Assembly: GCF_023721795.1 (NCBI RefSeq)
Contig: NZ_JAMQYE010000001.1
Location: forward strand, 2,108,001 to 2,172,000
DNA: 64,000 nucleotides
Source of the DNA: Zeimonas sediminis
Lineage (GTDB): Bacteria; Pseudomonadota; Gammaproteobacteria; Burkholderiales; Burkholderiaceae_E
Direction of reading: 5' to 3'
Shown: positions 1-64,000 of the stretch, in pieces
Position numbering within the stretch: the first letter of the stretch is position 1
Layout: each line of letters begins with the position of its first letter
Notes under the pieces: generated by a model
Seen by the model: only the letters and a program-made list of their open reading frames with translations
Told to the model about the DNA's origin: nothing
Databases searched by the model: none
Translations under genes and position numbers: made by a program

Positions 1-228
1 CTGGGAGAGGGATTGAGCGGCTCGTTGCCTGACATCGCCATCGACGAGGCCCCGGACGGAACGCCGACTCTCGCGCGCTCCGGGAACCGCCAGGTCGATC
101 CCCGGGCGTGGAGCCTTGTCGACCTGGACGTCGACCCCGCGTACAGGGCCTGCCTCGCGCACGTCCGCCACCGGGGACCGACAGTGCTGCGAGAATACGG
201 TTCGACCTGCTCGAGGACGCTCGGATGA
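1..228 (+). CDS. Possible 3' end of an unidentified gene (partial)
   Basis: The frame is open from the window edge to a TGA at 226-228, which overlaps the ATG of the next gene (ATGA). The visible 75 codons include the stretch DPRAWSLVDLDVDPAYRACL and match no family I recognise. A TTG at 13 could serve as a start, but the frame runs through it to the edge, so this is more likely a truncated C-terminus. GC-rich DNA often carries spurious open frames; the ATGA overlap is the only real argument for coding. Confidence 0.3.
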   Translation: MGEGLSGSLPDIAIDEAPDGTPTLARSGNRQVDPRAWSLVDLDVDPAYRACLAHVRHRGPTVLREYGSTCSRTLG

Positions 229-1238
229 GAGACCGGCCGGCATCCCGGAGCGCCGGCGTGCGCCGGGGCGCGAGCCTGCTCATGTGCGCGACGGCGGCTG
301 CGCTGTGCTGGCCGGGCCACGTGCGCGGGGTCGAGGCCGTTGCCGCGCCCCCGCCCGCAGCCGTGCCCTCCGGGCAGGCGCGCAAGCCCGACGCCCGGGA
401 GTTCTTCGAGCGCGGCCAGCTGATCGAGCGGACCGAGCACGGTGACGGGGCGATCGCGCGCGCCTACGTCCTCTACTGCGAAGCCGCCCGCCTGGGCAGC
501 CCCGACGCGCTGATGCGCCTGGGCTGGATCCATGCCGACGGGCAGGGCCGCCCCCGCGACGAGGGCATCGCGAGCACGCTCTTCCGTCGCGCGGCCGGGT
601 TCTCGGGCCGCCACGACCGCCTGCCCGAGTGCCTGCGCGAACCCTGGCAGCCCCTGGTCATGCCGCCGATCGACACGACGGCGCCCCCTCCCGTCAGGGC
701 GGCAGCGCCGCCCGCCATTCCGAGGCCTGCCGAGTTCGAGCCGGCGGTCCTGTCGCCCGGTCGCCAGAAACTCGTGCGGACGGTGCTGCGGATGGCCCTC
801 GACTACAAGGTCGACCCGCGCCTCGTCTTCGCGGTGATGCAGACCGAGTCGAACTTCGACGCGAACGCCGTGTCCCCGAAGAACGCGCAGGGCCTGATGC
901 AGCTGATCCCCGAGACGGCCGAGCGATTCGCGGTGCGGGACGTCTTCGACCCGATCGACAACCTGCGCGGCGGAATCGGTTACCTGCGCTGGCTGCTCGC
1001 CTACTACCGGGGCGACGTGATCCTGACGCTCGCCGCCTACAACGCCGGCGAGGGCGCGGTCGACCGGCACCGGGGCGTGCCGCCGTTTCCGGAAACGCTC
1101 GCCTATGTCCAGCGGATCCGCGCGCTCTATCCGCACGACCGGCATTTCTTCGATCCCCGGGTCGCCGATCCGCCGGTCTGGCTGGGCGCCGCGGCCCCGG
1201 ACCGTCGCGATCGGCCGCCGCTCGCCTCGCGCCGCTGA
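225..1238 (+). CDS. Exported lytic transglycosylase with Sel1-like repeat
   Basis: A 337-residue protein predicted to cleave peptidoglycan glycan strands in the periplasm. Residues 1-36 form a signal peptide (basic start, then a hydrophobic LLMCATAAALCW core). A Sel1-like helical repeat (ALMRLGWIHADGQG) lies near residues 95-125. The SLT domain covers about 190-310, with the catalytic glutamate near Glu208 in MQTESNFDANA, followed by GLMQLIP and LAAYNAGEGAV, all standard for family 1 transglycosylases. The ATG at 225 is chosen because it begins the signal peptide; an upstream GTG at 108 would add 39 residues without one. The gene may be coupled to the open frame ending at 228. Confidence 0.85.
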   Translation: MRDRPASRSAGVRRGASLLMCATAAALCWPGHVRGVEAVAAPPPAAVPSGQARKPDAREFFERGQLIERTEHGDGAIARAYVLYCEAARLGSPDALMRLGWIHADGQGRPRDEGIASTLFRRAAGFSGRHDRLPECLREPWQPLVMPPIDTTAPPPVRAAAPPAIPRPAEFEPAVLSPGRQKLVRTVLRMALDYKVDPRLVFAVMQTESNFDANAVSPKNAQGLMQLIPETAERFAVRDVFDPIDNLRGGIGYLRWLLAYYRGDVILTLAAYNAGEGAVDRHRGVPPFPETLAYVQRIRALYPHDRHFFDPRVADPPVWLGAAAPDRRDRPPLASRR

Positions 1239-1287
1239 ACGGGGCGGCTCCCCGCCGGCGCCCGCCCGGATCGCGCTTCGTCCCCTC

Positions 1288-3153
1288 TCAGTCGCGCCCG
1301 CGCGAGGACCCGCCGGCGTCCGCTTCCTGTTCCTCCCGCTGCTGCAGCGCCCACAGCCGCGCGTACTCGCCGCCCGCTCGCAGCAACTCGCGGTGGGTGC
1401 CGCGCTCGACGATCCGGCCGCCCGCCATCACCAGGATCTGCGCCGCGTCGGCGACGGTCGACAACCGGTGCGCGACGACCAGCGTGGTCCGGTGCGCCGC
1501 GGCGCTGCGCAGCGCCCCCTGTATCGCCTGCTCGTTCCGGCTGTCGAGCGCCGAGGTCGCCTCGTCGAGCACCAGGATCGGCGGATCCTTGAGCAGCGCC
1601 CGCGCGATCGCGACCCGCTGCTTCTCGCCGCCCGACAGCTTCAGCCCCCGCTCGCCCACCACCGTGTCGTAGCCCTTCGGCAGCGTCTCGACGAAATCGT
1701 GCAGCCTGGCGGCGCGCGCGGCCGCGACGATCTCCGCGTCGCCCGCGTCGGGCCGGCCGTAGCCGATGTTGTAGCGGATCGTGTCGTTGAACAGCACCGT
1801 GTCCTGCGGCACGATCCCGATCGCCGCGCGCAGGCTGGCCTGGGTCACCGACCGGATGTCCTGGCCGTCGATCGCGACCCGCCCGTCGCTCACGTCGTAG
1901 AAGCGGAACAGCAGCCGCGCGAGCGTCGACTTGCCCGCCCCGCTGGCGCCGACCACCGCGGTGGTCGTGCCCGGCGCCATCGCGAAGTCGACCTCGTGCA
2001 GGATCGTGCGGTCTGCGTCGTAGCCGAACGACACTCGCTCGAACCGGATCGCCGGCGCGCCGGCGAGCGCGAGCGGCCGCGCATCGGGCGCGTCGTCGAT
2101 CTCGCGCCGCTCGGACAGCAGCCGGAACATCCGTTCCATGTCGGTCAGCGCCTGCCGCAGCTCCCGGTACAGCACGCCGAGGAAATTGAGCGGCGCATAG
2201 AGCTGGATCATGAACGCGTTGACCAGCACCAGGTCCCCGAGCGACATCGTGCCGTCGACGACGCCGGCGGTGGCCCGCCAGAGCAGCAGCGTGACCGCGG
2301 TGGCGATGATCACCGCCTGGCCGAGGTTCAGAACGCTGAGCGAGGCCTGCGAGCGGATCGCCGCGCGCATCTTCTCGCGCAGGTTCTCGTCGTAGCGCCC
2401 CGCCTCGAAGTCCTCGTTGCCGAAGTAGCGGACCGTCTCGTAGTTGAGCAGTGCGTCGATCGCGCGCGTGTTCGCGCGCGAGTCCTGCTCGTTCATCCGG
2501 CGGCGGAACTGCGTCCGCCACTCGGTGACCCGCACCGTCCACAGCACGTAGAGCGACAGCGCCCCGATCGCGATGCCGGCGAACCAAGGGTCGTAGTTCA
2601 GCGCCAGGTAGCCGACCACCAGGAGGACCTCGATCAGCGTGGGCAGCACGCTGTACAGCGTGAACGAGATCAGGCTGGAGATGCCCTGCGCGCCGCGCTC
2701 GATGTCGCGCGACATGCCGCCCATCTGCCGGTCGAGGTGAAAGCGCAGCGACAGCGACAGCAGGTGCCGGAAGACCTGCAGCGTGATCGTGCGCGAGGCG
2801 TCGTGGGTGACCCGCGAGAACACCAGCTCGCGCAGCTCGGTGAACAGCGTCGTGCCGAGCCTCAGCGCGCCGTAGCCGACGAGCAGCGCCGCCGGCACGA
2901 CCAGCGCCGCGCGGGCGGCGTCCTTCTGCACGTCGAGCGAGTCGACGATCTCCTTGAGCACCAGCGGCACGCCGACGTTGGCGAACTTCGCCGCCACCAG
3001 GCACGACAACGCGAACGCGATCCGCCAGCGCCAGCGCCACAGGTAGGGCAGAAGGCGCGCGACCGTGTGCCAGTCGCCGGGCGGCTGCGCGGCTGCGCCG
3101 GCCGGAGGCATGTCGAAGGTCGCGCTGCGTCGCATGGGGATCGGGTCCGGCAA
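1288..3153 (-). CDS. ABC exporter, fused permease and ATPase (Atm1 type)
   Basis: A 621-residue half transporter that would work as a homodimer in the inner membrane. The N-terminal half carries the six-helix exporter domain (RIAFALSCLVAAKFANVGVP, then GLALNYDPW-type segments). The C-terminal half is the ATPase: Walker A GASGAGKST near residue 400, Q-loop VPQDTVLFND, signature LSGGEKQR near 505 and Walker B ILVLDEATSALD near 525. The opening pattern (LLPYLWRWRWRI, VPLVLKEIVDSLD) resembles Atm1/HMT1-like exporters, which move glutathione-linked sulfur or metal species. The substrate is inferred only from that resemblance. It is divergent from yciA, separated by 45 bases. Confidence 0.85.
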   Translation of the reverse strand: MPDPIPMRRSATFDMPPAGAAAQPPGDWHTVARLLPYLWRWRWRIAFALSCLVAAKFANVGVPLVLKEIVDSLDVQKDAARAALVVPAALLVGYGALRLGTTLFTELRELVFSRVTHDASRTITLQVFRHLLSLSLRFHLDRQMGGMSRDIERGAQGISSLISFTLYSVLPTLIEVLLVVGYLALNYDPWFAGIAIGALSLYVLWTVRVTEWRTQFRRRMNEQDSRANTRAIDALLNYETVRYFGNEDFEAGRYDENLREKMRAAIRSQASLSVLNLGQAVIIATAVTLLLWRATAGVVDGTMSLGDLVLVNAFMIQLYAPLNFLGVLYRELRQALTDMERMFRLLSERREIDDAPDARPLALAGAPAIRFERVSFGYDADRTILHEVDFAMAPGTTTAVVGASGAGKSTLARLLFRFYDVSDGRVAIDGQDIRSVTQASLRAAIGIVPQDTVLFNDTIRYNIGYGRPDAGDAEIVAAARAARLHDFVETLPKGYDTVVGERGLKLSGGEKQRVAIARALLKDPPILVLDEATSALDSRNEQAIQGALRSAAAHRTTLVVAHRLSTVADAAQILVMAGGRIVERGTHRELLRAGGEYARLWALQQREEQEADAGGSSRGRD

Positions 3154-3198
3154 AAGGCGTTATTCTGCTTCGATCCGCACGCGACCGGAGAAGCGCCG

Positions 3199-3597
3199 AT
3201 GGAAGCCCACACGACCACGCTGCCCGAAGGGCGGATGCCGGTGCTTCGCGTCGTGCCGATGCCTGCCGACGCGAACGTGCACGGCGACGTGTTCGGCGGC
3301 TGGATCATGTCTCAGGTCGACATCGCCGGCTCGCTGCCCGCGGTGCGCCGGGCCAACGGCCGGGTCGCCACCGTGGCGGTCAATTCCTTCGTGTTCAAGC
3401 AGCCGGTCTTCGTCGGCGACCTGCTCAGCTTCTACGCCGAGGTGGTCAAGGTGGGCCGCACCTCGGTCACCGTCTTCGTCGAGGTCTACGCGCAGCGCAA
3501 CCGGCTGGTCGACGAGGTGGTCAAGGTGACCGAGGCCACGCTCACCTACGTGGCCACCGACGAGGACCGCCAGCCGCGTCCGCTGCCGCCGGCCTGA
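3199..3597 (+). CDS. yciA: YciA-type acyl-CoA thioesterase
   Basis: A 132-residue hotdog-fold protein that hydrolyses acyl-CoA thioesters in the cytoplasm. The family marks are visible: VVPMPADANVHGDVFGGWIM near the N-terminus, which holds the Asn and catalytic Asp region, and a core of FVFKQPVFVGDLLSFYAEV. Its length equals that of YciA enzymes. The ATG at 3199 places MEAHTTTLPEG before the domain. A TATTCT hexamer at 3161-3166 is a plausible -10 box. It converges on the dehalogenase-like gene with only 13 bases between the stops. Confidence 0.9.
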   Translation: MEAHTTTLPEGRMPVLRVVPMPADANVHGDVFGGWIMSQVDIAGSLPAVRRANGRVATVAVNSFVFKQPVFVGDLLSFYAEVVKVGRTSVTVFVEVYAQRNRLVDEVVKVTEATLTYVATDEDRQPRPLPPA

Positions 3598-3610
3598 GCG
3601 AGGGCCAGGC

Positions 3611-4297
3611 TCAGCTGACCCAGCCGCCCGCGAACGGGAAGCTCTGGCCGGCGAAGAAGTTCACCTCGGAGCTCGCCAGGAAGACCGCGAACAGCGCGTC
3701 CTCGCGCGCGGTGGCCAGCCGCCCGGCCGGCACCTCGCGCCTGAGCCGCTCCTGGAAGGCCGGCATCGCCTGCACCTCGGGCCCGTAGTACATCGGGTTC
3801 TCGACGAAGTTCTGCGCGATCAGGTTGACCTGCACGTTGCTCGCCGCCACCTCGGCGCCCACCGCGCGCACGTAGGAGACCTGCGCGCCGCGCGCCGCCG
3901 CATAGGTCGACGTGCGCTTCTGGCCGCGCAGCGCGGTCGCGCTGCCCATCACCACGATCTTTCCCTCGCGCCGTTCGAGCATCCCGGGCAGCACCGCGCG
4001 GAACAGCCGCGGCAACGGGTCGACCATGTTCGCGAACACGTGGCGCCACTCTTCGTCGCCGACCTCGTGCGCGCGGGTCGACGGCGCCGGCACGCCGAGG
4101 TTCGCGATCAGCACGTCGACCCGCCCCGCCGCCTCGACCGCTTGCCGGGCCGCCGCGGGCGCGGCGAGCGAGCCCTCGTGCGCGACGACCGTCGCGCCGT
4201 GCTCGCGAAAGGCCTCGACCAGAACCGGCCCCATGAATTCCGCGGCCTGGGTGACCAGCACCCGCTTGCCGGCCAGGCTGTCCCCGATCCTCGCCAT
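3611..4297 (-). CDS. Halohydrin dehalogenase-like protein (SDR-related)
   Basis: A 228-residue Rossmann-fold protein that an automatic search would probably call an SDR oxidoreductase. Two positions argue otherwise. The glycine-rich cofactor loop is replaced by Thr16-x4-Phe21-x-Gly23 (TQAAEFMG), and the catalytic set is Ser119-x12-Tyr132-x3-Arg136 (YAAAR), with Arg in place of the SDR Lys. Both patterns are the published diagnostic motifs of halohydrin dehalogenases, which eliminate halide from vicinal haloalcohols to give epoxides and do not use NAD(P)H. The segment NFVENPMYYGPEV before the C-terminal third and the ending AGGWVS also fit that family. Length is typical. The natural substrate is unknown. 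Confidence 0.8.
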   Translation of the reverse strand: MARIGDSLAGKRVLVTQAAEFMGPVLVEAFREHGATVVAHEGSLAAPAAARQAVEAAGRVDVLIANLGVPAPSTRAHEVGDEEWRHVFANMVDPLPRLFRAVLPGMLERREGKIVVMGSATALRGQKRTSTYAAARGAQVSYVRAVGAEVAASNVQVNLIAQNFVENPMYYGPEVQAMPAFQERLRREVPAGRLATAREDALFAVFLASSEVNFFAGQSFPFAGGWVS

Positions 4298-4473
4298 CGC
4301 GCTCTCCTCGCTTCCCTCGATCGGGCGATTATCGCGCCCTATAACCGCGCAGGGGAGCGAGAATCGGTGCCGCAGCGTTCCACTGCGGCTAGAATCCGCG
4401 CGCCGCGGACGCCCCGCGGGCCGCCGGGCGGCCCGTAAGTTCGTCCCGCGAAAGCCGAACAGGCAGACTGATC

Positions 4474-5556
4474 ATGACAATCGTCCTATTCATCGCCGGG
4501 CTGGTCCTGCTGGTCGCGGGCGCCGAGCTGCTGGTCCGCGGAGCCTCCAGGCTGGCCGCGGCCTTCGGCATGTCGCCGCTCGTGATCGGACTGACCGTGG
4601 TCGCGTTCGGGACCAGCGCGCCGGAGATCGCGATCTCGGTCGGCGCGTCGCTGAACGGCCAGACCGACGTCGCGGTGGGCAACGTGGTCGGCAGCAACAT
4701 CTTCAACGTGCTGTTCATCCTGGGCGCCTCGGCGCTGATCGTGCCGCTGGCCGTCGCGCGGCAGGTGATCCGGCAGGAGGTCCCGGTGATGATCGGCGCT
4801 TCGCTGCTGCTGCTGGCGCTGATCCTCGACGGATCGCTCGATCGGCTCGACGGCACGCTTCTGACGCTCTTGGTCTTCGCCTACCTGGCTTTCCTGGTGG
4901 TGCAGTCCCGCCGCGAAGCTCAGGCGGCCGCCGACCGCGCGGTCCGGGGGGCGGCGCCGGAGCGGAAGGCGCAGGCCGCCGGCCTGCCGCTGCAGGTCGC
5001 GCTGATCGTGGGCGGCCTGGTCGCGCTGGTCTTCGGCGCGCGGATGCTGGTGGAGGCGGCAGTGGACTTCGCCCGCGCGCTCGGGGTCAGCGAGCTGGTC
5101 ATAGGCCTGACGATCGTCGCGGCCGGCACCTCGCTGCCCGAGGTCGCCGCCTCGATCACCGCGGCGCTGCGCGGCGAGCGCGACATGGCGGTCGGCAACG
5201 TGGTCGGCAGCAACATCCTGAACATCCTCGCCTGCCTGGGCCTGGCCTCGCTGGTGTCGCCGGCGCCGCTGGCGATCGCGCCGTCGGTGCTGAACTTCGA
5301 CATCTGGGTGATGCTGGCCGCGGCGCTGGCCTGCCTGCCGGTGCTGGTCACCGGCCGCGAGATCGCCCGTTGGGAAGGGGCGATCCTGGTCGGCTACTAT
5401 CTGGCCTACGCCGCCTACCTGATCCTCGCGGCCCAGCAGCATGACGCGCTCGCCGCCTTCTCGGACATCATGCTGTCCTTCGCGATCCCCCTCACGATCG
5501 TGACCCTCGTGGCGCTGGCGGTCCGCCCCGGCGCCACCCGGAGCCTTCGCCGATGA
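4474..5556 (+). CDS. Calcium/sodium exchanger (CaCA family, YrbG-like)
   Basis: A 360-residue integral membrane protein predicted to exchange Ca2+ for Na+ or H+. It contains the two inverted alpha repeats of the family, GLTVVAFGTSAPE near residue 40 and GLTIVAAGTSLPE near 211, each followed by AVGNVVGSNI, which form the ion pathway. About ten hydrophobic segments are visible. The stop overlaps the mrpA ATG by four bases (5553-5556), so it is probably the first gene of the Mrp operon. A TAGAAT hexamer at 4390-4395 and a TATAAC at 4340-4345 lie in the 176-base gap to the divergent gene; which one is used is not clear. Confidence 0.9.
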   Translation: MTIVLFIAGLVLLVAGAELLVRGASRLAAAFGMSPLVIGLTVVAFGTSAPEIAISVGASLNGQTDVAVGNVVGSNIFNVLFILGASALIVPLAVARQVIRQEVPVMIGASLLLLALILDGSLDRLDGTLLTLLVFAYLAFLVVQSRREAQAAADRAVRGAAPERKAQAAGLPLQVALIVGGLVALVFGARMLVEAAVDFARALGVSELVIGLTIVAAGTSLPEVAASITAALRGERDMAVGNVVGSNILNILACLGLASLVSPAPLAIAPSVLNFDIWVMLAAALACLPVLVTGREIARWEGAILVGYYLAYAAYLILAAQQHDALAAFSDIMLSFAIPLTIVTLVALAVRPGATRSLRR

Positions 5557-8426
5557 CCTCCCTGCCCATCCTGGCCCTGCTGCCGTTCGCGGCGGCGCTG
5601 CTGCTCGCTGCGGTGCCCAATCGCTCGAAGGCCGCCGCAGCGTGGATCGCCGGCGCGACCGCCCTGATCGGCTGCGCGCTGCTCGCCGGCCTCGCGCCCG
5701 CGGTCTTCGACGGCCAGGTGCCGGCCTGGAGCGTTTCGTGGATGCCCGGCCTGGGCATGGACTTCGGCTTCAGGCTCGACGGCCTGGCCTGGATGTTCGC
5801 GCTGCTGATCCTGGGCATCGGCGCGCTGGTCGTGCTCTACGGCGCCTACTACCTGCACCACGAGGACCCGCCGGCGCGCTTCTTCATGTTCCTGATGCTG
5901 TTCATGGGGGCGATGCTCGGCGTGGTGCTGGCCGACAACCTGCTGCTGCTCGTGGTGTTCTGGGAGCTGACCAGCCTGTCGTCGTTCCTGCTGATCGGCT
6001 ACTGGAACCACCGGATCGACGCCCGGGAGGGCGCGCGGATGGCGCTCACGATCACCGGTGCCGGCGGCCTGGCGCTGCTGGCCGGCGTGCTGCTGATCGG
6101 CCACATCGTCGGCAGCCTGAAGCTCGACGACGTCCTGGCCGCCGGCGACGTCATCCGCGCCCATCCGCTGTACCTGCCGGCCCTGCTGCTGGTGCTGGCC
6201 GGCGCGTTCACCAAGTCGGCCCAGTTCCCCTTCCACTTCTGGCTGCCGCACGCGATGGCAGCGCCCACGCCGGTGTCGGCCTACCTGCACTCGGCCACCA
6301 TGGTGAAGGCCGGCGTGTTCCTTCTGGCCCGCATGTACCCGGCGCTTGGCGGCAGCGACGCCTGGTTCTGGATCGTCACGCTGACCGGCCTGGCCACGCT
6401 GCTGACCGGCGCCTACCTGGCGATCTTCAAGCACGACCTGAAGGGCCTGCTCGCCTACTCCACGATCAGCCACCTGGGCCTGATCACGATGCTGTTCGGC
6501 CTGGACACGCGGCTGGCCGTGGTCGCCGGCGTCTTCCACATCATGAACCACGCGACCTTCAAGGCCTCGCTGTTCATGTCGGCCGGCATCATCGACCACG
6601 AGAGCGGCACGCGCGACATGCGCAAGCTCAACGGCCTGTTCCGCTACATGCCGCAGACCGCGGTGCTCGGAATGGTCGCGGCGTCGGCAATGGCCGGCGT
6701 GCCGCTGCTCAACGGCTTCCTGTCCAAGGAGATGTTCTTCGCCGAGACGCTGGCGCGCGGCGACGGCGGCTTCATCGGCATCCTGCTGCCGGTGGGCGCC
6801 ACGCTCGCCGGCCTGTTCAGCGTGGCCTACAGCGCGCGCTTCGTTCACGACGTGTTCTTCAACGGCGAGCCCAAGGACCTGCCGAAGACCCCGCACGAGC
6901 CGCCGCGCTTCATGCGCGTGCCGGTCGAGTTGCTGGTGGTGCTGTGCGTGGCGGTGGGCATCGCGCCGGCGCTCACCGTGGCGCCGCTGCTGGCCGTGGC
7001 CGCCGGCGCCGCGCTGGGCGGGCCGCTTCCCGAGTACAGCCTGGCGGTCTGGCACGGCTTCAACCTGCCGCTCGCGATGAGCGCGATCGCGCTGGTCGGC
7101 GGGCTGGCGCTGTACTTCGGGCTGCAACGCCGGGTGAACCTGCACCAGGTCATCCACATCCCGCGCGGCGGCCGGGAGGCCTTCCTGTTCGTGCTCGAGC
7201 GCACCTACGAGGCCGCGCGCGGCCTCACGCTCGCGCTGCAGAACGGCAACCTGCAGCGCTACCTGATGCTGCTGGTGGTCTGCGCGATCGCGGCCGGCGC
7301 CCTGCCCTTCCTGGAGCACGGTTTCCGCGTGGCCGACGCCGGCGCGGACGCCGCGCCGGTCCCGCCGTTCAACGGGGCGGCTGCGGCGATCTGGGCGGTG
7401 GGCGTGGTCTCTGCCTTCGCCACGATGATCGCCTACCGTCGGCGGCTGCTGGCGCTGATCCCGCTGGGCGCGGTGGGCCTGGTGGTGAGCCTGACCTTCG
7501 TGCACTTCTCCGCGCCCGACCTGGCGCTCACGCAGATCCTGGTCGAGGTGGTGACCATCATCCTGATGATGCTCGCGCTGGCCTGGCTGCCCGAGGAGAG
7601 CCCGCGCGAGCGCAACCGCTGGGAGACCGGCCGCGACGCGCTGCTGGCGATCGGCGCCGGCCTGGGCGTGACGGCGCTGGTCTACGCGGTGCTCGACCGG
7701 CCGGTGTCCTCGATCTCGCCCTACTTCCTCGAGACCGCGCTGCCCGAGGGCGGCGGCTCGAACGCGGTCAACGTGATCCTGGTCGACTACCGCGGCTTCG
7801 ACACGCTGGGCGAGATCACCGTGCTGGGCATCGCCGGCGTCGCGATCCACGCGATCCTCGCCGGCTTCATGCCGTCGCGCCGGCCCAACCCCGGCGTCGC
7901 GGGCGCCGACCCGCATCCGCTGATGCTGGCGATCGTGTCGCGCCTGCTGCTGCCGCTGGCCGCGCTGGTGTCTGCCTACCTGTTCCTGCGCGGCCACAAC
8001 CTGCCGGGCGGCGGCTTCATCGCCGGCCTGGTGCTCGCCATCGCGCTGATCCTGCAGTACGTGGCCAACGGCCAGCGTTTCGTGGGCACGCGCATGCGAA
8101 CCGACTTCCGGCCCTGGATCGGCTGGGGCCTGCTGATCGCCGGCGGCACCGGCGTGGCGGCCTGGTTCTTCGACGCGCCCTTCCTGACCAGCACCTACGA
8201 CTATCCGCTGTGGCCGATCGTCGGCGCGGTGCCCCTGGCCAGCGCCGCGGCCTTCGACCTGGGCGTATTCCTGACCGTGGTCGGCGCGACGATGGTCGGG
8301 CTGGCCTCGATCGCCCGACTGAACAGCCCGGACGATGCGGCCGCGGCGGCACCGGCCGGCGAACTCTCCGGACCCGGCAGCGCGGCGAACGCCGGGAAGC
8401 TTGCACAAGAAAGGAGCCAGGGATGA
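5553..8426 (+). CDS. mrpA: Mrp antiporter subunit A fused to subunit B domain
   Basis: A 957-residue subunit of the multisubunit monovalent cation/H+ antiporter, related to NuoL and NuoM of complex I. The core antiporter domain includes the conserved Glu in VFWELTSLSSF (near residue 138) and Lys in FTKSAQFPFHFW (near 220) and TMVKAG (near 251). The C-terminal part (about 785-930) carries an MrpB-like domain with RGHNLPGGGFIAGL, so A and B are one polypeptide, as in Pha-type (group 2) operons. It starts inside the stop of the exchanger gene and ends inside the start of mrpC. Confidence 0.93.
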   Translation: MTSLPILALLPFAAALLLAAVPNRSKAAAAWIAGATALIGCALLAGLAPAVFDGQVPAWSVSWMPGLGMDFGFRLDGLAWMFALLILGIGALVVLYGAYYLHHEDPPARFFMFLMLFMGAMLGVVLADNLLLLVVFWELTSLSSFLLIGYWNHRIDAREGARMALTITGAGGLALLAGVLLIGHIVGSLKLDDVLAAGDVIRAHPLYLPALLLVLAGAFTKSAQFPFHFWLPHAMAAPTPVSAYLHSATMVKAGVFLLARMYPALGGSDAWFWIVTLTGLATLLTGAYLAIFKHDLKGLLAYSTISHLGLITMLFGLDTRLAVVAGVFHIMNHATFKASLFMSAGIIDHESGTRDMRKLNGLFRYMPQTAVLGMVAASAMAGVPLLNGFLSKEMFFAETLARGDGGFIGILLPVGATLAGLFSVAYSARFVHDVFFNGEPKDLPKTPHEPPRFMRVPVELLVVLCVAVGIAPALTVAPLLAVAAGAALGGPLPEYSLAVWHGFNLPLAMSAIALVGGLALYFGLQRRVNLHQVIHIPRGGREAFLFVLERTYEAARGLTLALQNGNLQRYLMLLVVCAIAAGALPFLEHGFRVADAGADAAPVPPFNGAAAAIWAVGVVSAFATMIAYRRRLLALIPLGAVGLVVSLTFVHFSAPDLALTQILVEVVTIILMMLALAWLPEESPRERNRWETGRDALLAIGAGLGVTALVYAVLDRPVSSISPYFLETALPEGGGSNAVNVILVDYRGFDTLGEITVLGIAGVAIHAILAGFMPSRRPNPGVAGADPHPLMLAIVSRLLLPLAALVSAYLFLRGHNLPGGGFIAGLVLAIALILQYVANGQRFVGTRMRTDFRPWIGWGLLIAGGTGVAAWFFDAPFLTSTYDYPLWPIVGAVPLASAAAFDLGVFLTVVGATMVGLASIARLNSPDDAAAAAPAGELSGPGSAANAGKLAQERSQG

Positions 8427-8770
8427 GCCTGCTCGTCGCGCTGGGGATCGGCGCACTCACCGGCACCGGCATCTGGCTGATGCTGCGTGCCCGCACCTTC
8501 GACCTGATCCTGGGCCTGACCCTGCTGTCGTACGCGGTGAACCTGTTCATCTTCGCGATGGGCCGGCTCAAGGTCGCCGCGCCGCCCATCCTGGATCCGT
8601 CTCTGCCGCCCACCCTCGAAACCTATGCCGATCCGCTTCCGCAGGCCCTGGTGCTGACCGCGATCGTGATCGGCTTCGCGATGACCGCGCTGATGCTGGT
8701 CATCGCGCTGCGCACCCATCTCGAGACCGGCTCCGACCACGTCGACGGCGGAGGCTCCGACCGCACATGA
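8423..8770 (+). CDS. mrpC: Mrp antiporter subunit C (NuoK-like)
   Basis: A 115-residue protein with three membrane helices, homologous to NuoK. Family marks are LGLTLLSYAVNLFIFAMG and the following DPLPQALVLTAIVIGFA. The ATG at 8423 overlaps the mrpA stop and is preceded by a good ribosome site (AAGGAG at 8410-8415). The stop overlaps the mrpD start by four bases. The short acidic tail ETGSDHVDGGGSDRT is unremarkable. Confidence 0.92.
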   Translation: MSLLVALGIGALTGTGIWLMLRARTFDLILGLTLLSYAVNLFIFAMGRLKVAAPPILDPSLPPTLETYADPLPQALVLTAIVIGFAMTALMLVIALRTHLETGSDHVDGGGSDRT

Positions 8771-10452
8771 ACTGGCCCCACCTGATCGTCGTCCCGGTCG
8801 TCCTGCCGCTGCTGGCAGGCGCTGCGCTGCTACTGCTCGAGCGCCGCTCCGAGCGCGGCGGCGCGCAGCCCGGCGGCAACCCCGCGGCGCTGCTGTCGCT
8901 GCTCTCCGTGATCGCCCAGCTGCTCGTGGCGCTGATGCTCGCCGCGCGCGCCGCCGGCGGCGGCGTCGAAGCCTACCTGCTCGGCAACTGGCAGGCGCCT
9001 TTCGGCATCGCGCTCGCGCTCGACCGCCTGTCGGCGATGATGCTGGTGCTCACCGCGCTGGTCGCGCTGGGCAGCGCGCTGTACGCGCGCGCCGGCGACG
9101 CCGCGCGCGGCCCGCACTTCCACGCCCTGTTCCAGTTCCAGCTGATGGGCCTGAACGGCGCCTTCCTGACCGCCGACCTGTTCAATCTGTTCGTGTTCTT
9201 CGAGGTGCTGCTGATCGCCTCGTACGGCCTGCTGCTGCACGGCGGCGGCGCGGCGCGGCTGAAGGCCTCGATCCACTACGTGGCCTTCAACCTGGCCGGG
9301 TCGTCGCTGTTCCTGATCGCGGTGGCGCTGCTCTACGGCCTCACCGGCACGCTGAACATGGCCGACCTGGCCGAGCGGGTGGCTGCGCTGCCCGGCACCG
9401 ACACCGCGATGATCCGCGCGGCCGGCCTGCTGCTGCTCGTGGTGTTCTCGGTGAAGGCCGCGCTGCTGCCGCTCTACTTCTGGCTGCCCGAGACCTACGG
9501 CGCGGCCACCGCGCCGGTGGCGGCCCTGTTCGCGATCATGACCAAGGTGGGCGTCTACTCGATCGCGCGGGTGTACACGCTGGTGTTCGGCGACGACGGC
9601 GGCACGGCCGCGAACGTGGCCTGGCCGTGGCTGCCGCTGCTGGCCCTGGGCACGCTCGCGCTCGGCGCGGTGGGCACGCTGGCGGCCACCCGGCTGCGCG
9701 GCGTGGTCGCCTACCTGGTGGTCGGCTCGGCGGGCACACTGCTGCTCGCGCTGGGGCTGGGCAACGAGGCCTCGGTTTCGGCGGGCCTGTTCTACATGAT
9801 CAACAGCACGCTGATGGCGGGCGCGTTGTTCCTGCTGGTCGACCGGATCGCCGCCGCCCGTGCGGTCCAGGGCGACCACCTGCGGCCGGACGACTTCCAA
9901 GGCAATCGCGCGATGCTGGGCGCCGCCTTCTTCACCTGCGCGATCGCTGCGGGCGGCCTGCCGCCGCTGGCCGGCTTCCTCGGCAAGGCCATGCTGCTGG
10001 AAGCCGCCACCCCCACCACGCTGGCCGTGTGGACCTGGATCGTGGTGCTCGGGGCGGGCCTGGGCACGATCGTCGCGCTTTCGCGCGCCGGCAGCCTGCT
10101 GTTCTGGCGCAGCGGGCCCCGGCATGCGCAGCATGGCGAGGAAGCGCACGGCCACAGCGCGCACGGACACGGCACGCAGGGCCCGGCCTCGCACGGCGTG
10201 CCCGAGGCCCGGGACGGCACAGGGCTGGCCCCGGGACAAGCACTGGGCGCCGGTCTGCTGGTCGCGCTGCTGCCGCTGCTGGCCCTGTTCGGAGGCCCGG
10301 TGCACGGCTACACCACCGCCGCCGCCGAGCAGCTGTTCGAGCGCCGCGCCTACATCGACGCGGTGCTCGGCACGAAGCCCGTACCCGCCGCGATCGACGT
10401 TCGCCGCGAGATGCGCGAGCGCGGCGACATCAAGGGAGCCAAGAAGCCATGA
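8767..10452 (+). CDS. mrpD: Mrp antiporter subunit D with a histidine-rich loop
   Basis: A 561-residue membrane protein of the NuoN/NuoM-like antiporter family. The conserved Glu lies in FVFFEVLLIASYG (near residue 144) and the Lys in VFSVKAALLPLYFWLPE (near 230), followed by FAIMTKVGVY. The start at 8767 is set by the ATGA overlap with mrpC. A loop at about residues 453-476 is rich in histidine (seven His in RHAQHGEEAHGHSAHGHG and the following residues). MrpD proteins do not normally carry this, and it could bind divalent metal. The stop overlaps the mrpE start. Confidence 0.92.
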   Translation: MNWPHLIVVPVVLPLLAGAALLLLERRSERGGAQPGGNPAALLSLLSVIAQLLVALMLAARAAGGGVEAYLLGNWQAPFGIALALDRLSAMMLVLTALVALGSALYARAGDAARGPHFHALFQFQLMGLNGAFLTADLFNLFVFFEVLLIASYGLLLHGGGAARLKASIHYVAFNLAGSSLFLIAVALLYGLTGTLNMADLAERVAALPGTDTAMIRAAGLLLLVVFSVKAALLPLYFWLPETYGAATAPVAALFAIMTKVGVYSIARVYTLVFGDDGGTAANVAWPWLPLLALGTLALGAVGTLAATRLRGVVAYLVVGSAGTLLLALGLGNEASVSAGLFYMINSTLMAGALFLLVDRIAAARAVQGDHLRPDDFQGNRAMLGAAFFTCAIAAGGLPPLAGFLGKAMLLEAATPTTLAVWTWIVVLGAGLGTIVALSRAGSLLFWRSGPRHAQHGEEAHGHSAHGHGTQGPASHGVPEARDGTGLAPGQALGAGLLVALLPLLALFGGPVHGYTTAAAEQLFERRAYIDAVLGTKPVPAAIDVRREMRERGDIKGAKKP

Positions 10453-10934
10453 AGCGACTGCTTCCCGCCCCGCTGCTGAGCGCCACGCTTTTCGTGGCCT
10501 GGTTGATGCTCAACCAGTCGGCCTCTGCAGGCAATCTGGTGCTGGCCGCGATCTTCGCGGTGGGCCTGCCGCTGGCATTCGGCGGCTTCCGCGTCGACCC
10601 GCCGCGCATCCGCCGGCCGCTGGTCATCGCGAAGCTCGGACTGGTGGTGCTGTACGACATCGTGATGTCGAACATCGAAGTGGCCCGGCGCATCCTCGGC
10701 CCGGAGTCGAAGATCACGCCGCGCTTCGTGTGGGTGCCGCTCGACATCCGCGACCCGCACGGCATCGCCACGCTGGCCGGCATCATCACGATGACCCCCG
10801 GCACGCTGTCCTCGGACCTGACCGAAGATCGCAGCCACCTTCTCGTGCACGCGTTCAACGTCGACGACGAACAGGCGCTGATCGCGTCGATCAAGGAACG
10901 CTACGAAACCCCGCTGCGGGAGATCTTCGAATGA
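10449..10934 (+). CDS. mrpE: Mrp antiporter subunit E
   Basis: A 161-residue subunit with two N-terminal hydrophobic segments and a cytoplasmic domain. Family marks are the DIVMSNIEVARRIL segment and TLAGIITMTPGTLSSDLT, followed by LLVHAFNVDD. MrpE is needed for assembly of the complex and has no counterpart in complex I. Both ends overlap neighbours by four bases (start with mrpD, stop with mrpF), consistent with one polycistronic message. Confidence 0.93.
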   Translation: MKRLLPAPLLSATLFVAWLMLNQSASAGNLVLAAIFAVGLPLAFGGFRVDPPRIRRPLVIAKLGLVVLYDIVMSNIEVARRILGPESKITPRFVWVPLDIRDPHGIATLAGIITMTPGTLSSDLTEDRSHLLVHAFNVDDEQALIASIKERYETPLREIFE

Positions 10935-11203
10935 TCCTCGGCCAGGTCCTGCCCTTCGCGATCGGCGCCTTCGCGCTGGCGCTGCTGCTCGCCGCGTGGC
11001 GGCTTCTGCGCGGCCCGGACATGCCCGACCGCATCCTCGCGCTCGACACGCTCTACATCAACTCGCTGGCCCTGCTGGTGCTGGCGGGCCTGCAGTACGG
11101 CACCAACCTGTACTTCGAGGTGGCGCTGGTGATGAGCATGCTGGGCTTCATCGGCACCGTGGTGCTGTCCAAGTTCCTGTCGCACGGCGACATCGCGGAG
11201 TGA
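10931..11203 (+). CDS. mrpF: Mrp antiporter subunit F
   Basis: A 90-residue protein with three membrane helices. The conserved loop GPDMPDRILALDTLYIN lies after the first helix, as in MrpF/MnhF. The start overlaps the mrpE stop. The final residues FLSHGDIAE precede mrpG by four bases. Confidence 0.93.
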   Translation: MILGQVLPFAIGAFALALLLAAWRLLRGPDMPDRILALDTLYINSLALLVLAGLQYGTNLYFEVALVMSMLGFIGTVVLSKFLSHGDIAE

Positions 11204-11207
11204 GCGC

Positions 11208-11555
11208 ATGAGCCTGCAAGACCTTCCGCTGTGGCTCGACCTGCTGCTGACCGCACTGGTCGTGATCGGTGCCTTCTTCGCGCTGGTCGGCTCGTGGGGC
11301 CTGGCCAAGCTGTCCGACTTCTACAAGCGGCTGCACGGCCCGACCAAGGCCACCACGCTGGGCGTGGGATGCGTGCTGATCGCTTCGTCGATCTGGTTCA
11401 GCATCGGCCAGAAGACCGTCAGCGTGCACGAGTTCCTGATCACACTGTTCCTGTTCCTGACCGCGCCGGTGTCTGCGCACCTGCTGATCAAGGCGGCGAT
11501 GAACCTGGATCGGTCGGGCCGGCCGGCGCCGCCGAAGGGTCGGGGCGGCCGCTGA
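11208..11555 (+). CDS. mrpG: Mrp antiporter subunit G
   Basis: A 115-residue protein with three membrane helices and the family segment DFYKRLHGPTKATTLGVGC. It is the last gene of the Mrp operon, four bases after mrpF. Its last 68 bases overlap, on the opposite strand, the coding end of the NTF2-like gene at 11488-11946. Confidence 0.93.
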   Translation: MSLQDLPLWLDLLLTALVVIGAFFALVGSWGLAKLSDFYKRLHGPTKATTLGVGCVLIASSIWFSIGQKTVSVHEFLITLFLFLTAPVSAHLLIKAAMNLDRSGRPAPPKGRGGR

Positions 11556-11946
11556 CCGAGACCATCGTCCAGGCGCCGTCCTGCCTGAGGTAGACCTCGC
11601 TCCAATTGCCGGTGACCTCGACCGGCGCCGCGCCCAGGGGAACGACCGTCGCGCGCCAGGCGTAGTGAACGACGCCGACCTTCCCGTCGTAGATCCGCAC
11701 GCTCAGCGGATGGAGTTCGTACTCGCGCAGATCCGGCGAATCGCCCGACACCGAGCGAACCGCGGCCTCGCGGTCGTGCGGAAGCGGCGCGCTGATGTCC
11801 CAGCCCACGTAGTCCGGGTGGAGGGTGGCGCGGATCAGGGCTTCGTTCCGCCCCTGCGACACGGCCCAGAGGCCGACGACATGCTGCCAGAGTTCGCGCT
11901 GCTCGGGGGTGAAGCCGGTGACGGGGAGCGCGGGATCGGGCGCCAT
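11488..11946 (-). CDS. NTF2/SnoaL-like protein (DUF4440 type)
   Basis: A 152-residue cone-fold protein with no assigned reaction. The core reads LWAVSQGRNEALIRATLHPDYVGWD, then VGVVHYAWRATVVPLG and WSEVYLRQDGAWTMVSVSG, the usual strand pattern for calcium/calmodulin-kinase-associated or DUF4440 domains. The ATG at 11946 is the first good start; the same frame runs upstream without domain residues. The C-terminal 15 residues (Pro/Ser-rich) are encoded inside the antisense strand of mrpG. It is the first of three similar-fold genes within 3.4 kb. Confidence 0.7.
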   Translation of the reverse strand: MAPDPALPVTGFTPEQRELWQHVVGLWAVSQGRNEALIRATLHPDYVGWDISAPLPHDREAAVRSVSGDSPDLREYELHPLSVRIYDGKVGVVHYAWRATVVPLGAAPVEVTGNWSEVYLRQDGAWTMVSVSGRPDPSAAPAGPTDPGSSPP

Positions 11947-11960
11947 GATGATCTCCCGGC

Positions 11961-12362
11961 TCAAGCAGATTGCGGTATCGGCGGACGGCTCTTGCGGTAG
12001 GAGTTCTTCAGGACGATCTTGCCGTCGCGAAGCGTGAACAGGTCGCAGCCGTGAACCTCGACGCGGGTGCCGTCCGCGCGCGTCCCGGTGAAGGTCCACT
12101 CCGACACGCCGCGGTCGCCATGGACGAAGTGGCGCGCGTTCGCCCAATGGGCGTCGGGAAACGTGGCCCAGACCTCGGCGAAGCCGGCGCGCACGGCTTC
12201 CCGGCCCGCGTATCGGGTGCCGCAGACCTCAGGGCCGGCCGAGGACTCGAAGACGCAGTCCTCGGCCATGAACGACATCAGCGCGTCGACGTCGTGGCGG
12301 TTCCACGCGTCGGCGAAGGCCTGCAGGAACTCGGTGGTCACCTCGGGAGTCGCTGTCTGCAT
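11961..12362 (-). CDS. NTF2/SnoaL-like protein
   Basis: A 133-residue SnoaL-like protein. The opening FLQAFADAWNRHDVDALMSF and later FTGTRADGTRVEVHGCDLF and GKIVLKNSYRKSR are typical of nuclear-transport-factor-2-like enzymes with polyketide-cyclase or isomerase relatives. The reaction is unknown. It lies 14 bases upstream of the previous NTF2-like gene on the same strand, so the two are likely co-transcribed. Confidence 0.8.
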   Translation of the reverse strand: MQTATPEVTTEFLQAFADAWNRHDVDALMSFMAEDCVFESSAGPEVCGTRYAGREAVRAGFAEVWATFPDAHWANARHFVHGDRGVSEWTFTGTRADGTRVEVHGCDLFTLRDGKIVLKNSYRKSRPPIPQSA

Positions 12363-12515
12363 GATCGGGCACCTCCGTGTCGGCTCCGCGATGCGCGGCG
12401 CCGATACCGGTGGCCGGAGCCGACCGGCATCGCGGATCGTCGATCGTAGGCCGGAAGCGCCCTTTCCGGAAGGCCGCGGCGAGGACAGCGCTCCCGCAGC
12501 CGCCGACGACCCGGC

Positions 12516-12908
12516 CTACTTCGGCCGGTAGAGCGCGCAGAGCTTGTTGCCGTCGGGATCGCGAACGTAGCCGAGGTACAGCGATCCGGACGCGCCTTCG
12601 CGCAGTCCCGGCGGGTTCTCTATCGAGGTGCCGCCATGAGCGACCGCGACATCGTGGAACTGCTGCACCTGCTCAGGCGAACTGCACTTGAATCCGATCG
12701 TTCCGCCGTTCGCATGGGTGGCGGCGCCGCCGTCGATCGGCTCGGAAACACAGAAAGTGCTGCCGTCATGTCGGTAGAACAGCCTGGCATGGCCGGAAGC
12801 GGCGATGTTGCGCACCGCTTCTCCAGCCCCGAGAACGCCCAGGACGGCGTCGTAGAAGCGCTTGGACTTCTCGATGTCATTGGTTCCGACCATCACATGA
12901 CTCAGCAC
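12516..12908 (-). CDS. VOC-family protein (glyoxalase/dioxygenase fold)
   Basis: A 130-residue protein of the vicinal oxygen chelate superfamily: MLSHVMVGTNDIEKSKRFYD opens the first beta-alpha-beta module, and GYVRDPDGNKLCALYRP closes the second. Candidate metal ligands are the first-strand His, a central residue and the last-strand residue, but the usual final Glu is not obvious. Subfamily and substrate are undetermined. It stands alone between the NTF2-like pair (gap 153 bases, no recognisable element) and the P-loop kinase. Confidence 0.82.
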   Translation of the reverse strand: MLSHVMVGTNDIEKSKRFYDAVLGVLGAGEAVRNIAASGHARLFYRHDGSTFCVSEPIDGGAATHANGGTIGFKCSSPEQVQQFHDVAVAHGGTSIENPPGLREGASGSLYLGYVRDPDGNKLCALYRPK

Positions 12909-12952
12909 CTATCGTCTCCCTTGCTCGCGGCGGGTGAATGAACTTCGAGCGC

Positions 12953-13504
12953 TCATGGTAGCCGGCAACGCAGGCCGGCCACGACCGGGTCGCGCATGCC
13001 CTGCTGCATGTCGATCAGGAGCAGGGCCGATGCATCGGCCACATGCTCCCTCTTCGGGCCCGGGAAGGCGTCGAAGATCTTGCGGTGGGCGTGGTACGAC
13101 CACGGATCCTGCCGCTCATAGTAGCCGGCAACCCACGCCTGCAGGTTGGCCAGCATCGCATCTTGGTCCTGCCTGGATGCGTACTTGTGCGGCTCCCAAG
13201 GGCGGCGACGGTTGTTGGCCAGGCAGACTTCGAGCCCCGGGTTGAGGAACACGAGCTCGGTGCAGTGGCCCGAGGCCGCTTCGACCAGCTCCCCGTAGCA
13301 CCCTTCGATGACCCAGCGCTCGTGGGAGGCCAGAAAGGCATCCAGCGACCGGGCGATGTGTTCCGGCGCCCGTTGAACGGCCACCTTGCCCGGTTCCCAG
13401 ACGATGGAATCCAGGTCGAGGTGGACCAGCGAGTGCTCCTGCGCCAGTCGTGCGGCAAGGGTGGTCTTGCCGGAACCGGAGTTGCCGAATATGAGGACTC
13501 TCAT
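12953..13504 (-). CDS. P-loop kinase-like protein (topology-modulation type)
   Basis: A 183-residue P-loop NTPase. MRVLIFGNSGSGKTTLAARL gives a Walker A motif at residues 8-15. LVHLDLDSIVWEPG and RWVIEGCYGELVE follow, as in small kinases annotated as shikimate-kinase-like or DNA topology modulation (FlaR-type) proteins. The substrate is unknown. The ATG at 13504 starts directly at the P-loop strand; upstream ATG (13528) and TTG (13537) starts are possible and would add 8-11 residues. Confidence 0.75.
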   Translation of the reverse strand: MRVLIFGNSGSGKTTLAARLAQEHSLVHLDLDSIVWEPGKVAVQRAPEHIARSLDAFLASHERWVIEGCYGELVEAASGHCTELVFLNPGLEVCLANNRRRPWEPHKYASRQDQDAMLANLQAWVAGYYERQDPWSYHAHRKIFDAFPGPKREHVADASALLLIDMQQGMRDPVVAGLRCRLP

Positions 13505-13562
13505 GGCGGCCAGGCGGTCAGGCTTCATCGACTGCAACGGATGTCCGACAGCCCGCCCGGGA

Positions 13563-14426
13563 TCACTTCGCAGCCGAAGCGACCAGGCACTCGCCTGGCA
13601 CCTCGAACCCGCCCTGCGATTCGAAGCTGCGCATCGACCGTTCCACCTCGTCCCAGACGGACTCGCGTTCGTCCGGGGGCAGATGGGCCATCATGGCGTT
13701 GAACGCACCGAAGGCTTCGCGGGCGAGCTGCACGTACTCGGCCGCGCTGGCCATCCTCAGGGGCGCCGGCACGGCGCGAACCTCGGGGTCGGCAAATCCG
13801 GCCTGACGAAAGACGCCCTCCAGCACTCCCTGGCCGCCGAGGCTGAACGGTCCGGGTTGCCCCGGAACCGGCGGCGGGAGCTGCGCGCGCCGGCGGATGA
13901 TCGACACCGGCACCGCACCCCAATCGTTTCGCTCGGGCGTCGAGAAGACCACGACCGCGACCCGGCCGCCCGGTCTCAGCGCGCGGCGCCACTCGCGAAG
14001 CGCCGTGACGGGAGCCGGCATGTACATCAGCCCCAGTCGACACAGCACCGCATCGAAGGAAGCGTCCGGCAGGTCCAGCTTCTCGCCGTCCATGGCGCGA
14101 GTCTCGACCTGCTCGAATCCGCGCTCGCGGGCGACCTGGCGCGCAAGCTCGACGATCCCTTCCGAGATGTCGGTCGCCAGCACGTAGCCGTCCGGGCCGA
14201 CGCGTTCGGCGGCACTGACGGCCGGCTCGCCTGCGCCGGCGGCAATGTCCAGGATGCGCTGGCCGGACCGGATCCTGGCCAGGTCGAGCATCTCGCGCGT
14301 GGCTTCGCCATACCAGCGATCCAGAACGGGATTCCAGCGTCGCCAGGCCGCCCCGTCCTTGTTCCATTGCTCTCGCTGGGCGTTCTTGTACTTCGCTGCG
14401 TCGAATGAGGGTTGCTGCGCGTCCAT
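13563..14426 (-). CDS. Class I SAM-dependent methyltransferase
   Basis: A 287-residue Rossmann-type methyltransferase. Motif I is ILDIAAGAGEPAVSAAERVG; the acidic residue after strand 2 is in ATDISEGIVELA; motif II is SFDAVLCRLGLMYMP; and ALREWRRALRPGGRVAVVVF is the usual post-II strand. The layout resembles UbiE/MenG-like enzymes, but the methyl acceptor cannot be read from sequence. It is flanked closely by the kinase-like gene and by another NTF2-like gene. Confidence 0.85.
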   Translation of the reverse strand: MDAQQPSFDAAKYKNAQREQWNKDGAAWRRWNPVLDRWYGEATREMLDLARIRSGQRILDIAAGAGEPAVSAAERVGPDGYVLATDISEGIVELARQVARERGFEQVETRAMDGEKLDLPDASFDAVLCRLGLMYMPAPVTALREWRRALRPGGRVAVVVFSTPERNDWGAVPVSIIRRRAQLPPPVPGQPGPFSLGGQGVLEGVFRQAGFADPEVRAVPAPLRMASAAEYVQLAREAFGAFNAMMAHLPPDERESVWDEVERSMRSFESQGGFEVPGECLVASAAK

Positions 14427-14453
14427 GCAAGTCCTCCTTTCGATGAGGCCCCC

Positions 14454-14873
14454 TCACTGCGGACGCGAGAGCTGACCCTCGATCACGTCGGTGTTCTGCG
14501 AGTCGATGATCGACCATCCCGCAGGGCCGCGCGACAGCAGGTTGAGGAGGATCCCCTTACGCGCGGGAAGCGGCGCGCCCTCGGGGGAAACATGCCCTTC
14601 CAGGATCCACCGAACCCTGGAGATGGCGATGCCGTCCGCCGGAAATCGAACGGCCACGTCCGAGAGGGTCAGCCGGCTGTGCTTGAACAGGGTCGCGTGC
14701 GTGAGCTCGTGCGCCTTCCTGATCTCTTCCCTGCCTTTCCACCAGAGCCCCACGACGTTGACGAACTCGGCGTTGGGGTCGAAGAGCTCGCCGAATGCGT
14801 GCATGTCGTGCCGATTCCAGCAATCGGCGAAGGCGCGGACGACCTGCGTCACCTCCGTGATCGGATCGGACAT
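14454..14873 (-). CDS. NTF2/SnoaL-like protein (SgcJ/EcaC type)
   Basis: A 139-residue protein whose N-terminal part VVRAFADCWNRHDMHAFGEL is clearly related to the gene at 11961-12362 (FADAWNRHDVDAL). Later segments WWKGREEIRKAHELTHATLF and GWSIIDSQNTDVIEG match the SgcJ/EcaC group of small NTF2-like proteins. The role is unknown. It lies 27 bases upstream of the methyltransferase on the same strand. Confidence 0.8.
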   Translation of the reverse strand: MSDPITEVTQVVRAFADCWNRHDMHAFGELFDPNAEFVNVVGLWWKGREEIRKAHELTHATLFKHSRLTLSDVAVRFPADGIAISRVRWILEGHVSPEGAPLPARKGILLNLLSRGPAGWSIIDSQNTDVIEGQLSRPQ

Positions 14874-14936
14874 CGCTGTCTCCTCGGCAAAGAGAAAGCT
14901 TATGCCTCTTCGGCGTGCCTGTCGTGCGTTGCGCTG

Positions 14937-15674
14937 CTACCGGCCGATCTGGTGCAGGACGAAGGCCACGGCGAAGCCCATCACCGAGACCAGGCCGGCG
15001 CCCAGCCCTCCGCGTTCGCGCGCCTCGGGAACCAGGTCGTCGATCAGCATGGTCAGCAGCGCGCCGGCGGCAAAGGCCTCGGCGGCGGCCACCGCGCCGG
15101 CGTTTCCGGAAGCGCTCACCGTCGCGCCGACTGCCGCGGCCAGCGCCGACACGGCGATCACGATGCCCCACATGACCAGGATTCGTCGGTCGCTGAAACC
15201 CGGCTGGCCGCGCAGCTCCGCCGCCGAGGCCATCCCTTCCGGAAAGTTCGAGATCACGACGGCCAGCAGGAAGGGCACGCTCAGGCCGGTGCCCGTGGCG
15301 ATCGACAGGCCCAGGATGAACGATTCGGGTATGCCGTCGAGCATCGCGCCCATCAGGATCGCGATCCCCCTGCTTGCGGCGGCGCCGGAACGGACGCGAC
15401 GCTCCAGCAACTCGCTGCCCAGGAAATAGGCGATGGCGCCCGCGGCAAGCCAGAAGCCCAGCGCCACCGGGCCGCCGCGGGCGACCGCGTCGAGCACGAG
15501 CTCGAAGGTGATGGCGCAGATGAGCGCTCCCGCGCCGAAAGCCGCCACGAGGCCCACCAGGCGGCCGGGCAAGCTGCGCCTGAGCGCGAGCCACGCGCCC
15601 AGCATGAGCGGCAGCGCGGCCAGTGCGCCGATCGCCAGCGCGGAAACGAAAGCGGTCGGCAAATCGCCCGTCAT
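14937..15674 (-). CDS. ZIP-family-like transporter
   Basis: A 245-residue membrane protein with about eight hydrophobic helices. It has the ZIP arrangement of two short motifs, MLDGIPESFILG and VISNFPEGMASA, at the positions of the TM4 and TM5 metal sites. The histidines that normally start those motifs (HNxPEG, HExPHE) are Asp and Ser/Asn here, so metal specificity is uncertain. The ATG at 15674 is preferred; a GTG at 15704 would add ten residues. No operon partner is evident. Confidence 0.75.
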   Translation of the reverse strand: MTGDLPTAFVSALAIGALAALPLMLGAWLALRRSLPGRLVGLVAAFGAGALICAITFELVLDAVARGGPVALGFWLAAGAIAYFLGSELLERRVRSGAAASRGIAILMGAMLDGIPESFILGLSIATGTGLSVPFLLAVVISNFPEGMASAAELRGQPGFSDRRILVMWGIVIAVSALAAAVGATVSASGNAGAVAAAEAFAAGALLTMLIDDLVPEARERGGLGAGLVSVMGFAVAFVLHQIGR

Positions 15675-15898
15675 CACCGCCTCGGCGCGCTCGTCACTGC
15701 CCACTGCCTCGAGGGGACTGGCTCAGCTGCCGGATTCCGACGAAGGCCCACCAGAACCGGCATGTGCCCCCTTCGTGGATGATCAGGATGCCCAAGATTG
15801 GAATTCACCGACTCGGCGCGGCTTCATCGCGCGGCGCCCGGTGGCGCGAAATGGGGTGCGAGCACCGAGAACGACTGCGTCGATGACCTTGCCAGGTT

Positions 15899-16267
15899 TC
15901 AGTGAAATGAGCCCTGAATGATGAATCCAAAATGAGGGGTCGGATTGGTGACGATGATCTGCTCCCCATTCGGCTTCTTGATGACATAGCCATCGAACAC
16001 ACGTTCCTGGCCGCCTTGCAGATTGCCATAGACCCTGACTTTCTCCTGGAGAGAGACGTTCGGTCTCCTGTCGTCAGGCAACCTGGCTCGGACGAAGATC
16101 GAGCCAGAGTCATCGGCCAGGGTGAAGCCGTCCTGATCGAGATGCGTGATCGTTCCTTCGATCGTGGTTACTGGGGGCAACCGCACGTTCTTGATCGGCG
16201 TAGTGCCGGTACATCCGCCTGCGGTGAGCACGACTGCGAGCCAGACGGACAGAATCAGAAGTCTCAT
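15899..16267 (-). CDS. Predicted lipoprotein with OB-fold-like domain
   Basis: A 122-residue protein with a lipoprotein signal (LLILSVWLAVVLTAGGC; lipobox TAGGC puts Cys at residue 19). The mature part has strands TIEGTITHLDQDGFTLADDSG, SIFVRARLPD and EKVRVYGNLQG, which resemble the small bacterial OB-fold proteins of the YgiW/YdeI type. The function is unknown. The 194 bases between it and the transporter gene, and the 266 bases upstream to the hydratase gene, hold nothing I can name. Confidence 0.65.
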   Translation of the reverse strand: MRLLILSVWLAVVLTAGGCTGTTPIKNVRLPPVTTIEGTITHLDQDGFTLADDSGSIFVRARLPDDRRPNVSLQEKVRVYGNLQGGQERVFDGYVIKKPNGEQIIVTNPTPHFGFIIQGSFH

Positions 16268-16533
16268 CGCGATCCGCCTTGTCGTCGAGATTCCCGGATG
16301 GGTCCAAATGTACGCGGCGAACGGCGCCGATGCCGTTGAACGAACTCAGCGGCGCCGTCGAGTCGTCGCTCCGAAGCCGACGGGGCAACATCGGGAAGCC
16401 CCTTCCGGCCCGGGAGTTCGCCGATCGAACGAGCGGCCGCACTCCGGCCGGATGAGGCTCTGCAAGGCGTTGCGCGGCATCGACCCGACCTGGCTTCGGT
16501 AAATCGTCTCGGCGCAGGGGTCGCGCCCCGTGT

Positions 16534-17304
16534 TCACCCGATCTTCGAAAAATCCGGCTTGCGCTTCTCGAGAAACGCGCTGAAGGCCTCGCGCGCCGCC
16601 GGCTCGCGCAGCATGCGCCCGAAGACCTCGCCCTCGCGCAGCATCGCCTCGCGCACGCCGCCCGCGGCCGGCTGCTTCATCAGCGCCTTGGTGGCCACGA
16701 GCGAGGTCAGCGGCTTGGCCGCGAGCTTGGCCGCCTGCGCGCGCGCGCAAACCTCGACCTCGGCTGCCGGCAGCACCCGGTTCACGATGCCCAGCTCGCG
16801 CGCTTCCTCGGCGCCGAAGGGCTCGCCGAGCAGCAGCTTCTCGGCGGCGCGCTGGTGGCCGGCGATCGCCGGCAGCAGCAGGCTGGAGCCTGCCTCGGGG
16901 CACAGGCCCAGGTTCACGAAGGGCAGGCTGAAAGCCGCGTTGTCGCCGGCGTAGACCAGGTCGCAGTGCAGCAGCATCGTGGTGCCCACGCCGACCGCCG
17001 GCCCGCAGACCGACGCGATCAGCGGCTTGGGGAAAGCGGCCAGCGCGCGCAGGAAGCGGTGCACCGGCGCGTCTCCCGCCTGCGGCGGGTTGTCCAGGAA
17101 GTCGCCGAGGTCGTTGCCGGCGGTGAAGGCCTCGTGGCTGCCGGTGATCAGCGCCACGCGCACCGCGCCGTCGGCCGCCGCCCGCTCGAGCCCGTCGGCC
17201 AGCGCCGCGTACATCGCGGCGGTGATCGCGTTCTTGCGGGCGGGCCGGTCGAAGCGCAGCTCGCAGATTCCGTCGGCCACGCCGACCTTCACGTCCTCGG
17301 TCAT
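16534..17304 (-). CDS. Enoyl-CoA hydratase/isomerase family protein
   Basis: A 256-residue crotonase-fold enzyme, last gene of the beta-oxidation operon. ITGSHEAFTAGNDLGDFL contains the first oxyanion-hole region and VCGPAVGVGTTMLLHCD the second; FVNLGLCPEAGSSLLLP carries the catalytic Glu segment. ARNAIT-type N-terminal residues (RPARKNAITAAMY) are typical. It would hydrate trans-2-enoyl-CoA or isomerise double bonds, supplementing the hydratase domain of the large dehydrogenase at 19107. It is separated from the thioesterase gene by 55 bases. Confidence 0.9.
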   Translation of the reverse strand: MTEDVKVGVADGICELRFDRPARKNAITAAMYAALADGLERAAADGAVRVALITGSHEAFTAGNDLGDFLDNPPQAGDAPVHRFLRALAAFPKPLIASVCGPAVGVGTTMLLHCDLVYAGDNAAFSLPFVNLGLCPEAGSSLLLPAIAGHQRAAEKLLLGEPFGAEEARELGIVNRVLPAAEVEVCARAQAAKLAAKPLTSLVATKALMKQPAAGGVREAMLREGEVFGRMLREPAAREAFSAFLEKRKPDFSKIG

Positions 17305-17359
17305 CGATCTTCCTCGTTATTCGTTGAACTTCTTGCGCCCGCGACGAGGCCGGCGCCGG

Positions 17360-17812
17360 TCATTTCGGCCACAACACCATCTGCGTGCAGCGGAACAGCG
17401 CGACCGTGCGGCCGGTCTCGCGGTGCGTGACCACCGCGTCCCAGACCTGGGTCGTGCGCCCCATGTGCGCGGCGGTGGCCACCACCTCGATCGTACCGTC
17501 GCGCGCGGTGCCCAGGTGATTGCTCTTGAGCTCGATCGTCGTGAAGCCGCTCGCGCCTTCCGGAAGATGGGCCACCGTGCCGTAGCCGCAGGTGGTGTCG
17601 GCCAGCGTGATCACGGTGCCGGCGTGCAGGAAGCCGTTGGGCGCGAAGAGCTCGGGCCGCACCGCAAGATGCGCGCGCATCCGGCCCTCGGCCACCTCGT
17701 CGACGACGACGCCCATCAGCCCGGGCAGGTGCCCCGGGCTGCGCGCGTTGAAGTGCTCCGGCGTCATGCCGGGCCGCAGGCCCGGTTTCGCCCCTTCCTG
17801 CTTCCCGCTCAT
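17360..17812 (-). CDS. PaaI-family hotdog thioesterase
   Basis: A 150-residue hotdog protein. NGFLHAGTVITLADTTCGYG is the PaaI/4HBT motif with the catalytic Asp, and ELKSNHLGTARDG is the following strand. It would hydrolyse acyl-CoA intermediates, possibly relieving CoA trapping during fatty-acid breakdown. It is located between thiolase and enoyl-CoA hydratase genes in the same direction (18-base gap to thiolase). Confidence 0.9.
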   Translation of the reverse strand: MSGKQEGAKPGLRPGMTPEHFNARSPGHLPGLMGVVVDEVAEGRMRAHLAVRPELFAPNGFLHAGTVITLADTTCGYGTVAHLPEGASGFTTIELKSNHLGTARDGTIEVVATAAHMGRTTQVWDAVVTHRETGRTVALFRCTQMVLWPK

Positions 17813-17830
17813 CGCCCGCCCTTCCCTTCC

Positions 17831-19057
17831 TCAGACGCGCTCGAACACGCCCGCCGCGCCCATCCCGGTGCCCACGCACATCGTGACCATCCCGTACTTC
17901 AACTGGCGACGGCGCAGCGCGTGCACCACGGTGGCCGCGCGGATCGCGCCGGTGGCGCCCAGCGGGTGGCCCAGCGCGATCGCGCCGCCCATCGGATTGA
18001 CCTTGGCCGGGTCGAGGCCCAGGTCGCCGATCACCGCCAGCGCCTGCGCGGCGAAGGCCTCGTTCAGCTCGATCCAGTCGAGCGCGTCCTGGCCGATGCC
18101 GGCGCGGGCCAGCGCGGCCGGGATCGCCTCCTTCGGACCGATGCCCATGATCTGCGGCGGCACGCCGCGCACCGAGAAGGACACGAAGCGCGCGAGCGGA
18201 GTCAGGCCGAAGCGCTTGACCGCAGCCTCGGAGGCCACGATCAGCGCGCCAGCGCCGTCCGATGTCTGCGAGCTGTTGCCGGCGGTCACGCTGCCCAGGC
18301 CGGTGGCCTTGCCGCCCGGGTCCTTGGGCGAGGCGAAGGCCGGCCGCAGCCGACCCAGTGCCTCGAGCGAGGTATCGGCGCGCGGGCCTTCGTCGAGCGA
18401 TACGGTGCGCGTGCTCACCGCCAGCTCGCGGGTGGCCAGGTCGGGGAACTTCGTGACCACCTGGATCGGCGCGATCTCGTCGGCGAACTCGCCGGCCTGC
18501 TGGGCGGCGATCGCGCGGCGGTGCGACTCCAGCGCGAAGGCGTCCTGCGCCTCGCGCGAGACCTTCCACTGCTGCGCGACCTTCTCGGCGGTCAGGCCCA
18601 TGCCGTAGGCGATGCCGATGTTCTCGTCGGCCAGCACCCGCGGGTTCAGCGACGGCCGGTTGCCCATCATCGGCACCATGCTCATCGACTCGGTGCCGGC
18701 GGCGATCATCACCTCGGCCTCGCCCACGCGGATGCGGTCGGCGGCCATGGCCAGCGCGGTCAGGCCCGAGGCGCAGAAGCGGTTCACCGTGACCCCGCCC
18801 ACCGTGTCGGGCATGCCGGCCAGCAGCGCGCCGATGCGCGCCACGTTCAGGCCCTGCTCGGCCTCGGGGATCGCGCAGCCGACGATCGCGTCCTCGATCG
18901 CGGCCGGGTCGAGCGTCGGCACCTGCCCCAGCGCCGCGCGCAGCGCGTGCACCAGCAGGTCGTCGGGCCTCAGGTTGCGGAACACGCCTTTCGGCGCCTT
19001 GCCGATCGGCGTGCGCGCCGCGGCGACGATGTAGGCGTCCTGGATCTGCTTGCTCAT
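17831..19057 (-). CDS. Acetyl-CoA acyltransferase (thiolase, FadA type)
   Basis: A 408-residue thiolase catalysing the final, thiolytic step of beta-oxidation. The nucleophilic Cys is in VNRFCASGLTALAMA (near residue 91). The His motif is GGAIALGHPLGATGA, and the C-terminal Cys is in VTMCVGTGMGAAGVFE. It starts 49 bases downstream of the large trifunctional-type dehydrogenase gene, the normal FadA/FadB pairing. Confidence 0.94.
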   Translation of the reverse strand: MSKQIQDAYIVAAARTPIGKAPKGVFRNLRPDDLLVHALRAALGQVPTLDPAAIEDAIVGCAIPEAEQGLNVARIGALLAGMPDTVGGVTVNRFCASGLTALAMAADRIRVGEAEVMIAAGTESMSMVPMMGNRPSLNPRVLADENIGIAYGMGLTAEKVAQQWKVSREAQDAFALESHRRAIAAQQAGEFADEIAPIQVVTKFPDLATRELAVSTRTVSLDEGPRADTSLEALGRLRPAFASPKDPGGKATGLGSVTAGNSSQTSDGAGALIVASEAAVKRFGLTPLARFVSFSVRGVPPQIMGIGPKEAIPAALARAGIGQDALDWIELNEAFAAQALAVIGDLGLDPAKVNPMGGAIALGHPLGATGAIRAATVVHALRRRQLKYGMVTMCVGTGMGAAGVFERV

Positions 19058-19106
19058 CTTGGTTCCTCGAAAATCTCGCGTCGGCGGTCGCGGCGGGCGC
19101 GCCTGC

Positions 19107-21515
19107 TCAATTGCGCACCGGCTTGCCGGTCTGCATCATCCCCATGATCCGTTCCTGGGTCTTGGGGTGCGTGAGCAGGCTCACGAAGGCCTTGCGCTCG
19201 AGCGCCATGATCCATTCCTCGTCGACCATCGAGCCCGGCTCGATGTCGCCGCCGCACATCACCTCGGCGATCGTCTTGCCCAGGTGGAAATCGTGCGCGC
19301 TGATCATCCCGCCGTCGCGCATGTTGACCAGCTGCGCGGCAATCGTGGCCATCGCGTCGCGGCCGGCGGCACGGAAGGCCGACTTGCGCGGCGGCCTGTA
19401 ACCCGCATCGCTCATCGCCTTGGCCTCGCGGATCGCGGCGTAGAGCAGCTCGCTGCGGTTGAACACGATCGGGTCGGACTCCAGCAGCCAGCCCATGGCC
19501 TGCGCCTCGATCGCCGAGCGCGACACCTGCGCGGTGCCGGCCGCCATCACGTACTTCTTCAGGAAGTCGAGCAGCGCCGCGTCGGGCGCCGCCGCCTGCT
19601 CCTCGGCCGCGCGGCGCGCGCCGTAGGTCAGGCCGCCGGCGCCGGGGATCAGGCCCACGCCGACCTCGACCAGGCCGATGTAGCTCTCCAGCGCCGCCAC
19701 CCTGCGCGCGCAGTGGATCGCCAGCTCGCAGCCGCCGCCCAGCGCCATGCCGGACACCGCGGCCACCGTGGGCACCTGGGCATAGCGAAGCCGCAGCATC
19801 GCCTCCTGCAGCTTCTTCTCCTCGGCCTCGATCGCCTTCGCGCCGCCGCTCATGAACACCGGCAGCATGGCCTGCAGGTCGGCGCCCACCGAGAACGGGT
19901 CGTCGGGCGACCAGACCACCAGGCCCTTGTAGTCGCGCTCGGCCAGCTCCACGCCCTTCAGCAGGCCGGCGATCACGCCGGGGCCGATCGCGTGAACCTT
20001 GGTCTTGATCGACGCGATCACCACGTCGTCGACGCCGCGCTCGCCGAGCGTCCACAGGCGGATCGACTCGTCCTCGAACAGCGTGTCGCCGGCGGTCGCC
20101 GGGTTGGGCGCGTTCTCGCCTGCCACCGACGGGCTGAACAGCTGCCGGCGATGCACCGGCTGCTCGACACGCGGCGCGAACACGCCGCGCGAGGCCGACC
20201 AGGAGCCCTGCGGCTGGTGCACGCCGCCGCGCTCGGCCACCGGGCCCTCGAAGACCCAGTCGGGAAGCGGCGCGGTAAACAGCGCGCGGCCCTGCTCGAT
20301 GTCGTCGCGGATCCAGCCGGCCACCTGGGCCCAGCCGGCCTGCTGCCAGACCTCGAACGGCCCTTCGCTCGAGCCGAAGCCGAAGCGCATCGCCAGGTCG
20401 ACGTCGCGCGCGTTGTCGGCGATCTCGGCCAGCTTGATCGCCGCGTACTGGAAGTTGTCGCGCATCAGCGACCAGACGAACTGCGCCTGCGGGTTCTTCG
20501 ACTCGCGCAGCAACTGCAGCCGCTCGCCCCAGGTCTTCTTCTTCAGGATGCGGGCGACCGTCTCGTCGGCCTTGGCGCCCGAGGGCACGTAATCGCCCTT
20601 GGCCGCGTCGAAGCGCAGGATCGCCTTGCCGTGCTTGCGATAGAAGCCGGCGCCGGTCTTCTGGCCCAGCGCGCCCTTGCCGATCAGCGCGGCGAACACC
20701 GCCGGGGTCTCGTACAGCGGGTGGAAGGGATCGTCCTTCAGCTGGTCCTGCATCGTCTTCATGACGTGCGCGACCGTGTCCAGGCCCACGATGTCGGCGG
20801 TGCGGAAGGTGCCCGACTTGGCACGGCCCAGCTTGGCGCCGGTCAGGTCGTCGACCACGTCGTAGCCCAGCTCGAAGCGCTCGGCCTCGCGCACCGTGGC
20901 CAGGATGCCCCAGATGCCGATCCGGTTGGCGATGAAGTTGGGCGTGTCCTTGGCGCGGATGCAGTGCTTGCCCAGCGTGCTGGTCAGGAAGGCTTCCAGC
21001 CGGTCGACGACCGCGGGCTCGGTGTCGCGGGTGGCGATCAGCTCGACCAGCGGCATGTAGCGCGGCGGGTTGAAGAAGTGCACGCCGCAGAAGCGGGGCC
21101 GCAGGCCGGCCTCCACGCCCTCGGCCAGGCTGCCGATCGACAGGCCCGAGGTGTTGGTGGCCAGGATCGCGTGCTCGGCCAGGAAGAGCGAGACCTTGCG
21201 GTAAAGGTCGAGCTTCCAGTCGAGCCGCTCGGCGATGGCCTCGATCACCAGGTCGCAGTCGCGCAGCAGCTCGAGGTCGTCGTCGTAGTTGGCCGGCCGG
21301 ATGAAGGCCGCCAGCGACGGATGGCCCAGCGGCGCCGGATTCATCTTCTTCAGCGACTCGATCGCCTTGATCGCGATGCCGCTCTTCGGGCCTTCCTTCG
21401 CGGGCAGGTCGAACAGCACCGCCTCGACCTTCGCGTTGACCAGGTGCGCGGCGATCTGCGCGCCCATCACGCCGGCGCCGAGCACCGCGACCCTTCTGAC
21501 GTTGAAATTGCTCAC
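19107..21515 (-). CDS. 3-hydroxyacyl-CoA dehydrogenase / enoyl-CoA hydratase fusion
   Basis: An 802-residue bifunctional beta-oxidation enzyme. The NAD-binding dehydrogenase comes first (VLGAGVMGAQIAAHLV at residues 10-25; GVHFFNPPRYMPLVE near 155), and the hydratase module last (ERDYKGLVVWSPDD, MALGGGCELAIHC, GVGLIPGAGGLTYG). This dehydrogenase-then-hydratase order is that of FadN-like rather than E. coli FadB-like proteins. The hydratase catalytic Glu lies in LVEVGVGLIPGAGG. It forms a complex or pathway unit with the thiolase downstream. Confidence 0.93.
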   Translation of the reverse strand: MSNFNVRRVAVLGAGVMGAQIAAHLVNAKVEAVLFDLPAKEGPKSGIAIKAIESLKKMNPAPLGHPSLAAFIRPANYDDDLELLRDCDLVIEAIAERLDWKLDLYRKVSLFLAEHAILATNTSGLSIGSLAEGVEAGLRPRFCGVHFFNPPRYMPLVELIATRDTEPAVVDRLEAFLTSTLGKHCIRAKDTPNFIANRIGIWGILATVREAERFELGYDVVDDLTGAKLGRAKSGTFRTADIVGLDTVAHVMKTMQDQLKDDPFHPLYETPAVFAALIGKGALGQKTGAGFYRKHGKAILRFDAAKGDYVPSGAKADETVARILKKKTWGERLQLLRESKNPQAQFVWSLMRDNFQYAAIKLAEIADNARDVDLAMRFGFGSSEGPFEVWQQAGWAQVAGWIRDDIEQGRALFTAPLPDWVFEGPVAERGGVHQPQGSWSASRGVFAPRVEQPVHRRQLFSPSVAGENAPNPATAGDTLFEDESIRLWTLGERGVDDVVIASIKTKVHAIGPGVIAGLLKGVELAERDYKGLVVWSPDDPFSVGADLQAMLPVFMSGGAKAIEAEEKKLQEAMLRLRYAQVPTVAAVSGMALGGGCELAIHCARRVAALESYIGLVEVGVGLIPGAGGLTYGARRAAEEQAAAPDAALLDFLKKYVMAAGTAQVSRSAIEAQAMGWLLESDPIVFNRSELLYAAIREAKAMSDAGYRPPRKSAFRAAGRDAMATIAAQLVNMRDGGMISAHDFHLGKTIAEVMCGGDIEPGSMVDEEWIMALERKAFVSLLTHPKTQERIMGMMQTGKPVRN

Positions 21516-21531
21516 CTGTTGCTACCTCGTT

Positions 21532-22023
21532 TCATTGTTCGCGGATCCAGGTCTGCGAGCGGCCGAACAGCGGCAGGCCCACGTAGCCCCTGACCTCGAG
21601 GCTGCGGCCGCCGTCGAGCAGCCGCATCTGGCTTCGATAGACCTTGCCGTTGCCGGGATCGAGGATGCGGCCGCCTTCGTAGAGCCCGTCCTCGACCTTG
21701 CTGGCCTGCATGCCATCGATGATCGTCATGCCCTGCACCGGCTTGCCCTTGCGCTCGTCGGTGCACAGGTCGCATACCGCGTCGGGCTTGTCGGTCAGGA
21801 TCTTCTCGATGCGGCCCGAATAGCCGCCGCCCGCCTCGACGATTCGCACCAGCGCCTTGGGCTGCTTCGTCTCGTCGTCGATGTTCTTCCACAGGCCGGC
21901 CGGCGATGCGGCCGGCTGCGCGAAGGCCGCCGGCGCGCCCGCCGTCGCGGCGACCAGGGCCGCGGCCGCCAGCAGGGCGGCAGCAGGCCCGCGCCCGCGA
22001 GCCGTGTTCCGTTTCGAGTCCAT
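21532..22023 (-). CDS. Exported DUF2147 protein
   Basis: A 163-residue secreted protein: signal peptide in residues 1-36 (AALLAAAALVAATAGAPAAFA), then the DUF2147 pattern PAGLWKNIDDETKQPKALVRI, GRIEKILTD and DGLYEGGRILDPGNGKVYR, ending GLPLFGRSQTWIR. The function of DUF2147 is not established. It sits between the acyl-CoA dehydrogenase and the hydroxyacyl-CoA dehydrogenase genes in the same direction with short gaps, so it is probably co-expressed with lipid degradation. The ATG at 22023 is chosen because it opens the signal peptide. Confidence 0.85.
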   Translation of the reverse strand: MDSKRNTARGRGPAAALLAAAALVAATAGAPAAFAQPAASPAGLWKNIDDETKQPKALVRIVEAGGGYSGRIEKILTDKPDAVCDLCTDERKGKPVQGMTIIDGMQASKVEDGLYEGGRILDPGNGKVYRSQMRLLDGGRSLEVRGYVGLPLFGRSQTWIREQ

Positions 22024-22088
22024 CCTCGCCTCCTCCATTCGTGCCCACCGCACGGCCGCCAGCGCGGCCTGCGGCGCGGCCGAAACCA

Positions 22089-23876
22089 TCAGAACAGCTC
22101 GACCTCAACGTCCATCAGCGGCTTCGCGCCGGCCCGCGCGCTGCGGATCAGCGCCGCCGTTTCCGGCATCAGCTTCGCGAAGTAGAAGCGGGCGGTGGCC
22201 AGCTTGGAGCGGTAGATCGTCTCGCCGCTGTCCTGGCGCTCGAGCGCGAGCTTCGCCATCCGGGCCCAGAAGTAGCCGAGCACCAGGTGGCCGACCACCC
22301 GCAGGTAGTCGACCGCGGCGGCGCCGGCCTCGTCGGGGTTCTGGAAGGCCTTCATGCCGATTTCCATCGTGAGCTTCTCGACCTTCTGGCCCAGGTCGGC
22401 CAGCGGGTTGATGAACTCGGCCATGTCCTCGTTCGTGCCCTCGGCCTCGACCAGCTCGGCGACCAGCTTGCCGAACTTGCGCAGCTTCGCGCCGTTGTCG
22501 CCCAGCACCTTGCGGCCCAGCAGGTCCAGCGACTGGATCGTGTTGGTCCCCTCGTAGATCATGTTGATCCGCGCGTCGCGCACGTACTGCTCCATCCCCC
22601 ACTCGCGGATGTAGCCGTGCCCGCCGTAGATCTGCATCGCCATGTTGGTCGTGGCGAAGCCGTTGTCGGTGATGAAGGCCTTCACGATCGGCGTGAGCAG
22701 CGCCAGCATGTCCTCGGCGTCCTTGCGCACCTCCTCGTCGGGATGCCCGTGCGCCACGTCGGCCTGCAGCGCCAGCCAGTAGGCGAAGGCGCGCGAGCCC
22801 TCGACGTAGGCCTTCTGCGTCAGCAGCATCCGGCGCACGTCGGGGTGCACGATGATCGGGTCGGCCGGCTTGTCGGGCGCCTTCGGGCCGCTCAGCGAGC
22901 GCATCTGCAGGCGCTCCTTCGCGTAGGCGAGCGAGCTCTGGTAGGCGGCCTCCATCAGGCCCAGCGTCTGCAGGCCCACGCCGATGCGCGCCGAGTTCAT
23001 CATCACGAACATCGCCTGCAGGCCCTTGTTCGGCTCGCCGACCAGCCAGCCGGTGGCGCCGTCGAGGTCGATCACGCAGGTCGCGTTGCCGTGGATGCCC
23101 ATCTTCTCCTCGATGCGCGCGCACTTCACGCCGTTGCGCACGCCGGGCTTGCCGTCGGCATCGGGGACGAACTTCGGCACGATGAACAGCGAGATGCCCT
23201 TGGTGCCCTGCGGCGCGTCGGGCAGCCGCGCGAGCACCAGGTGGACGATGTTCTCGGTCAGGTCGTGCTCGCCCGAGGAGATGAAGATCTTGGTGCCGGT
23301 GATCCGGTAGCTGCCGTCGGCCTGCGGCTCGGCCTTGGTGCGCAGCATGCCCAGGTCAGTGCCGCAGTGCGGCTCGGTCAGGCACATGGTGCCGGTCCAG
23401 TCGCCCGACACGAACTTCGGCAGGTAGGTGGCTTTCTGCTCCGGCGTGCCGTGCGCGTGCAGGCAGTCGTAGGCGCCGTGGGTCAGGCCGGGGTACATGG
23501 TCCAGGCCTGGTTGGCCGAGTTCATCATCTCCTGGAAGGCCATGCCCACTGCGTGCGGCAGGCCCTGGCCGCCGTACTCCGGGTCGCAGGTCAGCGTCGG
23601 CCATCCGCCCTCGCGGAACTTCTCCCAGGCCTCCTTGAAGCCCTTGGGCGTGCGCACGACGCCGTCGCCCTCGTAGGTGCAGCCTTCCTCGTCGCCGTTG
23701 CGGTTGATCGGGAAGAGGATCTCCGCGCAGAACTTGCCGCCCTCTTCCAGGACCTGGTCGATCAGGTCGCGGCCGGTCTCGGCGTGGGCGGGCAGCTCGG
23801 CGAGCTTGGCTTCGGTCTCGAGCAGCTCGTGCAGCACGAACTGCATGTCGCGGATCGGGGGGAGGTACTGGGCCAT
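22089..23876 (-). CDS. Acyl-CoA dehydrogenase, long form with extra C-terminal domain
   Basis: A 595-residue FAD enzyme for the first oxidation of acyl-CoA. It carries the longer N- and C-terminal parts seen in FadE5/DmdC-like dehydrogenases. TGTMCLTEPHCGTDLG and YRITGTKIFISSGEHD are flavin and substrate loop motifs. The likely catalytic Glu is in NMIYEGTNTIQSLDLLGRK. It is the first structural gene after the TetR regulator, 16 bases downstream of it, so the regulator probably controls the whole run. Confidence 0.93.
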   Translation of the reverse strand: MAQYLPPIRDMQFVLHELLETEAKLAELPAHAETGRDLIDQVLEEGGKFCAEILFPINRNGDEEGCTYEGDGVVRTPKGFKEAWEKFREGGWPTLTCDPEYGGQGLPHAVGMAFQEMMNSANQAWTMYPGLTHGAYDCLHAHGTPEQKATYLPKFVSGDWTGTMCLTEPHCGTDLGMLRTKAEPQADGSYRITGTKIFISSGEHDLTENIVHLVLARLPDAPQGTKGISLFIVPKFVPDADGKPGVRNGVKCARIEEKMGIHGNATCVIDLDGATGWLVGEPNKGLQAMFVMMNSARIGVGLQTLGLMEAAYQSSLAYAKERLQMRSLSGPKAPDKPADPIIVHPDVRRMLLTQKAYVEGSRAFAYWLALQADVAHGHPDEEVRKDAEDMLALLTPIVKAFITDNGFATTNMAMQIYGGHGYIREWGMEQYVRDARINMIYEGTNTIQSLDLLGRKVLGDNGAKLRKFGKLVAELVEAEGTNEDMAEFINPLADLGQKVEKLTMEIGMKAFQNPDEAGAAAVDYLRVVGHLVLGYFWARMAKLALERQDSGETIYRSKLATARFYFAKLMPETAALIRSARAGAKPLMDVEVELF

Positions 23877-23892
23877 CTATTGAACTCCTGGG

Positions 23893-24489
23893 TCAGGTCT
23901 TGTCGGGTCGGTAGCTTTCGATCAGCCTTTCGACACTGCGCCGTGCCCTGGCCAGGGCGTCGGGGCTGTCGAGAAGCCGTCCATCGTGGTGCAAAACCAG
24001 GATCACGCCGTAGAGCTGGAAGACCAGCTCGTCGACGTCGAGGCCGGCTGCCAGCTCGCCGGTCTCGACCGCCTGCCGGATCGCCCGCGACAGCTCGCGC
24101 TGCCAGGCGCGGACCATGCCGACCAGCTCCTCGCGAACCGCGCCGGGGCGATCGTCGTACTCGGTCGCGCCCGAGATCCAGATGCAGCCGCTCGTGGCCT
24201 CGAAAGCGGTGCGGTCGAGCCAGCGCCCGATGATCGCGCGCAGCCGGGGCAGGCCGCGCGGCGACTGCAGGCCGGGCACCAGCACGTCCTCGACGAAGCG
24301 CCGCTCGTACTCGCGCAGCACCGCGATCTGCAGGTCCTCGCGGGAGCCGAAGTGCGCGAACACGCCGCTCTTCGACATCTGCATCCGCTCGGCCAGCGCG
24401 CCGATCGTGAGCCCCTCGAGGCCGTCGCGGGACGCGAGCTCGAGCGCCGCTGCGACGATCGAAGCGCGCGTCTGCTCGCCTTTCCTCAT
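23893..24489 (-). CDS. TetR-family regulator of the beta-oxidation operon
   Basis: A 198-residue regulator. The N-terminal helix-turn-helix is ALELASRDGLEGLTIGALAERMQMSKSGVFAHFGSR in outline (about residues 15-48), with GVFAHFGSRE as the recognition helix end. The C-terminal half is the ligand domain, likely acyl-CoA responsive by context only. It is the first gene of the operon and so probably represses itself. A candidate operator (ACG-N2-CGT core) lies at 24517-24530, about 30 bases upstream of its ATG. Confidence 0.88.
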   Translation of the reverse strand: MRKGEQTRASIVAAALELASRDGLEGLTIGALAERMQMSKSGVFAHFGSREDLQIAVLREYERRFVEDVLVPGLQSPRGLPRLRAIIGRWLDRTAFEATSGCIWISGATEYDDRPGAVREELVGMVRAWQRELSRAIRQAVETGELAAGLDVDELVFQLYGVILVLHHDGRLLDSPDALARARRSVERLIESYRPDKT

Positions 24490-24516
24490 CGATTCCGGTC
24501 CGTCGATCCTGATTTT

Positions 24517-24530
24517 CGAACGGTCGTACT
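24517..24530. promoter_or_regulatory. Candidate TetR-type operator
   Basis: The sequence CGAACGGTCGTACT has an ACG-N2-CGT core (24520-24527), the pattern found in operators of several acyl-CoA-responsive TetR regulators. It lies about 30 bases upstream of the TetR start codon, where it would overlap that gene's promoter. Only one mediocre copy is seen, so this is a suggestion. Confidence 0.35.
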
Positions 24531-24583
24531 ATTTCCTGCCGGAGCATCGATGTCAAATGTCGATCGCCCCGCCGCGGCCGGTT

Positions 24584-24599
24584 TAGAGTCGGGACTCTA
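24584..24599. repeat. Palindrome upstream of the mscS-type gene
   Basis: TAGAGTC-GG-GACTCTA is a perfect 7-base inverted repeat with a 2-base centre. It lies just upstream of the TATAAT box at 24615-24620, across the -35 region, so a protein bound there would block or help polymerase. The binding protein is unknown. Confidence 0.5.
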
Positions 24600-24614
24600 G
24601 AAACCGCCGCCGGG

Positions 24615-24620
24615 TATAAT
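24615..24620 (+). promoter_or_regulatory. Consensus -10 box for the mscS-type operon
   Basis: A perfect TATAAT hexamer in otherwise very GC-rich DNA. No convincing TTGACA is found 17 bases upstream (the palindrome at 24584-24599 is there instead), which suggests activator dependence or an alternative -35 element. Confidence 0.5.
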
Positions 24621-24889
24621 CCGGCCCACCAGAAGGGATCCGGCGGCGCCAACCGTCCTGCCTCGGGCGAATCGCCCGATCGCTTCGATCCCCTGCCCGA
24701 AGCCGGCTGGTGCCGCTGAGTCCGAACGAGGGCCAGGGCCCGCCACGCGCCTCGGGCGCTTCCGCAACCGCCGGGCCGCCGCACGGGCGCCCATCAGGAG
24801 TCGACATCATCCGCTGGCGACGCGCGAACCGCGCGCGGTCGCCCAAGAGACGACGGCCGGCCAGCCCGGCCGACCCGGGAAAGGAACCG

Positions 24890-25798
24890 ATGCAGCAATA
24901 CCTGGCAATCACCAAGGAATGGCTCGGCCCGTACGCGGGCGAGCTTCGCGTGGCCGCGTCGATCGTCGGCGTGCTGGTGCTCGCGCTGATCGTCCGGATC
25001 GTGGTCGGCAAGGCGCTTCGGCTGTTCTTCGAGAAGGTCGCCGCGCGTGCCGCGCTGATCGAGGAGCGCAAGCGCATCGAGACCGTGTCTCGCGTCACCC
25101 GCCGGACGATCTCGCTGCTGATCGTGCTGGTGACCGCGATGGTCGTGCTGAACCAGCTCGGCATCTCGATCGCCCCGATCCTCGGCGCGGCCGGCGTGGT
25201 CGGCATCGCCGTCGGTTTCGGCGCGCAGAGCCTGGTCAAGGACGTGTTCGCCGGCGTCGTGCTTCTGATCGAGAACCAGATCCGGGTCGGCGACGTGGTG
25301 GAGATCGCCGGCCTGAGCGGCGTCGTCGAGGAGATGTCGCTGCGCAAGGTGAAACTGCGCAGCTACGACGGAAGCGTGCATTACGTCTCGAACGGCCTGA
25401 TCACGACGGTGACCAACCGCTCGACCGAGTTCGCCTACGCCGTCATGGACATCGGCGTGGCCTACCGCGAGAACGTCGACCAGGTCTACGAGGTGATGCG
25501 CGAGGTCGCCCGCGACCTGCAGGAAGACCCCGAGTTCAAGTCGCGCATCCTCGACGCGCTCGAGATCGCCGGCGTGGACCAGTGGGCCGATTCGGCGGTC
25601 GTGATCCGCTGCCGGATCAAGGTCCAGCCGCTCGAGCAGTGGGGCGTGCGCCGCGAGTACCTGAAGCGGCTGAAGGCGGCCTTCGACGAGCGGGGCATCT
25701 CGATCCCCTTCCCGCACCGCACGATCGTCCATGAAATGGCGCCGGGATCGAAGCTCGATCCGGATGCCGCGATGGCTTCGGCCTCTGCCTCGGAGTGA
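24890..25798 (+). CDS. MscS-type mechanosensitive channel
   Basis: A 302-residue small-conductance channel that opens on hypo-osmotic shock. Two hydrophobic helices (residues about 18-42 and 75-92) are followed by the pore-lining helix and beta domain: ILGAAGVVGIAVGFGAQSLV, then KDVFAGVVLLIENQIRVGD (about 100-140). The C-terminal cytoplasmic domain ends with GISIPFPHRTIV. The ATG at 24890 has a ribosome site (AAAGGAA at 24880-24886). The stop overlaps a GTG that could start the next gene. Confidence 0.9.
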   Translation: MQQYLAITKEWLGPYAGELRVAASIVGVLVLALIVRIVVGKALRLFFEKVAARAALIEERKRIETVSRVTRRTISLLIVLVTAMVVLNQLGISIAPILGAAGVVGIAVGFGAQSLVKDVFAGVVLLIENQIRVGDVVEIAGLSGVVEEMSLRKVKLRSYDGSVHYVSNGLITTVTNRSTEFAYAVMDIGVAYRENVDQVYEVMREVARDLQEDPEFKSRILDALEIAGVDQWADSAVVIRCRIKVQPLEQWGVRREYLKRLKAAFDERGISIPFPHRTIVHEMAPGSKLDPDAAMASASASE

Positions 25799-25803
25799 CC
25801 CCC

Positions 25804-27021
25804 ATGAGCGGCGACCCGCGCGCGGACTTCTTCTTCCTGCCGGCCTGGCCCCCGACCGGCAACGCCGTCCTGTGGGTCTCGCTCACGATCGTGCTGGCCG
25901 GGCTGCTCGGCGAGCTCGCCTTCCGCCGCTTCAGGCTGCCGCGCGTGGTCGGTTACGCGGCGGTCGGCACGATCGTCTCGGCCTTCGGGCTCGGCATCGC
26001 CGGCACGCGGATCAACCCGAGCCTCCGGCTGATCGTCGACCTGGCCCTGGCCCTGTTGCTGTTCGAGATGGGCTGCCGGATCAACCTGCGCTGGCTGCGC
26101 ACCAATCCGTGGCTGCTCGCGACCAGCCTGATCGAGAGCGCGCTCACCTTCGTGCTGGTGCTGCTCACGCTGAGCTGGCTCGGCGTGGAATGGCGGCTCT
26201 CGCTCGCGGCGGCGGCGATCGCGATCGCCACCTCGCCGGCGGTGGTGATGCGGGTCGCCTCCGAATTCAATGCGTCGGGACAGGTGACCGAGCGACTGAT
26301 CCTGCTGACCGGCCTGAACACCTTCTACGCGGTGCTGGCCTCGAAGATCGTCTTCGGATGGCTGCACGCCGAGTACTCGGGAAGCTGGACGATCACGCTC
26401 GCGCACCCGCTCTACCTGCTCGCCGGCTCGGCGATCGTCGCCGCGCTGCTCGCCTTCGCCGTGTCGCAGCTCGCGCGCAAGCTCGACCTGCGCAACGAGA
26501 ACTCGACGCTGCTGCTGCTCGGCATGATCCTGCTGGCGCTGTCGGTCACGAAGATGGCCAACCTCTCCACCCTGCTGGTGCCGCTGCTCGCGGGCCTGAT
26601 CCTGCGCAACAGCACCGAGCGGCCCTGGATCTGGCCGCGCCATTTCGGCACCGCCGGCGGCGTGCTCGTGCTGATGCTGTTCGTGATCACCGGATCGGTC
26701 TGGTCGGTCGAAGCCATGGCGGTCGGCGCGATGCTCGGGCTGGCACTGATCGTGGCGCGGGGCGTCGCGAAGCTGGCCACCACGGTGGCGCTCAGCGGGC
26801 CGAGCGGCATCTCGACGCGGCAGGGACTGGCCCTCGGGGTGGCGATGACGCCGATCTCGGGCGCCGCGCTGGTGATGATGGCCGACCTGCAGCAACTCTA
26901 TCCGGAGTTCGCCGCCGGACTGACCGGCGTCATGTTCAGCGCGATCGCGGTCCTGGAGCTGATCGGCCCGATCGCGGTGCACCTCGCGCTGCGCAAGGCG
27001 CGCGAGTCCAACATCCCCTGA
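25804..27021 (+). CDS. Cation/proton antiporter (CPA2, Kef-like, no TrkA domain)
   Basis: A 405-residue membrane protein with about twelve helices and the CPA2 signature regions [40 protein letters not shown] and [20 protein letters not shown]. It lacks the C-terminal RCK/TrkA-N nucleotide-binding domain of KefB/KefC. Exchange of K+ or Na+ for H+ is inferred. The ATG at 25804 is used; a GTG at 25795 overlapping the channel stop would add three residues. Confidence 0.88.
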
Positions 27022-27043
27022 ACCGCCCCGGAGACGGACCAAC

Positions 27044-28159
27044 ATGCCGCTGGAAGCCTTCGCCGACTCGCGGGCGCTGACGCTCGGCGTCGAGCTCGAA
27101 CTGCAGATCGTCAACACGCACGACTACGACCTGACGCACGCATCGCACGACCTGCTGCGGCTGGTGTCGCGCCACAAGCTGCCCGGCGAGGTGAAGCCGG
27201 AGATGACCGACAGCATGATCGAGCTGTCGACCGGCATCTGCGGCGACTACGCCGACGCGCTGGCCCAGCTCGGCGAGATCCGCGACGCGCTCGTCGAGTG
27301 CGCCGGCAAGCTCAACGTGGGCCTGTCCGGCGGCGGCACGCACCCGTTCCAGGACTGGAGCCAGCGGCGGATCTACGAAGCGCCGCGCTTCCACATGCTG
27401 TCCGAGCTCTACGGCTACCTGTCCAAGCAGTTCACGATCTTCGGGCAGCACGTGCACGTCGGCTGCCCCGGGCCCGACGCCGCGCTGGTGCTGCTGCACG
27501 GGCTGTCGCGCTTCATCCCGCACTTCATCGCGCTGTCGGCCTCCTCGCCTTTCGTTCAGGGCACCGACACCGGCTTCCACTCGGCCCGACTGAATTCGGT
27601 GTTCGCGTTCCCGTTGTCAGGACGGGCGCCCTTCTCGCTGACCTGGGACGAGTTCTCGCGCTTCTTCGACAAGATGACCCGCACCGGCGTCGTCGAGAGC
27701 ATGAAGGACTTCTACTGGGACATCCGTCCGAAGCCCGAGTTCGGTACGATCGAGGTCCGTGTGCTCGACACGCCGCTCACGATCGAGAAGGCCGCCGCTC
27801 TGGCGGCCTACATCCAGTGCGTGGCGCGCTGGCTGAGCTTCGAGCAGCCCTTCCGCCCGGCCGAGGACGACTACCTGGTCTACACGTTCAACCGCTTCCA
27901 GGCCTGCCGCTTCGGCTTCGACGGCACCTTCGTCGACCCGCAGACCGGCGAGCACCGCACGATCGGCGATGACATCCTGCAGACGCTCGACGCGATCGAG
28001 CACCACTCGATCGAACTCGGCGCCGACGAGGGCTGCCGGCAGATCCGCGACGACGTCAAGGCCCGAGGCAACGACGCGACCTGGATCCGCCAGACCTACG
28101 CCGACGAGCACTTGCTGGCCGAGGTGGTCCGCCAGCAGTGCCTGCGCTGGAGCCGCTGA
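27044..28159 (+). CDS. YbdK-family carboxylate-amine ligase (GCS2)
   Basis: A 371-residue member of glutamate-cysteine ligase family 2. Marks are [44 protein letters not shown] and [13 protein letters not shown]; the Glu and His residues there form the ATP/Mg site. These enzymes make gamma-glutamyl or similar amides; many have weak glutamate-cysteine ligase activity and an unknown true substrate. The gene is followed after nine bases by a gamma-glutamyl hydrolase-like gene. Confidence 0.9.
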
Positions 28160-28168
28160 GCCGCGCAG

Positions 28169-28960
28169 ATGGTCCCACGGTCGCTGAAGATTGGTCTGTC
28201 GGCGCGGCTGCTGCACAACCCGCCGAAGGAGCTCGGCTTCCGGAACAAGACGCTGCAGTACCTGGAGCAGTCGATCGCCCACTGGATCATGGCGCACGGC
28301 GCGCTGGTCATGATGATCCCGACGATCAGCTCGAACGCCGAGGTGAGCCGGCGCGGCATCTCGGTGCGCAGCTACGTGCGCGAGCTCGACGGGCTGGTGC
28401 TGCAGGGCGGCGCGGACGTCAGCCCCCGCTCCTACGGCAAGGAACCGATGCGCGCCGACTGGGCCGGCGACATCGTGCGCGACCGCTACGAGATGGAGCT
28501 GATCCACGAGTTCATGGCGCAGGGCAAGCCGGTGCTCGGCATCTGTCGCGGCGCGCAGCTGCTGAACGTGGCCTTCGGCGGCACGCTGTACCAGGACATC
28601 CCGACACTGCGACCCGAGGCGATTCCGCACGTCGATGCCGAGCTGTACGACCGGCTGCAGCACGACGTGACCTTCGAGCCGGAATCGCGGCTTGCCGCGC
28701 TGTACCCGGGACAGGATGGCGGGCGGGTAAACAGCATCCACCACCAGGCGGTCGACCGGCTGGGCGGTGACCTGGTGGTCGACGCGCGCTCGAGCGCCGA
28801 CGGCATCGTCGAGGCGATACGCTGGCGCGGCAGCGGCTATGCGATGGGCCTTCAGTGGCACCCGGAATTCCACGCCGCCGACGGTGAACTGCTCGACAGC
28901 TCGCCGATCATGCTGGACTTTCTCGAAACGGCCGCCCGGATGCGCGACGCCCCCGAGTGA
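28169..28960 (+). CDS. Gamma-glutamyl hydrolase-like class I amidotransferase (PuuD family)
   Basis: A 263-residue peptidase C26-type enzyme. The nucleophile Cys is in VLGICRGAQLLNVAFGG (near residue 126), and the His/Glu partners are in GLQWHPEFH (near 230). LDGLVLQGGADVSPRSYG is the oxyanion region. It would hydrolyse a gamma-glutamyl amide; in PuuD the substrate is gamma-glutamyl-GABA. Next to the GCS2 ligase, it could close a gamma-glutamyl conjugate cycle. The partner substrate is not known. Confidence 0.9.
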   Translation: MVPRSLKIGLSARLLHNPPKELGFRNKTLQYLEQSIAHWIMAHGALVMMIPTISSNAEVSRRGISVRSYVRELDGLVLQGGADVSPRSYGKEPMRADWAGDIVRDRYEMELIHEFMAQGKPVLGICRGAQLLNVAFGGTLYQDIPTLRPEAIPHVDAELYDRLQHDVTFEPESRLAALYPGQDGGRVNSIHHQAVDRLGGDLVVDARSSADGIVEAIRWRGSGYAMGLQWHPEFHAADGELLDSSPIMLDFLETAARMRDAPE

Positions 28961-29024
28961 CGCGCTCCGGTATGCTCGCCGGCGGGCGCGAGGGCCCGCG
29001 AACCGGACCAGGGAGACAGCGAGC

Positions 29025-29786
29025 ATGAGACCGAACGGAGTGCGCGAACGCAACCGGGCCGGCGAACCGGCGATCGTGGGCTGGGTCTCCTTCGACAGCC
29101 TGTTCGCGGCCGAGCTGATCGGCCACGCCGGCTTCGACGCGGTGATCGTCGACCTGCAGCACGGTCCCTTCCACCTGGACACCGCGATCGGCATGATGCA
29201 GGCGCTGTCCTCGACGCCCGCCACGCCGATGGCGCGCTGCCCCGCGCTCGACTTCGGCACGATCAACAAGCTGCTCGACGGCGGCGCCTGGGGCATCGTC
29301 TGCCCGATGATCGACACGCCCGAGCAGGCGCGTGAGTTCGTGTCCGCCTGCCGATACCCGCCGGCCGGCACGCGCTCGTTCGGCCCGGCCCGCGGCCTGC
29401 TCTACGGCGGGCCCGACTACTTCGACCGCGCCAACGAGACGATCGAGACCTGGGCGATGATCGAGACCGCCGAGGGCCTGCGCAACCTCGAGGCGATCTG
29501 CGCGGTCGACGGCCTGGACGGCGTGTTCGTCGGCCCCGGCGACCTGTCGCTCGCGCTCGGCCTGCCGCCGACCCCGCGCTGGCGCGAAGGGCCGCTCGCC
29601 GACGCCCTCGACCGGATCCTGCAGGGGGCGAAGGCCGCCGGGCGGCGCGCCGGCATCTTCTGCACCACGAAGGAAATGGCAGCCGACATGCGCCGGGCGG
29701 GCTTCGACTTCATCGTGCCCGGCTTCGATGCGCTGCATCTGACGGCCGCCGCGCGGGAGTGGGTGGCGGCGGCGCGGGAGGGCTGA
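29025..29786 (+). CDS. HpcH/HpaI-family aldolase
   Basis: A 253-residue TIM-barrel class II pyruvate aldolase. Marks: VGWVSFDSLFAAELIGHAGFD, VIVDLQHGPF with the catalytic His, the metal Glu in WAMIETAEGLRN and metal Asp in GVFVGPGDLSLALG. Such enzymes cleave 4-hydroxy-2-oxo acids to pyruvate or glyoxylate plus an aldehyde. The ATG at 29025 follows a GGGAGA ribosome site (29011-29016). It lies 64 bases after the amidotransferase and is probably separately or weakly co-transcribed. Confidence 0.9.
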   Translation: MRPNGVRERNRAGEPAIVGWVSFDSLFAAELIGHAGFDAVIVDLQHGPFHLDTAIGMMQALSSTPATPMARCPALDFGTINKLLDGGAWGIVCPMIDTPEQAREFVSACRYPPAGTRSFGPARGLLYGGPDYFDRANETIETWAMIETAEGLRNLEAICAVDGLDGVFVGPGDLSLALGLPPTPRWREGPLADALDRILQGAKAAGRRAGIFCTTKEMAADMRRAGFDFIVPGFDALHLTAAAREWVAAAREG

Positions 29787-29845
29787 CGGCCCGCGGGGGC
29801 TGACGGTTGGCTCGACAGCCGGAGGAGGCTCCCGGCGGCGGGCAA

Positions 29846-30661
29846 TCAGGCGCGACGTCGCGCCGGGCGCGACGGCAGCTCGGCGACCCGGCTGCCGTCG
29901 GTCACGAAGATCCGCTCGCCGGCTCGCGGCCTGACCGGCCAGCCGCCAGTGAACTCCCCGAAGGCCGGCAGCACGGCGTCGCGGCGCCCGACCCGGAAGC
30001 ACGGAAGGCGAAGGCGGTCCGCGCGGCCGCCGACCACGCAGACCGGGTGCAGGTGGCCGGCCAGCGAGAAGAGCTCCGGATCGCCGTCGCCGCAGTCCGC
30101 GCGGGCTTCGCCGGAGGGGCCCGGAACGGCACCGCCTTCGAAGGCCGGGGAGTCGTCGGGCGGCTCGTGCAGCAGGCGCAGGCCGCCGAGACGGTAGCCG
30201 GGCGCGACGGTCTCGATCCCGCATTCGGCGGGCAGCTCGCCGGCGCGCTGGTCGTGGTTGCCGCGCACCAGCACGACCTCGACCCGGCGATGCCGGGCGC
30301 GCCAGGCGGCCAGCGCAGCGACCGTGGCAGGCTGGCCGGCCAGCGGGCCGTGCACCAGGTCGCCGAGCAGGAACAGGGCGCGGGCGCCGGTCAGGGCGAG
30401 CAGTGCGTCCAGGCGCGCCAGCGTGCGCTCAGTCGTCCCCGCAGGCACGGGCAGGCCATGTGCCCGGAAGGTCCCCGCCTTCCCCACGTGAAGGTCCGCC
30501 ACCATCAGAGAGCGCGAGGCCGTGTCCAGCGCCGCCCGCTGCGGCAGCAACAGCAGCTCGCGGGACGCTGCCTGGATGACCGCGGCCCCGCTCGGGGCGC
30601 CCGCATGCCCGCTCGCCTCGAGGGCGGGGATCGATCCGGGCGGGTTCGCGACGCAGGGCAT
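29846..30661 (-). CDS. pdeM: Ligase-associated DNA damage response endonuclease PdeM
   Basis: A 271-residue calcineurin-like metallophosphoesterase. All metal motifs are present: MVADLHVGK, FLLGDLVHG, VLVRGNHDQ and SLAGHLHPV. The gene belongs with the ligase, helicase and exonuclease genes upstream on the same strand, although here a rhodanese-like gene lies between. A TAGAAT hexamer ends exactly six bases before the ATG, so the message may be leaderless. The C-terminal RPARRRA is a plausible natural end. Confidence 0.9.
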   Translation of the reverse strand: MPCVANPPGSIPALEASGHAGAPSGAAVIQAASRELLLLPQRAALDTASRSLMVADLHVGKAGTFRAHGLPVPAGTTERTLARLDALLALTGARALFLLGDLVHGPLAGQPATVAALAAWRARHRRVEVVLVRGNHDQRAGELPAECGIETVAPGYRLGGLRLLHEPPDDSPAFEGGAVPGPSGEARADCGDGDPELFSLAGHLHPVCVVGGRADRLRLPCFRVGRRDAVLPAFGEFTGGWPVRPRAGERIFVTDGSRVAELPSRPARRRA

Positions 30662-30667
30662 CCCGCG

Positions 30668-30673
30668 ATTCTA
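30668..30673 (-). promoter_or_regulatory. Candidate -10 box for a leaderless pdeM transcript
   Basis: On the minus strand the bases read TAGAAT followed by six bases and then the pdeM ATG. A start six or seven bases after a -10 box would coincide with the first base of the codon. There is no Shine-Dalgarno sequence. The same arrangement occurs at hslR. Confidence 0.4.
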
Positions 30674-30865
30674 GGGCGACTGCGCGCGGTCCGAACCACT
30701 GGCGCTCGGTGATTCGCAACAGGCAGCGGATCGGGTCCATCGGGTGCGGGCGGCAGTCGCGTTGCGGTCGGGGAGGATCAGCATGCCGGCCCGCGATGAC
30801 GCGAGCGTGACAGAGACCTTTCGGGCGCAGCGCCGCGTCGCGCCGGGGGCGGCGGCGCTCTGCGC

Positions 30866-31465
30866 TCAGCGCCGCCCGAGCTCGCGCTGCAGGGCCAGCA
30901 GGCGGTCGCGCATCGCGCCGACGTCGGCGTAGCGCTCGCCGGCCACCGGCAGTTCGAGCGCGTTGGCCCAGGCCTGCCAGGCGTCGGCATAGACGCGGAC
31001 CTGCCGAAAGCCCTGCTCGCGCAGCGCCGCCGCGACCCGGCGCGCGGTGTCGGCGTCGTGACCGTAGACGATCGTCTCCTTGCGGCGGTCGAAGCCCGCG
31101 AGGCGCTCGCGCAGGCCCGCGAGGGCGGCGGCGGAGATCGTGTCGCCGTCGATCCCGGCCTCGGCGACCGGCACGCTGACCGCCCCCGGGATGTGGCCGC
31201 CGCGCAGCGCCCGGATGTCGCGGCCCGCGTACTCGTCGGCCGAGCGGACGTCGATCAGCTGCACCCAGGGCTGGTCGATGCGCGACAGCATCTCGCGGGT
31301 CGACACGACGGCATCCTGGCCGCCGGCGGCCGAGGCGAGGCCGGGCATCGCGGCCAGCGAAGCCACGGTCAGCAGGGCGACGGATGCGAGGCGGCGCAGC
31401 GGCGCGACGACGCGGCCGGCGGCGGGCCGGACGGAAAGGAAGGCGGAAGCGAAGCTGGCGGACAT
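30866..31465 (-). CDS. Exported rhodanese-like protein lacking the active cysteine
   Basis: A 199-residue protein with a signal peptide (RLASVALLTVASLAAMPGLASA) and one rhodanese domain: WVQLIDVRSADEYAGRDI, RGGHIPGAVSVPVAEAG and then KETIVYGHDADTARRVA. In active rhodaneses a cysteine follows VVY; here it is Gly and no Cys lies in the loop, so sulfurtransferase activity is unlikely. The ATG at 31465 follows GAGGAG (31470-31475) and opens the signal peptide; the frame upstream is longer but less likely. It lies between the DEXH helicase and pdeM. Confidence 0.8.
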   Translation of the reverse strand: MSASFASAFLSVRPAAGRVVAPLRRLASVALLTVASLAAMPGLASAAGGQDAVVSTREMLSRIDQPWVQLIDVRSADEYAGRDIRALRGGHIPGAVSVPVAEAGIDGDTISAAALAGLRERLAGFDRRKETIVYGHDADTARRVAAALREQGFRQVRVYADAWQAWANALELPVAGERYADVGAMRDRLLALQRELGRR

Positions 31466-31535
31466 GGCGGCACTCCTCGATCGGATGCCGCGAGTCTGGT
31501 CCGGCCGGGACGCGGCGGCCAGCATACGCGCGGAC

Positions 31536-31551
31536 GGCATATCGATATGCC
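31536..31551. repeat. Perfect 16-base palindrome upstream of the rhodanese-like gene
   Basis: GGCATATCGATATGCC reads the same on both strands and is AT-rich in its centre, unlike its surroundings. It lies 70 bases upstream of the rhodanese-like start, in the short gap after the helicase gene. It looks like a dimer binding site for a repressor; the regulator is not in the window. Confidence 0.5.
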
Positions 31552-31576
31552 CGCGCCTTGCCTGCGGCGACGCCAC

Positions 31577-34042
31577 TCAGCGATCGGCGCCGGCCGCGCG
31601 CTCCAGCTCGGCGACCAGCCTCGCCACCCGATCGGACAGCTTCTCGGTGGAGAGCCGCTCGCGCATCCGCTCGACCATCAGCGGAAACGCGAACGGCGAC
31701 GGCCGCTGCAGCTCGACCCAGCGCAGCCGGCAGCGGCCGATCCGCTCGAGCTCGCGGCGCAGCCGGCCGACCTCGAGCTCGCGCTCGAGCACTTCCCGCC
31801 GCGCCTGGTCGAGCAGCAGGTTGCCCGGATCGTGCTGCCTGAAGACCTCCCAGAACAGGCTGGCCGAGGCCTGCAGCTGCCGCGCGCCCTTCGGCGCGCC
31901 GGGGTAGCCGGGAAACAGCAGGCCGGCGATCCGCGCGATCTCGCGAAAGCGCCTCATCGCGAGCTCGCCGCTGTTCAGGCTGTCGAGGACGTCGTCGAGC
32001 AGGCCCTCGGCCGACAACAGGCTGCCGTCGCGCATCGGCGCCCAGTCGACCGGCGCGGGCGACAGCAGCTCGAAGCCGTAGTCGTTGACCGCGATCGAGA
32101 ATGTCGCCGGCGCGCGACGCGCCAGCCGCATCGCGAGCAGCGAGGCCAGCCCCAGGTGGACCTGGCGGCCGGCGAACGGGAACACGAACAGGTGGGCGCC
32201 CTCGCGCGAGCGCAGCGCCTCCACGAGCAGCGTGTGCCGGTCCGGCAGCGCCGACACCGTCGACTGCAGCTCGAGCAGGGGCCGCAGCGCCTTCATCTCC
32301 GGCCCCTCGAAGCGACCGCGCCCGGCCTCGGCGAGCCGGGCCAGCACCGCGTCCGACATCTCGGTCGACAGCGGCATCCGCCCGCCGTTCCAGCGCGGCA
32401 CTGCGGCGCGCCGGCCGGTCGCCCGGCGCACCCAGGCGGTCATCTCGTGGACGCGGACCAGCTCGAGCAAGCGCCCGGCGAACAGGAAGCAGTCGCCGCG
32501 CCGCAGCCTGCCGACGAAGCTCTCCTCGACGCTGCCCAGGCGCTGGCCGGTCATGAAGCGGACCTGCAGCGCCGCGTCTGACACGATCGTGCCGATCGCC
32601 ATCCGGTGCCTGCGCGCGATCCGGGGATCGGCGACCCGATGGACGCCCTCGTCGTCGGGCGCCACGCGGCGGTAGTCCGGGTAGGCGGTCAGGCTGGCGC
32701 CGCCGCGCAGCACGAAGTCCAGCGCCCAGCGCCACTCCTGGTCGGTCAGGCCGCGATAGGCGTGGGTGTCGCGCACCTCGGCCAGCAGCGCGTCGGGGCG
32801 AAAGCCCGGCCCGGCCGCGACGGTGACCAGGTGCTGGACCAGCACGTCGAGCGCCCCTTCCGGTGGCTCGCGCGACTCGATGCGGCCCGCCGTCGCGGCA
32901 TCGCGGGCCGCCGCGGCCTCGACCAGCTCGAGCGCGTTGGTCGGCACCAGCGTGACCCGGGACGGCCTGCCGGGCGCATGGCCCGAACGACCGGCGCGCT
33001 GCAGCAGCCGGGCGACGCCCTTCGCGCTGCCGACCTGCAGCACCCGCTCGACCGGCGCGAAGTCGACGCCCAGGTCGAGGCTGGACGTGCAGACCACCGC
33101 CTTCAGCGCGCCGCGCTTGATGCCGGCCTCGACCCAGTCGCGGACCTCGCGATCCAGCGAACCGTGATGCAGCGCGATCGCGCCCGCCCAGTCGGGGCGG
33201 GCATCCAGCAGCGCCTGGTACCAGAGCTCGGCCTGCGCCCGCGTGTTGCAGAAGACCAGCGTGCCCGGGCTCGCGTCGAGCTCGCGGACCACCGCCTCCA
33301 GCATCGACAGGCCCAGGTGGCCGGCCCACGGGAAGCGGCCCGTGCGCCCGGGCAGCAGCGCATCGACGACCAGCCGCTTGGCGAGGCGCCCCTGCACCAG
33401 CCTCCCGGGCCGGCCGGCGAGCAGCACGTCGCGCGCCTCGTCGAGGTTGCCGAGCGTGGCCGAGAGCCCCCACACGAGCAGCCGCGGGTTGAGCCGGCGA
33501 AGCCGGGCCAGCGCGAGCTGCAACTGGACGCCGCGCTTGTTGCCCAGCAGCTCGTGCCATTCGTCGACGACCACGACCTCGACCGCGCCGAGCGCCGCGT
33601 CGGCGTCGGGGCGCGAGAGCATCAGTGACAGGCTCTCCGGCGTGGTGACCAGCGCGGGCGGCGGCGAGCGGTCCTGCCGCTGGCGCTCGGCGGTCGCGGT
33701 GTCCCCGGTGCGCAGCCCTACGGTCCATTGCGCGAACGCGCCGTCGCCGAGCTCCGCGAGCGGCTCGCGCAGCGCGAGCGCCGTGTCGGCGGCGAGCGCC
33801 CGCATCGGCGTGATCCACAGCACCCGGAGCCGGGCGCGAGGCGGCGCGCCGGCGCCCGACACGCGAAGCAGCGCGCCGATCCAGGCCGACCAGGTCTTGC
33901 CGGCGCCGGTCGTCGCGTGCAGCAGGCCGGATTCGCCGTCCCGCATCGCGCGCCAGACCTCGCGCTGGAACGCGAAGGGCTTCAGGCCGCGTGCGGCGAA
34001 CCAGCGGTCCGCGGCGGCGATCGGGACGGCCGCCTTGCTCAT
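31577..34042 (-). CDS. Ligase-associated DEXH-box helicase (Lhr-like)
   Basis: An 821-residue superfamily 2 helicase of the ligase-associated DNA damage response family. Motifs in order: [15 protein letters not shown] (Walker A, near residue 45), [16 protein letters not shown] (DEWH, near 155), [12 protein letters not shown] (motif III) and [14 protein letters not shown] (motif VI, near 345), followed by a long C-terminal Lhr-core region. The ATG at 34042 overlaps the DUF429 stop by four bases; a start 11 codons upstream is less likely. It would unwind damaged DNA with the ligase and exonuclease of the same cassette. Confidence 0.93.
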
Positions 34043-34941
34043 GCGGCGCCGCCGGGCGGCACCGAGACGATCCATCCCTCGATCGGGTCGAAGCCGGGCG
34101 GCAGGCCGAAGCCGGCGTCGCGCCGCTGCCAGGCCCAGGCAGCCTGCGCAAGGCAGAGCACCGCGTCGAGCCGGTCGCCGCTCGCGTCATCGACGCACTC
34201 GCTCGCCAGCCCGGCCGGGAAGCGCACCGCGATGCCGAGCCGGTCGACGCCCTCGGCCAGCGCCGCCACGATGCGCGCCCGCGCCTCGCGCCGCTCGGGC
34301 GTCTGGCGCCTGCGCTCGTCGGACTTGTACGACTCACGCCCGACGATCGCGCGCGCCAGGAAGCCGGGGTAGGCCTCGAGCGCGATACGGTCGGGGTCGC
34401 CGGCGTGCATGCCGGGCAGCGTCGCGCCGGCGCGCAGCAGCCGCGGCGCCCCGGCGTGCAGCATCAGCGCGACCGGCGGGTTGACCCACTTCATCGACGG
34501 GCTGGAGCCCGCCGGCAGGTCGGTCGCGCGATGCGCGAACTTGGACCCGACCGGACGGCCAGCACAGAAGGTGCGCAGCCGCGCCACCAGCTCGGGACGG
34601 GCGAGCGCCTCGACGCGCCGGATCGAGCCCGCCCACGCGCCGCGCTGCGCCCGCGTGTCGCCCCGCGCCCGCGTGCCCTTCGGGTCGCCCGGCGCCAGGG
34701 CCTCGCCGACGCCTGCCAGCCATTGCCAGGCCTCGAGCAGCTCGCGCGGCAGGCCGAACGGGAAGTCGAAGCCGCCCAGCCAGGGGCCCGGGCGGTCGAG
34801 CCAGTCGTCGAACGCGTCGAGACTCTCGAGCAGCTCGAAGCCGGTCAGCTCGAGCCGCCCGACGGCGAGCCGGCCCGAGGCGACCACGATCGGCTTGCGC
34901 CGCGTGGGCGCCGAACTGAAATCGATCCCGCAGAGCTTCAT
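34039..34941 (-). CDS. DUF429 protein (RNase H-like fold) inside the ligase cassette
   Basis: A 300-residue DUF429 protein. The N-terminal strand [18 protein letters not shown] and [17 protein letters not shown] place acidic residues where RNase H-fold nucleases keep their metal-binding Asp; later segments [15 protein letters not shown] and [17 protein letters not shown] are conserved in the family. Its biochemical role is unknown. Its start overlaps the ligase stop and its stop overlaps the helicase start, each as ATGA, so it is translationally built into the repair operon. Confidence 0.85.
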
Positions 34942-36770
34942 TCCGGTTCGTCCTCCGCGCTGCCCGGGGCGCGGTTTTCCCCGCTGCCACCGTCGAGCAG
35001 CGCCAGCAGTCCTTGCAGCGTGTCGGCCTCGTCCACCGGCTTGTCCGGCCGGCGGCGCGCGATGCGCGGGAATCGCACCGCGATGCCCGAGCGATGCCGC
35101 GTCGAGCGCTGTATCCCCTCGAACGCGATTTCGAAGACCATGGTCGGCGCGACGCTGCGCACCGGCCCGAACTTCTCGATCGTGCTTCGCCGGATCGCCG
35201 CGTCGACCTCGCGGATCTCGGCGTCGGTCAGCCCCGAGTAGGCCTTGGCGAAAGGAACCAGCGCGCGATCCGGGTCGCCCGGCGGCCCGTTCCAGAGCGC
35301 GAAGGTGTAGTCGGTGTACAGGCTGGCACGCCGGCCGTGCCCGCGCTGCGCGTAGACCAGCACGCAGTCGGCGGTCAGCGGGTCGATCTTCCACTTCCAC
35401 CAGTCGCCGACGGGCGACGACTTCGTTCTCCCGATTCCGTAGCCGGCATCGGCACGCTTGAGCATCAGCCCCTCGACGCCGGCCGCTCGCGCGCGCTCGC
35501 GAAGCGCCGCGGCCTGCGCCCAGTCGCCCGCCGGCAGCAAGGGCGAGACGGCGATCGGTGCCGTCGCCGAAGGCAAGGGCCCGGCTTGCTGCGCGCCTTG
35601 CGGCCCGGGCGCCGCCGCCCCGCCCTGGGCCGGCCCGGCGGCGAGCAGCGAGACCAGCCTCGCGCGCCGCTCGGCCTGCGGCAGCCCGCGCAGGTCGCGG
35701 CCCTCGTGCTCGAGCAGGTCGTAGGCGAGCATCGCGACCGGGGCCTCGCGCAGCAGCTTCGGGCCGAGCCGCAGCCGCCCGATCCGCCGCTGCAGCAGCG
35801 CGAACGGCATCGGCGCGCCGGCCTCGTGGTTCCAGCACAGCAGCTCGCCGTCGAGGACCACGCCATCGGGCAGCGCGCGCGCCGCCTCGACGATCTCCGG
35901 GAACCGGTCGGTGACCAGCTCCTCGCCGCGCGACCAGATCCAGGCCCTTCCCGACCGCCGCACCAGCTGGATCCGGATGCCGTCCCACTTCCACTCCAGC
36001 AGCCAGCGGGCCGGCTCGCCTAGCGTGTCGGCGGCCTGCTGCAGGGGCTGCGCCAGGAAGAACGGATAGGGTCGGGCGGCGCGCTCGAGCGCGGCCTCCG
36101 GGTCCTCGGCGACGATGGCGCCGTCGCCGGGCGCGCCCTCGGCAGCGACCGGACCCGCTGCCTCGCGAGCCGGGTCCGCGGCCGCGCGCACCAGCGCCGC
36201 GAAGCTGCGCGCGTCGGGCTCTCGCCCCCCGTCGGTGTAGCCGACGAAACGGTGCGCGACCAGCTTCGGGTCGACGCCGAAGGCCTCGGCCAGCGCCCGG
36301 ATCACCAGCTGGCGCGACACGCCGACCCGGAACCCCCCGGTCAGCAGCTTGTTCAGCACGAAGCGCGCGCCGGGCTCCAGCCGCTGCCAGGCGTCCTCGA
36401 GCGCGGCGGCGAGGCGCTCGGGCTCCGCCCCCCGCAGCGGCAGCAGGCGCTCGCGCATCCAGCCTTCGAGCCCGGTGTCGTCGGCCAGCGAAGGCGGCGG
36501 CAGCAGCAGCGCGATCGTCTCGGCGAGATCGCCGACCGCCTGGTAGCACTCCTCGAACAGCCAGTCCGGCAGGCCGGCGAGCCTGCAGGCGGTCGCGCGC
36601 AGCACCGACATCGGCGCGAGCCGCCGCGGCCGTCCGCCGGCAAGGAAATAGGCGGCCCAGGCGGCATCGGCGGCGGGCGCCGCCGCGAAGTAGCGGGCCA
36701 TCGCCTCGGTCTTGCGGCGCGTGGACGTGGTCGCGTCGAGCTCCGCGTAGAGCCCGGCGAAGCGTTTCAT
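34938..36770 (-). CDS. ATP-dependent DNA ligase of the damage-response cassette
   Basis: A 610-residue ATP-dependent ligase. The adenylated Lys is in LLEWKWDGIRIQLV (motif I, about residue 250). LDGELLCWNHEAG and DLLEHEGRDLRGLP are motifs III and IV, and GLMLKRADAGYG and DWWKWKIDPL are motifs IIIa/V regions. It has the N-terminal DNA-binding domain (FVLNKLLTGGFRVGVSRQL). An Ala/Gly/Pro-rich insert (about residues 370-395) separates two parts of the adenylation domain. Its start overlaps the exonuclease stop by four bases. Confidence 0.94.
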   Translation of the reverse strand: MKRFAGLYAELDATTSTRRKTEAMARYFAAAPAADAAWAAYFLAGGRPRRLAPMSVLRATACRLAGLPDWLFEECYQAVGDLAETIALLLPPPSLADDTGLEGWMRERLLPLRGAEPERLAAALEDAWQRLEPGARFVLNKLLTGGFRVGVSRQLVIRALAEAFGVDPKLVAHRFVGYTDGGREPDARSFAALVRAAADPAREAAGPVAAEGAPGDGAIVAEDPEAALERAARPYPFFLAQPLQQAADTLGEPARWLLEWKWDGIRIQLVRRSGRAWIWSRGEELVTDRFPEIVEAARALPDGVVLDGELLCWNHEAGAPMPFALLQRRIGRLRLGPKLLREAPVAMLAYDLLEHEGRDLRGLPQAERRARLVSLLAAGPAQGGAAAPGPQGAQQAGPLPSATAPIAVSPLLPAGDWAQAAALRERARAAGVEGLMLKRADAGYGIGRTKSSPVGDWWKWKIDPLTADCVLVYAQRGHGRRASLYTDYTFALWNGPPGDPDRALVPFAKAYSGLTDAEIREVDAAIRRSTIEKFGPVRSVAPTMVFEIAFEGIQRSTRHRSGIAVRFPRIARRRPDKPVDEADTLQGLLALLDGGSGENRAPGSAEDEPE

Positions 36771-37915
36771 CGCGGCGCCTCCGGGGTGGCGCCCTGCCCC
36801 GCTTCGCCCTGCACGCTCGAGTCCGTCGACGGGGCGGAGACGTCCGGCGCCGAGACGTCCGGCGCCTCGCCGGCCCCGTCGTCGTCGCCGCCGTACTCGG
36901 TGGCGAAGGACTGCGCGTCGAGCCCGCGCTCGCGCAGCCAGCGGACCATCACCGCCTCGTAGCCGTGGGTGACGATCACGCGCCCGGCGCCGGTCGCCTC
37001 GATCGCCTGCTGCAGGCCCGGCCAGTCGGCGTGATCGGACAGCACGAAGCCGCGGTCGAGCGCGCGCCGACGGCGCGCGCCGCGGACCTGCATCCAGCCG
37101 GACACGAAGCCGTCGCTGGCGTCGCCGAAGCGCCGCGCCCAGGACGAGCCGGCCGCCGACGGCGGGGCCAGGACCAGCGCCGACCCGATCTCGCGCCGAT
37201 CGGCGAGCGCCGAGGCCGGCACGGTGCCGGGCAGCGCAACGCCGGCCTCGCGATAGACCCGGTTGATCGCCTCGACCGCGCCGTGGCACACGATCGGGCC
37301 CGGCGCCTGCGCGAGCGCCCCGCCTTCGGCGGCCGTGCCCGCCGACGCGCCGAGCGCGTCGGCCAGGCCTGCGAGCAATCGCTGCGCCTTGCCGAACGCG
37401 TAGCAGTGCAGCAGGCTGGCGCGCCCCTCGGCGGCGTTCGCCCGCCACCAGTCGAGGATCTCGCCGATCACGCTCGCCTGCGGCGCCCAGCGGTAGACCG
37501 GCAGGCCGAAGGTCGACTCGGTGACGAACACGTGGCAGCGCACCGGCTCGAAGGCGGCGCAGCTGCGGTCCGCCTCGACCCGGTAGTCGCCTGACACGAC
37601 CCAGACCTCACCGCGGTGCTCGAGGCGGATCTGCGCGGCGCCGAGCGCGTGGCCCGCCGGGTGGAAGGAGACCCGGACCCCGCCGACGTCGATCGCCTTG
37701 CCCCAATCCGCGGTGTCGAGCGAGATCGCGCCCAGCCGCGCCCGCAGCACGCCCGCGCCCTCGGCCGAGCAGAGGTAGCGGCGACTGCCCGGGCGCGCGT
37801 GGTCCGCGTGCGCATGGGTGATCAGCGCCCGGTCGACCGGGCGCCACGGGTCGATGAAGAAGCCCCCTGCCTCGCACCAGAGCCCCTCGGGGCGGGAAAC
37901 GACGAGATCGGCCAT
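36767..37915 (-). CDS. Ligase-associated DNA exonuclease (metallo-beta-lactamase fold)
   Basis: A 382-residue MBL-fold nuclease related to SNM1/Artemis. The metal motif is LITHAHADHARPGS (HxHxDH near residue 35). HPAGHALGAAQI, VVSGDY and GFVLSDHADWPGLQQA, with the final VIVTHGYEAVM, complete the beta-CASP-type layout. It is the first gene of the ligase cassette. The last 40 residues are a poor-complexity tail with a perfect duplication (APDVS twice), probably not part of the catalytic fold. Confidence 0.93.
   Translation of the reverse strand: MADLVVSRPEGLWCEAGGFFIDPWRPVDRALITHAHADHARPGSRRYLCSAEGAGVLRARLGAISLDTADWGKAIDVGGVRVSFHPAGHALGAAQIRLEHRGEVWVVSGDYRVEADRSCAAFEPVRCHVFVTESTFGLPVYRWAPQASVIGEILDWWRANAAEGRASLLHCYAFGKAQRLLAGLADALGASAGTAAEGGALAQAPGPIVCHGAVEAINRVYREAGVALPGTVPASALADRREIGSALVLAPPSAAGSSWARRFGDASDGFVSGWMQVRGARRRRALDRGFVLSDHADWPGLQQAIEATGAGRVIVTHGYEAVMVRWLRERGLDAQSFATEYGGDDDGAGEAPDVSAPDVSAPSTDSSVQGEAGQGATPEAPR
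36837..36866. repeat. 15-base tandem duplication in the exonuclease tail
   Basis: Two perfect adjacent copies of a 15-base unit encode APDVS-APDVS in the C-terminal tail of the exonuclease. Being in frame and in a low-complexity tail, this is a candidate for copy-number variation between strains. Confidence 0.7.
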
Positions 37916-37918
37916 CGC

Positions 37919-39163
37919 TCAGTAGCGCGCCGCCTCGCCGGTGATCGCCACGCCCAGGCGAAGCATCGCCAGCGCGAAGCGGTTCATCAGCCGGACGTGC
38001 CAGGGCCTGCGGACGTGGCTGTCGATCGCGATCGCGACCCCGCCCTCGTCGATCGCGCGCTCGAGGCGATCGCGCAGTTCGCCGGCCAGGCCGCGGTCGA
38101 TCGCGACGACGTTGGCCTCGCGTCCCAGCAGCAGCGAGAACGGATCGATGTTCGACGAGCCCACGGTGACCCAGTCGTCGATCGCCGCGACCTTCGCGTG
38201 GAGGAAGCTCTTGCGGTACTCGACGATCTCGATGCCGGCGCGCAGGAACTCGTCGTACAGCGCCTGCGAAGCGTAGTACTGCAGCCGGTACTCGACCCTG
38301 CCCTGCAGCAACAGCCGGACCCTGACCCCGCGGCGCGCGGCGGCGAGCAGCGCGCGCCGGAACCGGGCGCCCGGAAAGAAGTAGGCGTTGGCGATCAGCA
38401 CCTCGCGCCGCGCGCGTCCGATCGCGCGCAGGTAGGCCCGCTCGATCGTGCGGCGGTGCCTGAAGTTGTCGCGCAGCATCAGCGCCGCGCGCACCGGGCC
38501 GGACGGCGTGACGTCGCTGTCGACCCGCTCGGGCAGGCCCGCGGGCCCGGCCTCGCCCTCCTGCGCTTGCTGCGCGCGCCAGAACGGGCGGTTGACGACC
38601 GCCAGCTCCCACCACAGGCGCTGCGCGGCGACGTGGACCGCTGCGACGAGCGGGCCGCGCACCCGCACCGCGAAGTCCAGCCGCGGCTCGTCGAGCCGGC
38701 CGTGGTTCGGATCGTATAGGTCGTCGAGCAGGTTGATGCCGCCGACGAAGGCGACCGCCCCGTCGACGACGACCAGCTTCCGGTGCAGCCTGCGCAACCG
38801 GCGGCGCCTGATCTCGAAGCGGGAGCGCTCCGGGCGGAACACCTCGATCCGCACGCCCGCGTCGAACATCCGCTGCCAGGCGGGACCTGCGCGGCGCGGC
38901 GTGCCGAAGCCGTCGACCACGAGGTGCACGCTCACGCCGCGTTCGGCCGCGCGCGCCAGGCTGTCGGCGATCCTGCGGCCGCTTTCGTCGGGCTCGAAGA
39001 TGTAGGTCTCGGCGAAGATCCGCTCGCGCGCGGCGTCGATCGCGCGCTCGAGCACCGGGAAGTACCCGGCGCCGCTGTCGAGCAGGACGACCTCGTGGCC
39101 GGCCGCCAGCCTCGGCCTGAGGCTTTCGTACCAGGGCAGCGAAACGATGCGGCGTTCGGTCAC
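37919..39163 (-). CDS. clsB: Cardiolipin synthase ClsB
   Basis: A 414-residue phospholipase D-family enzyme that condenses phosphatidyl donors to make cardiolipin at the inner membrane. Two HKD motifs are seen: LHRKLVVVDGAVAFVGGIN near residue 125 and FLHAKVAAIDDWVTVGSSNID near 310. The length and HKD spacing fit ClsB rather than ClsA, as no N-terminal membrane helices are present. The only reasonable start is GTG at 39163, with GGGAAA upstream. It precedes the exonuclease gene by three bases. Confidence 0.88.
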   Translation of the reverse strand: MTERRIVSLPWYESLRPRLAAGHEVVLLDSGAGYFPVLERAIDAARERIFAETYIFEPDESGRRIADSLARAAERGVSVHLVVDGFGTPRRAGPAWQRMFDAGVRIEVFRPERSRFEIRRRRLRRLHRKLVVVDGAVAFVGGINLLDDLYDPNHGRLDEPRLDFAVRVRGPLVAAVHVAAQRLWWELAVVNRPFWRAQQAQEGEAGPAGLPERVDSDVTPSGPVRAALMLRDNFRHRRTIERAYLRAIGRARREVLIANAYFFPGARFRRALLAAARRGVRVRLLLQGRVEYRLQYYASQALYDEFLRAGIEIVEYRKSFLHAKVAAIDDWVTVGSSNIDPFSLLLGREANVVAIDRGLAGELRDRLERAIDEGGVAIAIDSHVRRPWHVRLMNRFALAMLRLGVAITGEAARY

Positions 39164-39192
39164 GTTTCCCGGCTCGTGCCGGCGGCGCGGCG

Positions 39193-40071
39193 TCAGGAGC
39201 GCGCGATCAGCTCCAGGTCGGCCACCAGCGGACTGTGGTCGGACAGGCGCGACCACTCGAGGCCCTTGAGCACCGCCGTGGACCTGACCCTGAAGCCGCG
39301 CTGGTAGATGCGGTCCATTCTGAACCACGGGACCAGCGCGGGGAAAGTGCGCGCCGCGCGAACGGTGCGCGGCAGCCCGGGGATCGCCGCCTCGGGCGAC
39401 ACGCCGAGCTCGCTGAGGCGGTCGCGCACGTAGTACACCGCGCGCTGGGCGGCCGCGCTGCGCGGCCGGCAGGCGTCGAACACCTCGACCGCGCCGATGC
39501 GCTTGCACAGCCGGTCGGACAGCACATTGCGCCAGTCGTTGAAGTCGCCCGCGATGATCAGCGGCTCCGACGCGGGCACCGCGCTCTCGATCCAGTCGAG
39601 CACCGCGTCGAGCTGGCGGTCGCGGCTGCGCGCGAACAGGCCGAAGTGCACGACGAAGCAGTGCACCTGCCGCCCGCCGACGTCGACCACGCAGTGAAGC
39701 ACGCCGCGTTTCTCGAGCGCGTGGTCGGAGACGTCGCGGTTCTCCTGGCCGATGATCGGGTAGCGCGACAGCAGCGCATTGCCGTGGTGGCCGTGCAAGT
39801 AGCTGGCGTTGCGCCCGTAGGCCGTCTCGAAGGTGTGCTTGAGCGTGGGGGACTTGGCCAGGAAGACGTCCTGCGGCTCGGCGGGCCAGTGCTCGAAGCG
39901 GCGCTGGTGGCGCTCGTTCTGGCCCTGGACCTCCTGCAGGAAGATCAGGTCGCTGTCGAGCTCGTGCAGACGGGCCCTGAGCTCGTGGATCCGCGCGACG
40001 CGGCGCAGGCCGAAGAAATCCCGCAACACCCCCTTGTGGATGTTGTAGGTGGCCACTCGCAAGGTCGACAC
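39193..40071 (-). CDS. Endonuclease/exonuclease/phosphatase-family protein
   Basis: A 292-residue EEP-fold phosphodiesterase. All catalytic motifs are present: VATYNIHKG, LIFLQEVQG, LIIAGDFNDWRN and LSDHSPLVADLEL. This family next to clsB is common in related bacteria (YbhP-like position next to ClsB), which points to a membrane-lipid role rather than DNA repair; this is inferred from neighbourhood. The start is GTG at 40071. A block of 9-base repeats lies in the 63 bases before it. Confidence 0.88.
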   Translation of the reverse strand: MSTLRVATYNIHKGVLRDFFGLRRVARIHELRARLHELDSDLIFLQEVQGQNERHQRRFEHWPAEPQDVFLAKSPTLKHTFETAYGRNASYLHGHHGNALLSRYPIIGQENRDVSDHALEKRGVLHCVVDVGGRQVHCFVVHFGLFARSRDRQLDAVLDWIESAVPASEPLIIAGDFNDWRNVLSDRLCKRIGAVEVFDACRPRSAAAQRAVYYVRDRLSELGVSPEAAIPGLPRTVRAARTFPALVPWFRMDRIYQRGFRVRSTAVLKGLEWSRLSDHSPLVADLELIARS

Positions 40072-40111
40072 TTGGTGCTGCTCCGGTGCTTCGGGTACTG
40101 CGGATACTCGA

Positions 40112-40147
40112 GGGTGCTAAGGGTGCTACGGGTGCTAAGGGTGCTGC
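40112..40147. repeat. Four-copy 9-base tandem repeat
   Basis: Copies GGGTGCTAA, GGGTGCTAC, GGGTGCTAA and GGGTGCTGC follow each other without gaps. Weaker copies (CGGGTACTG, CGGATACTC) extend it leftwards to about 40091. The repeat covers the nudB stop codon and the gap to the EEP gene start, so slippage would change the NudB C-terminus and the spacing. Confidence 0.8.
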
Positions 40148-40614
40148 CGGTTCGCGCCGCCCGGCCTGCCCGCGCCGGCCCGCGCAGGCAGCGATCGGAT
40201 CGCCTCGGCGTTGCTCCACGAGAAGCAGCGGCCCGCGGCGTCTTCCCACGGCAGCCACGCGTAGGCGAGATGCTCGCGCGGGGCCAGCATGACCGGCACC
40301 GTGTCGGGCACCAGCAGCCCGAACACGTGCTCGGTATTTTGCGTCACGCCCTCGGGATAGCGATGCCGCCAGTGCGGATAGATCTCGTAGCGGTTCTGCA
40401 GGTGCCAGTCGGTCAGCACGTGATCGGCCGCGTCGATGCCCGTTTCCTCGAGCACCTCGCGCCGGCAGGTCTCGGCGAGCGGCTCGTCGACGCGATCCAC
40501 GCTGCCGGTGACCGACTGCCAGAAGCCCGGGTGGTCGGCCCGCTCGAGCAGCAGCACCCGCAGGTCGGCCGTGTGGATCACGACCAGGACCGAGACGGGG
40601 ATCTTGGTGCCCAC
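40135..40614 (-). CDS. nudB: Dihydroneopterin triphosphate diphosphatase NudB
   Basis: A 159-residue Nudix hydrolase that removes pyrophosphate from dihydroneopterin triphosphate in folate synthesis. The Nudix box is GSVDRVDEPLAETCRREVLE followed by ETGI, with the REVLEE core intact and one extra residue before the first Glu. RYEIYPHWRHRYPEGVTQNTEHVF is the family-specific segment that follows. It starts with GTG at 40614, five bases downstream of aspS. Its C-terminus ends inside the 9-base repeat. Confidence 0.9.
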   Translation of the reverse strand: MGTKIPVSVLVVIHTADLRVLLLERADHPGFWQSVTGSVDRVDEPLAETCRREVLEETGIDAADHVLTDWHLQNRYEIYPHWRHRYPEGVTQNTEHVFGLLVPDTVPVMLAPREHLAYAWLPWEDAAGRCFSWSNAEAIRSLPARAGAGRPGGANRQHP

Positions 40615-40619
40615 GGGAC

Positions 40620-42416
40620 TCAGGCCTTCGGCGCCTCGACCTGCCGCAGCCGGATGTGGAGCTCACGCAGCTGCTTTTCGTCGACCGGCGACGGGGCCTG
40701 GGTCAGCAGGCACTGCGCGCGCTGGGTCTTCGGGAACGCGATCACGTCGCGGATCGAGTCGGCGCCGGCCATCATCGTGACGATGCGGTCCAGGCCGAAG
40801 GCGATGCCGCCGTGCGGCGGCGCGCCGTACTGCAGCGCGTCGAGCAGGAAGCCGAACTTGGCGCGGGCCTCCTCGGGGCCGATCTTCAGCGCGCCGAAGA
40901 CCTTGCTCTGGACCGACTCGCGGTGGATGCGGACCGAGCCGCCGCCGATCTCCCAGCCGTTGAGCACCATGTCGTAGGCCTTGGCCACGCAGCGGCCGGG
41001 ATCGGTCTCCATCAGGTCCTCGTGGCCGTCCTTCGGCGCGGTGAACGGATGGTGGACCGCGACCCAGCGCGCGCTTTCCTCGTCGTACTCGAACATCGGG
41101 AAGTCGACGACCCACAACGGCTTCCAGTCGCCTTCGAGCAGGCCGTTGCGGCGGCCGAACTCGGAGTGGCCGATCTTGACGCGCAGCGCGCCGATCGCAT
41201 CGTTGACCACCTTGGCCTTGTCGGCGCCGAAGAAGACCAGGTCGCCGGTCTGCGCGCCGGTGCGCTCGAGGATGGCGGCGATCGCGGCGTCGTGCAGGTT
41301 CTTGACGATCGGCGACTGCAGGCCCTCGCGGCCCTTGCCGCCGTCGTTGACCTTGATCCAGGCCAGGCCCTTCGCACCGTAGATGCCGACGAACTGCGTG
41401 TAGCCGTCGATCTCGCTGCGGGTCATCTCGCCGCCGCCCGGCACGCGCAGCGCCACGACCCGGCCGCCCTCGGCGTTGGCCGGGCCGCTGAACACCTTGA
41501 AGTCGACGTCCTTCATCACGTCGGTGAGCTCGGTGAACTCGAGCTTCACGCGCAGGTCGGGCTTGTCCGAGCCGTACAGCCGCATCGCCTCGGCATACGG
41601 CATCTGCGGGAAGGGCGCCGGCAGCTCGACGCCGATCGCGTTGCGGAAGACCGTGCGGATCATCTCCTCGAAGATCGATCGGATCTCGGTCTCCGACAGG
41701 AAGGAGGTCTCGCAGTCGATCTGCGTGAACTCGGGCTGGCGGTCGGCGCGCAGGTCCTCGTCGCGGAAGCACTTGGTGATCTGGTAGTAGCGGTCGAAGC
41801 CCGCCACCATCAGCAGCTGCTTGAAGAGCTGCGGCGACTGCGGCAGCGCGAAGAACTGCCCGGCGTTGACCCGCGACGGCACCAGGTAGTCGCGCGCGCC
41901 CTCGGGCGTGGACTTGGTCAGCATCGGGGTCTCGATGTCGACGAAGCCCAGCGCGTCGAGGTACTTTCGGACCTCCATCGCGACCCGGTAGCGCAGCATC
42001 AGGTTCTTCTGCATCGCGGGGCGGCGCAGGTCGAGCACGCGGTGGGTGAGCCGGGTGGTCTCGGACAGGTTCTCGTCGTCGAGCTGGAACGGCGGCGTGA
42101 CCGACGGATTCAGGATCTCGAGCTCGTGGCACAGCACCTCGATCTGGCCGCTGCGGATGTTCGGGTTCTCGGTGCCCGCCGGGCGGCGCCGCACCTTGCC
42201 TGTGATGCGCACGCAGAACTCGTTGCGAACCCGCTCGGCGACCTGGAACATCTCGGCCCGGTCGGGGTCGCAGACCACCTGGGCGAGGCCCTCGCGGTCG
42301 CGCAGGTCGATGAAGATGACGCCGCCGTGGTCGCGACGACGATGGACCCAGCCGAAGAGGGTGACCACCTGGTCGAGCTGGTCGGTGGAAACCTGGCCGG
42401 TGTAGCAGCTGCGCAT
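40620..42416 (-). CDS. aspS: Aspartyl-tRNA synthetase
   Basis: A 598-residue class II synthetase. The N-terminal OB domain reads [20 protein letters not shown]. Motif 2 is [19 protein letters not shown] and motif 3 is [16 protein letters not shown]. The bacterial GAD insertion domain lies about 285-420. The ATG at 42416 is preceded by GGAGA, and earlier in-frame codons run antisense through the DUF502 gene and are rejected. Gene order DUF502-aspS-nudB is conserved in related bacteria. Confidence 0.97.
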
Positions 42417-42430
42417 CGAAAGTTCTCCGT

Positions 42431-43048
42431 TCAGGCGCGCGGAAGCGTCGTGGCGCCGCGGTCCGCCGGGGCGACGACGCCCATCGAGACCACGTATTTC
42501 AGCGCTTCGTCGACGCTCATGTTCAGTTCGATCGTCTCGGCCCGCGGCACCATCAGGAAGAAGCCGGACGTGGGGTTGGGGGTGGTCGGCACGTAGACCG
42601 ACACCATGTCGGTCGGCACGTGCCGCCGGACTTCGGCCGCCGGCGTGCCGGTCTGGAAGGCGATGGTCCAGACGCCGGCACGCGGGTACTGGACCAGCAG
42701 CGCCCGCCGGAAGGCCTGGCCGTTCGGCGACAGGATCGTGTCGCTGACCTGCTTCACGCTCGAGTAGATCGAGCGCACGATCGGGATGCGGCCGAGCAGC
42801 CGCTCCCAGTAGACGACCAGCCGCTCGCCGATGAAGTTGCGCGCGAGCAGCCCGGTGACCACCAGCACCAGCACCGTGAGCACAAGGCCCATGCCGGGGA
42901 TGTCGCGGCCGATGAAGGTGTGCGGGTGCCACCGCTCGGGGAGCAGTTGCAGGCTCTGGTCCATCGTGGTCACGATCAGGTTCAGCACCCAGATCGTGAT
43001 GACGAGCGGGACCCAGATCAGCAGGCCGGTGACGAGGTATTTGCGCAT
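42431..43048 (-). CDS. DUF502 membrane protein
   Basis: A 205-residue DUF502 protein with two N-terminal helices ([19 protein letters not shown] and [18 protein letters not shown]) and a soluble domain [38 protein letters not shown]. The function is unknown. It is transcribed between the zinc-ribbon gene and aspS. A second DUF502 gene is at 48506-49159; the two share [16 protein letters not shown] and the two-helix layout. Confidence 0.9.
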
Positions 43049-43103
43049 TCTGGCGGGACCCGCGCCGGCCCGCGAGGCAGGCCGGCGCTGCGGTGCCCGG
43101 GAG

Positions 43104-43427
43104 TCAGGCCGACGGCGCCGCGGGGGGCTGCGCGCCCGCCGAGCCCGACGAAGTCGACGAGGCGGAGCCGGACGAACCGCCGGCGTCGCCGCCCGAGGCT
43201 CCCGAATCGCTGCCGGCGCCGGCCGGCTTGTCCTTCGGCTTGCCGTTGTCGCGGAAGTCGGTGACGTACCAGCCCGAGCCCTTCAGCTGGAAGGCCGGGG
43301 CGGTCAGCTCCTTGTGGAAGGACTCGGCGCCGCACTCGGGGCAACTGGTGAGCGGGGCATCGGACACTTTCTGCAGCACGTCCTTCCTGGCGCCGCAGCT
43401 GTCGCAACGGTAGGCGTAAATCGGCAT
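43104..43427 (-). CDS. FmdB-type zinc ribbon protein
   Basis: A 107-residue protein. MPIYAYRCDSCGARKD and SCPECGAESFHKEL give a CxxC...CxxC zinc ribbon at residues 8-35, the FmdB/putative regulatory protein family. The tail from residue 60 is Gly/Ser-rich and low-complexity. The role is unknown; it is the first gene of the aspS run, directly downstream of the ssb terminator. Confidence 0.9.
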   Translation of the reverse strand: MPIYAYRCDSCGARKDVLQKVSDAPLTSCPECGAESFHKELTAPAFQLKGSGWYVTDFRDNGKPKDKPAGAGSDSGASGGDAGGSSGSASSTSSGSAGAQPPAAPSA

Positions 43428-43448
43428 GGTGCAAGGCTTCCGGATGAC

Positions 43449-43478
43449 AAAAACCGCCGGACGCGAACGCTCCGGCGG
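43449..43478 (-). terminator. Intrinsic terminator of ssb
   Basis: On the minus strand an 8-base GC stem (CCGCCGGA / TCCGGCGG, arms at 43471-43478 and 43454-43461) with a 9-base loop is followed by five T. It lies 78 bases past the ssb stop and before the zinc-ribbon gene, so it separates the two transcripts. Confidence 0.85.
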
Positions 43479-43555
43479 CGGATTTTGGAAAACCTTGAAT
43501 TATAAGGCGAAAACGAGACGGTTGCGGATCGCCGCAACCGGCGCCTTCGATTCCC

Positions 43556-44092
43556 TCAGAACGGGATGTCGTCGTCCATCGGGCCGAAGGCGTCGCCGCC
43601 ACCGGGCTCGGGGGACGGGCGACGCGGCGCCTGGCCGCCCTGCGCCCCCTGGCCGCCGCCCCCGCGGGAGGCGCCACCCCGGCTGCCGCCGGAATAGCCG
43701 CCGCCCGAGTAGCCGCCCTCGTCGTCGCCGCCGTAGCCGCCACCACCGCCGCCGCCGTCGCGCGAACCGAGCAGCTGCATCGACTCGGCGATGATTTCGG
43801 TCGTGTAGCGGTCCTGCCCTTCCTTGTCCTGCCACTTGCGGGTCTTGAGCCGGCCCTCGACGTACACCGGCCTTCCCTTCTTCAGGTACTCGCCGGCGAT
43901 CTCGGCCAGGCGGTCGTAGAAGACCACGCTGTGCCACTCGGTTTCCTCGCGCTTCTCGCCGGTGGCCTTGTCCTTCCAGTTGCGGGTGGTGGCGATCCGG
44001 ACGTTGCAGATCGCGCCGCCGCTCGGCGCGTAGCGCGTTTCCGGGTCCCGCCCGAGGTTGCCGATCAGGATCACCTTGTTCACCGACGCCAT
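43556..44092 (-). CDS. ssb: Single-stranded DNA-binding protein
   Basis: A 178-residue SSB. The OB fold occupies residues 1-112 ([51 protein letters not shown]). The middle is a long Gly-rich linker, and the acidic C-terminal tip DDDIPF is the docking site for repair and replication proteins. The ATG at 44092 is set by the conserved N-terminus. It lies next to an MFS gene that is divergent from uvrA, a common arrangement in related bacteria. Confidence 0.97.
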
Positions 44093-44189
44093 GCTGCTCC
44101 CCTTGAATTCAGTTGTTCCGATTGTGTCACGACGGCGAGCGGCCGCCTCGATACGGTCGCCCGCAGCACTGCCGCGACCGATGCCGGGC

Positions 44190-45443
44190 TCAGCCCGCCG
44201 CCCTGGCCCGAGCCGGCCAGCGCCGATGGCCGAGCGCCGCCGCGAGCCAGATCGCGGCGAGCGCCGCGCATACGGCGAAGACCGCCGGCTCGCCCCACTG
44301 CCGCTGGACGAAGCCCCCGGCCAGCCCGCCGGCGAACAGGCCGAGCGACTGCGTGGTGTTGTAGATGCCCAGCGCGGTCCCCTTGGCGTCGGCCGGCGCC
44401 AGCCTCGACACCAGCGAGGGCAGGCTCGCCTCGAGCACATTGAACGCCGCGAAGAAGGCCAGCAGCAAGACCGCCAGCGCGACTAGGCCGGCCGGCCTAA
44501 GCGCGAAGAGCAGCTGCACGAGCAGCAGCAGCGAGACTGCCCCGACGAAGACCGCGCGCAGCCGGCCCCGCCGTTCCGCGAGGATCAGCGGCGGCACCAT
44601 GACCGCGAACGACAGCACCACCACCGGCAGGTAGAGCTTCCAGTGCGCGTCGAGCGGCAGGCCCGCGCGTCCGACCAGCCAGGCGGGCACGACGACGAAC
44701 ATCGCCATCTGGATCGCGTGCAGCGTGAAGATGCCCAGGTTCAGCCTGAGCAGATCGGGCTCGAGGGCGACCGCCGCGAAGGGCGTGCGCCGGCCCGGCG
44801 CCTGCGGGTCGGCGTGCGAGCCCGGCATCGCGGGCGGGCTCGCCGGCGCGACCCAGGCCACGACGCCGATCGCGGCGATCGCGAGCGCCCCGGTCAGCGA
44901 GAAGATCCCGCCCATGCCGATCGCGCCGTAGAGCAGCGGCGCCAGCACCAGCGACAGCGCGAAGGTGATGCCGATCGAGCCGCCGACCATCGCCATCGCC
45001 TTGGTGCGCTGGCTCTCGCGGGTGGCGTCGGCGATCAGCGCGGTGACCGCGGCCGAGATCGCGCCGGCGCCCTGCAGGGCCCTGCCGACGATCGCCAGCC
45101 AGACCGAGTCGGCCGCCGCGGCCACGAAGCTGCCGGCCGCGAAGATCAGCAGCCCGGCGACGATCACCGGCTTGCGGCCCAGTCGGTCCGAGGCCATCCC
45201 GAAGGGCAGCTGCAGCAGCGCCTGGGTGAGCCCGTAGATGCCCAGCGCGAGCCCGACCAGCAGCGCGTCGCCGCCGCCGGGCAGGCCGCGAGCGTGCACC
45301 GCGAAGACCGGCAGGATCAGGAACAGGCCGAGCATCCGCAGCGCGAACACCGACGCGAGCGATGCGCTTGCGCGCAGCTCGAAGCGGGTCATTCCGGGGG
45401 AGTCGCCGGGCGCGGCGGCTGGCGTGGGGGAACTGGCGTGCAT
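44190..45443 (-). CDS. MFS transporter
   Basis: A 417-residue major facilitator with about twelve helices. The loop 2-3 motif is [16 protein letters not shown], and [22 protein letters not shown] is the helix 4-5 region typical of drug/metabolite exporters. The substrate is not predictable. The ATG at 45443 is used (a GTG at 45446 is adjacent). It sits divergently from uvrA across a 129-base gap. Confidence 0.88.
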
Positions 45444-45465
45444 CACGGCGAATTCGGCAACCGGT

Positions 45466-45524
45466 TATATTAATCGATTGGCCGTTCGCGGCCTTCAGCG
45501 ACGCTCGGCCGTTCGCGGCCTTTT
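45466..45524 (+). promoter_or_regulatory. uvrA promoter candidate and leader with two direct-repeat hairpins
   Basis: A TATATT hexamer at 45466-45471 could start transcription near 45478. Directly after it, two copies of GGCCG-TTCG-CGGCC (45480-45493 and 45507-45520) sit in 24-base direct repeats with a 27-base period. The second hairpin is followed by TTTT, like an intrinsic terminator, 48 bases before the uvrA ATG. No LexA box of the CTGT-N8-ACAG type is seen. Confidence 0.5.
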
Positions 45525-45572
45525 AGCGACGGCCGGCGCCGGGCCCGCCCGACCCGCCTGCCGCCCAGGAAG

Positions 45573-48458
<2,886 letters not shown>

Positions 48459-48505
48459 AGCGCGACGAGCCTCGCCGGCGCTACGCACCGAACCCGACTT
48501 CCTGG

Positions 48506-49159
48506 ATGCCGATGCGCGGACTGCTCAACATCTTCGTGACCGGCGCGCTGGCGGCGCTGCCGCTGGCCGCGACGCTGGCGATCTTCGTGTGGGCCGCCCG
48601 GCTCGCCGCCGATTACCTCGGTCCGTACAGCCTCGTCGGCCGAACGCTGAGCTCGATCGGGCTCGGCGTCGGCGGATCCGAGGTCGCCGCGTACGCGATC
48701 GGCATCCTGATCGTGCTGGTCGCGATCTTCCTGCTAGGCGTGCTGGTGCGGACCCGCTTGCGCGACGTGGTCACCTGGGCGGTCGACGGCGTGGTCAGGC
48801 GCATCCCGGTCGTGCGCAACGTCTACGACACCGTCAAGAAATTCGTCGAGCTGCTCTCGCAGCGCGACGAGGGGGCCACCCGCTCGATGCGTCCGGTGTG
48901 GCTGCACTTCGGCGGCGTCGGCGGCGCGGCAGTGCTGGGACTGCTGTCGACGCCCGAGCCGATCCGGCTCGGCGAGACCGAATACATGGCGGTCCTGATC
49001 CCGACCTCCCCGGTGCCGGTGGGCGGCGGCCTGATCTACGTGCCGGCCGCCTGGGTGACGCCGGCCGAGGTCGGCGTCGAGGGGCTGACCAGCATCTACG
49101 TGTCGATGGGGATCACGTCGCATCAGCACCTCGGCGGGGGCGACGCCAGGCCGCGCTGA
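48506..49159 (+). CDS. DUF502 membrane protein (second copy)
   Basis: A 217-residue DUF502 protein: N-terminal helix NIFVTGALAALPLAATLAIF, second helix near VAAYAIGILIVLVAIFLLGV, then RIPVVRNVYDTVKKFVE, VLIPTSPVPVGGGLIYVPAA and EGLTSIYVSMGI. It is paralogous to the copy at 42431 but diverged. It is probably co-transcribed with uvrA. Two close ATGs (48506, 48512) are possible starts. Confidence 0.88.
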   Translation: MPMRGLLNIFVTGALAALPLAATLAIFVWAARLAADYLGPYSLVGRTLSSIGLGVGGSEVAAYAIGILIVLVAIFLLGVLVRTRLRDVVTWAVDGVVRRIPVVRNVYDTVKKFVELLSQRDEGATRSMRPVWLHFGGVGGAAVLGLLSTPEPIRLGETEYMAVLIPTSPVPVGGGLIYVPAAWVTPAEVGVEGLTSIYVSMGITSHQHLGGGDARPR

Positions 49160-49199
49160 GCGCCGGATCGGCGGGCGGGCCCGGTTTCCTCGTTCGCCC

Positions 49200-49414
49200 G
49201 GGCCGCGCGGGGGGCGTGGGACTGCGCCGGACGGTGTCGCGCCCCTCGCCTTCGGCTCGGGGTGCCGGCGCCTTCCTCGTCACCGGCGGGTCGGAGCTCA
49301 ACTCGGCCCGCCTTCGGCGGGCCTCGGACAGAGCTCCTCCCTTCTCGCCGGTTCCTTCGGAAGCGCGCCGCGCGCCACAAGGTCCGGCGCAGTCCCACGC
49401 CCCCCGCGCGGCCC
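49200..49414. repeat. 215-base nested inverted-repeat element between convergent genes
   Basis: The outer arms (49200-49232 and 49382-49414) are 33 bases long and perfectly complementary. Inside are further pairs in nested order: ACCGGCG 49282-49288 with CGCCGGT 49346-49352, GGAGCTC 49293-49299 with GAGCTCC 49331-49337, and GGCCCGC 49305-49311 with GCGGGCC 49317-49323. The whole could fold as one long hairpin. It fills most of the 340 bases between the DUF502 stop (49159) and the aldolase stop (49500); the rest shows nothing. It carries no open frame that resembles a protein. It may be a miniature mobile element or a two-way terminator. Confidence 0.8.
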
Positions 49415-49499
49415 TGGAGACGGCTGCGTGCGAGCCGGAGCCGCCCGGCGAACCGGCGACCCCGCGAGCAACCGCGGTGGCTTGCGGTCCGCCGACGCG

Positions 49500-50332
49500 C
49501 TACTGGCGCCGGTAATCGGCGAACCGCTGCAGCACCTGCGCGATCTCGTCGTCGCCGAGGATCGCCGGCTCGCCGAGTTGCAGCGCGGTCGCGTACATCC
49601 GGGCCAGCGACTCGACTTCGTTCGACAGCTCGAGCGCGGCGGCCAGCGTGGGGCCGAAGGCGACGGTGCCGTGGTTGGCCAGCAGGCAGGCGCGGCGCTC
49701 GCGCAGGGCCTCGAGCGCCGCCTGCGACAACTCGGCGGTGCCGAAGCTGCGGTACGGCGCGCAGCGGATGTCGGCGCCGCCGGCGACCGCGACCATGTAG
49801 TGGAAGGCGGGGATGCCGTCGCGCTGCACGCGCGGCAGGCAGGCGAGCGCGGTCGCTGCGGGCGAGTGGACGTGGACGATCGCGCCGGCCTCGGGGCGCG
49901 CAGCGTAGACGTCGCGGTGCATTCGCCATTCCGAGGACGGGCGCCGCGCGGGCGGCGTCGCCGGCGCGGTCGCCGGTTCGGCTTCGGGCCGCGTCGTCGC
50001 GCCGCGCGCGGCGGCTTCGTCGCTTGCCGCCAGCGGCATCCAGACGACGTCTTCGGCGCTCATCGACTCGTAGGGGGTGGCCGCCGGCGTGACCAGCATG
50101 CCCGCGCCGAGCGGCCCGCCGCGATGCCAGCGCAGCGACACGTTGCCGGCGCGGCCGGTGTTCAGGCCGAGCGCGGCCATCTTCAGGCAGCAGTCGACGA
50201 TCGCCTGGCGGGCGGAATTCTCGGTGACGAGAGCCGGGTCGCGACCGGCGGTCCCGGCGGTCCCGGCGGCGGGGGCGGCCGGGGCGCCGGCGTCCGGCTC
50301 CCGGCTGCGGCCCCGGGGGCCCGACTCGCCGC

Positions 50333-50336
<4 letters not shown>
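49500..50336 (-). CDS. Class II aldolase, probable methylthioribulose-1-phosphate aldolase
   Basis: A 278-residue class II (zinc) aldolase/adducin-fold enzyme. The metal His pair is in AIVHVHSPAATALACLP, the third His in CLLANHGTVAFGPTLAAA, and AGNVSLRW is the phosphate-binding loop. The pattern fits fuculose-phosphate-type aldolases better than MtnB dehydratase. The start is the GTG at 50336 that overlaps the mtnA stop by four bases; this gives an unusual 40-residue Ala/Pro-rich N-terminus, and a second Ala/Pro-rich insert lies at about 105-130. With MtnA it would cleave methylthioribulose-1-phosphate to DHAP and a sulfur aldehyde. Confidence 0.8.
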
Positions 50337-51411
<1,075 letters not shown>

Positions 51412-51421
<10 letters not shown>

Positions 51422-51453
51422 TCAAGCGGCGCCGCCTGGCGCGCTCGTATCAT
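51412..51453 (+). promoter_or_regulatory. FNR/Anr-type class II promoter of the cbb3 assembly genes
   Basis: TTGACATCATTCAA at 51412-51425 is TTGA-N6-TCAA, eight of ten matches to the FNR consensus. Its centre is 41.5 bases before a start at 51460, and TATCAT sits exactly at the matching -10 position (51448-51453). This is the standard class II geometry for oxygen-responsive activation. The first gene starts at 51600, leaving a leader of about 140 bases. Confidence 0.65.
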
Positions 51454-51599
51454 TCGCGAAAAGGTGTCCCGACAGGTGCCGGGGCGCTTCGCCAGTCTAA
51501 TCCAAGGCGCGCCCCCGCAAGGCGCGCCGATCGGGCGGCGCGGCCGGCATCGGCGCGTCGCCGGCGCCGGTTCGCCGGCCTCACGAGGTTTCGCCAGCC

Positions 51600-52367
51600 G
51601 TGATCGGCTTTTCGCTGTTTTCAGCCTTCCTGCTCGGCCTGCTGGGCGGCGCGCACTGCGCCAGCATGTGCGGTGGCATCGTCACCGTGCTGGGCGCCCG
51701 GCACCGGATCATCCCGATCCGCGCGGTGGACGCAGCCACTGGCGAGCCGGTGATCGCCAGCGCCTCGGCCCCGTCGCGGCTGCAGCCGCTCGCGTACAAC
51801 CTGGGCCGGATCTCCAGCTACGCGGTGGCCGGGGCGATCGCCGGGGCGGTCGGCTCGACCGCCTGGCTGGGCAGGCACATGCTGCCGATCCAGCAGTACG
51901 CCTTCGTCGCCGCGAACCTGGCGATGATCGTGCTGGGCCTCGCGCTGATGCTCGGCGCAGGTCGGCTCGGCTTCCTCGAGCGCCTCGGCACCGGCGCGTG
52001 GAAGCGGCTCGCGCCGACCGCGGCCCGACTGCTCGGCGCACAGGGCTTTCGCGGCGCGCTGGCCGCCGGGGCCGTCTGGGGATGGGTGCCCTGCGGCATG
52101 GTCTACGGCGTGCTGGTTGCGGCGCTGGTGTCGGGCAGCGCCGTGGACGGCGCCGCGCTGATGCTGGCCTTCGGCCTGGGTACGCTGCCCAATCTGCTGG
52201 CGCTCGGCTGGCTGGTGCAGCGCGGGGCGCCGTGGCTGGACCGGCCCTGGGTGCGACTGGCCGCCGGTGTGATGGTCGTCGCCTTCGCCGTGGCCGGCCT
52301 GCTTCGCATCGATCCGGTGGCCAACATCCACAGCGTGATCGACGCCTGCTTCCAGCCGTGGCGCTGA
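51600..52367 (+). CDS. TauE/SafE-like membrane protein of the cbb3 cluster
   Basis: A 255-residue membrane protein with about six helices. The N-terminal FLLGLLGGAHCASMCGGIVTVLG has the paired cysteines typical of this DsbD/SafE-like group, and WGWVPCGMVYGVLVAALVSG the later Cys. Proteins of this group next to ccoI are thought to help copper or redox handling in oxidase assembly; that is inferred. The start is GTG at 51600. The stop overlaps the ccoI start region by ten bases. Confidence 0.8.
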   Translation: MIGFSLFSAFLLGLLGGAHCASMCGGIVTVLGARHRIIPIRAVDAATGEPVIASASAPSRLQPLAYNLGRISSYAVAGAIAGAVGSTAWLGRHMLPIQQYAFVAANLAMIVLGLALMLGAGRLGFLERLGTGAWKRLAPTAARLLGAQGFRGALAAGAVWGWVPCGMVYGVLVAALVSGSAVDGAALMLAFGLGTLPNLLALGWLVQRGAPWLDRPWVRLAAGVMVVAFAVAGLLRIDPVANIHSVIDACFQPWR

Positions 52368-54961
52368 GCGGACCGCCGACGGCCGAGCCGGATCCGGCTG
52401 CGCGGAATCCCGCGCCGCCCGGACAGGACTCGTCGCGCCCGCTTGCCACGGCGCGGCTGGCCTGCTTCCACTGCGGCCAGCCGATCCTGGATCCCGGCCG
52501 CTGGTCCAGCCGGGTCGGCGGCGTCGAGCGTCCGATGTGCTGCGCCGGCTGCCAGGCGGTCGCCGATGCGATCGTCGCCGCCGGCCTCGACGACTACTAC
52601 CGCACGCGCACCGAACTGCCCGCCTCGGGCTGGCAACCGCCTGCGGGTCTGTCGCTGGCGCCCGGGGCCGGCGCCGATGCAGCCGGCGCGCAGGGCGAAG
52701 CCGGGGCCGGCGAATCGCTGGCGATCTACGACGAACCCGAGGTGCAGGCGCGCTTCGTGAGGCGCGAGGGCGAGCGCTGCGAGGCCACGCTGCTGGTCGA
52801 GGGCATCCGCTGCGGCGCGTGCGTGTGGCTGATCGAACAGCAGCTCCGCGCCCAGCCGGGCGTCGAGGACGTCTCGGTCAACATGGCCACCGAGCGCGCC
52901 ACCGTGCGTTACGACGACCGCGCCGCGCCGCTCTCCTCGCTGCTCGCGGCCGCCGGCCGGATCGGCTACCGGCTGCGTCCCTTCGACCCGACCCGCCGCG
53001 AGCAGGCGCTGCGCAAGACCAGCCGCGACTTGTTCAGGCGGCTGTTCATCGCCGGGCTCGGCATGATGCAGGTGATGATGTACGCGGTGCCGGTCTACCT
53101 GGCCGAGCCCGGCGACATCGAGGCGCAGTGGGACTCGCTGATGCGCTGGGCCAGCCTGGCGCTGACGCTGCCGGTGATCCTCTACTCGGCGCAGCCCTTC
53201 TTCGCCGGCGCCTGGCGCGACCTGAAGGCGCGCAGCCCCGGCATGGACGTGCCGGTCGCGATCGCGCTGGTCGCGGCCTTCGCGGCGAGCCTTCACGCCA
53301 CGGTCACCGGCCGCGGCGAGGTCTGGTACGACTCGGTGACGATGTTCGTGTTCCTGCTGCTGGGCGCCCGCTACCTGGAGTGGATGGCGCGCCGGCGTGC
53401 GGCGCGCACTCTCGACGCGCTGTCCGCCTCGGTGCCCGACACCGCCGAGCGGCTCGATCCGGCGACCGGCGCGGCCCAGCGCGTGCCCGCCTCGCGGCTG
53501 GTTCCCGGGGATCGCTTTCGCGTGGCGCCCGGCGAGCGGATCGCGGTCGACGCGGAGATGCTCGACGAGGCCACCACGATCGACCAGTCGCTGCTGACCG
53601 GCGAGTCGCGGCCGGTCCCGGTCGGGCGAGGCGATCCGGTGCCCGGCGGCGCGATCAATACCGGCCACCCGGTGGTCCTGAAGGCGCTGCGCGCGGCCGG
53701 CGACAGCACGATCTCGACGATCGAACGGCTGGCCGAGCGCGCGGCGGCGCAGCGGCCGCACCTGGTCGGCGTGACCGACCGGATCGCCCGGGTCTTCGTG
53801 GTCGCGCTGCTGCTGCTGGCCTCGGCGATCTGGCTGGTCTGGCTGCAGATCGACCCGTCGCGGGCGGGCGAGATCGCGATCGCGGTGCTGGTCGTTTCCT
53901 GCCCTTGCGCGCTGTCGCTGGCCACGCCGGCCGCACTGGCCGCCGCCAGCGGCGCCGCCCTGCGACGCGGCATGCTGGTGGCGAGCGGCGACCTGCTGCT
54001 GCGCGCTGCCGAGGTCACCGACCTGGTCTTCGACAAGACCGGGACACTGACCGTCGGCAAGCCCGAGCTGATCGGCCTCGCGCCGGTGGCCGCGGCGGCC
54101 GCTCGCCTCGGCGAGGACGGGGCCGGCCCGCGACTGCTGGCGATCGCCGCCGCGCTGGAAACCGGCCAGCCGCACCCGGTAGCCGAGGCGATCCGCCGCG
54201 CGGCCGCCGGCCTGCCGCTGCCCGAGGCCGCCGAGGCGCGCAACGCCCCGGGGCTGGGCGTGCAGGCCCGGATCGACGGCCGCGCGTGGCGGCTCGGCAA
54301 CCGGGCCTTCGCCGGGCCAGCGCAGCGTTGGGAAGAGACGGCCCAGTCCGCGGACACCGAGGTGTGGCTCGCCGACGAGCAGGGACCGGTCGCGCGCCTC
54401 GCCTTCCGCGACGCGCTGCGCGAGGAGTCGCCCGAGGTCGTCGGCCGGCTGGCGGCGCGCGGCCTGCGGCTTCATCTGCTGTCCGGGGACGACCCGGCCG
54501 CGGTGGCGGCGGTGGCGCACGGCCTGGGCATCGCCGAGCACCGCGGCGGCGCCCGCCCGGACGACAAGCTCGACTACGTGCGCGCCCTGCAGGCCGGCGG
54601 CCGCCGCGTCGCGATGGTCGGCGACGGCATCAACGACGCGCCGGTGCTGGCCGCGGCCGACGTGTCGGTAGCCGTCGGCGAGGCGACCTCGCTGGCGCGC
54701 ACCGCTGCCGGCGTGGTGCTGCTGGGGCGCAGGCTGTCCGATTTGTGCGCACTTCTCGACCTGGCTCAAGACACGCGCCGGATCGTGAAGCAGAATCTGA
54801 CGTGGGCGATGGCTTACAACGCGCTGGCGATTCCCGCCGCGGCGATCGGCTGGGTGCCTCCCGCGGTGGCCGCGATCGGGATGTCGGCGAGCTCGCTGCT
54901 GGTCGCGATCAATGCCCTGCGGCTGATGCCGCGGCAGCGCGGGCCCAACGGAGGCCGATGA
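52358..54961 (+). CDS. ccoI: Copper-transporting P-type ATPase CcoI/FixI
   Basis: An 867-residue P1B ATPase that supplies copper for cbb3 oxidase. An N-terminal cysteine cluster (CFHCGQPIL, MCCAGCQAVADAI) is typical of CcoI. The metal-binding domain is GIRCGACVWLIEQQL; the membrane metal site is SCPCALSLATP; the phosphorylation site is FDKTGTLTVGKPE; and the ATP domain ends with MVGDGINDAPVLAAADV. The start is GTG at 52358, overlapping the upstream gene. The stop overlaps ccoS by four bases. Confidence 0.93.
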   Translation: MALSGPPTAEPDPAARNPAPPGQDSSRPLATARLACFHCGQPILDPGRWSSRVGGVERPMCCAGCQAVADAIVAAGLDDYYRTRTELPASGWQPPAGLSLAPGAGADAAGAQGEAGAGESLAIYDEPEVQARFVRREGERCEATLLVEGIRCGACVWLIEQQLRAQPGVEDVSVNMATERATVRYDDRAAPLSSLLAAAGRIGYRLRPFDPTRREQALRKTSRDLFRRLFIAGLGMMQVMMYAVPVYLAEPGDIEAQWDSLMRWASLALTLPVILYSAQPFFAGAWRDLKARSPGMDVPVAIALVAAFAASLHATVTGRGEVWYDSVTMFVFLLLGARYLEWMARRRAARTLDALSASVPDTAERLDPATGAAQRVPASRLVPGDRFRVAPGERIAVDAEMLDEATTIDQSLLTGESRPVPVGRGDPVPGGAINTGHPVVLKALRAAGDSTISTIERLAERAAAQRPHLVGVTDRIARVFVVALLLLASAIWLVWLQIDPSRAGEIAIAVLVVSCPCALSLATPAALAAASGAALRRGMLVASGDLLLRAAEVTDLVFDKTGTLTVGKPELIGLAPVAAAAARLGEDGAGPRLLAIAAALETGQPHPVAEAIRRAAAGLPLPEAAEARNAPGLGVQARIDGRAWRLGNRAFAGPAQRWEETAQSADTEVWLADEQGPVARLAFRDALREESPEVVGRLAARGLRLHLLSGDDPAAVAAVAHGLGIAEHRGGARPDDKLDYVRALQAGGRRVAMVGDGINDAPVLAAADVSVAVGEATSLARTAAGVVLLGRRLSDLCALLDLAQDTRRIVKQNLTWAMAYNALAIPAAAIGWVPPAVAAIGMSASSLLVAINALRLMPRQRGPNGGR

Positions 54962-55254
54962 GGATGGAAGCCCTTTACCTGTTGATCCCGCTCAGCGTCG
55001 TGGCGGTGTTCGGCGCGGCCTGGGTGTTCCTGCGGATGGCCGACAGCGGCCAGTTCGAGGACATGGACGGGCCGGCCTGGAGCGTGCTGCACGACGACGA
55101 CCGGCCCGGCGGCGAGCGCACGGACCGCCCCGGCAAGGCTCCGGAAGACGCCGGCGCGGCGATGCGCGAGCGCCACAATCGGAACAATACTGACGACGGC
55201 GACACCGTGGCGATTGACGCAACGCAAGATCGCCGGGTAACCACACAAAGATAA
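54958..55254 (+). CDS. ccoS: cbb3 oxidase assembly protein CcoS
   Basis: A 98-residue small protein: [22 protein letters not shown] is the single membrane helix and [21 protein letters not shown] the conserved CcoS tail. The C-terminal extension after that is longer than usual for the family (about 40 residues, polar). The start overlaps the ccoI stop; MEALYLL at 54964 is an alternative start. The second FNR-type promoter lies inside its 3' end. Confidence 0.92.
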
Positions 55255-55255
55255 T
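55214..55255 (+). promoter_or_regulatory. Second FNR-like class II promoter, for ccoNOQP
   Basis: TTGACGCAACGCAA at 55214-55227 matches seven of ten FNR positions. A GATAAT box lies at 55250-55255, exactly where a class II promoter would have its -10 element (site centre at -41.5 from 55262). Transcripts starting there would begin 19 bases before the ATG at 55281. Confidence 0.5.
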
Positions 55256-55280
55256 GGGCAATCCTGCCACGGGGGTTCGA

Positions 55281-56723
55281 ATGAGTGCTTCAAGATCGCT
55301 GACCGGCGAGACCTACCATTACAAGGTCATTCGCCAACTGACGGTGATGACCGTCGTCTGGGGGTTCATCGGCATGCTGGTCGGCGTGATCATCGCCGCG
55401 CAGCTGGCCTGGCCGGCGCTGAACTTCGACATCCCCTGGCTCACCTACAGCCGCCTGCGGCCGCTGCACACCAACGCGGTGATCTTCGCGTTCGGCGGCA
55501 CGGCGCTGTTCGCCACCTCGTACTACGTGGTCCAGCGAACCTGCCAGACGCCGCTGTTCGCGCCCGGGCTCGCGGCGTTCACCTTCTGGGGCTGGCAGGC
55601 GATCATCGTCCTGGCGGTGATCACGCTGCCGCTCGGCATCACCAGCGGCAAGGAGTACGCCGAGCTCGAGTGGCCGATCGACCTGCTGATCACCGCGGTG
55701 TGGGTCGCCTACGCGATCGTGTTCTTCGGCACGATCGCCAAGCGCAAGACGCCGCACATCTACGTGGCCAACTGGTTCTTCGGCGCGTTCATCATCACCG
55801 TGGCGGTGCTTCACATCGTCAACAGCGCCGCGCTGCCCGCCACGGCCACCAAGTCCTACTCGGCCTACGCCGGGGTGCAGGACGCGATGGTGCAGTGGTG
55901 GTACGGCCACAACGCGGTCGGCTTCTTCCTGACCGCCGGCTTCCTCGGGATGATGTACTACTTCATCCCAAAGCAGGCCGAGCGCCCGGTCTACTCGTAC
56001 CGGCTGTCGATCGTGCACTTCTGGGCGCTGATCTTCACCTACATGTGGGCCGGCCCGCACCACCTTCACTACACGGCGCTGCCCGACTGGGCCCAGAGCA
56101 TCGGCATGCTGTTCTCGCTGATCCTGCTCGCGCCGTCGTGGGGCGGCATGATCAACGGCATCATGACCCTGTCGGGCGCCTGGCACAAACTGCGCACCGA
56201 CCCGATCCTGAAGTTCCTGATCGTCTCGCTGTCGTTCTACGGCATGTCGACCTTCGAGGGCCCGATGATGTCGATCAAGACGGTCAACGCGCTGTCGCAC
56301 TACACCGACTGGACCGTCGGCCACGTGCACTCGGGCGCGCTCGGCTGGGTCGGCTTCATCACGATGGGCTCGGTCTACTACCTGCTGCCGCGGCTGTTCA
56401 ACCGCACGCAGATGCACAGCGTGAAGGCGATCGAGGTGCACTTCTGGGTCGCCACGATCGGCGTGGTGCTGTACATCGCCGCGATGTGGATCGCCGGGGT
56501 CACGCAGGGCCTGATGTGGCGCGCCACCAACCCCGACGGCACGCTGACCTACGCGTTCATCGAGTCGCTGAAGGCCACGTACCCGTACTACTACATCCGG
56601 GTGCTCGGCGGCCTGCTGTACCTGGCGGGCATGGGGATCATGCTCTGGAACGTGCTGATGACGATCCGCGGCGGCAAGGCGGTCGACGCGCCGGTGCCCC
56701 GGCTCGACGCTGCCCACGCCTGA
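55281..56723 (+). CDS. ccoN: cbb3 oxidase catalytic subunit CcoN
   Basis: A 480-residue heme-copper subunit with about twelve helices. Heme and CuB ligands: low-spin heme His in [16 protein letters not shown]; CuB region in [19 protein letters not shown]; the last His pair in [16 protein letters not shown]. The ATG at 55281 follows a GGGGG run and lies downstream of the promoter at 55255. An ATG at 55254, overlapping the ccoS stop (TAATG), would add nine residues (MGNPATGVR). Confidence 0.95.
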
Positions 56724-56742
56724 GCGAGAAAGGAGAAAAAGA

Positions 56743-57363
56743 ATGTCCAGCAAGTTCTCGCATTCGATCATCGAGAAGAACCTGCCGCTGCTGATGGTGC
56801 TGATCCTGGTCGCGATCAGCTTCGGCGGCCTGGTCGAGATCGTGCCGCTGTACTTCCAGAAGTCCACCACCGAGCCGGTGGCCGGGCTCAAGCCCTACAC
56901 CGCGCTGCAGCTGACCGGGCGCGACGTCTACGTCCGCGAGGGCTGCTACAACTGCCACTCGCAGATGATCCGGCCCTTCCGCGCCGAGACCGAACGCTAC
57001 GGCCACTACTCGGTGGCCGGCGAGTTCGTCTACGACCGTCCCTTCCAGTGGGGCAGCAAGCGCACCGGTCCGGACCTCGCGCGGGTCGGCGGCCGGTACA
57101 CGGACGAATGGCACCGCGTGCACCTGATGAACCCGCGCGACCTGGTCCCGGAGTCGAACATGCCCGGCTACCCGTGGCTGGCCGGCCGGCCGGCCGACGA
57201 CGGCACGATCCAGGCCAGGATGCGCACGCTGGTCAAGCTCGGGCATCCGTACAGCGCCGAGCAGATCCAGAAGGCGCCGGAAGAGCTGAAGGACCGCACC
57301 GAGATGGACGCGCTGATCGCCTATCTGCAGGTGCTGGGCACCTCGCTGACCAAGCCGCAGTGA
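56743..57363 (+). CDS. ccoO: cbb3 oxidase subunit CcoO (monoheme cytochrome c)
   Basis: A 206-residue subunit with an N-terminal membrane anchor ([20 protein letters not shown]) and one heme c site [17 protein letters not shown]. The axial Met is probably in [22 protein letters not shown] ribosome site precedes it. It is 19 bases downstream of ccoN. Confidence 0.95.
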
Positions 57364-57388
57364 TCGGCCAGGCGAAGAGGGAACCGAC

Positions 57389-57535
57389 ATGGACATCAAC
57401 GTGCTGCGCGGGATCATCGCCGCGGTGAGCCTGGCGATCTTCGTCGGGATCGTGCTGTGGGCCTGGAGCGGGCGGCAACGCCAGCGCTTCGACGAGGCCT
57501 CGCGGCTGCCCTTCGTCGAACGCGACGAGCTCTGA
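57389..57535 (+). CDS. ccoQ: cbb3 oxidase small subunit CcoQ
   Basis: A 48-residue protein with one membrane helix: MDINVLRGIIAAVSLAIFV, then GIVLWAWSGRQRQRF and the tail PFVERDEL. Position between ccoO and ccoP, size and the RF..AS..PF ending fit CcoQ. It is too short for most gene finders. A GAGGGA ribosome site lies seven bases upstream (57376-57381). Confidence 0.93.
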   Translation: MDINVLRGIIAAVSLAIFVGIVLWAWSGRQRQRFDEASRLPFVERDEL

Positions 57536-57601
57536 GGCCCGCCCCGTCCTGCCCAACGCATCAACGAAGAATCCGACGCGAACCGTCCGCGGAGAAAGAA
57601 A

Positions 57602-58519
57602 ATGGCCGATTTCACCAGTTCCGGCTGGAGCCTCTACATCGCGATCGTCACGATCGTGTCGATCGTGTTCTGCCTGTGGCTTGCCCTGATCCTGGCGAAG
57701 GGCCGGGTCAAGGGCGAGCAGGTCGGCACCACCGGCCACAAGTGGGACGAGACCCTCGAGGAGTTCAACAACCCGCTGCCGCGCTGGTGGCTGTGGCTGT
57801 TCATCATCACCTGCGTGTTCTCGATCGTTTACCTGATCCTCTACCCCGGGCTGGGCAGCTTCGCCGGCACGCTGGGCTGGAGCCAGAAGGACCAGTACGA
57901 GCGCGAGGTCGCGCGGGTCAACCAGGCGGTCGAGCCGCTGTTCGCCAAGTTCATGGCGCAGGACGTCAAGACCGTGGCGGCCGACCCGCAGGCCCGCGAG
58001 ATGGGCGAGCGCCTGTACCTGACCTACTGCGTGCAGTGCCACGGCTCCACCGCGCAGGGCAGCCGCGGCTTCCCGAACCTGACCGACCGCGACTGGATGT
58101 GGGGCGGCGAGCCCGAGGCGATCAAGACCACGATCACCCAGGGCCGCCAGGGCATGATGCCGCCGATGGCCGCTGCGGTCGGCTCGTCCGACGACGTGAC
58201 CAACCTGGCGCACTACGTGCTGTCGCTGTCCGACAGCGGCCACGACGCCGCGAAGGCGGCCCTCGGCAAGGACAAGTTCGCGGCCTGCGCGGCCTGCCAT
58301 GGCCCTGACGGCAAGGGCAATCCTGCCCTGGGCGCGCCGAACCTGACCGACAAGACCTGGCTCTACGGCGGCGGCCTCGCCACGATCGTCGAGACGATCA
58401 ACAAGGGCCGCAGCAACCAGATGCCGGCCTTCGGCGAACTGCTGGGCGAAGGCAAGATCCACCTGCTGACCGCCTACGTCTGGGGCCTGTCCAACAGCCC
58501 GGCCACCGCGTCGCGCTGA
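57602..58519 (+). CDS. ccoP: cbb3 oxidase subunit CcoP (diheme cytochrome c)
   Basis: A 305-residue subunit with two N-terminal helices (LYIAIVTIVSIVFCLWLALI and WWLWLFIITCVFSIVYLILY) and two heme c sites, CVQCHGS near residue 143 and CAACHGP near 229. The loop HKWDETLEEFNNPLPRWW is family-specific. It passes electrons to CcoO/CcoN. Confidence 0.95.
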   Translation: MADFTSSGWSLYIAIVTIVSIVFCLWLALILAKGRVKGEQVGTTGHKWDETLEEFNNPLPRWWLWLFIITCVFSIVYLILYPGLGSFAGTLGWSQKDQYEREVARVNQAVEPLFAKFMAQDVKTVAADPQAREMGERLYLTYCVQCHGSTAQGSRGFPNLTDRDWMWGGEPEAIKTTITQGRQGMMPPMAAAVGSSDDVTNLAHYVLSLSDSGHDAAKAALGKDKFAACAACHGPDGKGNPALGAPNLTDKTWLYGGGLATIVETINKGRSNQMPAFGELLGEGKIHLLTAYVWGLSNSPATASR

Positions 58520-58527
58520 TCCGCAAG

Positions 58528-59937
58528 ATGTCCGAACCAGCCAGCCAGGGACAGCCCGGCGACGTCGAGGTCGCGCTCTACGAGGTCCGCAAGAAGATCT
58601 ACCCGCGCGCGGTCACCGGCCTGTTCGCGGGCTGGCGCTGGGCCCTGGTCTGGTTCACCCAACTGCTGTTCTACGGGCTGCCCTGGCTCAGCTGGGGCGA
58701 CCGCCCGATGGTCCTGTTCGATCTCGAGGCGCGACGCTTCTACCTGCTAGGCATCGTCCTCTACCCGCAGGACTTCATCTACCTGACGGGCCTTCTGGTC
58801 ATCTCGGCGCTCTCGCTGTTCCTGTTCACCGCGGTGGCCGGACGGCTGTGGTGCGGCTACGCCTGCCCGCAGACCGTGTACACCGAGATCTTCATGTGGG
58901 TCGAGCGGAAGATCGAGGGCGACCGCTCCGCGCGCATGAAGCTCGACAAGTCGCCGATGTCGGGGGCCAAGTTCTCCCGCAAGGCGGCCAAGCACGTCGC
59001 TTGGGTCCTGATCGCGCTCTGGACCGGCATCACCTTCGTCGGCTACTTCACGCCGATCCGCGAGCTGCTCGGCGCGATCGTCACGCTGTCCACCGGCCCC
59101 TGGCAGACCTTCTGGGTGCTGTTCTACGGCTTCGCGACCTGGGGCAATGCCGGGTTCATGCGCGAGCAGGTCTGCAAGTACATGTGTCCGTACGCGCGCT
59201 TCCAGAGCGCGATGTTCGACAAGGACACGATGATCATCACCTACGACGCGGCGCGCGGCGAGCCGCGCGGGTCGCGCTCGAAGAAGGCCGATCCGGCCGC
59301 GCTGGGGTTGGGTGCGTGCATCGACTGCTCGCTGTGCGTGCAGGTCTGCCCGACCGGCATCGACATCCGCAAGGGCCTGCAGTACGAATGCATCGGCTGC
59401 GCCGCCTGCATCGACGCCTGCGACCAGGTCATGGACAAGATGAGCTACCCGCGCGGGCTGATCCGGTACACGACCGAGAACGCGATGGCCGAGGGCCTGG
59501 ACACGAGGGCGATGCTGCGCCGTGTCGCCCGGCCGCGCGTGCTCGTCTACAGCGGCATCCTGCTCGCGGTCACGCTGGCCCTGTTCGCCCACCTGCTGCT
59601 GCGCTCGCCGATCAAGCTCGACGTGATCCCCGACCGCTCGCTCGGCCGCGAGGTCGAGGAAGGGATGATCGAGAACACCTACCGGCTGCAGTTCATCAAC
59701 TCGTCCGAGACCGCTCGCCGCTTCCTCGTGAAGGTCGACGGCATCGAGTCGATCTTCGTGGCAGGCCAGACCGCCTTCGAGATCGGGCCCGCCGGGGTCA
59801 GGATGGTGCCGGTCACGGTGCGCACGAAGCCGGGCAACGGCAAGCCGGGCAGCAACCCGATCCGGTTCGAGGTGCGGGCCGAAGACGACGAGTCGGTGTC
59901 GGCCAGCGCGAAGTCCACCTTCTTCGTGCCGCGCTGA
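58528..59937 (+). CDS. ccoG: cbb3 oxidase accessory protein CcoG
   Basis: A 469-residue membrane-bound iron-sulfur protein that reduces Cu(II) during CuB delivery. Five helices in the first part (LFLFTAVAGRLWCGYACPQT has the NapH-like Cys motif), then two 4Fe-4S sites in ACIDCSLCVQVCPTGIDIRK and YECIGCAACIDACDQVMDKM. The C-terminal half is an Ig-like domain. It lies eight bases after ccoP. Confidence 0.93.
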   Translation: MSEPASQGQPGDVEVALYEVRKKIYPRAVTGLFAGWRWALVWFTQLLFYGLPWLSWGDRPMVLFDLEARRFYLLGIVLYPQDFIYLTGLLVISALSLFLFTAVAGRLWCGYACPQTVYTEIFMWVERKIEGDRSARMKLDKSPMSGAKFSRKAAKHVAWVLIALWTGITFVGYFTPIRELLGAIVTLSTGPWQTFWVLFYGFATWGNAGFMREQVCKYMCPYARFQSAMFDKDTMIITYDAARGEPRGSRSKKADPAALGLGACIDCSLCVQVCPTGIDIRKGLQYECIGCAACIDACDQVMDKMSYPRGLIRYTTENAMAEGLDTRAMLRRVARPRVLVYSGILLAVTLALFAHLLLRSPIKLDVIPDRSLGREVEEGMIENTYRLQFINSSETARRFLVKVDGIESIFVAGQTAFEIGPAGVRMVPVTVRTKPGNGKPGSNPIRFEVRAEDDESVSASAKSTFFVPR

Positions 59938-59971
59938 CCGCCACGACCAACCGAGCAAGGACTTCCGAGGC

Positions 59972-60517
59972 ATGACCGAGGCTACATACGCGACCCCGTG
60001 GTACCGCCAGCGCTGGCCGTGGCTGCTGATGATCATGCCGGCCACGGCGATCGTCGGCGGCATCTTCACCTGGTGGCTGGCCGCCAACGCGAACAACTCG
60101 ATGGTGGTCGACGACTACTACAAGGAAGGCCGCGCGATCAACCAGCAGCTCGCGCGCGACGACCGCGCGGCGCAGCTCGGCCTGGCCGCCACGCTGGCCG
60201 CGGGCTCGCCGGGCGACCGGTCCGGCGCCGGCGGCATCGCCGTGGACCTGCGCGGGCGGCTCGACGCGGCCGCCCTTCCGGACTCGCTCACCCTCAGGCT
60301 GGTGCACGCGACGGAATCGTCGCTGGACGCGCAACTCACGCTGCGGCACGCGGGCGGCGGCCGCTACCTGGGCGCGGGCGTGCTGCCGGGCAGCGGGCAC
60401 TGGATCGTCCACCTGGAAGATCCGCAGCGCAGCTGGCGTCTCCTGGCGCGCACCGACCGCTTCGACGTGCCGCTCGAGCTGGCTTCCGATCCCGTGCTCG
60501 CCGGAGGCCGCCGATGA
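59972..60517 (+). CDS. fixH: FixH-family protein (cbb3 assembly)
   Basis: A 181-residue protein with an N-terminal anchor WPWLLMIMPATAIVGGIFTW and the FixH landmark MVVDDYYKEGRAINQQLARD, followed by a beta-rich domain. FixH/CcoH stabilises the complex of CcoN with the assembly factors. It ends with a 4-base overlap with the next gene. Confidence 0.9.
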   Translation: MTEATYATPWYRQRWPWLLMIMPATAIVGGIFTWWLAANANNSMVVDDYYKEGRAINQQLARDDRAAQLGLAATLAAGSPGDRSGAGGIAVDLRGRLDAAALPDSLTLRLVHATESSLDAQLTLRHAGGGRYLGAGVLPGSGHWIVHLEDPQRSWRLLARTDRFDVPLELASDPVLAGGRR

Positions 60518-60786
60518 CGCCAGCCGACCCGAAGCCGATCGGCGAGCGCAGGATCGGCCGTTTCATGATGCAGGTGCTGTGGCCGTCCTTCCTGATGGCC
60601 GCGGTGGCGGTCGGCGTGTTCTTCTCGATGATCGACCCGCAGGAACTGGTCTTCATCGGCGTGCACCTCGCCGACACCCGGGAGGCCGCCTACACGGTCG
60701 GATTCTTCCTGTTCTGGGCCCTGTTCGCGGCCTCGAGCGCGCTGACCTGGGTGCTCACCTGCGGGCCCGACGGGCCGAAGGACTAG
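60514..60786 (+). CDS. Small membrane protein downstream of fixH
   Basis: A 90-residue protein with two hydrophobic helices (MMQVLWPSFLMAAVAVGVFF and GFFLFWALFAASSALTWVLT). It overlaps fixH by four bases and is therefore part of the oxidase operon. It resembles no named assembly factor I can recall. A charged N-terminus (PKPIGERRIGR) suggests an inside start. Its presence at this site hints at a role in oxidase assembly. Confidence 0.75.
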   Translation: MTPADPKPIGERRIGRFMMQVLWPSFLMAAVAVGVFFSMIDPQELVFIGVHLADTREAAYTVGFFLFWALFAASSALTWVLTCGPDGPKD

Positions 60787-60812
60787 CGACAGCGCTCGGT
60801 CAGCGACGGCGC

Positions 60813-61463
60813 TCAGTTCGGCGGCGCCGCGCGATCGGGCACGAAGCGGAAGGCGGGCTCGACCCGCCCGTTTCGCCAGCGGCCGACGACGACCTCCCCC
60901 TGCGACGCGAAGCGCCCCATGACGGCGCTGATGTTGACCTGGTGCGTGACCAGCATCGCATTGCGCGCCGGGTCGAGGCCGGCCGCCCAGGCGAGCACCT
61001 CCCGGGTCTGCTCGGGCTCCTCGCCGCGCGAGGCGAAGAAGGAATTCAGCGCCGGCCAGTCGGCCGCGGCGCCGAAGGCCAGTTCGGCGGTCTCCCTGCA
61101 CCGGCACCACTGGCTGGTGCGCACCTCGTCGATCCGGATGCCCGCGGCGCGCATCGCGGCGCCGGCGCGTCTCGCCTGGGCGCGGCCTTCGGCCGACAGG
61201 TTGCGCTGGGTCGAGCAGTCGCCGATGCGAAACCCGGGCGGGTCCCCGACGCCGGGCTCGGTGACCGCATGCCGCATCATCAGGATCCAGCCGCCCGACG
61301 CCAGGCGCCGGGCCGCTTCGGCCAGCGTGACCGGCTCGCCAGCGGCCTGGTCCGCCCTTGCCTCGGGAGGCAGCAGGGCCTGCGCGCCCAGGCAGGCGGC
61401 GAACGCGACCAGCCCGCCAGCCAGGCTTCGCCGCGCGGTCGATGCCGGGAGCCTGCGCCGCAT
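60813..61463 (-). CDS. Exported histidine phosphatase family protein
   Basis: A 216-residue protein with a signal peptide (SLAGGLVAFAACLGAQALLPPEARA) and a phosphoglycerate-mutase-like domain. WILMMRHAVTEPG is the RHG-type motif (Arg-His present, third residue Ala), VRTSQWCRCRETAELAF holds the second Arg, and MLVTHQVNISAVMG the second His. The substrate is unknown. Its ATG is one base past the hslR stop, so the two are likely co-transcribed. Confidence 0.85.
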   Translation of the reverse strand: MRRRLPASTARRSLAGGLVAFAACLGAQALLPPEARADQAAGEPVTLAEAARRLASGGWILMMRHAVTEPGVGDPPGFRIGDCSTQRNLSAEGRAQARRAGAAMRAAGIRIDEVRTSQWCRCRETAELAFGAAADWPALNSFFASRGEEPEQTREVLAWAAGLDPARNAMLVTHQVNISAVMGRFASQGEVVVGRWRNGRVEPAFRFVPDRAAPPN

Positions 61464-61464
61464 G

Positions 61465-61857
61465 TCAGGCGCCCTGCCCGTCGCGCAGCCGGCCGAGCTG
61501 ACGCCGATCGCGCTTGGTGGGCCTGCCGTGGGCGATCGCCTGCGCCGGTTCGGCGAGGAAGCGGCGCGCCTCGCGCCTTTCCTGCCGCCGCGCGAGGGAC
61601 TCGGCGGTTTCCTCGTAGAGCGCCTGCGCGACGGGCGCCGAGCCACGCCGGTCGTCGAGGCCGCGGACCACGATCGTGCGCTCGTCGTCGCCGATCCGCA
61701 GCGTGAGCTCGTCGCCGACACGCAGCGCCCGCGACAGCTTGACCCGCTGTCCGGCGAGCAGCACCCGGCCGTTCTCGATCGCGGTCTGGGCGAGCCCGCG
61801 GCTGCGGAAGAAGCGCGCCGCCCACAGCCATTTATCGATACGGACCGGTTCGTTCAT
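61465..61857 (-). CDS. hslR: S4-domain RNA-binding protein HslR (Hsp15)
   Basis: A 130-residue protein that binds stalled 50S subunits carrying nascent chains. The S4 domain is VRIDKWLWAARFFRSRGLAQ, then ENGRVLLAGQRVKLSRALRVG, followed by the basic tail RRQERREARRFLAEP. The start MNEPVRIDKWLW is unambiguous. A TAGAAT box ends six bases before the ATG, so the transcript may be leaderless. Confidence 0.92.
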   Translation of the reverse strand: MNEPVRIDKWLWAARFFRSRGLAQTAIENGRVLLAGQRVKLSRALRVGDELTLRIGDDERTIVVRGLDDRRGSAPVAQALYEETAESLARRQERREARRFLAEPAQAIAHGRPTKRDRRQLGRLRDGQGA

Positions 61858-61863
61858 CCGGTT

Positions 61864-61869
61864 ATTCTA
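61864..61869 (-). promoter_or_regulatory. Candidate -10 box for a leaderless hslR transcript
   Basis: On the minus strand TAGAAT is followed by AACCGG and then the hslR ATG. The expected start site coincides with the first base of the codon, and no ribosome site is present between. The same box-to-ATG distance is found at pdeM. Confidence 0.45.
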
Positions 61870-61940
61870 GGACGCATCGGCCCGCCCCGGGCTCTTGCGC
61901 GGGCGGCCGGCAGGGACATCGGCACATGGAGAGACCGGGC

Positions 61941-62414
61941 ATGACGGTACCGTTCAAGCAGCGCTATTTCGAGGACTACCAGGTCGGAGAGACCGCGGAA
62001 TTCGGCGACTACCCGATCACCGAGCGGGAGATCGTCGAGTTCGCCAGCAAGTACGACCCCCAGCCCTTCCACGTGGACCCCGAGGCCGGCGCCAGGACGA
62101 TCTACGGCGGGCTGATCTCCAGCGGATGGATGACCGGCAGCGTGATGATGCGGATGCTGGTCGACCACTTCATCTCGCCGCTGTCCAGCATGGGCTCGCC
62201 GGGCATCGACGAGGTGCGCTGGCACAAGCCGGTGCGCCCGGGCGACCGGCTCCACATGCGGGTCACGATCCTCGAGAAACGCCGCTCCGAGAGCAAGCCC
62301 GACCGCGGCGTGATCCGCGTGCTTCAGGAGGCGGTCAACCAGGACGGCGACACGGTGATGAGCTTCCGCGGCATGGGCATGTACAAGTGCCGCGACGCGG
62401 CCGCGCCGGGCTGA
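61941..62414 (+). CDS. MaoC-family dehydratase
   Basis: A 157-residue hotdog-fold (R)-specific enoyl-CoA hydratase-like protein. The catalytic pair is in EIVEFASKYDPQPFHVDPEA (Asp and His), then YGGLISSGWMTGSVMMRMLV and VRPGDRLHMRVTILEKR. The ATG at 61941 has GGAGAG seven bases upstream; an ATG at 61926 would add five residues. It would hydrate enoyl-CoA or a related thioester. It is divergent from hslR. Confidence 0.9.
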   Translation: MTVPFKQRYFEDYQVGETAEFGDYPITEREIVEFASKYDPQPFHVDPEAGARTIYGGLISSGWMTGSVMMRMLVDHFISPLSSMGSPGIDEVRWHKPVRPGDRLHMRVTILEKRRSESKPDRGVIRVLQEAVNQDGDTVMSFRGMGMYKCRDAAAPG

Positions 62415-62420
62415 GCGCGA

Positions 62421-63815
62421 TCACGGCTGCGGCCAGGGCCGCTGCGGCGGACGCAGCTGCTCCAGGGTTCGCGACAGCCGCATCACGCCCAGGTCGTCGA
62501 AGCGCTGGCCGACGACCTGCACGCCGACCGGCAGGCCGTCGGCGGTGCTGGTCCAGTTGACCGAGGCCGCCGGCTGCTCGCTCATGTTGTAGGCCACGGT
62601 GAAGGCGATGTGCGACAGCGCGTCGTGCGGATCGTCGCTCGGGCTGTGCTGTTCCGCGCCCCACGAGGCGACCGGCGTCGTGGGCGTGAGCAGGAAATCG
62701 TGACGGGCCGTGGCCCGCACCGCCGCCTCGCGCATCGCGATCACCTGCCCGTAGGCGGACATCACGTCGGACCCGCTGAAGGACTTCGCGCGGTGCGTGC
62801 ACCACTCGACGATGAAGGGCAGGATCTTCGCGCGCGTCTCGGGCGTCATCTGCGCGACGTCGCCGTAGGATCGCGCTTCGAAGAACGCGCAGATGCCGTC
62901 GAGCATGGCCGGCGTGAGGAAGGGATCGGCGGGCTCGACGATCGCGCCGGCCGCCTCGAGGGCGCGCGCGGCCGACTCGACGGCGGCGACCACGTCGGCG
63001 TCGGGCGGCAGCCCGGCCCGCATGTCGGTCAGCACGCCGATGCGCAGCCCCTTCGGCGACAGGCCTTCCAGGTTCGCCGCGTAGTCGACCGGCTGGTAGG
63101 GCAGGCTCATGAAGTCGCGGACGTCGGGCCGGGTCAGCTCGTTCATCATCAGCGCCGCGTCGGCCACGCTGCGCGTCATCGGGCCGGCCGCCCGGCCCAT
63201 GTAGGGCGGGTCGATCGGGATCCGGCCGAGGCTGGGCTTGAGGCCGAACAGGCCGCAGACCGCTGCGGGCAGCCGGACCGAACCGCCGATGTCGGTGCCG
63301 ATGTGCAGCGGGCCGTAGCCGGCTGCAGCGGCGGCGCCCGCCCCCGACGACGATCCCCCGGGGTTGCGGTCGAGGCGCCACGGATTGCGGGTCGTGCCGT
63401 GCTTCGACGAGCGCCCGGAGGACAGCATCCCGAAGTCGGGCATCGTGGTCTTGCCGAGGATCACGCAGCCGGCCTCGCGCATCCGCGCCGAGGGCGGCGC
63501 GTCATGCGGCCTGGGCGACGGGTCGGTGACCAGCGTGCCGAGCGGCGCCGGGTCGCCCTTCGTGTACAGGTTCTCCTTGATCGTGACCGGCACGCCGTCG
63601 ATCGCCGACAGCGGACTGCCCGCCCGCCAGCGGGCCTCGGACTCGGCGGCCGCGGCCAGCGCCGCGTCGCGGTGGACCAGGTACATCGCGTTGATCCTGG
63701 GCTCCCAGCGGTCCATGTGCTCGAGCACGGCGCGGGTCGCCTCGACCGGCGACAGCTCGCCGCGGGCGTAGGCGCCCGAGAGCTCCGAGGCGCTGAGATC
63801 GTGGACGGCAGTCAT
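62421..63815 (-). CDS. Amidase signature family protein
   Basis: A 464-residue amidase. The Ser-cisSer-Lys triad is visible: Lys in PVTIKENLYTKGD, cis-Ser in NPGGSSSGAGAAAAAG and the nucleophile Ser in GTDIGGSVRLPAAVCGLFGL. Substrates range from simple amides to glutamyl-tRNA; without GatB or GatC nearby this is a catabolic amidase. The ATG at 63815 follows AGGAGA. The stop is seven bases beyond the end of the convergent MaoC gene. Confidence 0.92.
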   Translation of the reverse strand: MTAVHDLSASELSGAYARGELSPVEATRAVLEHMDRWEPRINAMYLVHRDAALAAAAESEARWRAGSPLSAIDGVPVTIKENLYTKGDPAPLGTLVTDPSPRPHDAPPSARMREAGCVILGKTTMPDFGMLSSGRSSKHGTTRNPWRLDRNPGGSSSGAGAAAAAGYGPLHIGTDIGGSVRLPAAVCGLFGLKPSLGRIPIDPPYMGRAAGPMTRSVADAALMMNELTRPDVRDFMSLPYQPVDYAANLEGLSPKGLRIGVLTDMRAGLPPDADVVAAVESAARALEAAGAIVEPADPFLTPAMLDGICAFFEARSYGDVAQMTPETRAKILPFIVEWCTHRAKSFSGSDVMSAYGQVIAMREAAVRATARHDFLLTPTTPVASWGAEQHSPSDDPHDALSHIAFTVAYNMSEQPAASVNWTSTADGLPVGVQVVGQRFDDLGVMRLSRTLEQLRPPQRPWPQP

Positions 63816-63946
63816 CGGAATCGGGTCTCCTGTCTTGTCTCCGGCATCGGCCGCGGCGGTCTGCGCCGGCCCCCGCAAGGGGTTCCGCTGGCCACTCGAG
63901 GCGCCAGTGTGCCACCATCGGTGATCGCCGCGCCCCATACTCCGAC

Positions 63947-64000
63947 ATGTCGCAAGCAGATCCGGAACCCGCGACCGCAGCCGCCGGTGCGCGGCCGCCC
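63947..64000 (+). CDS. Possible start of a gene leaving the window (partial)
   Basis: An ATG at 63947 opens 18 codons (MSQADPEPATAAAGARPP) to the window edge, divergent from the amidase gene across a 131-base gap. The residues are low-complexity and give no family. A regulator of the amidase would be a common occupant of this position, but that is a guess. Confidence 0.3.
   Translation, partial: MSQADPEPATAAAGARPP

Follow-up and report, generated by a model that had tools for sequence, protein, structure and literature searches.

The question raised by a short gene within a 64,000-nucleotide stretch of DNA from Zeimonas sediminis (here called the window) is whether its product is one more NAD(P)-dependent SDR, as its family matches would have it, or a halohydrin dehalogenase (HHDH). 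HHDHs convert halogenated alcohols into epoxides without a cofactor and are of value in biocatalysis as a route to chiral alcohols and epoxides. The first-pass annotation, made from the sequence alone, had favored an HHDH because of two motifs in the translation. Based on comparisons of sequence and a modeled structure, we consider it very probable that the gene encodes a cofactor-independent HHDH of the B/D branch, which would belong to subtype D by sequence identity. The features of the locus are collected in Table 1.

Table 1 Features of the HHDH gene and its direct neighbors in the window.
Feature	Position	Strand	Basis and remarks
YciA-like acyl-CoA thioesterase, convergent neighbor	3205..3597	+	PF03061; NF007970 below cut-off; functional link to HHDH not shown
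HHDH gene, D-type (by identity)	3611..4297	-	Complete ORF, ATG to stop (stop included), 228 aa
C-terminal AGGWVS (223-228)	3614..3631	-	Translation
Q162 and NFVENPMYYGPEV (163-175)	3773..3814	-	Expected nucleophile-pocket wall and following loop; alignment
HHDH motif 2, S119-x12-Y132-x3-R136 (catalytic triad)	3890..3943	-	Translation and alignment
HHDH motif 1, T16-x4-F21-x-G23	4229..4252	-	Translation; predicted nucleophile/halide pocket, replaces SDR glycine loop
Likely RBS, GAGGAG	4304..4309	-	Read from sequence; 6 bases before ATG; function inferred
Calcium/sodium antiporter, divergent neighbor	4474..5556	+	TIGR00367 above cut-off, PF01699; functional link to HHDH not shown

Motifs, fold and closest solved relatives

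Translation of the open reading frame placed Thr16, Phe21 and Gly23 as well as Ser119, Tyr132 and Arg136 exactly where the first-pass annotation had seen a T-x4-F-x-G and an S-x12-Y-x3-R motif, and the two accompanying stretches, NFVENPMYYGPEV and AGGWVS, were likewise recovered. In alignments, motif 1 corresponded to T7/F12/G14 of HheC and T14/Y19/G21 of HheB, and motif 2 to S132/Y145/R149 and S118/Y131/R135, respectively. The Q162-N163-F164-V165 turn aligned with P175-N176-Y177-L178 of HheC and Q161-H162-W163-T164 of HheB, so that the equivalents of the HheC halide site in the window protein are F21, Q162, N163, F164, and V165. Across 13 relatives, neither the motif 2 residues nor G224, G225, and W226 of AGGWVS changed. 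A promoter/terminator scan found neither element.

In Pfam, the protein matched only adh_short_C2 and adh_short, and no NCBIfam model scored above its cut-off. We compared its motifs with those of 12 SDR controls, a sample of the SDRs that included five from the genome of the window and left out L014, a fragment of an HHDH homolog. S-x10-14-Y-x3-K was present in all 12 controls and TG-x3-G/A-x-G in 11 of them, and none of the 12 carried either HHDH motif. The window protein does not have this classical SDR signature of TG-x3-G/A-x-G loop and S-Y-K. Because both HHDH motifs were retained in all 80 best relatives listed from a one-genome-per-species collection and were lacking in the 12 controls, their co-occurrence is more than chance. 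The description of HHDHs as a small family did not hold, as at least 80 close homologs carry both motifs; the family is known and widespread in environmental Proteobacteria.

A sequence search of the PDB returned HheD2 (7b73, 274 bits), HheD8 (8xxb, 267 bits), and HheB (4zd6, 202 bits), followed by a steep drop to 98 bits for 6a41, a dehalogenase, and 89 bits for the best FabG. The four best matches were all HHDHs, and ranks 1-5 were occupied by HHDHs or a named dehalogenase; 7b73 is named as halohydrin dehalogenase HheD2 in the literature (PMC9629495, PMC5892878). The closest solved relatives are thus HheD2, HheD8, and HheB and not NAD(P)-dependent SDRs, which bears out the first-pass reading. 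Nor did the finding that would have spoken against that reading, closest relatives that are all NAD(P)-dependent SDRs with a Rossmann loop, emerge: the glycine loop was seen in none of the close relatives listed.

The structure prediction that had been proposed as a further check gave a concordant picture. An AlphaFold2 monomer model, calculated from 13 homologs, reached a mean pLDDT of 87.7 and a pTM of 0.88; residues 121-125 and 224-228 were modeled less reliably, at low confidence. When the model was used for a fold search, ranks 1-9 were all HHDHs (HheD2, HheD8 with chloride, HheB; E 3e-29 to 6e-22), and FabG with NADP followed from rank 10 (E 1e-16), weaker by at least five orders of magnitude. 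The N-terminus of the model is arranged as beta1-alpha-beta2-alpha-beta4, so that the portion of the cofactor domain with beta3 is missing. According to the alignment, the segment between beta2 and beta4, which carries beta3 in SDRs, is shortened in the same way in HheD2, HheD8, and HheB. As judged from sequence, model, and alignment, the glycine loop and the beta3 segment were absent, and a nucleophile pocket may take the place of a dinucleotide site. FabG-type SDRs share fold and ancestry with the window protein but have the glycine loop and the Lys, bind NADP, and scored far lower against it.

Subtype and placement in the tree

The window protein was 57% identical to HheD2 over the whole chain, 59% to the HheD8 mutant chain, and 50% to HheB, compared with 27-32% to HheA, HheC, and 6a41. 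Newly listed D-types share 57-95% identity with verified D-types, and identity between HHDH subtypes is below 30% (PMC4989007), a value that the 50% to HheB exceeds. Because 57-59% falls within this D-type range, subtype D is the formal answer; against the two solved D-types the assignment sits at the lower edge of the range, and the protein may also be described as lying at the D/B border.

In a tree of 36 rows, whose bootstrap had not fully settled so that support values are rough, the window protein fell into a 13-row clade (97/93) beside, not inside, the main D clade. The latter, with HheD2 and HheD8, was separate (100/100). HheB joined the side of the tree on which the window protein lies (95/90), on a long branch and with the alternative placement not rejected (AU p 0.21); the window clade is thus possibly nearer to HheB than to the main D clade. 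Among the matches listed, those from Thauera and Dechloromonas that fall outside the window clade were 63-66% identical to the window protein. None of the solved enzymes in the PDB belongs to the 13-row clade, and substrate and rate are consequently extrapolated from the nearest solved HHDHs, which are ~57-59% identical. An HHDH-like protein from another genome (L033:9677-10342, G053) is 39% identical, carries both motifs with Tyr in motif 1, and belongs to neither the B nor the D types in the tree but to a deeper lineage.

Comparison with the solved enzymes showed both shared and distinguishing residues. The gammaproteobacterial HheD2 resembles the window protein in both motifs, in length, and in the missing beta3 segment, and is its best fold match, but differs from the window clade at conserved positions of the main D clade, which has, for example, M for Q126, A for L159, F for Y171, and C for F214. 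HheD8 has the same motifs and was solved as a chloride complex; its PDB chain is an engineered triple mutant (A69F/M124P/R127G), and the window protein has Q126 at the M124 position. HheB from Corynebacterium sp. N-1074 agrees with the window clade and not with the main D clade in Q126, F206, A208, F214, and F222, but has Y19 in motif 1 where the window protein has F21, and its long branch makes its placement not firm. HheA, HheC, and the 6a41 dehalogenase have the same two motifs but a longer N-terminal half. Position 126, M in the main D clade and Q in HheB, was mutated in both 5b12 (an HheB variant) and 8xxb, and Y171, which is F in the main D clade and in HheB, aligned with Tyr187 of HheC. 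Tentatively, these patterns may point to a Burkholderiales-centred HHDH clade that is distinct from the main D clade, possibly sister to the B-types, and that carries distinctive residues near the active site (Q126, L159, Y171, F214), which perhaps give it a substrate range or selectivity of its own; we regard this as possible but doubtful.

Genomic context and distribution

Beyond its direct neighbors, the gene lies near an ABC transporter gene and an Mrp-type antiporter operon (names from reading the sequences). This arrangement was shared only with Zeimonas arvi, whose ortholog (on NZ_VDUY01000001.1) is 89% identical to the window protein. In two further genomes of the genus (G015, locus L127, and G012, locus L129), the thioesterase gene adjoins the calcium/sodium antiporter gene with gaps of ~106 and 18 bases, respectively, and without an HHDH gene in between. 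The locus is therefore conserved except for the HHDH gene, a single gene that is present in some genomes and absent from others. Of the 18 genomes in the genus, two carried it, as did about half of those sampled from other genera of the family. Between Z. sediminis and Z. arvi, dN was 0.062 and dS 0.40 (NG86), and the ratio of 0.16 indicates purifying selection and thus a protein that is maintained.

Among 68 dereplicated relatives, adjacent genes on the same strand were heterogeneous, except within small sets of closely related sequences, one of them a leucine-cluster group, and neither a conserved operon with the HHDH gene nor a conserved dehalogenation context was present. We found no dehalogenation genes beside the window HHDH, and the genome lacked EHN-family epoxide hydrolases, the one such family searched, so that a haloalcohol pathway is not visible. 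We infer from this pattern that the gene is a stand-alone one, which fits either horizontal movement or frequent loss.

Several relatives had noteworthy surroundings of their own. At four loci (L058, L067, L069, L107), D-type HHDH genes adjoin an HMG-CoA-lyase-like gene (names from reading the sequences), with the HHDH at ~6.0-6.7 kb in L058, L069, and L107 and at 2.9-3.5 kb in L067; 3-methylcrotonyl-CoA-carboxylase-like and enoyl-CoA-hydratase-like genes lie upstream, resembling a leucine-degradation cluster. At two others (L032:9622-11207, L052:5986-7487), an alpha/beta-hydrolase gene (PF00561) directly follows the HHDH gene and overlaps it, possibly encoding an epoxide hydrolase partner; the L032 locus also has a MetE-like gene (PF01717) immediately upstream. 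One locus (L034:9927-10160, G030) has only a C-terminal HHDH piece of 78 residues, which is probably either what remains of a gene or the result of a break in the assembly.

Proposed mechanism and natural role

In HHDHs, Ser and Tyr hold the substrate hydroxyl, Arg lowers the pKa of Tyr, Tyr deprotonates the hydroxyl, and the resulting alkoxide expels the vicinal halide into the motif 1 pocket (PMC4989007, PMC11976700). All residues of this mechanism are present in the window protein. By analogy with HheC, HheB, and HheD2, Arg136 would lower the pKa of Tyr132, which would deprotonate the hydroxyl group of the substrate while Ser119 holds it. The oxygen would then attack the neighboring carbon and expel the halide into a pocket presumably lined by motif 1 (Thr16, Phe21, Gly23) and the Q162-N163-F164-V165 turn. 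Release of the epoxide would follow, and the reverse reaction may proceed with halide, azide, cyanide or nitrite. Sequence and fold establish the family and the active-site residues; catalytic activity, substrate, a homotetrameric state, and natural role are putative for the window HHDH. A mining study based on the HHDH motifs led to 19 representative candidates with confirmed activity (PMC4989007).

The natural role of HHDHs is assumed to be the detoxification and degradation of haloalcohols (PMC11536340). Because conserved partner genes are lacking, the window enzyme would most likely act on its own in the cell, detoxifying or scavenging small haloalcohols or epoxides; the locus itself neither confirms nor contradicts a role in detoxification.

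Among the alternatives, the one that survives best keeps the HHDH fold and motifs and assigns them a natural reaction other than the dehalogenation of xenobiotic haloalcohols, for instance on an epoxide or beta-substituted alcohol of normal metabolism, with halide activity as a side activity of a halide-like pocket. The missing dehalogenation context among the 68 relatives and the D-type genes within the leucine-degradation-like clusters are in line with such a reaction, and a 2016 review left other physiological functions open (PMC4989007). Yet only a few related sequences lie in such a leucine cluster, the window locus not being one of them, and verified D-types do dehalogenate haloalcohols (PMC4989007), so that we consider this reading unlikely, if still worth weighing. 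A reading as an ordinary NAD(P)-dependent SDR whose glycine loop has degenerated, which the SDR-only matches in Pfam and NCBIfam would allow, is hardly credible, given that TGxxxGxG and the beta3 segment are missing, that Arg stands where YxxxK has Lys, that all 12 control SDRs look different, and that the nearest solved relatives are all HHDHs. Equally improbable is a decaying, non-functional copy: the patchy occurrence in the genus and the C-terminal piece in L034 would suit decay, but the intact reading frame, the complete set of catalytic residues, and the dN/dS ratio argue against it.

An HHDH thus remains the preferred reading. Among the common D-type genes, a solitary position is the rule and partners in dehalogenation are lacking, so that their natural function is still debatable; the window gene, as one instance, does not settle it. 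The gene is an ordinary further member of the known HHDH family, for which the motif-based reading provides a better name than the label SDR, the only one available from Pfam and NCBIfam.
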